DNA of 39,073 bases from an uncultured Erysipelotrichaceae bacterium (GTDB lineage Bacteria; Bacillota_I; Bacilli_A; RF39; UBA660). The stretch lies in assembly GCA_902789225.1 (NCBI GenBank), contig CADANC010000009.1, positions 1 to 39,073 of the forward strand. The letters run 5' to 3'. Made by a program: the position numbers and the translations under genes. The notes under the pieces were generated by a model. The model saw only the letters and a program-made list of their open reading frames with translations. It was not told where the DNA came from and did not search any database. Below, in pieces: positions 1 to 39,073 of this stretch; within the stretch, counting starts at the first letter, position 1; every line of letters starts with the position of its first letter.

Positions 1-510
1 AAACAAACAACATATACAAAAGATTATAAAAATCAAACAAATATTACAACTGGCTTTGGCGGCAAAGCATGTGATGAGGCAGGAAATTGTGCAGATTGTT
101 CTAAAGATCAAGATGTTCATATAGATACAAGAAAGCCTACCTGTCATTTTACCAATATAAATGGAGAGAAAACACCAGGCCAACCAATAACAATGACACT
201 ACACTGCCAAGATGATTCTGCATTGCAAAGATGTGGACATGATGAAGCAGGATTTGGTCCATGGAATGAGAATATAAAAACTGAGATGAACGTAAATATA
301 AATGCATCTGAAGATATAACTAGAGAAGTAAAAGATAGAGCAGGAAATACAGGAATATGTAAAATATTTGTAGCTGTATCAAAATGTACATCTACTTGCT
401 GCGGAACACATGATTGTCGTTGTGACAAAAATGGAAATAATTGTAAGAAATGTCCAAATGAATGCACATCAGCTAAGTGCTGTGGTTATGAATTAAAAGC
501 ACTTGGATAA
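1..510 (+). CDS. Cysteine-rich secreted/pilus-like protein, C-terminal part (5' end outside window)
   Basis: The frame is open from base 1 and stops with TAA at 508-510, so only the last 169 residues are visible and the start lies upstream. About 20 cysteines are present. A segment with Asp, Gly and Asn turns, including a DRAGNTG motif, resembles one strand-rich bacterial Ig-like repeat. The tail has clustered cysteines (CTSTCC, CRC, CKKC, CTSAKCC) just before the stop. There is no C-terminal LPXTG motif or membrane segment. Such tails occur on large extracellular proteins, and the DxAGN signature is common in Ig-like adhesin modules. A link to prepilin-like proteins is inferred from the prepilin gene at the other end of the window and the pilus assembly genes in between. 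A terminator follows immediately. Function unknown; extracellular location probable. Confidence 0.72.
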   Translation, partial: KQTTYTKDYKNQTNITTGFGGKACDEAGNCADCSKDQDVHIDTRKPTCHFTNINGEKTPGQPITMTLHCQDDSALQRCGHDEAGFGPWNENIKTEMNVNINASEDITREVKDRAGNTGICKIFVAVSKCTSTCCGTHDCRCDKNGNNCKKCPNECTSAKCCGYELKALG

Positions 511-521
511 GTTAAAAAGAT

Positions 522-555
522 AATTAAGAATAAAAAGCTTAATTTCTTTTTTTTT
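522..555 (+). terminator. Rho-independent terminator after the cysteine-rich gene
   Basis: A 7-bp perfect stem (AATTAAG 522-528 with CTTAATT 538-544) has a 9-nt loop and is followed by a run of nine T at 547-555. It lies 12 bases after the stop codon. Confidence 0.8.
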
Positions 556-564
556 AATAATAAA

Positions 565-573
565 TGATATAAT
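565..573 (+). promoter_or_regulatory. Extended -10 promoter of addBA
   Basis: TGATATAAT gives TG at 565-566 and TATAAT at 568-573. The -35 region is occupied by the preceding terminator's T-tract. The predicted start near 580 falls in the Shine-Dalgarno AGGTGAT (579-585). Confidence 0.65.
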
Positions 574-590
574 AAAGTAGGTGATAATTA

Positions 591-2900
591 ATGGGAGAAT
601 TTGATATTATTATATGTCCAACATCTAGTAAGAATAGACTATTAAAAGAATATTCTATTAGTAAAAATCTAGTTAAAACTAAATTTATGACTAAAAAAGA
701 ATATATCTCTAATTATTACTATTCTTATGATTACAAAACTATTTATTACTTAATGAATAAATATAAATATAATTTAGATGTAGTAAAAGTATATCTTGAT
801 AACTTATATTCTATAGATATAAACAAAAATTATAAATCAAACAAACTTAATTCATTAAAAGAAATAAAAAAAGAATTATTAGAAAATAATTTATTATATA
901 TAAATCATAATTTTAAAGAGTTTATTTCAAATAAAAAAATAAAAGTATTAAACTACTATGAATTAGAAAAATACGAAGAAGATCTATTTAATCAAAAAAT
1001 AGAATTATCAGATAATTATAAAGAATTAGATGTTTATGAATTTAATACTTTAGAAGAAGAAGTTAATAATGTATGTATTAAAATTATTGAATTATTAAAT
1101 CAAGGAATTAATATTAATAAAATAAAATTATCAGGAATAAATGATGATTATATTTATACTATTAAAAGAATATTTAATTACTATAAAATACCTATAAATT
1201 TAAATAATAAGATATCTATTTATAGTAACTCTATAGTAAAAGACTATTTAGAAGGAAAAGAACTAAAAGAAAATGAAACTACTATTCCTATAATAAAAAA
1301 GATTAGAAATATAGAAAAAGATCTCTTAGATATAGATCCTAATTCTAAAGAATATAAAGATATATTTATAGATATCTTAAAACATACTTACTATGATAAT
1401 AAAAAATATGATAATGCAATTAACATAATAAATATTTATGATGAAGAAATAAATGATGATGAATATCTATTTTTATTAGGATTTAATTTAGATGTTTATC
1501 CAACTATTGATAAAGATATAGACTTCTTATCTGATATAGAAAAAGAAGAAATTAACATGTATTCAAGTAATTATAAAAATAAAAGAAGAAAAATAACTCT
1601 TATGAATATATTATCTAATATAAAGAATTTAAAAATATCTTATAAATTGAAATCTTCATTTAATAATTATTATCCTTCTTCATTGATAGATGAATATAAT
1701 TTTAATGTTATTTCAGAAGATATAGATAATTATATTTATTCAAATATTTATAATAAAATTAGATTAACTTCATACCTAGATAATTACTTTTTATATGGAG
1801 AAAAAAATAATAATCTAAGCAAATTACTAACTCATTATAAATTAGATACTGAATATAAATCTTATAATAATAAATTTGAGCATATAGAAAACTATAAATT
1901 AGATAAATTACCTTTAAAGTTTTCATATACATCAATTAATAATTATAATGAATGTTCTTTTAAATATTATTTAAATTATATTTTGAAATTAAATAATTAT
2001 GAAGACACATTCCAAGCATTTATTGGTTCACTATATCATAATATATTAACTTATATTTATGATAAAGATTTCAATTTTGAATCATCTTTTAATAATTATT
2101 TATCTAATAGAAACCTAAATGTAAAAGAAAAACTATTATTAGTTAGAATAAAAAATGAACTTATAAAATTAATTGAAAGAGAAAAAGAACAATTACTAAT
2201 TACAGGATATAATGAAGCTAAATTAGAAGAAAAATTATCTATTAAATTAGATAAAGAAATAGAAACATATTTTGAAGGTTTTATTGATAAGATAATGTAT
2301 ACTACTAAATTTAATGATTTTTCATATTCAATAGTTGATTATAAATCAGGTTCAATTGATACAGATATTCTACCTTTAAAATATGGTCTACACTTACAAT
2401 TACCTAGTTATTTATATTTGATTAACGCCTCACAAGAAAACCCTTCATTTACAGGAATATACTATCAAAGAATATTATTTGATTATCCTACTTGGAATAA
2501 TAAAGATTTAAATAAATTATATAAAGATAATACTAAATTAGTAGGTTATTCAACAGATGATATTGAAAGATTAGAAGTATTTGATTCAACATATGAAAAA
2601 TCAGAATTAATAAAAAGTATGACTTATAAAGATGATAAATTTGGAGCATATTCTAAAGTTTTAGGAAATACAGATATTGAAGAATTAATAAAATATACAA
2701 AAGATATAATAAATGAAAGTATAGATAACATCATAGAAGGAAATTTTGAAATAAATCCAAAAATTTATAATGGAAAAAATATATCATGCACATATTGTCC
2801 ATTTTCAGATATATGTTATAAGAATGTATCTGATCAAATATATCTAGATAAAGTTGAAGATTTATCTTTCTTAGGAGGTGATAATAATGCCTTGGACTAA
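591..2900 (+). CDS. addB: AddB: ATP-dependent helicase/nuclease subunit B, short form
   Basis: AddB is the partner of AddA in the helicase-nuclease that resects double-strand breaks for RecA loading. The C-terminal half carries the RecB-type nuclease: a D583-Y584-K585 motif followed by a QLPSYLYL segment. Four cysteines, C455 and C733/C736/C742, have the same CX2CX5C closing pattern as the iron-sulfur staple of Bacillus AddB. At 769 residues the protein is far shorter than typical Firmicute AddB (about 1160). Its N-terminus (FDIIICPTSSKNR) lacks the Walker A loop that Bacillus AddB has there. The helicase-like region therefore looks reduced while the nuclease is kept. ATG 591 follows AGGTGAT at a good distance. 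The gene overlaps addA by 14 bases. AddB identity is strong from the nuclease/Fe-S signature and the addA neighbour. Confidence 0.92.
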   Translation: MGEFDIIICPTSSKNRLLKEYSISKNLVKTKFMTKKEYISNYYYSYDYKTIYYLMNKYKYNLDVVKVYLDNLYSIDINKNYKSNKLNSLKEIKKELLENNLLYINHNFKEFISNKKIKVLNYYELEKYEEDLFNQKIELSDNYKELDVYEFNTLEEEVNNVCIKIIELLNQGININKIKLSGINDDYIYTIKRIFNYYKIPINLNNKISIYSNSIVKDYLEGKELKENETTIPIIKKIRNIEKDLLDIDPNSKEYKDIFIDILKHTYYDNKKYDNAINIINIYDEEINDDEYLFLLGFNLDVYPTIDKDIDFLSDIEKEEINMYSSNYKNKRRKITLMNILSNIKNLKISYKLKSSFNNYYPSSLIDEYNFNVISEDIDNYIYSNIYNKIRLTSYLDNYFLYGEKNNNLSKLLTHYKLDTEYKSYNNKFEHIENYKLDKLPLKFSYTSINNYNECSFKYYLNYILKLNNYEDTFQAFIGSLYHNILTYIYDKDFNFESSFNNYLSNRNLNVKEKLLLVRIKNELIKLIEREKEQLLITGYNEAKLEEKLSIKLDKEIETYFEGFIDKIMYTTKFNDFSYSIVDYKSGSIDTDILPLKYGLHLQLPSYLYLINASQENPSFTGIYYQRILFDYPTWNNKDLNKLYKDNTKLVGYSTDDIERLEVFDSTYEKSELIKSMTYKDDKFGAYSKVLGNTDIEELIKYTKDIINESIDNIIEGNFEINPKIYNGKNISCTYCPFSDICYKNVSDQIYLDKVEDLSFLGGDNNALD

Positions 2901-5900
2901 AGATCAATTAGCTGCGATAGAAACTGAAGGTAATAATATTATCGTCTCAGCAGGAGCAGGCTCAGGTAAAACAGCAGTATTAACAGAAAGAGTTTATCAA
3001 AAACTAATTAAAGGAACTAATATAAACGAATTATTAGTATTAACATTTACTAATGCAGCAGCTAACTCAATGAAAAAGAAGATTAAAAAAAGAATCAAAA
3101 AAGATTCCTCTTTAAAAGAACAATTGGATTTAATAGATGGAGCTTTCATAACAACTTTCGATTCATTTGCTCTTAGTATTGTAAAAAAATATCATACATA
3201 TTTAAATATATCTCATGATATATCAATTACTGATGAAGTAGTTATTGATTTAGAAAAGAAAAAGATATTAGAAGAAATACTAAATAATAGATATGAAAAT
3301 CCTACTGATAATTTTAAATTATTAATAAATAATTTTTGTCTAAAAGATGATGAAGAATTAAAAGAATACTTATTAAATATTTATTCAAAAATAGAATTAA
3401 AATTTGATAAAGAAGATTATTTAAATAATTATTTTCAAGATACTTTTACAGATGAAAAAATTAATTTAATAATAGAAGAATATATAAATATTATTAATTC
3501 TCATATAAATAATATAAGACTAATATTAGAAGATATTAATGTATATTTTGATGGAGAATATTATGGAAAAGTATATGATAGTGTAATTAACTTATTAAAC
3601 TCAAAAGATTATAAAGAAATAAAACTACATAGTGAAATTAAATTACCAAGTGTTCCTAAAGGAACAAGTGAAGAGGGAAAAGAAGTAAAAGAATTTCTAA
3701 AGAAAGAAATAGATATAATAAAAGAACTAACTATATATGAAGATGAACTTGAAATGAAAAATGAACTTCTAAGTACCAAATCAAACTTAGAAGAAATAAT
3801 ATCTATCTTGATAGAACTTAATAATAAAATAGCAAGTTATAAAAAAGGAAATGAATTATATACTTTTACTGATATAGCTCATCTATCTATTAAAGTTATT
3901 AAAGATAATAAAGATGTATTAGATGAATTAAAATATAGTTTTAAAGAAATAATGATTGATGAATATCAAGATACATCTGATACTCAAGAAGAATTTATTT
4001 CTTTAATAGCTAATAATAATGTTTATATGGTAGGTGATATTAAACAATCAATTTATAGATTTAGAAATGCTAACCCATATATTTTTAAAAACAAATATGA
4101 TTATTATCAATCTATTAATAATATTGATAATATAAAAAATTATCCAGGTATTAAAATAGATTTATTAAAAAATTTTAGATCAAGAAGTGAAGTATTATTT
4201 GATATTAATAAAATGTTTAATAAAGTAATGGATGATACCTTAGGTGGAGCAAATTATCAAGATTCTCATAATATGGTATTTGGTAATATTTCATATGATG
4301 AAGAAGGAAAAACTAATCAAAATTATAATTTAGAAGTATTATCATATAATCTAGATGATAAGAAATTTACTAATGATGAATATGAAGCATTTATTATAGC
4401 AAAAGACATAAAAGAAAAAGTTGAATCAGAATATTTAATATATGATAAAGATGAAAAGAAACTTCATAAAGCAACATACAATGACTTTGTAATATTAATA
4501 GATAGATCTACATCTTTTGACTTATATAAAGAAATATTTGAATATTTTGGAATACCTCTAACTATAATAAAAGATAATAGTCTTATCAAAGATATTGATA
4601 TTTTGGTAATTAAAAATCTATTAAAACTATTAATCAAAGTAAAAGAAAATAGTATAGATCAAGAATTTATTTATAGTTTTATATCTATATGTAGATCATT
4701 TCTATATAGAATATCTGATTCTAAAATATATGATATCTATAAAAATAAATCATACAAAGAAACAGAACTATATAAGAAGTGTAAGGAAATAGTATCTTCT
4801 ATTGATATTATGTCTCCAGAAGAATTCTTTCTTTATGTATTAGATGAATTTAACTATGATGAAAAATTAATAACTCTAGGCAATATAAATAATTATTTAA
4901 TGAATAAAGAATATCTATATGATTTAATAAAGAATTTATCAGATACAGGAAAAGATATAAAAGAATTTATCTTATATTTAGAAGACATATTTAATAATGA
5001 ATTAAATATTCAATTTAAAACAAATACTGAATCTACAGATTCAGTTAAAATAATGACAATTCATACATCTAAAGGATTAGAATATCCAGTATGTTATTTT
5101 CCAGGCTTTAAAAAGAAATTTAATCTATTAGATATAAAAGCTAGAATTTTTTATGATAATAAATACGGAATAATATTACCTAAAGTAGATAATTATTATA
5201 AAGATACTATTTTAAGAACTTTATCTAAGATTAATACTACTAGAGAAGAAATAAGTGAAAAGATAAGGTTATTATATGTAGGTCTAACTAGAGCAGAAGA
5301 AAAAATGATAATAGTATTACCTGATACAGAAAAAGAAAAAGATTATAAAGAAGTTCCTTTATATTTAAAAGAAAATTATCGTTCATTTGAAGATATAACT
5401 AATAGTATAAATATGTCATTATTAGATAATAAATCAATTATTAAAATGGAATTAACTAAAGATTATCAAATTAAATTAAGTGATAAATCAATAGAAGATT
5501 TATATTTAGATGAAGATTTATTAAATATAAATGAATTAAATATAAAATCTAATCCTATAGAAAGTAAACATTTCTCAAAAGAATCAATTAAAAAAATAAC
5601 AAAAGAAGAAAAAGATTTATTAGAAGTAGGAATAAAAGTACATGAAGTATTAGAGTATATAGATTTTAAAAATAATAATTTAGATGATTATATATTAGAT
5701 AATTATATAAAAGAAAAAATTAGTTTATTTTTAAATAGTGATTTAATAAAAAATAATATTGATTATAATATGTATAAAGAATATGAATTTATCTATAATG
5801 AAGAACATGATGAATTACATGGTATAATAGACTTACTAATAGAAAGAAAAGATGACTATATAATTGTAGATTATAAATTAAAAGATATAGATGATTCAAA

Positions 5901-6018
5901 TTATGATAAACAACTAAATGGATATAGAAAATATATCGAAGAAAAAACTAATAAAAAAGTATCATGTTACTTATATTCAATAATAGATTCAAAATATCGT
6001 GAAATTGTTGAAAAATAA
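2887..6018 (+). CDS. addA: AddA: ATP-dependent helicase/nuclease subunit A
   Basis: This is a UvrD/RecB-type SF1 helicase with a C-terminal nuclease. In order: a Q-motif (WTKDQLAAI) at the N-terminus, Walker A AGAGSGKT with K28, Walker B DEYQDTSDTQEEF near residue 360, motif IV-like DIKQSIYRFRNANP, the NFRSRSEV motif, the TIHTSKGLEYPVCYFP motif, the LLYVGLTRAEEKM motif, and finally the nuclease with D982 and D995-Y996-K997. All catalytic motifs are intact; 1043 residues is somewhat shorter than Bacillus AddA (about 1230). ATG 2887 was chosen because the full Shine-Dalgarno AGGAGGTGAT sits at 2873-2882, and an upstream in-frame GTG at 2878 lies inside it. The 14-base overlap with addB implies translational coupling. 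Confidence 0.97.
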   Translation: MPWTKDQLAAIETEGNNIIVSAGAGSGKTAVLTERVYQKLIKGTNINELLVLTFTNAAANSMKKKIKKRIKKDSSLKEQLDLIDGAFITTFDSFALSIVKKYHTYLNISHDISITDEVVIDLEKKKILEEILNNRYENPTDNFKLLINNFCLKDDEELKEYLLNIYSKIELKFDKEDYLNNYFQDTFTDEKINLIIEEYINIINSHINNIRLILEDINVYFDGEYYGKVYDSVINLLNSKDYKEIKLHSEIKLPSVPKGTSEEGKEVKEFLKKEIDIIKELTIYEDELEMKNELLSTKSNLEEIISILIELNNKIASYKKGNELYTFTDIAHLSIKVIKDNKDVLDELKYSFKEIMIDEYQDTSDTQEEFISLIANNNVYMVGDIKQSIYRFRNANPYIFKNKYDYYQSINNIDNIKNYPGIKIDLLKNFRSRSEVLFDINKMFNKVMDDTLGGANYQDSHNMVFGNISYDEEGKTNQNYNLEVLSYNLDDKKFTNDEYEAFIIAKDIKEKVESEYLIYDKDEKKLHKATYNDFVILIDRSTSFDLYKEIFEYFGIPLTIIKDNSLIKDIDILVIKNLLKLLIKVKENSIDQEFIYSFISICRSFLYRISDSKIYDIYKNKSYKETELYKKCKEIVSSIDIMSPEEFFLYVLDEFNYDEKLITLGNINNYLMNKEYLYDLIKNLSDTGKDIKEFILYLEDIFNNELNIQFKTNTESTDSVKIMTIHTSKGLEYPVCYFPGFKKKFNLLDIKARIFYDNKYGIILPKVDNYYKDTILRTLSKINTTREEISEKIRLLYVGLTRAEEKMIIVLPDTEKEKDYKEVPLYLKENYRSFEDITNSINMSLLDNKSIIKMELTKDYQIKLSDKSIEDLYLDEDLLNINELNIKSNPIESKHFSKESIKKITKEEKDLLEVGIKVHEVLEYIDFKNNNLDDYILDNYIKEKISLFLNSDLIKNNIDYNMYKEYEFIYNEEHDELHGIIDLLIERKDDYIIVDYKLKDIDDSNYDKQLNGYRKYIEEKTNKKVSCYLYSIIDSKYREIVEK

Positions 6019-6036
6019 GGTAAATTATGATATAAT
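6008..6036 (+). promoter_or_regulatory. SigA-type promoter for the repeat-protein gene
   Basis: TTGAAA at 6008-6013, a 17-bp spacer and TATAAT at 6031-6036 with an extended TG at 6028-6029. The -35 box lies inside the last codons of addA. The predicted start is about 20 bases before ATG 6065. Confidence 0.75.
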
Positions 6037-6064
6037 ACTCTCATATTTGTAAGGGGTGAGTCTA

Positions 6065-7501
6065 ATGAAGATAACTAAAGAGGAAAATGGAAATATTAGA
6101 ATATCAGGCTTAAACTTACTAGGTAAGCTAAGAGAAGGAAAAGCTGCATTAAAAAGTAAAAGAGGAGAAATTAAAGAAAAGTTTTCTTCTAAATCTTCTA
6201 ATTTTAGAATTACTAGAGAAGATAACAAATTAAGAATAAAAAAAGAAAAAGAAAAAGAAGTAGCAGTTCCTGTAGAGGTAGTTGAAAGTGAACCAGTAAA
6301 ACCAGTAAAAAAGACTCCACGTAAAATGACTGATGAAGAAATAGAAGCAATATATAAAGATGACGTTGCTAAAGCATCTAACAAAAGATTTATGCCTTCT
6401 ATAAGAGATGGATATATCACATATTGGGAACTAATGAATGGTAGTGTAGTAAAAAGATTTGGTAAATATGAAGAAATAAAAGATAAACCAAATATAGCAA
6501 TTAGAAGAAGTGATATTAAAGAAATAGAATTAATAGAATTAGGAAAATCTTTTGAAGATCAAATTAAAGAATTAGAAAAATCAGAACAAGAGTTTCCTGA
6601 GTACAACAGAGATGTTGAGATTGCTAAAGAAGATAATAACAATGAAGTTCCTAGTATGAGAGAAGGATATGTTGTATACTATGATATTACAGATAACAAG
6701 TTAATAAAAAGATTTGGTAAATACATAGAAGTAATTCAAAATCCTAATTATTATATTAAATATGATGATAGAAATTATTATAAAGAATTACATAGAAGAA
6801 TGAAATTATATCAAGCTGGCTTAGATGCAGAAAACTCTAATGAAAATTTAGAACAATATCACAAAGATGTATCTAAAATATATGAAGAATTAAAATATTA
6901 TCCTACAGCAAGAGAAGGATATGTATCTTATTATAAAAATAATGTAAAAAGATTCGGCAAATATGAAGATATTGCTAATGATAGTGAAGTAGAAATAGAT
7001 GATGAAGATAGGATAGTAGCAGAAGATTATTTAGATTTAGAACGTCAAATAGCAAATTTAACATCTAATGTAGTTGAAGATCAAGATTTGGAAGACGAAA
7101 TTGTAGAAGAAACAGATAGATTGTTAAATGAAAGAGATGGTCATGAAGAAGAACAAATAGTTGAAGATGAAGAAGATGATGACTTAGATCTAGAAGACGA
7201 AATTGTAGAAGAAACAGGTAGATTGCTAAATGAAAGAGATAGTCATGAAGAAGAACAAATAGTTGAAGATGTAGAAGATGATGACTTAGATTTAGAAGAC
7301 AAAATTGTAGAAGAAACAAATAGAATATTAAATGAAGGTGCAAATCCAATATCAGACGACTATGGAAGATTAGAAGATTTAAATCTATCAAATGATGAAA
7401 AAGAGTACTTTGAAAAACTTGCTGAAGAATATATTGGATATCTAGAAAATCCCACCGAGTTCAAATTCGAAAAAGAATATAAAGTAAGATCAAAATATTA
7501 A
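6065..7501 (+). CDS. Unrecognised repeat protein: three KRFGKY modules plus acidic tandem repeats
   Basis: A 478-residue protein with no signal peptide or membrane segment. The first 90 residues are strongly basic. Three copies of an unfamiliar motif of the form P-S/T-x-R-E/D-G-Y-V/I-x-Y-Y/W, a short gap, then K-R-F-G-K-Y-x-E/D-I/V occur at about residues 110-140, 195-225 and 279-304, at regular 85-residue spacing. Residues 341-425 are an acidic region made of a 34-residue repeat (LEDEIVEET..LLNER..HEEEQIVED). The C-terminus turns basic again. ATG 6065 follows AAGGGGTGAG; an in-frame GTG at 6056 lies within that Shine-Dalgarno and was rejected. The gene has its own promoter and no terminator before the rplU promoter. 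I do not recognise the family; the charge segregation and aromatic/basic modules could suit a scaffold or nucleic-acid-associated protein, but this is conjecture. Confidence 0.85.
   Translation: MKITKEENGNIRISGLNLLGKLREGKAALKSKRGEIKEKFSSKSSNFRITREDNKLRIKKEKEKEVAVPVEVVESEPVKPVKKTPRKMTDEEIEAIYKDDVAKASNKRFMPSIRDGYITYWELMNGSVVKRFGKYEEIKDKPNIAIRRSDIKEIELIELGKSFEDQIKELEKSEQEFPEYNRDVEIAKEDNNNEVPSMREGYVVYYDITDNKLIKRFGKYIEVIQNPNYYIKYDDRNYYKELHRRMKLYQAGLDAENSNENLEQYHKDVSKIYEELKYYPTAREGYVSYYKNNVKRFGKYEDIANDSEVEIDDEDRIVAEDYLDLERQIANLTSNVVEDQDLEDEIVEETDRLLNERDGHEEEQIVEDEEDDDLDLEDEIVEETGRLLNERDSHEEEQIVEDVEDDDLDLEDKIVEETNRILNEGANPISDDYGRLEDLNLSNDEKEYFEKLAEEYIGYLENPTEFKFEKEYKVRSKY
7085..7336 (+). repeat. 102-bp in-frame tandem repeat (about 2.5 copies)
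   Basis: Units start at GAT codons 7085, 7187 and 7289 (last one partial). The spacing is exactly 102 bases, so each unit encodes 34 acidic residues. The copies are nearly identical at DNA level, for example the GAAGACGAAATTGTAGAAGA core of units 1 and 2. Confidence 0.9.
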
Positions 7502-7530
7502 TTGACACATAGTATCAAATATGTTACAAT
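7502..7530 (+). promoter_or_regulatory. Strong promoter of the rplU operon
   Basis: Perfect -35 TTGACA (7502-7507), 17-bp spacer, -10 TACAAT (7525-7530) with TG at 7522-7523. It begins one base after the upstream stop codon. The predicted start is near 7537, leaving a leader of about 100 bases. Confidence 0.88.
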
Positions 7531-7536
7531 ACTTAC

Positions 7537-7620
7537 GTTTGAACCTCTTGGTCTCAAACCGCATTGAAAAGGTTTTAAAAGATTAGATAATATCTACCTT
7601 AAGAGCGAGTCTTAAGTATT
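7537..7620 (+). ncRNA. L21-type ribosomal protein leader (cis-regulatory RNA)
   Basis: The untranslated region before rplU is conspicuously GC-richer and structured. AACCT (7542-7546) can pair with AGGTT (7570-7574) around a GGTCTCAAACC element. TAGAT/ATCTA forms a small hairpin, and CTTAAG (7598-7603) pairs with CTTAAG (7611-7616) just before the Shine-Dalgarno. Position and motifs resemble the Firmicute L21 leader, which lies upstream of rplU-prp-rpmA and is thought to mediate autogenous control by L21. Assignment is by memory of the family, not by a covariance search. Confidence 0.7.
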
Positions 7621-7637
7621 AAAAAAAGGAGGTAAAT

Positions 7638-7940
7638 ATGAACGCAATAATAAAAGTTGGTGGAAAACAATATTTAGTTAACGAAGGTAGCGAAATATTT
7701 GTTGAAAAATTAGAAGCTAACGCTGGTGACAAAGTTAATTTCAATCAAGTATTAATGATTGATGACAAAGTTGGAACTCCTTACCTTACTAACGCATCTG
7801 TTGAAGGAGAAGTAATCAAGAATGGTAAGAATAAGAAAGTAATTGTTTATAAATATAAACAAAAATCACGTGCTAACCGTAGAACTCAAGGTCATAGACA
7901 ACCATATACAAAAGTTAAAATAACTAAAATAGCTGCATAA
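7638..7940 (+). CDS. rplU: Ribosomal protein bL21
   Basis: A 100-residue protein of normal bL21 length. The N-terminus (AIIKVGGKQYLVNEG) and the basic stretch KKVIVYKYKQKSRANRR are family hallmarks. bL21 is a large-subunit protein that binds 23S rRNA. ATG 7638 follows a strong AAAGGAGGT. It is first gene of the classical rplU-prp-rpmA operon behind a consensus promoter and structured leader, consistent with autogenous regulation. Confidence 0.98.
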   Translation: MNAIIKVGGKQYLVNEGSEIFVEKLEANAGDKVNFNQVLMIDDKVGTPYLTNASVEGEVIKNGKNKKVIVYKYKQKSRANRRTQGHRQPYTKVKITKIAA

Positions 7941-7941
7941 T

Positions 7942-8244
7942 ATGTTAAAAGTAATAATTACAAAAGATAATAATGATATCAAAAGAGTCGAGTTTCAAGG
8001 TCATGCAATGTTTGATGATTTTGGAAAAGATATAGTATGTGCTGCAGCATCATCAATAATGACTACAACAGTAAATGCTTGTCTTAAACTTGATAAAGAT
8101 AGTATTATTTACAATTATGTAGATAATGGTTTAGTATTAGATATTGTATCTAATGATATGACTACAACTAAGTTAGTAGAAAATATGATTGAATTACTTG
8201 AGGAACTTGAAAATGAGTATCCTAAGAATATTAAAGTAAAATAA
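7942..8244 (+). CDS. prp: Prp: cysteine protease that processes ribosomal protein L27
   Basis: A 100-residue protein with the Prp signature: GHA with H21 and [11 protein letters not shown] with C33, the catalytic His/Cys pair of the family. Prp removes the N-terminal extension of bL27 in Firmicutes and relatives; the next gene carries exactly such an extension. It starts one base after the rplU stop with no clear Shine-Dalgarno, so translation is probably coupled to rplU. Formerly annotated as a YsxB/DUF464 protein. Confidence 0.95.
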
Positions 8245-8258
8245 GGAGGAAAAAAGTT

Positions 8259-8546
8259 ATGAATATGATGAAATTAAATATCCAATTATTTGCCCATCAT
8301 AAAGGACAAGGTTCTACATCAAACGGACGTGACTCTGCTGGACGTAGACTTGGAGCTAAAAGAGCTGATGGACAATTTATAACAGCTGGATCTATTATAT
8401 ATCGTCAACGTGGTACTAAGATATTTCCAGGTACTAATGTAAGACGAGGAAATGATGACACTCTATATTCTACAGTAGATGGAATATTAAAATTTGAACG
8501 TCTAGGTAGAGATAGAAAACAAGCATCAGTTTATCCAAATGCATAA
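8259..8546 (+). CDS. rpmA: Ribosomal protein bL27 with a cleavable N-terminal extension
   Basis: A 95-residue bL27 with motifs [20 protein letters not shown] and SVYP near the end. The extension contains KLNIQLF followed by AHHKG, matching the Prp recognition pattern (LNLQFF then A); cleavage after Phe is expected to expose the mature N-terminus that reaches the peptidyl-transferase centre. ATG 8259 lies 8 bases after AAGGAGGA; the later Met codons at 8265 and 8268 are too far from it. A terminator follows at once. Confidence 0.97.
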
Positions 8547-8573
8547 AATAGAGTCAGATGACTCTATTTTTTT
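8547..8573 (+). terminator. Terminator of the rplU-prp-rpmA operon
   Basis: A 9-bp perfect stem AATAGAGTC/GACTCTATT with loop AGAT, then seven T (8567-8573). The stem begins right after the rpmA stop. Confidence 0.93.
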
Positions 8574-8583
8574 GTCGAGTATT

Positions 8584-8592
8584 TGATATAAT
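8584..8592 (+). promoter_or_regulatory. Extended -10 promoter of obg
   Basis: TGATATAAT, with TATAAT at 8587-8592. There is no -35 box; the expected position falls in the terminator. The predicted start (about 8599) coincides with the Shine-Dalgarno AGGAAG at 8599-8604. Confidence 0.65.
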
Positions 8593-8612
8593 AAAAAAAG
8601 GAAGTGGTAATT

Positions 8613-9890
8613 ATGTTTGTAGATGAAGTAGAAGTAGAATTAATAGCTGGAAATGGCGGAAATGGTTGTACTGCTTTTCGTCGTGAAAAATATGTTGCCA
8701 TGGGAGGTCCATTTGGTGGAGATGGTGGAAGAGGTGGCGACATCATCTTTAAAGCAGATACAGGACTAAATACATTATTAGATTTAAGATATCAAAAAAT
8801 ATATAGAGCAGAAAAAGGATCTAATGGTGAAGGAAAAAATAAAGACGGTAAAAATGCAGAAGACTTAATAGTAAGAGTACCTCTAGGAACAGTTGTAACT
8901 GATAAAGAAACAAATGAAATTATAGCTGATTTAGTTAAACCTGGGCAAGAAAAAATTATCGCAAGAGGTGGAAGAGGTGGAAGAGGTAATACTTCACTTA
9001 GATCAAAATCAAATACATGTCCAACTTACTCTGAAAACGGAGAAGAAGGAGAACATAAGTTTATAAAGGTTGAATTAAAATTATTAGCTGATGTTGGACT
9101 AGTTGGACTACCTAGTGTAGGAAAATCAACAATAATATCATGTCTTTCAGAAGCACGTCCTAAGATAGCATCTTATCACTTTACAACATTAAAACCTAAC
9201 CTAGGAGTTGTAAAATCAAGATCAGGAAAGACATTTGTATTAGCTGATTTACCAGGATTAATAGAAGGAGCATCACTAGGAGCAGGACTAGGAGACAAGT
9301 TCTTAAAACATATAGAAAGAACAAAAGTAATAGCTCATGTAATTGATATGGCTGCTACTGAAGGTAGAGATCCATATGAAGATTATGTTTTAATTAATAA
9401 AGAATTAGCTGATTTTAATGAAAAATTATTAGAAAAGCCACAAATAATAATTGCTAATAAAAAAGATGTTGAATCATTTAATGAAAATATAGATAAATTC
9501 AAAGAAAAAGTAAAAGATATAAAAATATTTGAAGTAAGTGCTGCTAAAAATGAAGGCCTACAAGATGTAGCAGACTATCTAGCAGAACTAATCGAATCTA
9601 TGCCAAATACATTTATAGAAGAAACAGAAAACATAGAAGATCATAAAGAATATAAATATGAAGAACCAGAAAAATTTAAAATAACAAGAGATGATGATGG
9701 TACTTGGGTAATATCAGGAAAAGAAATAGAACGTATCTTTAAAATGACAAAGTTTGAAAGTGAAGATGATGAATATCGCTTTGCTAAAAGATTAACTAAT
9801 ATGGGGGTTGACGAAGAATTGAAAAAACGAGGAGCACAAGAAGGAGATCAAGTAAGAATCTTAGATTTCTACTTTGACTATAGAGATTAA
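8613..9890 (+). CDS. obgE: Obg/CgtA GTPase, ribosome assembly
   Basis: A 425-residue Obg GTPase. The glycine-rich N-terminal Obg fold (GGNGG, GGPFGGDGGRGGD) is followed by the G domain with G1 GLPSVGKST at 165-173, switch I FTTLKPNLG, G3 DLPGLIEGAS, G4 NKKD and G5-like SAA, then a C-terminal OCT domain. Obg proteins act in 50S maturation and stringent/stress signalling. ATG 8613 gives the canonical MFVDE start; a GTG at 8604 in the Shine-Dalgarno was rejected. It sits downstream of rpmA, as in Bacillus, but with its own terminator-promoter junction. Stop and next start overlap as TAATG. Confidence 0.97.
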   Translation: MFVDEVEVELIAGNGGNGCTAFRREKYVAMGGPFGGDGGRGGDIIFKADTGLNTLLDLRYQKIYRAEKGSNGEGKNKDGKNAEDLIVRVPLGTVVTDKETNEIIADLVKPGQEKIIARGGRGGRGNTSLRSKSNTCPTYSENGEEGEHKFIKVELKLLADVGLVGLPSVGKSTIISCLSEARPKIASYHFTTLKPNLGVVKSRSGKTFVLADLPGLIEGASLGAGLGDKFLKHIERTKVIAHVIDMAATEGRDPYEDYVLINKELADFNEKLLEKPQIIIANKKDVESFNENIDKFKEKVKDIKIFEVSAAKNEGLQDVADYLAELIESMPNTFIEETENIEDHKEYKYEEPEKFKITRDDDGTWVISGKEIERIFKMTKFESEDDEYRFAKRLTNMGVDEELKKRGAQEGDQVRILDFYFDYRD

Positions 9891-10618
9891 TGCTAAGAAC
9901 AGACTTATCAGATGAAGTAATAACTTCAAGAATAATAGAATTTTTAGAACAACACCCAGAAGGTTATGATAAAGATACGAAAGAAGCACTTATAAAAAGT
10001 GCTTTATGGGGAAGAAGAACATCATCAACAGTAAGTGAATTAGATGAAATCTATAATTATCTTCACCTAGATCAAAAAGATAATAATATATATCAAGCAT
10101 TTGCAGATATGATTACATCAAGATTTGATATAAATAGACCAATCTATGAAATAGGTGGAGGTCAACTTCCAACAGTAGGAAAAATACTATCATTAAAACA
10201 AAATCAAGGTACAGTAACTATATATGATCCAAAATTATTAATTACTAAAACAGATATACCGAATTTAAAATTAGTAAGAAAAGAATTTACTGGAAATGAA
10301 ATAGTAGAGAGTAATGCTTTAATGATAGGTTATAAACCTTGTGATGCTACTATTCCTATAATGAAATATATTGCAAAAAATGATTTAGATTTTATGATAG
10401 CACTATGTGATTGTGCTCATGGATTTCCAGAAATAATGGATGAGGATGACATAAATCTATGGTATCAATCATGTGAATGGCCTGTTTATAGTAAATATGC
10501 AGAAGAAGAAAGAGTTAAGGAATCAGGACAAGAAATAAGAAGAATAAAAAGACTATCAATGGAAAAATATGGTAATTATTGTCCTGTTATTTACAATTCA
10601 ACTGAAACAAAATATTAG
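9890..10618 (+). CDS. Unrecognised protein with a Rossmann-like core, coupled to obg
   Basis: A 242-residue soluble protein that I cannot assign to a family. The middle (YEIGGGQLPTVGKIL, followed after a strand by TIYDPKL) looks like the glycine-rich loop and second-strand acid of an S-adenosylmethionine-type Rossmann fold. A predicted helical N-terminus precedes it. A CDCAHG motif and an aromatic NLWYQSCEWPVYSKYAEEE segment follow. A methyltransferase-like role is only a suggestion. Its ATG overlaps the obg stop by one base and it shares the obg promoter and a terminator, so it is translationally coupled to a ribosome-assembly GTPase. Confidence 0.82.
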   Translation: MLRTDLSDEVITSRIIEFLEQHPEGYDKDTKEALIKSALWGRRTSSTVSELDEIYNYLHLDQKDNNIYQAFADMITSRFDINRPIYEIGGGQLPTVGKILSLKQNQGTVTIYDPKLLITKTDIPNLKLVRKEFTGNEIVESNALMIGYKPCDATIPIMKYIAKNDLDFMIALCDCAHGFPEIMDEDDINLWYQSCEWPVYSKYAEEERVKESGQEIRRIKRLSMEKYGNYCPVIYNSTETKY

Positions 10619-10645
10619 AATATAAAAAATTATATTCTTTTTTTT
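10617..10645 (+). terminator. Terminator of the obg operon
   Basis: A 9-bp perfect stem AGAATATAA/TTATATTCT with loop AAAA and an 8-T tract. The stem begins within the TAG stop codon (10616-10618). Confidence 0.9.
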
Positions 10646-10653
10646 GTTTTTTT

Positions 10654-10662
10654 TGTTATAAT
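10654..10662 (+). promoter_or_regulatory. Extended -10 promoter of the Hpt-receiver gene
   Basis: TGTTATAAT, with TATAAT at 10657-10662, immediately after a second T-run. ATG 10687 is 24 bases downstream behind AGGTGAA. Confidence 0.65.
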
Positions 10663-10686
10663 AAAATTATAAAAGTAGGTGAACAT

Positions 10687-11496
10687 ATGAAAGATATTAA
10701 TTATTTAAAGACTCAAGGAGTAGATATTGACAATAGTTTAGAAATATTTGGAGATATTAAAACGTATAATGAGACATTAGGCGAGTTTTTACATGGATTA
10801 ACAGAAAAACTAAATAAACTTGATTTATATAAATCTAATGGAGATATGCCTAATTATGCAATATATGCTCATTCTTTAAAAAATGATGCTAAGTATTTCG
10901 GATTTACTAGTTTAGCTAATGTCGCATATGAACACGAATTAAAATCAAAAGCAAACGAATACTATTTTATAGAAGAAAAGTTTGATAGATTAAAAGAAGA
11001 AATCAATAAAACTAAAAAGATAGTTGAAACATATATGCAAGAAGATTCTTCTGGTGAAGATGAAACTCCTGCAATTGATGAAACATTAATTTTTGATAAA
11101 GAAACAATCTTAGTAGTAGATGATTCAAATATTGTAAGAAACTTTGTTAAAAGAATATTTAGTGATAAATATGAAGTTGCTACAGCTAATGACGGAGATG
11201 AAGCTCTAAATATTATCAAAGCAAATGAAGAAAATAATAATATTATTAGCATACTATTAGATTTAAATATGCCAAAAGCAAATGGATTTAAAGTTCTAGA
11301 TTATATGAAAGAACACAACTTATTAGAAAAAGAACCTGTATCAATAATTTCAGGAGACTCATCAAAAGAAACAATTGATAGGGCATTTACATATGGTATA
11401 GTTGATATGTTAGAAAAACCATTTACTCAAGAAGATATAAAAAGAGTAGTAGAAAAGAATATCTACTACCGCAATATTAATAATAATGAAGAATAA
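10687..11496 (+). CDS. Stand-alone phosphorelay protein: Hpt-like domain fused to a receiver domain
   Basis: A 269-residue soluble protein. Residues about 20-117 form a helical domain with AHSLKNDAKYFG, in which H62 matches the phosphorylatable His of Hpt domains (HxLK). Residues about 139-260 are a response-regulator receiver domain: D145/D146 acidic pair, phospho-acceptor D192 in LLDLNMP, S222, and K244 in EKPF. There is no DNA-binding or enzymatic output domain and no histidine kinase beside it. Hpt-receiver fusions relay phosphate between kinases and other regulators. All key receiver residues are present. ATG 10687 follows AGGTGAA. The gene converges on the next with no bases between the stops. 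Confidence 0.9.
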   Translation: MKDINYLKTQGVDIDNSLEIFGDIKTYNETLGEFLHGLTEKLNKLDLYKSNGDMPNYAIYAHSLKNDAKYFGFTSLANVAYEHELKSKANEYYFIEEKFDRLKEEINKTKKIVETYMQEDSSGEDETPAIDETLIFDKETILVVDDSNIVRNFVKRIFSDKYEVATANDGDEALNIIKANEENNNIISILLDLNMPKANGFKVLDYMKEHNLLEKEPVSIISGDSSKETIDRAFTYGIVDMLEKPFTQEDIKRVVEKNIYYRNINNNEE

Positions 11497-11823
11497 TTAT
11501 TTCTTATAATTCATTAATATATCTCCAACTTGTAAATTTTTAACAGATCCAAGGGGTAGAAAATAAAAGTTTCTACCTCCTTTTTTATGTAAAAAATACC
11601 TTTCACTTTTTACAGCTTCTTCTAAATATAATATAACTTCGTTTTTATTAGTTATAACTAAATCAAATCTTTGAACAAAAAACACTGTATTAGTAACTCT
11701 TTTATTAGGTATCTTTATAGCTTTATCTATCTTTCCAAAATTGAATCTTAAACTTTTAAATCTATCTTTAAATGTTTTTAATTCTTGTATTTCTAATCTT
11801 TTTTTATTAATTTTTATATACAT
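11497..11823 (-). CDS. Small DUF192-like protein, only minus-strand gene
   Basis: A 108-residue protein read on the minus strand. The pattern RFKSLRFNFG...NTVFFVQRFDLVITNKNEVILYLEEAV followed by a glycine/aromatic strand and a final VGDIL resembles a divergent DUF192 domain (small beta proteins of unknown role), but the usual GLM motif is missing. The start was moved to the Met at 11823 because a GGTGAT Shine-Dalgarno lies just upstream (11827-11832); a longer frame reaches 11847 but would begin upstream of the likely transcript start. It is convergent with the Hpt-receiver gene and divergent from yebC. Family assignment is weak. Confidence 0.72.
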   Translation of the reverse strand: MYIKINKKRLEIQELKTFKDRFKSLRFNFGKIDKAIKIPNKRVTNTVFFVQRFDLVITNKNEVILYLEEAVKSERYFLHKKGGRNFYFLPLGSVKNLQVGDILMNYKK

Positions 11824-11838
11824 ACTATCACCAATATT

Positions 11839-11844
11839 ATTATA
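11839..11844 (-). promoter_or_regulatory. -10 box of the minus-strand gene
   Basis: On the minus strand TATAAT is at 11844-11839, preceded directly by TTG. The predicted start falls on the Shine-Dalgarno at 11832-11827, so the leader is only about 10 bases. Confidence 0.55.
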
Positions 11845-11872
11845 CAATATTCTTTATTTAAAATAAAATATA

Positions 11873-11881
11873 TGTTATCCT
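11873..11881 (+). promoter_or_regulatory. Possible extended -10 for yebC
   Basis: TGT followed by TATCCT at 11876-11881, a 4/6 match to TATAAT, about 25 bases before ATG 11906. It is divergent from the minus-strand promoter about 30 bases away. This is the weakest of the promoter calls. Confidence 0.35.
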
Positions 11882-11905
11882 ATTAATGAAAAAGGAGTGA
11901 TATAG

Positions 11906-12631
11906 ATGAGTGGACATTCAAAGTGGGCTACAATTCATAGAAAAAAAGGATTGATAGATGCTCAAAGAGGAAAAATCTTTCAAAAATTAGCTAAAGAAAT
12001 AATGGTAGCTACAAAAGGTGGAAGTCCTGATCCGAATGAAAACGCATCACTACGTTTGGCAGTAGATAAAGCTAAAGCTGCTAATATGCCTAAAGAAAAT
12101 ATAGAAAATGCTATTAAGAAAGCATCAGGATCTGCAGATGATACTAATTATGAACAAGTACGTTATGAAGGATATGGACCAAATGGAGTAGCCTTCATGG
12201 TAGATTGCTTAACTGATAATAGAAATAGAACAGCTCCAATGGTTAGAAACTGTTTTACAAAGTCAGGTGGAAATCTAGGAACAGATGGATCAGTAAGTTA
12301 TATGTTTAATAGAAAAGGTTCTATTATAATTCAAGATGCTTATGAAGAAGATAAAATGTTAGAAGTATCTCTAGATGCAGGAGCAGAAGATTTTGAACAT
12401 GTAGAAGATACATTTGTTATTTCTACAGATCAAGATTCTTTCACAAAAGTTCGTGATGCACTAGAAAATGCAGGAGTTAAAGAATTCTTAGATTGTTCAT
12501 TAACTTATGTACCTACAATGGAAGTAGAAATTACTGATGAAGAGACAAAAGAAAGAGTATATAAATTAATAGAAAATTTAGAAGATTTAGACGACGTACA
12601 AGATGTATATTATAATTTAAAAGAAGAATAA
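11906..12631 (+). CDS. yebC: YebC/PmpR-family protein (translation/transcription factor)
   Basis: A 241-residue protein with the invariant start MSGHSKWATIHRKKG and the family segments KGGSPDPNENASLRLAVDKAKAANMPKEN (split across residues 35-65) and YEGYGPNGVAFMV. Length is typical. Family members bind DNA in some bacteria; others in the family assist ribosomes at proline-rich stretches. ATG 11906 follows AAAGGAGTGAT. A weak hairpin at the stop separates it from the next gene. Confidence 0.96.
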   Translation: MSGHSKWATIHRKKGLIDAQRGKIFQKLAKEIMVATKGGSPDPNENASLRLAVDKAKAANMPKENIENAIKKASGSADDTNYEQVRYEGYGPNGVAFMVDCLTDNRNRTAPMVRNCFTKSGGNLGTDGSVSYMFNRKGSIIIQDAYEEDKMLEVSLDAGAEDFEHVEDTFVISTDQDSFTKVRDALENAGVKEFLDCSLTYVPTMEVEITDEETKERVYKLIENLEDLDDVQDVYYNLKEE

Positions 12632-12655
12632 AAGTATTAATTACTTTTATTTTTA
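12627..12655 (+). terminator. Weak terminator/attenuating hairpin after yebC
   Basis: A 10-bp perfect stem AATAAAAGTA/TACTTTTATT with a 5-nt loop; the TAA stop of yebC (12629-12631) lies inside the stem. The T-tract is short (TTTTA), so read-through into the next gene is likely. Confidence 0.55.
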
Positions 12656-12668
12656 GTAAGGAGTATAT

Positions 12669-13211
12669 ATGGCTAGTGATAGATTAAAAAAAATAAATAA
12701 TGAAATAAAAGACTATATAAATGAATCTAATTTTATATCAATAAAAACAAGAAATAAAATAATTAAAATGTTAGGTGAAGAATTTGATATAAACTTTAAA
12801 TTAGATAATTATCAAACTATAGATGTAACTATATTAGAAAATGGTCATATTATAATGTATGGAGATGAATATACTCCTGAAAAAGACATTGATGGAATAA
12901 AAGAAATAGAAGAAAGATATAATAATTTTAAAGTAAAAGCAGATAACTTTTTAAATAAAAAAGAAGTATCATTTAATAATAAAAAGATAGGCTCAAATAT
13001 ATTAAATTTATTTGTAATATTGATAATACTATTAATATTTTTAGGCCTACTATCACTAGCAATAACAAGTTTTATAAGAGGAAACTATATAAACTGTATC
13101 TGGATAATCTTTTATGTATTAGTATTCTTTAATAATCACGTAAGTGATAATTTAAAAAGTAGATTAGAATCAGCTAGAGTATTCTTTAAAAGGATAATTA
13201 AAAAGAAATAA
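12669..13211 (+). CDS. Unrecognised small membrane protein
   Basis: A 180-residue protein that I do not recognise. The first 105 residues are soluble, charged and predicted alpha/beta. Two hydrophobic segments follow at about 110-136 (ILNLFVILIILLIFLGLLSL) and 140-158 (CIWIIFYVLVFFN), then a basic tail ending FFKRIIKKK. This suggests a two-pass membrane protein with both ends probably cytoplasmic. ATG 12669 follows AAGGAG. It is spaced one base before the metallophosphoesterase gene, so the two are probably cotranscribed. Confidence 0.78.
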   Translation: MASDRLKKINNEIKDYINESNFISIKTRNKIIKMLGEEFDINFKLDNYQTIDVTILENGHIIMYGDEYTPEKDIDGIKEIEERYNNFKVKADNFLNKKEVSFNNKKIGSNILNLFVILIILLIFLGLLSLAITSFIRGNYINCIWIIFYVLVFFNNHVSDNLKSRLESARVFFKRIIKKK

Positions 13212-13212
13212 A

Positions 13213-14130
13213 ATGTTTTTTCATAATTCAAGATATCTAATACATAAGGATTTAAAAAATAATATAAAAATAATTGTAATTAGTGATATTCATTTTAGTT
13301 ATAGAATTACTAATAAAAAACTAAATAAAATACTCGGGCATATAAAAAAAGAAAAACCGGACTACATATTTGTAGCAGGAGATATAGTAGATTCACTAGA
13401 TATGATTGTTAAAGAAGAAGAAAAAAATAGATTAATAAACTTCATGAAAGATGTAGCAACTATTACAAAAACAATAATGATACTAGGTAATCATGATATA
13501 TATAGAAGCGTTAAAAATAAAAACTTGGTTGAACATGAAAACTATTATACAGATTTATCAAATATAGAAAATGCTGTTTTATTAAGAGATAGTTATTATG
13601 AAGATAATAATATTTTGGTATATGGTCTATTTCAAGAATATGAGTATTATAAAGAACATAATAAAGAAGATCTAGATGTCTTTGTAAAAGAAGTAGATAA
13701 GATTAAGACAAAAAAGTCTAATAAATTAAAATTTATACTTATTCATTCACCAAATTATTTAATTAATAAATCAAGTTATATTACTACTAAGAAAAAGATG
13801 CAACATATTTATGATAAATTATCATATTTTGATTATTTCATAACTGGACATATGCATAATGGTTGTGTTCCGCCTATAATAAATGAACTTATTAAAGGAA
13901 ATAAAGGAATAATATCACCAATGAAAAAGATGTTTCCAAAAAACACAAGAAATACAATAACTACAATAGAAGATAAATTATTAGTAAATGGACCTATAAC
14001 TACATTTCATGAGAAGACAAAAATATTACAATTATTTAATATCTTTTATCCAATAAATATGTCTATTTTAGAATTTAAAAAATCTAATAAAGAAGATATA
14101 AAAGTACAATATGAATATTCTAAAAAATAA
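13213..14130 (+). CDS. Calcineurin-like metallophosphoesterase
   Basis: A 305-residue protein with the complete dimetal phosphoesterase signature: D25-I-H27 in VISDIHF, G56-D57 in VAGDIVD, G92-N-H-D95 in ILGNHDIY, a later IHSPNY histidine, and GHMHNG near residue 216. These residues bind two metal ions; substrates across the family range from nucleotides and phospholipids to proteins. No membrane segment is evident. The substrate cannot be read from sequence, but the preceding membrane-protein gene is one base away. There is no clear Shine-Dalgarno, so translation may depend on coupling. Confidence 0.9.
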   Translation: MFFHNSRYLIHKDLKNNIKIIVISDIHFSYRITNKKLNKILGHIKKEKPDYIFVAGDIVDSLDMIVKEEEKNRLINFMKDVATITKTIMILGNHDIYRSVKNKNLVEHENYYTDLSNIENAVLLRDSYYEDNNILVYGLFQEYEYYKEHNKEDLDVFVKEVDKIKTKKSNKLKFILIHSPNYLINKSSYITTKKKMQHIYDKLSYFDYFITGHMHNGCVPPIINELIKGNKGIISPMKKMFPKNTRNTITTIEDKLLVNGPITTFHEKTKILQLFNIFYPINMSILEFKKSNKEDIKVQYEYSKK

Positions 14131-14157
14131 AGAAAATTACTAATAATTTTCTTTTTT
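14130..14157 (+). terminator. Terminator after the metallophosphoesterase gene
   Basis: A 10-bp perfect stem AAGAAAATTA/TAATTTTCTT with loop CTAA, then TTTTTT. The stem begins on the last base of the TAA stop. Confidence 0.92.
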
Positions 14158-14172
14158 ATTTTTTAAAAAGAA

Positions 14173-14201
14173 TAGACAAACAAATGTTTTTATATTATAG
14201 T
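14173..14201 (+). promoter_or_regulatory. Distal ruvA promoter
   Basis: TAGACA (14173-14178, 5/6) with a 17-bp spacer to TATAGT (14196-14201, 5/6). The predicted start is near 14208. The spacer holds the LexA-like palindrome. Confidence 0.55.
14178..14189 (+). promoter_or_regulatory. Candidate LexA/DinR (SOS) operator upstream of ruvAB
   Basis: AAACAAATGTTT is a perfect AAACA/TGTTT palindrome with a 2-nt centre. It fits the Gram-positive SOS box GAACRNRYGTTY at all positions except the first G. It lies between the -35 and -10 of the distal promoter, the classical repressor position, and ruvAB is a common SOS target. No lexA gene is visible in the window. Confidence 0.5.
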
Positions 14202-14213
14202 AATAAATGAAAG

Positions 14214-14239
14214 CTAAATTGTAGAGTTCTATTATTTAG
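14214..14239. repeat. 26-bp imperfect palindrome in the ruvA leader
   Basis: CTAAAT...TAG-AGTT-CTA...ATTTAG: 6-bp outer arms and 3-bp inner arms, separated by a 2-nt internal mismatch. It overlaps the -35 of the proximal ruvA promoter, so it could be an operator or an RNA hairpin on the distal transcript. Confidence 0.45.
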
Positions 14240-14247
14240 ATTATAAT
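14219..14247 (+). promoter_or_regulatory. Proximal ruvA promoter
   Basis: TTGTAG (14219-14224, 4/6), 17-bp spacer, perfect TATAAT (14242-14247). The start is predicted near 14254, at the Shine-Dalgarno GGAGTGAT. Confidence 0.6.
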
Positions 14248-14264
14248 AAATATGGAGTGATAAT

Positions 14265-14828
14265 ATGTTTGATTATATAAAAGGAAAAATAGCTTATTTA
14301 AAAAATAATGCTGTTGTTATAGATAATAATGGAATAGGATACTTAGTATATGTACCAAATCCATATGTATATGAAGAAGGAAAAGAATATACTATTTATA
14401 CTTATGAACATATAAATGAAAGTGAAGATACTTTATACGGATTTCAAACTAAATCCGAAAAAGAATTATTCCTAAAACTAATTTCAGTTAAAGGATTAGG
14501 TCCTAAGATGACACTACCACTTCTTGCAACAGGATCAATAGATGGAATAATGGATGCTATAGAAAGAGAAAATATACTATATTTAAAGAAGTTTCCTAAA
14601 ATTGGAGAAAAACTAGCTCGTCAAATTATTCTAGATTTAAAAGGAAAATTAGAATTTATTGGAGTGGGAGTATCTGATGATATAGTTGATACATCACGTG
14701 AATTAGAAGAAGTATTAATTGGGTTAGGTTATAAAGAAAAAGAAATCAAACCAATACTAGCAAGAGTAGATACTTCATTATCAATTGAGGATCAAGTTAA
14801 AGATGCATTAAAACTATTACTAAAATAG
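14265..14828 (+). CDS. ruvA: RuvA: Holliday junction branch-migration subunit
   Basis: A 187-residue RuvA of near-normal length. It has an N-terminal OB fold (MFDYIKGKIAYLKNNAVVID), two helix-hairpin-helix motifs (LISVKGLGPKMTLPLL and LKKFPKIGEKLARQIILDLK) and a C-terminal three-helix domain that contacts RuvB (residues about 145-187). RuvA recognises four-way junctions and directs RuvB. ATG 14265 follows GGAGTGAT. RuvB starts 9 bases after the stop. Confidence 0.97.
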   Translation: MFDYIKGKIAYLKNNAVVIDNNGIGYLVYVPNPYVYEEGKEYTIYTYEHINESEDTLYGFQTKSEKELFLKLISVKGLGPKMTLPLLATGSIDGIMDAIERENILYLKKFPKIGEKLARQIILDLKGKLEFIGVGVSDDIVDTSRELEEVLIGLGYKEKEIKPILARVDTSLSIEDQVKDALKLLLK

Positions 14829-14837
14829 GAGGATAAT

Positions 14838-15839
14838 ATGAAACAAGAAAGTATTATTACAAATTATGATAGTATAGATGATAAAACACTAGATAATACT
14901 ATAAGACCTGAAACTATAGAAGAATATGTTGGACAAAATGATGTTAAAGATAATATTAAAGTGTTTATTGAAGCTGCTAAAATGAGAAATGAACCATTAG
15001 ACCATGTATTATTATATGGTCCACCAGGATTAGGAAAAACAACACTATCTTTTATAATTGCACATGAACTAGGAGTAAATATTAAAACAGCATCAGGCCC
15101 ATCAATAGAAAAAGCAGGAGATCTAGCAGCAGTGCTTTCTTCTCTAGAACCAGGTGATGTACTATTCATAGATGAAATTCATCGTATGCCAAGATATATA
15201 GAAGAAATATTGTATCCTGCTATGGAAGATTATTCTCTAGATATTATTGTTGGAACAGATGAAAATTCTAGAAATATTAGAATAGATTTACCTCCATTTA
15301 CTTTAGTAGGGGCAACAACTAGATCAGGAGATATCTCAGCACCACTTCGTGATAGATTTGGAATAACTGCTAAACTAGAATTTTATACTGTAGAAGAATT
15401 AACTAAAATAGTAAAAAGAACAGCAAAAGTATTAAATGTAAAAATTGATAATGATGCAGCAGTAGAATTAGCTAAAAGAAGTAGAGGAACACCTAGAATT
15501 GCTAATAGACTATTCAAAAGAGTTAGAGACTTTGCTCTAGTAGAAGGAAATGGAAATATAGATATGAATATTACAGATCTAGCTCTAAAAAGATTAAAAG
15601 TAGATGATTTAGGTCTTAATAATACAGACCATGAACTATTACTAGCAATCATTAATAAATTTAATGGAGGACCTGTTGGAGTGGAAGCACTATCATCATC
15701 AATCGGTGAAGAAGTAACTACTATAGAAGATGTATATGAACCATACTTATTACAAATTGGATTATTAAAAAGAACATCACGTGGTAGAGTAGTAACTCCT
15801 AAGGCATATGAAGTATTAGGATTAGAATACAAGAAATAG
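14838..15839 (+). CDS. ruvB: RuvB: Holliday junction branch-migration ATPase
   Basis: A 333-residue AAA+ ATPase. Walker [10 protein letters not shown] is at 61-69 (K67), Walker B is LFIDEIHR, sensor 1 is [10 protein letters not shown], the arginine finger region is APLRDRFG, and sensor 2 is [11 protein letters not shown]-terminal winged helix ([15 protein letters not shown]) follows. RuvB hexamers drive branch migration with RuvA. Strong AGGAGG Shine-Dalgarno; operon with ruvA. No ruvC is adjacent, as usual in Firmicutes, where RecU serves instead. Confidence 0.98.
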
Positions 15840-15869
15840 AATTAGCACTTTTAAAACTAATTCTTTTTT
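15838..15869 (+). terminator. Terminator of ruvAB
   Basis: An 8-bp perfect stem AGAATTAG/CTAATTCT with an 11-nt loop and six T (15864-15869). The stem overlaps the TAG stop of ruvB. The last T is also the T of the downstream TG-TATAAT promoter. Confidence 0.85.
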
Positions 15870-15877
15870 GATATAAT
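15869..15877 (+). promoter_or_regulatory. Extended -10 promoter of queA fused to the ruvAB terminator
   Basis: TGATATAAT (TATAAT 15872-15877) directly abuts the terminator T-tract. ATG 15901 lies 24 bases beyond, behind GGAAGTGAT. Confidence 0.65.
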
Positions 15878-15900
15878 TAAGTACGTTTGGAAGTGATACT

Positions 15901-16926
15901 ATGAAAGTAGAAGATTTTAATTATGAATTACCTGAAGAACTAATTGCGCAAACTCCTCTAGAAGAAAGAGATGCGTCAAGATTATTAGTTTTAGACAAAG
16001 CATCAGGAAAAACTGAACATAAGATATTTAGAGATATAATAGATTATCTTAATCCAGGAGATACATTAGTTTTAAATGATACAAAAGTATTACCTGCTAG
16101 ACTAATCGGAGAAAAAGAAGACACTAAAGCAGTAATAGAAGTTTTACTATTAAAAAATGTAGAAAATGATAATTGGGAATGCTTAGTAAAACCAGCTAGA
16201 AGAGTAAAAGTAGGAACTAAAGTAGTTTTTGGTAATGGAAAACTAGTACTTACATGTACAAAAGTTGCAGATGAAGGAATAAGATACTTTGATTTTTCAT
16301 ATAAAGGAATATTCTTAGAAGTATTAGATGAATTAGGTACAATGCCACTTCCTCCATATATCCATGAAAAATTAGAAAATAAAGATATGTATCAAACAGT
16401 ATATGCTAAGGAAGTAGGAAGTGCAGCAGCTCCAACTGCAGGACTACATTTTACTACTGAATTATTAGATAAAATAAAAGATAAAGGAATTAATATTTGT
16501 TACATAACACTACATGTTGGGCTAGGAACATTTAGACCAGTAAAAGTAGATACAATAGAAGAACATAAAATGCATAGTGAATATTATTCAATGTCAAATG
16601 ATGTTGCAAATATTCTAAATGAAACAAGAAAAACAAATCATAAAATTATTGCTGTAGGAACAACTTCAACAAGAACATTAGAAACTATAATGACTAAATA
16701 TAATGAATTTAAAGAATGCTCTGGTTGGACTGATATATTTATATATCCAGGATATAAATTCAAAGGAACAGACGCATTAATAACAAACTTTCACTTACCA
16801 AAAAGTACATTAGTAATGTTAGTATCAGCACTAGCTGGAAGAGAAAATATTTTAAATGCATATAAAATAGCTGTCAAAGAAAAGTATAGATTTTTCTCTT
16901 TTGGAGATGCAATGTTTATTAAATAA
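15901..16926 (+). CDS. queA: QueA: S-adenosylmethionine:tRNA ribosyltransferase-isomerase
   Basis: A 341-residue QueA, the normal length, converting preQ1 in tRNA to epoxyqueuosine. Family motifs include [25 protein letters not shown] (split over residues 5-30), [17 protein letters not shown], the [10 protein letters not shown] block, [10 protein letters not shown] and [16 protein letters not shown]. It belongs with tgt (17965), which inserts the preQ1 base, but a cell-wall hydrolase gene lies between them. No preQ1 synthesis genes are in the window. Confidence 0.98.
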
Positions 16927-16941
16927 TGATATTATTATAAT
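16927..16941 (+). promoter_or_regulatory. Possible -10 for the GH73-like hydrolase gene
   Basis: Overlapping candidates: TGA-TATTAT (16930-16935) and TATAAT (16936-16941). No -35 box was identified. The second would place the start about at ATG 16954 with almost no leader, so the first is preferred. Confidence 0.45.
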
Positions 16942-16953
16942 AGAGGTGTAACT

Positions 16954-17874
16954 ATGGAAGATAAAATCGTTATAGATTATGAATGTTTAACAAAATCAGC
17001 GCAAACTTTAGAAGGCATTAATATAAACAAAGATACAGCAACAAGTGTTGCTACACAATTAAAATCAATTGAATCTGAACATGAAGGACTTGAGCTAAAT
17101 TCAGAAGCACTAGATGAAATAGGTGAAAATATAGTTAATGCTGATACAAAAATAAAGAATCTTGGCGTAAATTTAACAGGAACAGTTAAAGCTTTTAAAG
17201 AAGCTGAAGGAGATATTGCTGAATATATTAAAAAGATTGATCCTAAAATTGTTATTGGTGATATCAAAAAAGAAGACATAATTACTGATAAGACACAATA
17301 CAGAGGTAATACACAAGCTTCAGAATTTGCTGAATTAGGAAAAAATGCATATAATGAATCTGGTCCAATAACAAGTGGCAGTGCAAGAGAAAAATGGATA
17401 GAAATGGTTGGTGAACTTGTTAAAAGAGCTAATAAATCAGGTATTAAGAATTCTTTAGTAATAGCTCAAATTATAAATGAAAGTGGATGGATGAACCCAT
17501 ATAGTGAAAGAGCAAAAGCATTATTAGATATGAATAATGTAATAGGAATTAATTATAATTTAAATTTTGATATTAGCACTCAAAATTCAAGTTGGTCTAA
17601 AAATCCAAGAAAAAAAACAGTAACTGTTGTTCAAGGATGGGATTCACATGACTCAAACGAAGAAATGAGAGCATATGATTCATTAGAAGAAGCTATAGAA
17701 GACTATTGTGATATGGTAGTAACAAGACACCCTTATTTAAAAGGAAGTAATAACATAGATGATTATAAGAGTTTTTTAAATCACTATACTCCTTATTGCA
17801 CTCATGAAGGCGGAGCAACAGGCAAGTATAAAGAAATAATTAGTAATTATGGTTTAGAAAAATATGACGTATAA
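16954..17874 (+). CDS. WXG-like helical domain fused to a GH73-type glucosaminidase, no signal peptide
   Basis: A 306-residue protein. Residues about 1-95 are helical and heptad-like, resembling WXG100/LXG-type secretion domains though without an obvious W-x-G turn. After a linker, residues about 140-306 match the GH73/lysozyme-like glucosaminidase pattern: LVIAQIINESGW with putative catalytic E176, NNVIGINYN, an AYDSLEEAIEDYCDMV segment, and a C-terminal YKEIISNYGLEKYDV typical of autolysin ends. Such enzymes cleave peptidoglycan glycan strands. No N-terminal hydrophobic signal is visible. Export by a type VII-like system or lysis would explain this, but no ESX gene is in the window. It sits between queA and tgt, with an AGAGGTG Shine-Dalgarno. 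Hydrolase fold fairly sure; N-terminal assignment moderate. Confidence 0.82.
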   Translation: MEDKIVIDYECLTKSAQTLEGININKDTATSVATQLKSIESEHEGLELNSEALDEIGENIVNADTKIKNLGVNLTGTVKAFKEAEGDIAEYIKKIDPKIVIGDIKKEDIITDKTQYRGNTQASEFAELGKNAYNESGPITSGSAREKWIEMVGELVKRANKSGIKNSLVIAQIINESGWMNPYSERAKALLDMNNVIGINYNLNFDISTQNSSWSKNPRKKTVTVVQGWDSHDSNEEMRAYDSLEEAIEDYCDMVVTRHPYLKGSNNIDDYKSFLNHYTPYCTHEGGATGKYKEIISNYGLEKYDV

Positions 17875-17899
17875 ATAATAATTATAATAATTAAAATGT

Positions 17900-17948
17900 A
17901 TAGAGAATTGGCATTAAAATTACTTAAAGCTGATTCTCTATGATTTTT
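17900..17948 (+). terminator. Terminator-like hairpin between hydrolase and tgt
   Basis: A 9-bp perfect stem ATAGAGAAT (17900-17908) with ATTCTCTAT (17933-17941), with further inner pairing GCATTAA/TTAAAGC containing one mismatch, then ATTTTTAT. The T-tract is modest. It may terminate partly, allowing read-through to tgt, for which I see no separate promoter. Confidence 0.6.
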
Positions 17949-17952
17949 ATAA

Positions 17953-19092
<1,140 letters not shown>

Positions 19093-19098
19093 TTTGAC

Positions 19099-19127
19099 AG
19101 TAGAAGTGAAAACTTCTACTTTTATTT
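19099..19127 (+). terminator. Terminator of tgt
   Basis: A 9-bp perfect stem AGTAGAAGT/ACTTCTACT capped by a GAAA loop, followed by TTTTATTTT. Confidence 0.9.
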
Positions 19128-19156
19128 TGAAAAAAAGATATTAAATTTACAATATA

Positions 19157-19165
19157 TGATATAAT
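19157..19165 (+). promoter_or_regulatory. Extended -10 promoter of the pilus assembly operon
   Basis: TGATATAAT (TATAAT 19160-19165). No acceptable -35 box. The start is predicted near 19172, about 19 bases before ATG 19191. Confidence 0.65.
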
Positions 19166-19190
19166 GACAATAGGAGAATAGAGGGAAATT

Positions 19191-20717
19191 ATGGCACTAT
19201 TTAAAAAGAAAGAAAAATTTATTAATCAGCCTGCACCAAATAGTAATATGCCTCAAAATCAGGCACCTACTAATCAAGTACAGCAAAATAATCCTACAAG
19301 TCAAACTTATATGGTTAATGCAGGCTATCCAGGACAAAATGTAGCTAATATGAATGCATATCAAGGACAAACTCAGCAACAAGTTCCAGGACAAACTGTA
19401 CCAGGTCAACAACCACAAGCCCAAGGAGTTCAAGCAACAAAGCCAGCTACAACTGAAAAGGGTCATGTTTCTTTAATGGAATTTATTACAGGCAAAAAAC
19501 AAAAAGGACCTAAAACACCAGCATGGAAATATATAGTAATGAATGACATGAACAAAAAAGAAACAGGAGTAATAGAAGCAACAGATGAATCTGAAGTTAA
19601 AAATTTCTTAGTTTCCCAGGGATTACAATTAGTTTCTATATTTCCAAGAGGAGCAGGAGATATAGACATAGTTATTGGAGGAATATCACCTCAAGATTTA
19701 GCTTTCTCACTAACACAATTATCAACATATATTAAATCAGGAATTCCTCTAGCAGATTCAGTTAGTATCTTAGCAAAACAAGCTACTAAAAAAGTATTAA
19801 AACAAAGTTTTACTCAATTACATTTCGAACTTATTCAAGGAGAAAACTTTTCTACAGCTCTAGAAAAACAAGATAAATATTATCCAGGCTTATTAATAAA
19901 TATGGTAAAAACTGCTGAAATGACAGGAGATTTACCTACAATATTAGATGATATGGCTGAATATTATACATCAATGGATCAAACAAGAAAACAGATGAGA
20001 TCAGCAATGATTTATCCATCAGTAGTATTAACTATAGCAATCGGCGTATTAATATTTATGCTTACATACTTAGTACCACAATTCTCAGCAATGTTTGCTG
20101 AAAACGGTGGAGAACTTCCATTCTTAACAAGAACAGTACTTTCAGTATCAAAGTTCTTAGTAGGACATTGGTTAGCAATATTATTATCAATAGTATTCAT
20201 TATAGTAACATTTATAGTATTATTTAAAAGAGTACCTAAATTTAAAAAAGCAATTCAAATAGCATTGATGCATATACCAGTAATTAAAAATATAATTATA
20301 TATAATGAAATTAGTAATTTTACTAAGACATTTGCTTCATTATTAAACCATGGAGTATTCATCACAGACTCAATGGCTATCCTTCAAAAAATAACTGATA
20401 ATGAAGTATATAAAGAAGTAATAAATAACTGTTTAGCTAACTTAGCTAAAGGAGAAACAGTATCATCTGCTTTTAAAGGGCAATGGGCTGTTCCAGTAGT
20501 AGCTTATGAAATGATAGTTACAGGAGAAAGAACAGGACAATTAGGAGCAATGATGGAAAAGGTAGCAAGCCATTTCCAAGCAATGCATAAGACAATAATA
20601 GATCAAATGAAGAGTTTAGTAGAACCTATACTTATTGTCTTTCTAGCTGTAGTAGTAGGAATTATCTTACTATCAATAATTGAGCCAATGTTCGCAATTT
20701 ATGACACAGTAAAATAA
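19191..20717 (+). CDS. pilC: Type IV pilus/type II secretion inner-membrane platform protein (PilC/GspF family)
   Basis: A 508-residue platform protein on which pilin polymerisation occurs. Residues about 1-90 are an unusual Gln/Asn/Pro-rich low-complexity tail. Then comes the typical N-terminal WKYIVMNDMNKKETGVIEA domain, and two GspF domains: the first with LTQLSTYIKSGIPLADSV at about 165-190, the second with FTKTFASLLNHGVFITDSM at about 375-395. There are three membrane segments, at about 275-300, 325-350 and near the C-terminus (VEPILIVFLAVVVGIILLSI). Cotranscribed with the prepilin peptidase 11 bases downstream. No PilB/PilT ATPase adjoins; those must be elsewhere. ATG 19191 follows AGAGGG. 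Confidence 0.94.
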   Translation: MALFKKKEKFINQPAPNSNMPQNQAPTNQVQQNNPTSQTYMVNAGYPGQNVANMNAYQGQTQQQVPGQTVPGQQPQAQGVQATKPATTEKGHVSLMEFITGKKQKGPKTPAWKYIVMNDMNKKETGVIEATDESEVKNFLVSQGLQLVSIFPRGAGDIDIVIGGISPQDLAFSLTQLSTYIKSGIPLADSVSILAKQATKKVLKQSFTQLHFELIQGENFSTALEKQDKYYPGLLINMVKTAEMTGDLPTILDDMAEYYTSMDQTRKQMRSAMIYPSVVLTIAIGVLIFMLTYLVPQFSAMFAENGGELPFLTRTVLSVSKFLVGHWLAILLSIVFIIVTFIVLFKRVPKFKKAIQIALMHIPVIKNIIIYNEISNFTKTFASLLNHGVFITDSMAILQKITDNEVYKEVINNCLANLAKGETVSSAFKGQWAVPVVAYEMIVTGERTGQLGAMMEKVASHFQAMHKTIIDQMKSLVEPILIVFLAVVVGIILLSIIEPMFAIYDTVK

Positions 20718-20728
20718 GGAGGATAATT

Positions 20729-21496
20729 ATGAATATAACTTTATTAATTATCTTTTTTATTCTTGGTACATTTTTTGGTTCAATGTATACAGTCATAGGC
20801 CAAAGATTACCTAAGAATGAAAATTTCATAATAGCAAGATCTCATTGTGATAATTGTAATCATACATTATCATTTATAGATATGGTTCCAATATTATCCT
20901 ATATATTCTTAAAAGGTAGATGTAGATATTGCCATAGTAAAATTGATATAACTTCTACATTTATGGAATTCTTTTCAGGAGTATTATTCGCAACAGCATA
21001 TTATGTATTTGGACCTTCCTATGATTTCTTTATTGCGATAGGAATAATATCTTTATTAATGATAATTATTGTATCTGATATAAATTATTACATAATACCA
21101 GATGAATTATTAATATTTATGTCAATATATTTTATTGTATTTAATTTGATAAGTTCTGGACCAAAAGAAACATATTATTCAGTATGTTCTGGAATATTAT
21201 TATTTAGTATTATGTATTCAATAATGCTAATAGGAAATAAGATATTAAAAAAAGAAACTCTTGGTGGAGGAGACATTAAATTAATGTTTGTCTTCGGTAT
21301 AGTCTTAGGACCAGTACTTGGACTATTTTCAATATTTATAGGTAGTGTTATAGCATTACCAGTATCAATATTTATGCTAAAAAAAGAAAAAGAATCAATA
21401 ATACCCTTTGGACCATTTCTTTTAATAGCGTTAACACTGTTGTATTTCACAGGTATAACTCCAGAAGTAATATTAAATTTATTAAAAGTATATTAA
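20729..21496 (+). CDS. pilD: Prepilin peptidase/N-methyltransferase (A24 family)
   Basis: A 255-residue polytopic enzyme that cleaves prepilin leaders and methylates the new N-terminus. The N-terminal methyltransferase region has the zinc-type cysteines C40, C43, C65 and C68. The two catalytic aspartates are D117 (SDINYYIIPDE) and D182 (LGGGDIKL). About seven membrane segments. Strong AGGAGG Shine-Dalgarno. It would process the prepilin at 38304, which carries a canonical KGFTLIELL cleavage site. ComC-type peptidases of competence systems are the same family, so pilus and competence roles cannot be distinguished. Confidence 0.95.
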   Translation: MNITLLIIFFILGTFFGSMYTVIGQRLPKNENFIIARSHCDNCNHTLSFIDMVPILSYIFLKGRCRYCHSKIDITSTFMEFFSGVLFATAYYVFGPSYDFFIAIGIISLLMIIIVSDINYYIIPDELLIFMSIYFIVFNLISSGPKETYYSVCSGILLFSIMYSIMLIGNKILKKETLGGGDIKLMFVFGIVLGPVLGLFSIFIGSVIALPVSIFMLKKEKESIIPFGPFLLIALTLLYFTGITPEVILNLLKVY

Positions 21497-21519
21497 GAAG
21501 AGAAAAAAATCTTCTTTTT
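21495..21519 (+). terminator. Terminator of the pilC-pilD operon
   Basis: A 7-bp stem AAGAAGA/TCTTCTT with an 8-nt A-rich loop and a T-run. The stem begins within the TAA stop (21494-21496). Confidence 0.8.
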
Positions 21520-21529
21520 ATAATATTTA

Positions 21530-21538
21530 TGTTATTAT
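21530..21538 (+). promoter_or_regulatory. Extended -10 promoter of the DnaB-like gene
   Basis: TGTTATTAT (TATTAT 21533-21538) just after the terminator. The Shine-Dalgarno AGGTGAT begins 7 bases downstream (21546-21552). Confidence 0.55.
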
Positions 21539-21556
21539 AAAAGTTAGGTGATAACT

Positions 21557-22852
21557 ATGAAAAACTTAACTATATTACCAGCTGATACATATACAGTTAT
21601 AAATAAGACTATTATTACAAATGAAGATCACAAAATTATTTCAATGTTATATCAACCAATAATTGGATATACTGCAACATCTTTATATGAAACTTTAAAA
21701 GATGATTTAGATAAACAAGGAATAATGAGTGATGAACTAAATCATCATCATTTGATGTCTACAATGCAATTAAACTTACAAGAAATAGTAAGTGCAAGAG
21801 AAAAGTTAGAAGCAATTGGCTTATTAAAGACATATGTAAAAGTAGAAAATATAAATAATTATGTATATGAATTATTTTCTCCCTTATCAGCAGCTGAAGT
21901 TTTTAATCACCCAATATTAAATATAGTTTTATATAGCAATCTAGGAAAAGAAGAATATGATAAATTAATTAATTATTTTAAAATACCTAAAATTAATCTA
22001 AAAGACTATACAGATGTTACTAAATCATTTGAAGAAGTTTTCTCATCAGTAGAAAAAACTTCAATGGATATAATTTCAGATATTACAAAGAAAAACTCAA
22101 ATAATATTGAGATATCTAAAGGAATAGATTTCGATGAATTAATATCAACAGTACCAGAAAATATAACAAACAAGAAGACTTTTACAGATAGTACAAAAAA
22201 ATTAATTAATAATTTAGCATTTGCATATAACTTAAAAACATATGAATTAAGTGGATTAGTTATAGACTCAATTAATGAAAAAGGCGAAATTGATGAAGTT
22301 AAACTAAGAAAAAGTGCAAGAAACTTTTATCAATTTGAAAGAGAAGGATCACTTCCAACTCTAATATATAAAAGACAACCAAACTATTTGAAAAAACCAA
22401 TAGGAGATAATTCTAAATGGGCAAAGATGGTTTATGCTTTTGAGAGTTTAACTCCATATGAATTTTTAAAAGCAAAATATAAAGGAGCAGAACCTACTGA
22501 TAGAGATAAAAAACTAATTGAATCTCTTCTAAATGATCAACAATTATCAGCAGGAGTAGTAAATGTAATTATTGCATATACCTTAAAAACAAATAATGAA
22601 AGATTGACAAAAGCATATGTTGAAACAATAGCAGGTCAATTAAAAAGATTAAATGTTGAAACAGTAGAAGAAGCTATGCAAGTTACAGAAAAAGAACATA
22701 AAAAATTAAGAAAATTAACTACTAAATCAACTCAAACAAAAAAGAAAACTACTGAAAATCTTCCAACTTGGTTTAAAGAAGAGCCTAACAAACAACAAGC
22801 ATCTACTGAAGAAATTGAAGAGATGGAAGACATATTAAAAGAATTAGTTTAA
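21557..22852 (+). CDS. dnaB: Replication initiation/membrane attachment protein DnaB (Firmicutes type, DnaD-like)
   Basis: A 431-residue protein. The N-terminal half (KIISMLYQPIIGYTATSLYETL, HHLMSTMQLNLQEIVSAREKLEAIGLLKTYV) matches the winged-helix DnaB/DnaD N-terminal fold. Residues about 298-375 match the DnaD C-terminal helical domain (YEFLKAKYKGAEPTDRDKKLIESLL to YVETIAGQLKRLNV, read in parts). In Bacillus, DnaB helps DnaI load the replicative helicase at oriC and restarting forks. The usual neighbour dnaI is absent here. ATG 21557 was chosen over an in-frame GTG at 21548, which lies in the AGGTGAT Shine-Dalgarno. Confidence 0.88.
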   Translation: MKNLTILPADTYTVINKTIITNEDHKIISMLYQPIIGYTATSLYETLKDDLDKQGIMSDELNHHHLMSTMQLNLQEIVSAREKLEAIGLLKTYVKVENINNYVYELFSPLSAAEVFNHPILNIVLYSNLGKEEYDKLINYFKIPKINLKDYTDVTKSFEEVFSSVEKTSMDIISDITKKNSNNIEISKGIDFDELISTVPENITNKKTFTDSTKKLINNLAFAYNLKTYELSGLVIDSINEKGEIDEVKLRKSARNFYQFEREGSLPTLIYKRQPNYLKKPIGDNSKWAKMVYAFESLTPYEFLKAKYKGAEPTDRDKKLIESLLNDQQLSAGVVNVIIAYTLKTNNERLTKAYVETIAGQLKRLNVETVEEAMQVTEKEHKKLRKLTTKSTQTKKKTTENLPTWFKEEPNKQQASTEEIEEMEDILKELV

Positions 22853-22864
22853 TGAATACTAATA

Positions 22865-22873
22865 TGATATAAT
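22865..22873 (+). promoter_or_regulatory. Extended -10 promoter of the pyrophosphatase operon
   Basis: TGATATAAT (TATAAT 22868-22873), 13 bases after the dnaB stop with no terminator between. The start is predicted near 22880, at the Shine-Dalgarno. Confidence 0.62.
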
Positions 22874-22898
22874 TTTTAAAAAGGGGATGATCGATCAC

Positions 22899-24515
22899 AT
22901 GAAGACATACATCTTTGGTCATAAAAAGCCTGATACTGACTCTGTAATGTCATCAATTGCTTTATCATATTTAGAAAATAAAGCAGGAAATAATACAGAA
23001 GCAAGAGTATTAGGAACTATAAATAAAGAGTCTATATATGCATTAAAACATTTTAAAGTAAAAATACCAAAATATTTAAATGATGTAAAATTACAATTAA
23101 AAGATATAGATTATCATAAGAATTTATTCTTAGATGAAAAAGCATCAATTTATGACGGTTATAAATTAATGCTAAAAAAGAATATTACAGGAATACCTAT
23201 AGTAAAAGAAGATAATACTTATAGAGGATTAATTACTATTAAAGATACATCAAGAAATATTATAAGAGATGACTTAGATACTTTATATACTTCATTTGAT
23301 AATATTTTAAATGTTTGTAAAGGAAAAGAAGTAGTAAGATTTGATGAAGAAATTAAAGGAAGATTATTAGTAGCATCATATAGATCTACTACTTTTGTAA
23401 ATAGTATAAAATTAAATGAAGATATGATATTAATAGTAGGTGATAGACACTCAATAATAGAGTATGCTGTTGAATCAGGAGTAAAACTAGTTATACTTAC
23501 AGGCGGTTCTAAAATAAAAGATAAACATATAGAAATAGCTAAAAAGAATCACGTAAATGTAATAGAAACTGATATGGATACATATCATATGAGTAGAATA
23601 ATTACTTTATCTAATTATTTAAAAACTATACTATCTAATTTTAATCAAGTAACATTCTATGATACAGATTTTGTAGATGATATAAAAGATGTTAACTCTA
23701 AATTACATCATACAAATTATCCGGTTATTAACAAACAAAATAAATGTTTAGGTTTATTAAAAATAACTGATTTAACTAATACTAATCCTAAAAAAGTAAT
23801 ATTAGTAGATCATAATGAACCTCTACAAAGTGCAGATGGTATAGAGGAAGCAGAAATACTAGAGATAATAGATCATCATAATCTAGGATCTATTACAACT
23901 AAATTTCCAGTTAATGTAAGAAATATGGCAGTAGGCTCTACTTGTACGATAGTAACCCTTCTATTTGAAGAAAGAAAAGTAGAAATACCTAAAAACATAG
24001 CTGGAGTTCTATTATCTGGAATATTATCAGATACATTGATTCTAAAAAGTCCAACAGCTACTAGATATGATAAAGATGCAGTAGAGAAATTATCTAGTAT
24101 TGCTGAAGTAGATTATCAAGACTATGGAATGAAACTACTAAAAGCAGGAACATCTTTAGAAGGTATGGAACCAGTTGATGTATTATTTAATGACTATAAA
24201 TCATATACTATTAATGATAAGAGCTTCTCAATAGGACAATTCTTTACAATGAATTTCCAAGATATAGAAAAAGATATGGATAAATATATAGCGACACTAA
24301 ATCAAACAGCAGAAGCTAACAACTTTGAAATGGTATGTTTATATGTAACAGATATAATAAAAAACGGTTCATACATATTATTTAATGAAAAAGCTAAGAA
24401 TTATATAGAAGTAATGTATGGAATAGAAAATCCAAATGAAGGAATATTTATAGAAGGATGTATTTCTAGAAAGAAAAATATAGTCCCTCTAGTAATGAAT
24501 ATATTTGATAACTAG
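22899..24515 (+). CDS. ppaC: CBS-domain family II (Mn-dependent) inorganic pyrophosphatase
   Basis: A 538-residue enzyme hydrolysing pyrophosphate. It begins with the DHH-family metal motif GHKKPDTDSVMSS. A regulatory insert follows: a CBS domain (about 75-125), a DRTGG-like domain (about 150-235, with ILIVGDRHSIIEYAV and VILTGGS) and a second CBS segment (about 245-290). The DHH core then resumes with LVDHNEPLQS and IIDHHNLG, followed by DHHA2. This is the clostridial architecture in which adenine nucleotides control activity through the CBS pair. ATG 22899 was chosen over 22887, which lies inside the extended Shine-Dalgarno AAGGGGATGATC. DUF368 follows 8 bases later. Confidence 0.94.
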   Translation: MKTYIFGHKKPDTDSVMSSIALSYLENKAGNNTEARVLGTINKESIYALKHFKVKIPKYLNDVKLQLKDIDYHKNLFLDEKASIYDGYKLMLKKNITGIPIVKEDNTYRGLITIKDTSRNIIRDDLDTLYTSFDNILNVCKGKEVVRFDEEIKGRLLVASYRSTTFVNSIKLNEDMILIVGDRHSIIEYAVESGVKLVILTGGSKIKDKHIEIAKKNHVNVIETDMDTYHMSRIITLSNYLKTILSNFNQVTFYDTDFVDDIKDVNSKLHHTNYPVINKQNKCLGLLKITDLTNTNPKKVILVDHNEPLQSADGIEEAEILEIIDHHNLGSITTKFPVNVRNMAVGSTCTIVTLLFEERKVEIPKNIAGVLLSGILSDTLILKSPTATRYDKDAVEKLSSIAEVDYQDYGMKLLKAGTSLEGMEPVDVLFNDYKSYTINDKSFSIGQFFTMNFQDIEKDMDKYIATLNQTAEANNFEMVCLYVTDIIKNGSYILFNEKAKNYIEVMYGIENPNEGIFIEGCISRKKNIVPLVMNIFDN

Positions 24516-24523
24516 GAGAAATT

Positions 24524-25357
24524 ATGAAAGATAAATTAAAAATTGGTTTAAAAGGTTTTGTATTTGGTGTAGCAAATATAATTCCTGGAGTAAGCGGTGG
24601 AACAATAGCTCTAACTATGGGAATATATGAAGATTTAATATCTTCAATCTCTAATATAAGAAAAGATTTTAAAAAGTCTATGTCTTTATTAGTACCATTT
24701 TTAATAGGAGCAGTTCTATCAATATTAGTATTAAGTAAGTTAATAAACTTTTGCTTAGATAAATATCCTAATCCAACAATATTACTATTTTTAGGTATTA
24801 TTTTAGGAGGAATACCTTTAATAGGTAGTAATATAAAAGGTAAAAAGATAAAAGTATCATATATACTATTATTCTTATTAACTTTTGGATTAGTAATGGG
24901 ATTATCATTTCTAAATGGTGGAGGAAATGCATCTATAGAACATTTAGGATTTGGATCAGGAATACTATTATTTTTAGTAGGATGTGTTGCTGCTGCTAGT
25001 ATGGTAATGCCTGGAATATCAGGATCATTTGTATTAATGCTATTAGGATATTATCATCCTATAATTAAAACAATAGATTCACTAACTACATTTCAAAATC
25101 TAGGACATGATATTTTAGTATTAAGCATATTAGCATTTGGAATATTATTCGGCTTAGTTGTAATGGCTAAATTATTAGAATATTTATTTAAGAAATTTAA
25201 AGTCGCAACATATTACGCTATCATAGGATTTATGGCAGCATCAATTGTGTCTTTAGTAATAACATTACCAAAAGCAGGAAGCTTTTTAGAAATAATAATA
25301 GGAATAGTCTTATTCTTAATAGGGATAATAGGCGGATATAGGTTAGGTGATTCATAA
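24524..25357 (+). CDS. DUF368 membrane protein, probable polyprenyl-phosphate transporter
   Basis: A 277-residue polytopic protein with two diagnostic inverted-repeat motifs, NIIPGVSGGTIALTMGIYE near residue 20 and MVMPGISGSFVLMLLGYY near 162. DUF368 members (PopT) have been reported to return undecaprenyl phosphate across the membrane for reuse in wall polymer synthesis. About eight hydrophobic segments are visible. The upstream gene removes pyrophosphate. Stop and next start overlap as TAATG. Specific substrate inferred from the family. Confidence 0.9.
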   Translation: MKDKLKIGLKGFVFGVANIIPGVSGGTIALTMGIYEDLISSISNIRKDFKKSMSLLVPFLIGAVLSILVLSKLINFCLDKYPNPTILLFLGIILGGIPLIGSNIKGKKIKVSYILLFLLTFGLVMGLSFLNGGGNASIEHLGFGSGILLFLVGCVAAASMVMPGISGSFVLMLLGYYHPIIKTIDSLTTFQNLGHDILVLSILAFGILFGLVVMAKLLEYLFKKFKVATYYAIIGFMAASIVSLVITLPKAGSFLEIIIGIVLFLIGIIGGYRLGDS

Positions 25358-26094
25358 TGAGTACATATCAATTAGCACTTCTTACAACAGCACTATTAGG
25401 TGTATTTATCCTAATAGGAGTATTAATATCATATTTCTTTAAGAAAAGTGAAAAGATAGTATTATATTCGATAGGTCTAGCATTCGGAGTAATAGTAATG
25501 CTTATATTTACAGATTTACTACCTGAAATAATAGAATGCATTCCAATATCTAGAATATATATACCAATAATTTCTATAGTAGTTGGATTCTTAATGTTAA
25601 GAGTCTTAGATAATTTTGTACCAGATCATGAAAACAAGGAAAAAAAAGATAATTTAATACATATAGGAGTAATGTCATCAATAGCTTTAGGACTACACAA
25701 CATTATAGAAGGAATGGCTATTTATTCATCTATGTTATCAAGTACAAAATTAGGTTTAGCTCTTACACTAGGAGTAGGATTTCATAATATTCCATTAGGC
25801 ATAGTAATAGGAGGAGCATTCTATCAATCAAATAATGATAAATATAAATCTATATTAAATATATTATTAGTATCTCTAACAACTTTTGTAGGTGGATTAT
25901 TAATGTTTATGTTAAATATAAATGAATTATCTCCAACAATAGAAGGAATATTATTATCAATAACTCTAGGTATGTTATTATTCATAGTATTAGATGAATT
26001 ACTACCAAAAGTAAAAAAGAATATTAAAAATAAAGCAATAATATCAGGAATAACAACAGGAATAATAATATTATTAATAAGTATGATATGGTGA
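25357..26094 (+). CDS. ZIP-family divalent metal transporter
   Basis: A 245-residue membrane protein with about eight hydrophobic segments. The ZIP metal-site helices are clear: LGLHNIIEGMAIY near residue 110 and GVGFHNIPLGIVIGGAF near 140, with the paired His/Glu and His residues of the family. DLLPEI near residue 50 is also typical. It imports zinc, iron or manganese; which one cannot be read. It overlaps DUF368 by one base and is therefore coupled. The upstream pyrophosphatase is manganese-dependent by family, so metal supply is a plausible link. It ends in a TGA stop after TGG. Confidence 0.9.
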   Translation: MSTYQLALLTTALLGVFILIGVLISYFFKKSEKIVLYSIGLAFGVIVMLIFTDLLPEIIECIPISRIYIPIISIVVGFLMLRVLDNFVPDHENKEKKDNLIHIGVMSSIALGLHNIIEGMAIYSSMLSSTKLGLALTLGVGFHNIPLGIVIGGAFYQSNNDKYKSILNILLVSLTTFVGGLLMFMLNINELSPTIEGILLSITLGMLLFIVLDELLPKVKKNIKNKAIISGITTGIIILLISMIW

Positions 26095-26099
26095 TATAG

Positions 26100-26852
26100 A
26101 TGTTATATAATATAAAGATTTATTTTTTACTATATATTATTTATTCATTTTTAGGATACATAGCAGAAGTAGCATATGTATCTTTTCGCCGTGAAAAACT
26201 TACTTTATCTAGAGGCTTCTTTATAGGTCCAGTTCTACCAATCTATGGAGCAGGAGCATTAATAATTACTTTATTTTTAAATGGTTATAATGATCAAATA
26301 TTAGTATTATTTATCTTAAGTACAGTACTATGTACTTTATTAGAATATTACACATCATTAATTTTAGAAAAAGTATTTAAGCTTAGATGGTGGGATTATA
26401 AAGATAAAAAATTTGATCTAAATGGTAGAGTATGTTTAGAAAATTCATTACTATTTGGATTAGGTGGAGTAATAATAATTGAATTTATTAATCCAATAAT
26501 TTTAAATCTATTATATCCATTACCAGAATCAATAATAAATATAGTAGTTATAATTACATTTACTCTATATCTATTAGACTTAATAGTATCAACAAAGACA
26601 ATATTTACATTAAAAGATAAATTAAAAAAATTAGGTGGTCGTGATTCAACTCATCAAATTAGATTAGAAGTAAAAGAATATCTAACAAGTCATTCTAGAC
26701 TAATGAAACGTTTAATAAAAGCATTCCCTAATCTTGTAGATTTAAATAAAACATTTAAAATACCTAAATTAGAAAAGTATTTATTAGGTAGAAAAGGATA
26801 TAGAGAATTCAATAGAAAAAGAAAAGAATTAAAAAGAAAAAAGAAAATGTAG
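26100..26852 (+). CDS. CmpB-family putative ABC-transporter-type membrane protein
   Basis: A 250-residue membrane protein. The first two thirds contain about five hydrophobic segments with the family signature: YSFLGYIAEVAYVS near residue 15, then SRGFFIGPVLPIYGAGAL near 40, and WWDYKDKKFDLNGRVCLENSLLFG near 103 (in parts). The C-terminal 75 residues are basic and soluble. Databases call this family putative ABC transporter permease, but no ATPase is adjacent and the role is unproven. Start at 26100, 5 bases after the ZIP stop; the upstream GGTGAT acts as Shine-Dalgarno. Confidence 0.82.
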   Translation: MLYNIKIYFLLYIIYSFLGYIAEVAYVSFRREKLTLSRGFFIGPVLPIYGAGALIITLFLNGYNDQILVLFILSTVLCTLLEYYTSLILEKVFKLRWWDYKDKKFDLNGRVCLENSLLFGLGGVIIIEFINPIILNLLYPLPESIINIVVIITFTLYLLDLIVSTKTIFTLKDKLKKLGGRDSTHQIRLEVKEYLTSHSRLMKRLIKAFPNLVDLNKTFKIPKLEKYLLGRKGYREFNRKRKELKRKKKM

Positions 26853-26871
26853 TTATCTACATTCTTTTTTT
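26846..26871 (+). terminator. Terminator of the ppaC-to-CmpB operon
   Basis: A 7-bp perfect stem AATGTAG/CTACATT with loop TTAT, followed after C by seven T. The TAG stop (26850-26852) lies in the stem. Confidence 0.88.
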
Positions 26872-26904
26872 ACAGTCAATTACTTTTATTTTATTTTAAT
26901 ATTA

Positions 26905-26916
26905 TGATATTATAAT
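26905..26916 (+). promoter_or_regulatory. Extended -10 promoter of the phosphohexomutase operon
   Basis: TGATATTATAAT offers TGA-TATTAT (26908-26913) or TATAAT (26911-26916). The AGGAGG Shine-Dalgarno begins at 26920. Confidence 0.6.
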
Positions 26917-26934
26917 TATAGGAGGATTGGTGAA

Positions 26935-27312
26935 ATGGAGGAGTCTTTCAGTAATAGTATCAAAGAAATGTTATTATCAATGAATAATGATAGCCCTGAA
27001 CAACTAATAGATAGATACAATTCTTACTTTGGAGAAGATTCATATGATGATTTTTTAGCTTGCCTAAATGAAATTGAAAATAAATATATGTTAGAAGAAG
27101 CATATGATGAGAGAGATTTAGAAGAAATAAACGGTATAGTAAAAACATTTTTAATAAGAAAACTTGATGATGAAGTAAAAGAAGACCAAATAGATTTAAG
27201 AACAAAAGAAATCACATTAGAAGATTATGGATCAAAAATGAATGATCTTGTAGATAGATATGTTGAAAGGAGTAACATTAATGAATTACCAAATAAAGCA
27301 AAACTTAAATAG
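26935..27312 (+). CDS. Small acidic helical protein of unknown function
   Basis: A 125-residue acidic protein, predicted all-helical, with no hydrophobic segment or recognised motif. ATG 26935 follows AGGAGG with a 9-base gap. Its last 32 bases overlap the start of the phosphohexomutase gene, and that gene's Shine-Dalgarno lies inside this coding region, so expression is coupled. I do not recognise a family. Confidence 0.78.
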   Translation: MEESFSNSIKEMLLSMNNDSPEQLIDRYNSYFGEDSYDDFLACLNEIENKYMLEEAYDERDLEEINGIVKTFLIRKLDDEVKEDQIDLRTKEITLEDYGSKMNDLVDRYVERSNINELPNKAKLK

Positions 27313-28660
27313 AAATATATTTAGAGGATATGATGTAAGAGGAGTTTATCCAACTGAATTAGATGAAGATACAGCATATACATTTGGATTAGGATTTGGT
27401 ACGCATATCTCTAATTTAGGAAAGGATACATGTATTGTAGGTCATGATAATAGATTGTCTTCTCCTGCACTATATGATGCTCTAATAGAAGGTATAACTT
27501 CAACAGGAATTAATGTAATAAAACTAGGTCTTTGTACAACACCAATGTATTATTATGCTTGTATTAAATTACAAGTATATTCAGGAGTAATGGTAACAGC
27601 ATCACATAATCCAAAAGATGATAATGGATTTAAATTTGCATTTACTGAAGAAGGAAATTGCAAAGGACAAGAAATACAAGACTTTTTAGAATTTATTCTA
27701 GCAGGTAATTTCAAAGAAGGAGAAGGTTCAACAAAAGATTATGATATAGAACCAGATTATATAGAATTATATAGAAAAGCACTAAACTTTGGAGATAGAA
27801 GACTAAAAGTAGTTCTAGATCCTGCTAACGGAACAACATCTCCATTTTGTAGAGAATTATATGAATTATATCCAATGGATTTAACAATTATTAATGAAGA
27901 AAGTGATGGACACTTTCCAAATCACCACCCAGATCCATGTGTAGAAGATAATCTAAAAGGATTAAAAGAAAAAGTATTAGAACTTGGGGCAGACGTTGGT
28001 ATCTCATTTGATGGAGATGGAGATAGAGTAGGATTTATTACAAATAGTGGAGTATTTGTACCTACTGATAAATTTATGATTATAATAATAAGAGATATTA
28101 TAAATAAAGTAGATAAAAAAGAATTCTTATATGATGTTAAATGTTCAAAAGCAGTACAAGACGAAATAGATAAACTAGGTGGTAAAGGATTATGTTACAG
28201 AACAGGAAACTCATATACAAAAGCAAAAGTAAGAGATGAAGATCTTCCATTTGGAGGAGAATTATCAGGACATGTCTATTTTAGAGATAGATGGCCAGGC
28301 TTTGATTCAGGAATGTATGCAGGTCTAAGATTATTAGAAATATTATCAAATACTGATAAATCAATGGATGAACTTCTAGAGGGAATAACTAAATACTACG
28401 CAACAGAAGAAATAAAGTTTACATCACCTGATGAGAAAAAATTTGAAGTAGTAGAAAAAGTAAAAGAATATGCTCGTGAAAAAGGATATTCATTCAATGA
28501 TATAGATGGAGCAAGAATTGAATTTGATGATGGATGGGCTCTTGTTAGAGCATCTAATACAGGACCTAACATAACAGCTCGCTTTGAAGCAACATCAGAA
28601 GAAAGAAAAGATGAACTTCAAAAAGAATTTACTGATTTAATTGAGAGATTAAATAAATGA
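27281..28660 (+). CDS. Phosphomannomutase/phosphoglucomutase
   Basis: A 459-residue alpha-D-phosphohexomutase interconverting hexose 1- and 6-phosphates for sugar-nucleotide synthesis. Active-site phosphoserine S108 is in VTASHNPKDDNGFK, the metal loop is D244-G-D-G-D248, the sugar-binding loop is FGGELSGHVYF, and the phosphate-binding loop is RASNTGPNITARFEA. The N-terminal FRGYDVRGVYP matches the AlgC/ManB group. ATG 27281 lies 8 bases after AAAGGAG; a longer in-frame start at 27260 precedes that site and was rejected. It ends ATGA, overlapping the next gene by 4 bases and proving TGA is a stop here. Confidence 0.96.
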   Translation: MNYQIKQNLNRNIFRGYDVRGVYPTELDEDTAYTFGLGFGTHISNLGKDTCIVGHDNRLSSPALYDALIEGITSTGINVIKLGLCTTPMYYYACIKLQVYSGVMVTASHNPKDDNGFKFAFTEEGNCKGQEIQDFLEFILAGNFKEGEGSTKDYDIEPDYIELYRKALNFGDRRLKVVLDPANGTTSPFCRELYELYPMDLTIINEESDGHFPNHHPDPCVEDNLKGLKEKVLELGADVGISFDGDGDRVGFITNSGVFVPTDKFMIIIIRDIINKVDKKEFLYDVKCSKAVQDEIDKLGGKGLCYRTGNSYTKAKVRDEDLPFGGELSGHVYFRDRWPGFDSGMYAGLRLLEILSNTDKSMDELLEGITKYYATEEIKFTSPDEKKFEVVEKVKEYAREKGYSFNDIDGARIEFDDGWALVRASNTGPNITARFEATSEERKDELQKEFTDLIERLNK

Positions 28661-29337
28661 AAAAAGCATATGTTTATAAGATGAATCTAGTTCCAGCTAA
28701 TTTTTTAGGACTAGTAGTATTTATATTATTACTAGTCTTAACAAGTGCCTTAAATATAGATCTATTATCTGTATTTAATGATTTACCATTTATTTTAATT
28801 TTAGCATTATTAATACTTTATATGCTATTACATGAATTATTACATGGTATCGGCTATAGAATTACAGGATCTAAATCTAATAAAATAAAATATGGAGTAG
28901 AATTGGAAAAAGGTATTTTATATACATTAGTATTAGAAGAAGTACCTAAAAAGAATATACTAGTATCACTACAAATGCCATTTGTAATCATTGGAATTAT
29001 TACATATATATTAGGATACATTCTAAATATTCCATTATTAATACTATTATCAATATTCAATTTAATGGGAGCATCAATGGACTTAGTAATGTTTATCTAT
29101 ATAAGTAAAATTAAAGATGTCCATTATGCAGAAACTAAAGCATCAAATGAATTTATACTTATATCAAAAGAAGATTTAAAAAAGAAAAAAAGTTTATTTT
29201 TTAGAATAACTGAAGTTAAAAATTATAAAAAAGATGATTATATAATAAAATTAGATAATAAAATTACAATAACTAAAGCATCAATTATATTTACTATAAT
29301 TTACTTAATATTTGGAATTATTATTACCTTGATTTAG
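28657..29337 (+). CDS. DUF3267-like membrane metalloprotease
   Basis: A 226-residue protein with membrane segments at about 15-32, 42-58, 105-127 and 130-150, and one at the C-terminus (about 207-225). The zinc motif HEXXH is present as H59-E60-L-L-H63 followed by GIGYRITG, at the membrane surface, as in DUF3267/site-2-protease-like proteins. A conserved NLMGASMDLVMF segment later supplies the third-ligand aspartate expected in such families. Substrate unknown. It overlaps the mutase stop by 4 bases and lacks a strong Shine-Dalgarno. Confidence 0.8.
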   Translation: MKKAYVYKMNLVPANFLGLVVFILLLVLTSALNIDLLSVFNDLPFILILALLILYMLLHELLHGIGYRITGSKSNKIKYGVELEKGILYTLVLEEVPKKNILVSLQMPFVIIGIITYILGYILNIPLLILLSIFNLMGASMDLVMFIYISKIKDVHYAETKASNEFILISKEDLKKKKSLFFRITEVKNYKKDDYIIKLDNKITITKASIIFTIIYLIFGIIITLI

Positions 29338-29352
29338 AAAGGAAATACGACT

Positions 29353-31371
29353 ATGCCAATCACAGAAGAAGAAATATTAAAAGAGAAGAAAATACTTAAT
29401 AAAACACATAATTTAGTAGAAAAAACTATTACTGAATTAAGTAAAGATATTACTGTAAACGATGAAGATTTATTAGAATTTAAAAAACTATCATGGAAAG
29501 ATATGTCTGGAAATGATAATGCAGATATAGCTTCTCTTTCAGAAGCAATTGAAGGCGAAGAACAAATTCAAAATAAAAAGCTAGATTATTTCAAAAAATT
29601 AAAACAAATTGAGTCTAAACCATATTTTGCTTCAATTGTTTTTAAAGATGAAGAAAATGAAATATTTAATATTTATATATCTCTAACATATTTAAAAGAT
29701 CAACATGAAAACAATATTCTATATGATTGGAGAAGTCCTATATGTTCTCTATTTTATGATTATGAAATAGGTCATGCAGAATACACTGCTCCTGCAGGAA
29801 CTATAAAAGGAGAATTAAAAAGAAAAAGACAATATAAAATAGAAAATAATAAATTATTAGGAGTATTTGATAATTCACTAAATATAGATGATGAATTTTT
29901 ACAATCAGTTCTAGCAGAAGAATCATCTGATCATATGAAAAATGTTGTAAATACTATTCAACAAGAACAAAACCAAGTAATTAGAAATTTAGAAGACAAT
30001 AATTTAATAGTAAATGGAATTGCTGGTTCAGGAAAAACAACAGTTGCTCTACATAGAATTGCTTTTCTTTTATATAGATTAAAGAGATTATCTTCAAATA
30101 ATATACTAATCTTTTCACCAAATAATATATTTACAGAATATATTTCTGAAGTACTTCCATCATTAGGAGAAGCTAATACTCTACAAACTACATTTGATGA
30201 TTATTTATCATATACAATAGATAAAAAAGTACAAACATATACTGAATTTGTAGAAAGATTTTATTCTGGAAAAGAACTAAATAAAGAATTAGTAGAATAC
30301 AAACAAAGTGATCAAATAATAAAAGATATAGATTTATTCATAGATGATTATGTAAATAAAGCGGAGTTTAATAAAGATATAAGAGAAAATATTATAAATA
30401 AAGTATCAAAGAATGAATTAAATGATTATTTAAAAGATCGTTATATAAAATTTCCTTTATACAATAGAATAGACGAAATATCAGAAAAACTATCTTCTAA
30501 TTTTTATAAAGGATCAAACAAAAAAGTAAAAACATTTGCTAAATTATTAAAAGATTCTTGTAATTTCTATAAACCTATAGAAGATATTTATAAAGAATTC
30601 TTTAAAAGTGATTATTCAAAAATAAAACTAACAGATAATGAATTAAAAAATGTCTTTGAAAATGAAGTTAATTATGAAGATGCACTAATTTATGCATATT
30701 TAAAAGGATCACTAGAAGGCTTTCCATATGAAGGTGAAATTAAACAAGTAGTAATTGATGAAGCTCAAGATTATAATTATCTACAATATATTATTATTAG
30801 TAAGATATTTAGAAGAGCTAACTTTACAATACTAGGAGATATAAATCAAAATATAAATCCATATTATAAATATAGATCATTAGAAAAGATATCTGATTTA
30901 TTAGAAGGATCTTCTAAATATATAGAACTATTAAAAACATATCGTTCATCTCCTGAAATAATTAATTATACTAATAAGATATTAAAATTAGATCATGTAT
31001 CTGCTATTAGAAAGGATAATAATAAACCTGTAGTAGTAAGAAAAGAAGTAGATTTAAAAGAATCTTTAATAGATGATATTACATCACTTCAAGATGAGTA
31101 TAATTCAATTGCTATTATCACAAAAGATACTGAAGAAGCAGATAAATTATATGAATTATTAAATGAAACATTTAATATATCAAAGATTGATATAGATACT
31201 AAGACATTTAATAAGAAATTATTAATTATTCCTGCATTTCTTGCTAAAGGATTAGAATTTGATGCAGTAATAGTCTATAACAATAGAGAAAATACATATA
31301 AAAAGAATGAAAGAAACTTACTATACGTTGCCTGTACACGTGCACAACATGAATTGTTTATTTATAACTAG
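29353..31371 (+). CDS. helD: HelD-like SF1 helicase (RNA polymerase recycling factor)
   Basis: A 672-residue UvrD/Rep-like ATPase. A charged, coiled-coil N-terminal arm (about 1-110) precedes Walker A GIAGSGKTT at 222-230 (K228). Walker B is VVIDEAQDYNYLQY, then LGDINQNINPYY, the LLKTYRSSPEI motif, the AKGLEFDAVIVYN motif, and the closing LLYVACTRAQHELFIY. The N-terminal arm and the DWRSPICSLFYDYEIGHAEY block (in parts) are characteristic of HelD, which frees stalled RNA polymerase. Length is slightly below Bacillus HelD (about 770). ATG 29353 follows AAAGGA. The promoter of the next unit overlaps its end. Confidence 0.9.
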   Translation: MPITEEEILKEKKILNKTHNLVEKTITELSKDITVNDEDLLEFKKLSWKDMSGNDNADIASLSEAIEGEEQIQNKKLDYFKKLKQIESKPYFASIVFKDEENEIFNIYISLTYLKDQHENNILYDWRSPICSLFYDYEIGHAEYTAPAGTIKGELKRKRQYKIENNKLLGVFDNSLNIDDEFLQSVLAEESSDHMKNVVNTIQQEQNQVIRNLEDNNLIVNGIAGSGKTTVALHRIAFLLYRLKRLSSNNILIFSPNNIFTEYISEVLPSLGEANTLQTTFDDYLSYTIDKKVQTYTEFVERFYSGKELNKELVEYKQSDQIIKDIDLFIDDYVNKAEFNKDIRENIINKVSKNELNDYLKDRYIKFPLYNRIDEISEKLSSNFYKGSNKKVKTFAKLLKDSCNFYKPIEDIYKEFFKSDYSKIKLTDNELKNVFENEVNYEDALIYAYLKGSLEGFPYEGEIKQVVIDEAQDYNYLQYIIISKIFRRANFTILGDINQNINPYYKYRSLEKISDLLEGSSKYIELLKTYRSSPEIINYTNKILKLDHVSAIRKDNNKPVVVRKEVDLKESLIDDITSLQDEYNSIAIITKDTEEADKLYELLNETFNISKIDIDTKTFNKKLLIIPAFLAKGLEFDAVIVYNNRENTYKKNERNLLYVACTRAQHELFIYN

Positions 31372-31377
31372 AAAGTA

Positions 31378-31386
31378 TGTTATAAT
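31378..31386 (+). promoter_or_regulatory. Extended -10 promoter of the small-ORF/nucleotidyltransferase unit
   Basis: TGTTATAAT (TATAAT 31381-31386), 7 bases after the helD stop. No good -35 box at 17-bp spacing. Confidence 0.6.
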
Positions 31387-31411
31387 GAATATGATAAGGT
31401 AGGTTATCAAT

Positions 31412-31579
31412 ATGAATAATAAAAATATTGAGGCAATTGAAAATACAGGCAATGAGACATATTTAGATATTTTTAAAAAGCCTGATTATAAAAAAATAGA
31501 AGAATTAAAAAGAAAGAAACAACAAGATATCATACAAAAAACAAGAGTATTATTAAGGAAAGAACAAAAATATACTTAG
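31412..31579 (+). CDS. 55-residue basic protein of unknown function
   Basis: An open frame from ATG 31412 to TAG 31577-31579. It has its own promoter (TATAAT 31381) and an AAGGTAGGT Shine-Dalgarno about 8 bases upstream of the start. The product is rich in Lys, Glu and Gln with a helical middle (KKIEELKRKKQQDIIQK) and no hydrophobic segment. The nucleotidyltransferase-like gene starts 20 bases later behind its own AAGGTGAT. Composition and signals match neighbouring real genes. No family recognised. Confidence 0.68.
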   Translation: MNNKNIEAIENTGNETYLDIFKKPDYKKIEELKRKKQQDIIQKTRVLLRKEQKYT

Positions 31580-31599
31580 TATTATGGTAAGGTGATAAT

Positions 31600-32802
31600 A
31601 TGAATGAAGAATTAATTAAATATTTAGGAGCAGCAATTAATGAAGTAAATACTATGTTTCCAGATAATCCAATAGGAATAGAAGCACAAAGCCAAATTCT
31701 TAATCAATTATCAACTTCTGGAAAACCATTGCCTATATTAAAAAAAGAAATAGATGCTATGAAACAAGCAACTATTGAAGGAAGAAGAGAAAAACAAGAA
31801 CAAGTGGCACCTCCTGAAGAAGAAAAAGATCCTAATCGTGAGGCTCAAACTTTTGATGATATAAAGAGGGCATTAAGTACAATAGAAGCATTGACAAGAT
31901 TTGCTGATGCTCCAATGTATATAGCAGGAGGAACAGTACCTTATCTATTATTAGGACAAGACTCAGGAAGACTTCATGATGATATAGATACTTTAGTTGA
32001 TCTAAAAGATATACATGAATTAAGAAGAATATTTAAAAAAACACCTTATTATAAAGAAGAATGGGATTCACTTACTCATGTTAAAGATGGAAATGATTAT
32101 GGATTTGAATTAGATGTAGATGGAACACCAGTAGGAGTATATCCATTTATAGATGATGATGATACAATTCTACAATATACATATGATCCATATAATCATC
32201 AATGTAAGATTAAAAGAATTCCTGAAAAGAAAAAAGGAAATTATGTAAGAACATATACAGGAACAGATGGTCATACCTACCATACAATGGCTCTAGAATA
32301 TATTAAGAAATCAAAAGATAAAGCTGGCAGAGGAAAAGATTTAAAAGATTCTGCTAAAATAGATGAATTTGGTTATGATGAAGATCTATATTCAACAATT
32401 GAATTGCCAGATAATATGGAATTTCAAAAAGAAACAGCTGAAAGAATTAATGAAACAGTATCACATGATACAGTAGTTAGAAATTCAATTGTAAGATTTT
32501 CATATATTGCTAAGAAAAAGTATGGTAAAGAATTAACAGATGATAAGATTAGTGAAGCAGTAGATAGGCTAAAAGATAAATCTTATGATGAAATAGATGA
32601 CCTACTAGTAAAAGGTATTGAAAATATAAAAACAGCTAATGAAGCAGATCAAATGACAGAAGATAAGATTGAAACAGGACCTCCAAGAATAAAAACAAAC
32701 TTTGGTTATGCAACAGCTATTTCAATAAGTTATATATTTATAATATTTGGAATTATTGTTTGTATCGCAGCAATACTATTTAAAATAATATTAAAAATAT
32801 AA
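31600..32802 (+). CDS. Tail-anchored nucleotidyltransferase-fold protein
   Basis: A 400-residue protein. After a helical N-terminus and an acidic linker (about 60-82), residues about 100-275 resemble the nucleotidyltransferase fold: MYIAGGTVPYLLLG with G110-G111, then a D127-D-I-D130 metal motif (HDDIDTLVD), and a later GKDLKDSAKIDEF segment like the K..KD of MNT/AbiEii or lincosamide-type enzymes. A helical region follows, and the C-terminus is one hydrophobic segment (about 372-398), so the enzyme would face the cytoplasm anchored at the membrane. Transferred nucleotide and target unknown. Strong AAGGTGAT Shine-Dalgarno. Confidence 0.8.
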   Translation: MNEELIKYLGAAINEVNTMFPDNPIGIEAQSQILNQLSTSGKPLPILKKEIDAMKQATIEGRREKQEQVAPPEEEKDPNREAQTFDDIKRALSTIEALTRFADAPMYIAGGTVPYLLLGQDSGRLHDDIDTLVDLKDIHELRRIFKKTPYYKEEWDSLTHVKDGNDYGFELDVDGTPVGVYPFIDDDDTILQYTYDPYNHQCKIKRIPEKKKGNYVRTYTGTDGHTYHTMALEYIKKSKDKAGRGKDLKDSAKIDEFGYDEDLYSTIELPDNMEFQKETAERINETVSHDTVVRNSIVRFSYIAKKKYGKELTDDKISEAVDRLKDKSYDEIDDLLVKGIENIKTANEADQMTEDKIETGPPRIKTNFGYATAISISYIFIIFGIIVCIAAILFKIILKI

Positions 32803-32823
32803 GAGACATATGTCTCTTTTTTT
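32801..32823 (+). terminator. Terminator after the nucleotidyltransferase-like gene
   Basis: A 7-bp perfect stem AAGAGAC/GTCTCTT with loop ATAT and seven T. The stem overlaps the TAA stop. Confidence 0.92.
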
Positions 32824-32835
32824 ATTAAAAAAATA

Positions 32836-32851
32836 CAACAAATTATTGTTG
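32836..32851. promoter_or_regulatory. Palindromic candidate operator
   Basis: CAACAA-ATTA-TTGTTG is a perfect 6-4-6 inverted repeat. Its right arm coincides with the -35 region (32846-32851) of the downstream promoter, where a repressor would block RNA polymerase. No T-tract follows, so it is not a terminator. Confidence 0.5.
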
Positions 32852-32874
32852 ATTGAAAAATAATATGTTATGAT
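32846..32874 (+). promoter_or_regulatory. Promoter of the acidic membrane-protein gene
   Basis: TTGTTG (32846-32851), 17-bp spacer, TATGAT (32869-32874) with TG at 32866-32867. The predicted start is near 32881, with a leader of about 29 bases. Confidence 0.55.
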
Positions 32875-32909
32875 TTATATATAAAGATAATTCAAGTAGA
32901 GGTGTACTT

Positions 32910-34070
32910 ATGAATGATATTGTTAGTTTTCTAACATCAACGGAAATGATTATTGTATATATAGTTGCTTTAGTCGCAATATTTATATGTTTATTTATAT
33001 ATATTTTTGATAAAAATTCTGATAGAAGAAGAAAAAAACAAAATACTAAAGAATTAAAAAAAATAGTTAGTGAAGTAAATGATCAACTTGATGAAGAAGA
33101 TGAAAAAGATGATAGAATAGAAGATATAGTATGGGATGATTATGGAAAAGATACTTATACTACTAAACCTATTATCATAACTCCTGAAGTTGATACTATT
33201 GAGATTGAAAATGATACAGTACAAGAAACTTATACTACTGTACCTAAAGTAGAAACTATGTCACTTAACGAATTACAAGCTAATGCAAAAATTGATGAAA
33301 TGATTCAAACTAATGAAGAACAAGAAAAAGTTGAAACTGTTGAAGAAGATGATATAACTGAAGAACAAGTTCAAGCAATCAAGAGTATTGAAGAAATAAA
33401 AGTAGAAACAGAAGCACCAAAAATAATAGAATCTCCAACTATAACTGAAACTATTGAAGAAAATGTTATAGATGAAGATTTTGAAGATGAAAAAGAATTA
33501 ACTTATACTAACTTAGAACCAACAGTAGAAGAAGCAAGAAGTGAATTAGAAAAGATAACTGAGTTATTAGAAAAAGAAGCAGAATCTCAAGAAGATTCAA
33601 TAGAAAAATCTATTCAAACATATGAAGAAAAACAAGAAAAGGATGCTATTATTTCAATAGATGAGTTATTAGAAAAAACTAAACAATTAAAATTATCTAA
33701 TGAGATGACTGATGAAAAAGATGCACCTATATCATTAGAAGAATTTGAAAAGACAATGAATATTCAAATTCAACCTATCGAAGAAGAAAACGAATTAACT
33801 AAAACAATTGAACAAGCTAGTGAACCAACAATTCTTCAAGCTATTTCAGAAGAGTCAGTTGAAGATATTAAAGAAGATGAAGGAGTAGCTTCTACTTTTC
33901 AATCATCTCCAATTATTTCACCAGTATATGGAATAGAAAAGAAAGAAGATAATCTAGAAGCAATTAAGATAGAAAATACAGCTAATTATGAAAAACTAGA
34001 TCAAGAAATCAAAAAGACAAATGAATTCTTATCTAAAATTAGAGAATTACAAAAACATTTAGGTGATTAA
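32910..34070 (+). CDS. Single-pass membrane protein with a long acidic, disordered cytoplasmic region
   Basis: A 386-residue protein. One hydrophobic segment at about 12-31 (MIIVYIVALVAIFICLFIYIF) is followed by a basic stop-transfer stretch (DRRRKKQ). The rest is Glu/Asp/Thr/Ile-rich and low-complexity, with short coiled-coil stretches and a helical basic end (IKKTNEFLSKIRELQKHLGD). The layout is superficially like ZipA or other cytoplasmic scaffolds tethered at the membrane, but no folded C-terminal domain is visible. I do not recognise a family. Its promoter bears the CAACAA/TTGTTG palindrome, and terminators flank it, so it is monocistronic. Confidence 0.8.
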   Translation: MNDIVSFLTSTEMIIVYIVALVAIFICLFIYIFDKNSDRRRKKQNTKELKKIVSEVNDQLDEEDEKDDRIEDIVWDDYGKDTYTTKPIIITPEVDTIEIENDTVQETYTTVPKVETMSLNELQANAKIDEMIQTNEEQEKVETVEEDDITEEQVQAIKSIEEIKVETEAPKIIESPTITETIEENVIDEDFEDEKELTYTNLEPTVEEARSELEKITELLEKEAESQEDSIEKSIQTYEEKQEKDAIISIDELLEKTKQLKLSNEMTDEKDAPISLEEFEKTMNIQIQPIEEENELTKTIEQASEPTILQAISEESVEDIKEDEGVASTFQSSPIISPVYGIEKKEDNLEAIKIENTANYEKLDQEIKKTNEFLSKIRELQKHLGD

Positions 34071-34094
34071 AACTACGTTAAACGTAGTTTTTTT
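34069..34094 (+). terminator. Terminator after the acidic membrane-protein gene
   Basis: A 9-bp stem AAAACTACG/CGTAGTTTT with loop TTAAA and a T-run to 34094. The stem begins within the TAA stop (34068-34070). Confidence 0.92.
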
Positions 34095-34104
34095 AGTTAA
34101 GTTT

Positions 34105-34113
34105 TGTTATAAT
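34105..34113 (+). promoter_or_regulatory. Extended -10 promoter of the 34136-38263 operon
   Basis: TGTTATAAT (TATAAT 34108-34113), 14 bases after the terminator T-run. The Shine-Dalgarno AAAAGGAG lies at 34123-34130. Confidence 0.65.
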
Positions 34114-34135
34114 ATACATGAAAAAAGGAGCTAGT

Positions 34136-34816
34136 ATGGAAAATAGAAAGAAACTATATTTAATTATTTTAATGATATTCCTAATAGTATTTGGTATTTG
34201 TGTATCAGTATATATCGCAAGACATGAAAATAAGAAGGCTAGTAGGCCTACTATTAATAATAATATAGAAGAAAATGAAGTAATTAATAATAGAGAAAGA
34301 GTTGATGAAACAGTTGATAATGATCAAGAAATATTAACTTACTTTGAAAATGAAATAACAAATGATAATAATATACTAAATGAAGAGAATAATACAGATA
34401 ATGAGAAAAGACTAAAAGATTCTTTTGTTAAATTAACTGATTTTATATTCTATGAAGGAAAAATAAATAATATTACTTTTAACGAATTAAAAGATGATAC
34501 TAAAGTTGCTATAATAAGTGACTGGGAAATACTAGATGAAAAAATAGAAACAAAATATCCTAATTATAAAGATAGAATAGAATCAGTAGAAAACAAAACA
34601 TATAATAATTTAAAAGCTAAAAAGGACTTTCTAATTAATAAATTAAAAGAAGCATATATTAATAAATATGGAGAAGATAAATATAATGAGTTAATGAATA
34701 AAAAAGAAGAATTAAAAGAAAAAGCGTCTGACTTAAAGAATAAAGCAACTGAAGAAATGGATAAGAAAAAAGAAACAATATCATCATGGTATAAAGAATG
34801 GAAGGAAAGTGAATAA
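34136..34816 (+). CDS. Membrane-anchored, charged extracytoplasmic protein of unknown function
   Basis: A 226-residue protein. A short basic N-terminus and a hydrophobic segment (about 6-26, LYLIILMIFLIVFGICVSVY) form an uncleaved anchor or signal peptide. Asn/Glu-rich linker follows (about 35-90), then a helical, highly charged region ending in lysine-rich heptads (ELKEKASDLKNKATEEMDKK) and a Trp-containing tail. ATG 34136 was chosen because AAAAGGAG lies 6 bases before it; an upstream in-frame ATG at 34118 precedes that site. The mtaB start follows the stop by one base. No family recognised. Confidence 0.78.
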   Translation: MENRKKLYLIILMIFLIVFGICVSVYIARHENKKASRPTINNNIEENEVINNRERVDETVDNDQEILTYFENEITNDNNILNEENNTDNEKRLKDSFVKLTDFIFYEGKINNITFNELKDDTKVAIISDWEILDEKIETKYPNYKDRIESVENKTYNNLKAKKDFLINKLKEAYINKYGEDKYNELMNKKEELKEKASDLKNKATEEMDKKKETISSWYKEWKESE

Positions 34817-34817
34817 C

Positions 34818-36092
34818 ATGCCAAGTGTAGGAATACTATCACTAGGATGTAAGGTTAATACATATGAATCAGAATATATAAGAAACATCTTAGAACAAAG
34901 AGGATATGAGATAAAAGACTTTACTGATAAATGTGATATTTATATTATTAATACTTGTACAGTAACTAATACCTCAGATACTAAATCTAGTAAAATGTTA
35001 CGTAGAGCAAGAAAAGAAAACCCTGACGCAATAATAGTTGCGATGGGTTGTTTTATTGAAAGTAATAAAGATAATCCTATACCAGGAATAGATATAGTAA
35101 TAGGTAATAGAGATAAAGATAAAGTACCTGATTTAATAGATGAATATTTAAAGAATAAAGAAAAAATAATAAGACTATATAAAGGAAGAACAGATATATT
35201 TGAAGATATGTATATAACTAGTTTTCCAGGTAGAACAAGAGCTTTTGTAAAAATACAAGATGGATGTGATAACTTTTGTTCTTATTGTATAATTCCATTT
35301 GTCAGAGGAAAATGTAGATCAAAAGATAAAGATAAAGTAATAGAAGAAATTACTGCATTAGTAAATAATGGTTATAAAGAAGTAGTACTAACAGGAATTC
35401 ATACAGGAAGTTATGGAAGAGATTTAGATATATCATTTGCTGATCTATTAAATGAAATAATAAAAATTGAAGGATTAAAAAGATTAAGAATCTCATCAAT
35501 TGAAGCAACTGAATTAAATGAAGATGTTCTAAATATATTGAAAAATTCAAACATAATAGTAGATCACTTACATATACCATTACAAGCAGGATCAAATGAA
35601 ATATTAAAATCAATGAATAGAAAATATGATTTAAAATATTTTGAAGATAAAATAGCTGAAATTAGAAGTATAAGACCTGATATATCTATTACTACTGATA
35701 TAATTGTAGGTTTCCCAGGCGAAACAGAAGAACTATTTAAAGAAACTCTTAATACTGTAAGAAGAATAAACTTTTCAAAAGTACATGTTTTCCCATATAG
35801 CGAAAGAAAAGGAACTAAGTCAGAAAGACTTCCTAATAAGATACCTACAAATATTAAAAAAGATTATGTAAAAAGATTAATAGAACTATCTAAAGAATTA
35901 GAAATAGAATATGCTTCTAAATTCATTGGAAAAGAATTAGAAATATTAGTAGAACAAACTAAAGATGGATTCTCATACGGACATACATCTAACTATTTAA
36001 ATGTAAAAGTAAAAGGTAATCTTCCTCATAATGAACTAATAAAAGTAAAAATAACATCAGTAGATTATCCTAATGTAATAGGAGAAATATAA
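34818..36092 (+). CDS. mtaB: MtaB: tRNA (t6A37) methylthiotransferase
   Basis: A 424-residue radical-SAM methylthiotransferase that converts t6A37 to ms2t6A in tRNAs reading ANN codons. The N-terminal domain has cluster cysteines C11 (LSLGCKVN), C47 (NTCTVTN) and C78 (MGCF). The radical-SAM triad is C150-x3-C154-x2-C157 (GCDNFCSYC). A C-terminal TRAM domain closes the protein. The LGCKVN and NTCTVTNTSD wording fits MtaB (Bacillus YqeV) rather than MiaB or RimO. ATG 34818 was preferred over GTG 34809, which is too close to the Shine-Dalgarno. The stop overlaps the recD2 start as TAATG. Confidence 0.94.
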   Translation: MPSVGILSLGCKVNTYESEYIRNILEQRGYEIKDFTDKCDIYIINTCTVTNTSDTKSSKMLRRARKENPDAIIVAMGCFIESNKDNPIPGIDIVIGNRDKDKVPDLIDEYLKNKEKIIRLYKGRTDIFEDMYITSFPGRTRAFVKIQDGCDNFCSYCIIPFVRGKCRSKDKDKVIEEITALVNNGYKEVVLTGIHTGSYGRDLDISFADLLNEIIKIEGLKRLRISSIEATELNEDVLNILKNSNIIVDHLHIPLQAGSNEILKSMNRKYDLKYFEDKIAEIRSIRPDISITTDIIVGFPGETEELFKETLNTVRRINFSKVHVFPYSERKGTKSERLPNKIPTNIKKDYVKRLIELSKELEIEYASKFIGKELEILVEQTKDGFSYGHTSNYLNVKVKGNLPHNELIKVKITSVDYPNVIGEI

Positions 36093-38263
36093 TGTTTATT
36101 ATAGGAAATTATAGAAAAGAAATATTTTCTTCAACATCAGGCTATACAGTAGGAGTATTTAAAGTAACAGATACTGAAACCGAAGAATTAGCTAATTTAA
36201 TAGACAGAACAATAACGTTTACTGGATACTTTCATGAATTAAATGAACAAGATACTTATAAACTATATGGAAAAATGGTTCATCATGAAAAATATGGAGA
36301 ACAATTCCAAGTAGATTCATATGAAAGAGTAACACCTAAAGGAAAAGACTCAATAATAGAATTCTTAACATCAGGATTATTTAAAGGAATAGGAGAAAAG
36401 AAAGCAAAAGCAATAGTAGATGTATTAGGAGATAATACTTTCAAAGTAATTTTAGAAGAACCTTCTAATTTAATTCTTATTCCAGGAATAACAGAACAAA
36501 ATAAAAATACTCTTCATTCCAAATTAAAAGAATATGAATCTTCTTATGAAACAGTAATGTATCTAGGTAATCTAGGCTTCAATACAAAAGACTCAATAGA
36601 AATATATAATAAATATAAAGATAGAACTAAAAAAATAATAGAAGAAGATATATACCAAGTAATTCTAGATTTTAATAATATTTACTATAAAAAAGTAGAC
36701 ACTATTGCGATATCATCAGGAATAGAAAAAGATGGGGTAATAAGAATTAAAGCATCAATCTATTATGTAATGAATGAAGTATGCTTCTCATTTGGACATA
36801 CATATCTATATAAAGAAGAGATAGTTAACTACTTAAAAAGATTATTAAGAATACCAATAGATGAAAACAAATTTAATGAAAGTATAAAAATACTAATAAA
36901 AGATGAATTATTAGTAATAGAAGAAGATAGATACTATTTAAAAACATTATATGATAGTGAAAACCTAATAGCTAGAAGATTTAAATTATTAGCTCATGAA
37001 AAACCAATTATATATAAGGATATAGATGATAAATTAAATGAAATATCATCTAATATGGATATTCTATATAACGAAGAACAATTAGAAGCAATTAAATCTT
37101 CAATGGAAAATAAAATGCTTGTCATTACTGGAGGTCCAGGAACAGGTAAAACAACACTAATAAAAGCAATAATAGAATTATATAGAGAATTAAATAAGTA
37201 TTCATATGAAAAATTATTAGATAAAGTAGTATTGCTTGCTCCAACAGGAAGAGCTGCAAAACGTATGAGTGAAGAAACTTCTCTTCCAGCATCAACTATT
37301 CATAGATTTTTAAAATGGCAAAAAGAAACTAATACGTTTGGAGTAAATGAATATCATAAATCTAAATGTGAATTTGTAATAATAGATGAAGTATCTATGG
37401 TAGATATTGAATTAATGTCTTCACTATTAAAAGGAATTAGTGTTAATACTAAAATAGTTCTAGTAGGAGATGATGAGCAACTACCATCAGTTGCTCCAGG
37501 TGAAGTACTACACGATATTATCGAATCAAATATAGTAAAAACAATAAAATTAAGAAAACTATACCGTCAAGAAAAAGATTCAAATATAATAAAATTAGCT
37601 TATGATATTAGAGAAGAAAATCTAAATAAAGAAATATTTAATAAAAGTGATGATCTTACTTTTATAGAAACAGCTAAAGTAATGGATAATATCAAAGAAA
37701 TAGCTAATACATATAAAGATATGTCTTATAAAGATTTTCAAATATTAGTTCCAATATATAAAGGACTACATGGAATAGATGCAATTAATAAAGAAATGCA
37801 AAGTATATTTAATCCTAAAGATTCTCATAAAAAAGAAATAAATATAGGAGAAACTTTATTTAGAGAAGAAGACAAAGTAATACAATTAACTAATCAACCT
37901 GAAGACAATATTTATAATGGTGATATAGGAATTATATCTAGGATAGTTACTTCTCCTAAAAAAGAAATATATATAGATTTTGATAATAATTTAGTAAAAT
38001 ATACTCCAACTAATTTTAGTAATTTTAGATTAGCTTATGCTATAAGTATTCATAAATCACAAGGATCAGAATTTAAAGTAGTAATAATGCCTTTAGTAAA
38101 AGGATATAATAAGATGCTATATAAGAAATTAGTTTATACAGGAGTAACTAGAACAAAAGAAACTCTATATTTAATTGGAGAATATTCTTCACTTCAATTA
38201 GCAGTTAGAAATAATATTGAAGGTTTAAGAAGAACAACATTAAAAAATAGATTATTAATATAA
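36092..38263 (+). CDS. recD2: RecD2: SF1B 5'-3' DNA helicase
   Basis: A 723-residue RecD2 (RecD-like without RecBC). The N-terminus (about 1-85) is OB-like, then helix-hairpin-helix repeats (LFKGIGEKKAKAIVDVLG; ILIPGITEQNK). The helicase core has Walker A GGPGTGKTT at 347-355 (K353), LLAPTGRAAKRMSE, Walker B VIIDEVSMVDIELM, the VGDDEQLPSVAPGEVL motif, KLRKLYRQ and the C-terminal SIHKSQGSEFKVVI and VYTGVTRTKE motifs. RecD2 aids replication forks and repair. It complements AddAB, for which it is not a subunit. It is coupled to mtaB by a one-base overlap; a terminator covers its stop. Confidence 0.96.
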   Translation: MFIIGNYRKEIFSSTSGYTVGVFKVTDTETEELANLIDRTITFTGYFHELNEQDTYKLYGKMVHHEKYGEQFQVDSYERVTPKGKDSIIEFLTSGLFKGIGEKKAKAIVDVLGDNTFKVILEEPSNLILIPGITEQNKNTLHSKLKEYESSYETVMYLGNLGFNTKDSIEIYNKYKDRTKKIIEEDIYQVILDFNNIYYKKVDTIAISSGIEKDGVIRIKASIYYVMNEVCFSFGHTYLYKEEIVNYLKRLLRIPIDENKFNESIKILIKDELLVIEEDRYYLKTLYDSENLIARRFKLLAHEKPIIYKDIDDKLNEISSNMDILYNEEQLEAIKSSMENKMLVITGGPGTGKTTLIKAIIELYRELNKYSYEKLLDKVVLLAPTGRAAKRMSEETSLPASTIHRFLKWQKETNTFGVNEYHKSKCEFVIIDEVSMVDIELMSSLLKGISVNTKIVLVGDDEQLPSVAPGEVLHDIIESNIVKTIKLRKLYRQEKDSNIIKLAYDIREENLNKEIFNKSDDLTFIETAKVMDNIKEIANTYKDMSYKDFQILVPIYKGLHGIDAINKEMQSIFNPKDSHKKEINIGETLFREEDKVIQLTNQPEDNIYNGDIGIISRIVTSPKKEIYIDFDNNLVKYTPTNFSNFRLAYAISIHKSQGSEFKVVIMPLVKGYNKMLYKKLVYTGVTRTKETLYLIGEYSSLQLAVRNNIEGLRRTTLKNRLLI

Positions 38264-38277
38264 ATAATCTATTTTTT
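38247..38277 (+). terminator. Terminator of the mtaB-recD2 operon
   Basis: A 10-bp perfect stem ATAGATTATT/AATAATCTAT with a 6-nt loop, then TTTTTT. The recD2 TAA stop (38261-38263) spans the loop and the 3' arm, so the 5' arm is coding. Confidence 0.9.
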
Positions 38278-38278
38278 A

Positions 38279-38287
38279 TGTTAAAAT
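38279..38287 (+). promoter_or_regulatory. Extended -10 promoter of the prepilin gene
   Basis: TGTTAAAAT (TAAAAT 38282-38287), two bases after the terminator T-run. The Shine-Dalgarno AGGTGAT starts at 38294. Confidence 0.55.
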
Positions 38288-38303
38288 GATAATAGGTGAT
38301 TCT

Positions 38304-38810
38304 ATGAAAGATAGAAAAGGATTTACTTTAATTGAATTATTAGTAGCGATTACTATAATTGGAATTATTATGATTATGACTTTACCAGCTATTCATAATT
38401 TACAAAGACAAAACCAAGAAAAGAAGTTTGATGATTATGAAAGAACAGTATTAGAAGCGGCTAAAGTATATGAAGATCAATATGAAGAAGATCTTTTTGG
38501 AAGAAGTGAGACAGGTTGTGCTTTTATTGATTATAATAGCCTAGTACAAAAAAAACTACTAGCTACAACAAAAATATCAGGATATGAATGTAAGAATAAT
38601 AATAATGGTATAATCGTAAGAAAAATAAAAGGAACATCATACTATGAAGTATATCTAACTTGTAGTAATGGTGGTGATACAAAAAATTTAACAGGTAATA
38701 ACGGAAACTATAATCATATTAAAAATAGTCTTTGTAATTCTGGTGAAGATACAGACCCTCCACAATTAACAATAAAATGTGATGGAGATAATCATGAGTT
38801 AGGAGTATGA
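38304..38810 (+). CDS. Type IV prepilin-like protein, frame ends early
   Basis: A 168-residue frame. The N-terminus MKDRKGFTLIELLVAI is a canonical class III prepilin leader: cleavage after Gly6, Phe +1 and Glu +5, then a hydrophobic pilin helix (residues about 7-29). The globular part has four or more cysteines (TGCAF, YECKN, LTCSN, SLCNS) and ends with a DPPQLTIKCDGD strand typical of the start of an Ig-like module. ATG 38304 follows AGGTGAT; a longer start at 38286 precedes that site. The TGA at 38808-38810 looks premature because the next frame continues the same type of sequence. The pilD product (20729) would process it and PilC (19191) would assemble it. Confidence 0.9.
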   Translation: MKDRKGFTLIELLVAITIIGIIMIMTLPAIHNLQRQNQEKKFDDYERTVLEAAKVYEDQYEEDLFGRSETGCAFIDYNSLVQKKLLATTKISGYECKNNNNGIIVRKIKGTSYYEVYLTCSNGGDTKNLTGNNGNYNHIKNSLCNSGEDTDPPQLTIKCDGDNHELGV

Positions 38811-39073
38811 TGGAAAAATATATTATTATTCCGCAACTAATACAGAAGGACCTAAAAGAATACCAAAACTTACAGTAGAAACATCTGATACTATTTCTGG
38901 ATTAGAAAAAAATGAATATGTAACATATGAATGGAAGATGTATCCAAACAAAATATTAGCTGAAGAAAATCCTAACTATACAGAAAAGAATAAAACTACT
39001 TTCAATGTAAAAGATGGAAATAGATCAATAGCCAAAAAAAACGTAAGAATAATAGAACAATTCAAAGAAAAAA
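38803..39073 (+). pseudogene. Continuation of the prepilin gene in the +1 frame (open to window end)
   Basis: The +1 frame opens just after a TAG at 38800-38802 and has no stop for 90 codons to the edge. It encodes YDGKIYYYSATNTEGPKRI, then strand-like Thr/Glu/Lys-rich sequence with a GLEKNEYVTYEWKMYP segment, which looks like an extracellular Ig-like module. It has no Shine-Dalgarno/ATG start in a suitable place: the first in-frame Met is at 38938. A one-base skip between 38803 and 38808 would join it to the prepilin. Assembly error, true mutation and programmed shift are all open. Confidence 0.65.

Follow-up and report, generated by a model that had tools for sequence, protein, structure and literature searches.

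A large type IV prepilin gene at the edge of a draft contig from an uncultured Erysipelotrichaceae bacterium, most probably interrupted by a non-programmed indel

Comparison with an intact paralogue and with the adjoining contig shows that two reading frames at the right-hand end of the window (the whole 39,073-nucleotide stretch of DNA analysed here, which is the complete contig C9 of a metagenome-assembled draft genome of 1.6 Mb in 43 contigs) are, as judged from their predicted products, parts of one coding sequence for a single large prepilin. We conclude with high confidence that a non-programmed indel is by far the best reading of the break between them. The gene would specify a short N-terminal pilin head and then a long, cysteine-containing C-terminal extension. 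Just after the head, in the linker of variable length, an insertion or deletion whose length is no multiple of three would have shifted the frame; as the sequence stands, translation would terminate after residue 168, leaving the extension unmade. The features on which this reading is built are collected in Table 1.

Table 1. Features at and around the interrupted prepilin gene (window coordinates)
Feature	Position	Strand	Remarks
recD2, conserved upstream neighbour	36092..38263	+	TIGR01448, 4.9e-221; 92% nucleotide identity in sister genome RUG343
AGGTGA, probable ribosome-binding site for the prepilin	38294..38299	+	similar one in paralogues
Prepilin frame (frame 0), 168 aa/codons (MKDRKGFTLIELLVAITIIGI...HELGV)	38304..38810	+	ATG 38304, TGA 38808-38810
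Linker with break	38780..38813	+	relatives differ by whole codons
AGGAG	38801..38805	+	from codons ttA-GGA-Gta
+1 frame, continuation of the prepilin C-terminal extension	38803..39073	+	
26-nt match to the start of contig C12	39048..39073	+	at that length nowhere else

The gene start was assigned by reading the sequence, and lies 18 nt downstream of the start of the listed open reading frame (38286). The frame-0 protein carries a GFTLIEL prepilin signal and a hydrophobic helix at its N-terminus, and profile searches returned matches to PF07963 (N_methyl; 6e-10) and TIGR02532 (9.9e-8). A pilus assembly ATPase is encoded elsewhere in the genome (PF00437 at C7:38956-40101, 2.2e-117); its link to the window pilin is putative. 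A first-pass annotation of the same DNA had described a prepilin frame ending in TGA with an AGGAG motif just before the stop, and a +1 frame, overlapping it by a few bases, that stays open to the window edge and encodes matching sequence. Direct reading of the sequence bears out all of these points. The +1 frame is preceded by a TAG codon (38800-38802) and is then open from the GAG at 38803 up to the contig edge, it encodes the stretch of the protein that follows, and the two frames overlap by 8 nt. The description of the frame as ‘broken by one base’ went further than the sequence allows: what is known is a net shift of +1 (equivalent to −2), and an out-of-frame deletion of more bases is just as possible, because the break sits in a linker that is longer in some relatives than in others.

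Several observations tie the two frames together. At the GC content of the readable part of the genome (24.6%) about 9% of random codons would be stops, and by our own arithmetic 90 open codons would arise by chance with a probability of approximately 2e-4. Against the intact paralogue C5b (709 aa, on contig C5), the frame-0 protein shows 88% amino acid identity over residues 1–172 and the +1 frame shows 66% identity to residues 178–267. The corresponding dN/dS values are 0.16 before the break, 0.31 after the break within the window (88 codons) and 0.43 in the continuation on contig C12, and the second frame is under purifying constraint. Contig C12, whose first bases match the last bases of the window, holds the rest of the pilin gene up to C12:1372, followed by a gene for a type II topoisomerase B subunit (gyrB/parE-like). 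Joined in this way, the second frame runs for 536 codons without a stop and the total length of the gene resembles that of C5b. The adjacency of the two contigs is supported by sister genome G003, where recD2 and the gyrB/parE-like gene occur in the same order on one contig (C26), about 4.5 kb apart. Because the downstream frame is both stop-free over 536 codons and under purifying constraint, the break is young or not real. Between recD2 and the gyrB/parE-like gene, a conserved position (window 38264 to C12:1490, and the equivalent part of G003 C26) appears to hold variable cargo: RUG343 has a large pilin there, as the window does, and G003 has two surface-polysaccharide-type genes. The predicted structure of the read-through product (pLDDT 36) was unusable past the N-terminal helix.

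Large prepilins of the genus are normally encoded by one long frame of 572–922 aa. Uninterrupted examples comprise C5b and C5L2 (572 aa) in the same genome, RUG343 C39 (585 aa), and three genes in G002 and eight in G003 (636–922 aa). The homologues are thus intact and do not have the break in common with the window: in no paralogue or sister gene examined is the frame shifted at the window's site. When the window is aligned with three relatives, it is shorter precisely at the join. The first-pass annotation had proposed that sibling genomes might expose an assembly or strain-specific indel; that comparison held for paralogues and for other loci, all unshifted, and failed for the true orthologue in RUG343, of which the contig carries only about the first 50 codons and so ends before the break position. 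A scan of GTDB r220 returned matches to RUG343 contigs only, and a scan of IMG/VR returned no relatives.

Within the indel explanation, an assembly artefact (a wrong join or collapse in a repeated pilin family) is somewhat more likely than a recent strain-level mutation; we would assign the artefact a little over half of that explanation, and the mutation the slightly smaller remainder. The background rate of such breaks was gauged with a heuristic coding-score scan of the genome, covering all contigs other than C8 and C37–C43 (which read as N), with candidates inspected individually. Of the 20 candidate pairs, 10 were ordinary neighbouring genes, two were IS3-type OrfA/OrfB pairs, whose junctions are known programmed −1 sites, and eight were apparent broken genes, a number that includes the window and leaves seven other non-transposon breaks. 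One of these is in a conserved oxidoreductase gene (C5:14312; L108), which has suffered an 88-nt out-of-frame loss relative to RUG343 and G003 (both intact) and is flanked on either side by sequence of about 95% nucleotide identity to RUG343; this case indicates that frame-breaking losses happen in this assembly where phase variation or recoding is implausible. For two other breaks (on C14 and C22) no convincing sister-genome counterparts were found. Elsewhere in the genome, the frame of a coiled-coil repeat protein (C5:89762; L112) breaks where a tract of about 36 nt is duplicated, and two repeat-containing surface proteins with frame breaks (C10:37646, L123; C30:1674, L135) look Cna-B/SpaA-like by eye.

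The pilin family is also hard to assemble, because several contig ends fall inside its genes (those of C9 on the right and of C12 on the left, both ends of C5, and ends of RUG343 C41 and C94). RUG343 itself comes from an Illumina study that used MEGAHIT and idba_ud assemblies, and the authors of that study describe collapsed repeats as an issue for any short-read assembly (PMC5830445). A chimera formed at an exact repeat was considered and rejected, as no repeat of at least 17 nt spans the linker (Table 1); a simple de Bruijn branch error exactly at the break lacks support for the same reason.

A point against the indel reading is that the same general region is also interrupted in two other large prepilins of the genus, a pattern not expected of purely random error. 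The RUG343 gene on C38 (L042 2030-3767) loses its frame at about codon 122–125, about 40 codons upstream of the window's break position, with several tens of nt missing. The G003 gene (G003:C5:54508-55086, minus strand; L174) has an in-frame TGA in the linker, where relatives have a conserved cysteine, and is otherwise open for 550+ codons; this TGA is most likely a nonsense mutation. In all, about 16 large prepilins of the genus could be assessed, and three of these are broken at codons about 122–168, by different lesions; their predicted products are about 140–170 aa long, from genes of about 570–920 codons. No breaks were seen elsewhere along the large prepilins that were checked. The linker is an expected place for harmful indels, since in-frame indels concentrate there, but this does not hold for a nonsense mutation, and the clustering of the three linker breaks is unexplained.

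The clustering might reflect long/short switching at the level of the population, in which the genes are repeatedly truncated between head and extension and the truncation is reverted or replaced via recombination with other pilin copies, an explanation that we consider unlikely. Also in its favour, several copies have near-identical N-termini (92% nucleotide identity between the window and C5c, with exact tracts of 50–56 nt), C5L1 and C5L2 appear mosaic, and in N. gonorrhoeae frameshifted silent copies yield pilus phase variants (PMC4877100). At the join itself, however, there is no repeat or recombination signature, and none of the N-terminal tracts common to the copies runs across the break. 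The remaining paralogues of the window genome are in frame, and at about 40 further short-prepilin loci across the family no broken continuation was seen. Moreover, the linker is the part of the protein that tolerates indels, all of the genomes concerned are draft assemblies, and the clustering was noticed after the fact; our own estimate of its chance is about 1% if break positions are uniform. Large prepilins also stand as tandem pairs at the ends of contig C5 (L009 2-3378 and L010 2941-5581); their N-termini are conserved, whereas their C-termini have diverged. In L009, the copies are about 90–98% identical over most of their common length and then 40–80% identical, in a mosaic-like pattern, and one of them is without about 75 nt, in frame.

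A related proposal, that large prepilins of this genus are recurrently turned short by any linker lesion, with plain and adhesin-like pili then mixed at the level of strains, and that the window would be an ‘off’ allele, strikes us as very unlikely. If long-read genomes bore out the cluster of linker breaks, this would suggest that short pilins are selected for in uncultured Firmicutes of the gut or rumen. Phase variation by strand slippage is unsupported, because there is no repeat at the join: neither a homopolymer nor a short tandem repeat is found there, and an AAAAA tract (38814) and a short TAT run (38821) both lie downstream.

Production of both a short and a long pilin by a programmed +1 ribosomal frameshift would account for the AGGAG near an in-frame TGA, for the +1 continuation and for a downstream frame kept stop-free, and had been raised in the first-pass annotation through a likeness to the prfB site. 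We regard it as highly improbable. The consensus for the prfB +1 site is AGGGGG, 3 nt, CTT-T and TGA-C (PMC12421855), and the prfB gene of the same genome (C2:104850, minus strand; L093) has the standard site TGG AGG AGA CTT TGA, which provides a positive control within the genome. The codons at the join of the window gene read TTA GGA GTA TGA T. The slippery CTT-T is absent, its place being taken by GTA TGA T (38805-38811), and the tRNA that reads GTA cannot re-pair with TAT in the +1 frame. The AGGAG ends 2 nt from the stop, whereas the Shine-Dalgarno-like element is required 6 nt before the stop and 3 nt before the slippery codon. The motif itself arises from Gly-Val codons that C5b also has, and occurs in the genome at 1.2 per kb of coding sequence (present in about 1% of random 12-nt coding stretches and in 3.8% of the last 12 nt of genes). 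RNA folding indicated no structure downstream of the break, a region less structured than average, and Rfam and tRNA scans of the window gave no matches. The shift site is not conserved in any paralogue or sister gene examined, which largely refutes programming; in the GeneTack study, a conserved site was needed for a programmed frameshift, and unclustered frame breaks were attributed to errors or indels (PMC3711429).

The likeness to prfB therefore fails on slippery codon, spacing and conservation, and the suggestion of a phase-variable or programmed long and short pilin finds no support in a tandem repeat or recoding signal. The more mundane alternative offered alongside it, a simple indel or assembly error, is favoured by the intact relatives and the missing recoding signals. 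The least credible arrangement, two separate genes, one for a short pilin and one for another protein whose translation would start by reinitiation, can be set aside: AGGAG does precede ATG codons at 38807 and 38810, but these belong to the third frame, where a stop follows about 21 codons beyond the TGA, the +1 frame has no possible start codon until 127 nt past the TGA, and relatives encode both parts of the pilin as one protein. The case carries a caution: in a draft assembly, a Shine-Dalgarno motif, a TGA and a +1 frame can look convincing in combination and yet reflect an ordinary indel.

Taken as an indel, the break resembles the GeneTack ‘singleton’ class (PMC3711429), in which a single non-conserved break separates halves homologous to one protein with no recoding signal; it differs in that the genus has two further members of this pilin family interrupted at nearby positions through different lesions. 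What it has in common with the prfB +1 frameshift is the in-frame TGA, the continuation in +1 and the purine-rich AGGAG upstream, but it has no CTT-T run, the wrong spacing, a T rather than a C after the stop and no conservation. As with the Neisseria pilE frameshift variants, a type IV pilin is cut short in a genome that holds several copies of such genes; in contrast to them, no silent-copy arrangement or donor tract is apparent here, and the pilins are long, with large C-terminal extensions. The protein otherwise conforms to PF07963/GFxxxE type IV prepilins, having a class III signal and a hydrophobic helix in a genome with one T2SSE-type ATPase gene, and is set apart from ComG-type pilins by a far longer extension of several hundred residues.
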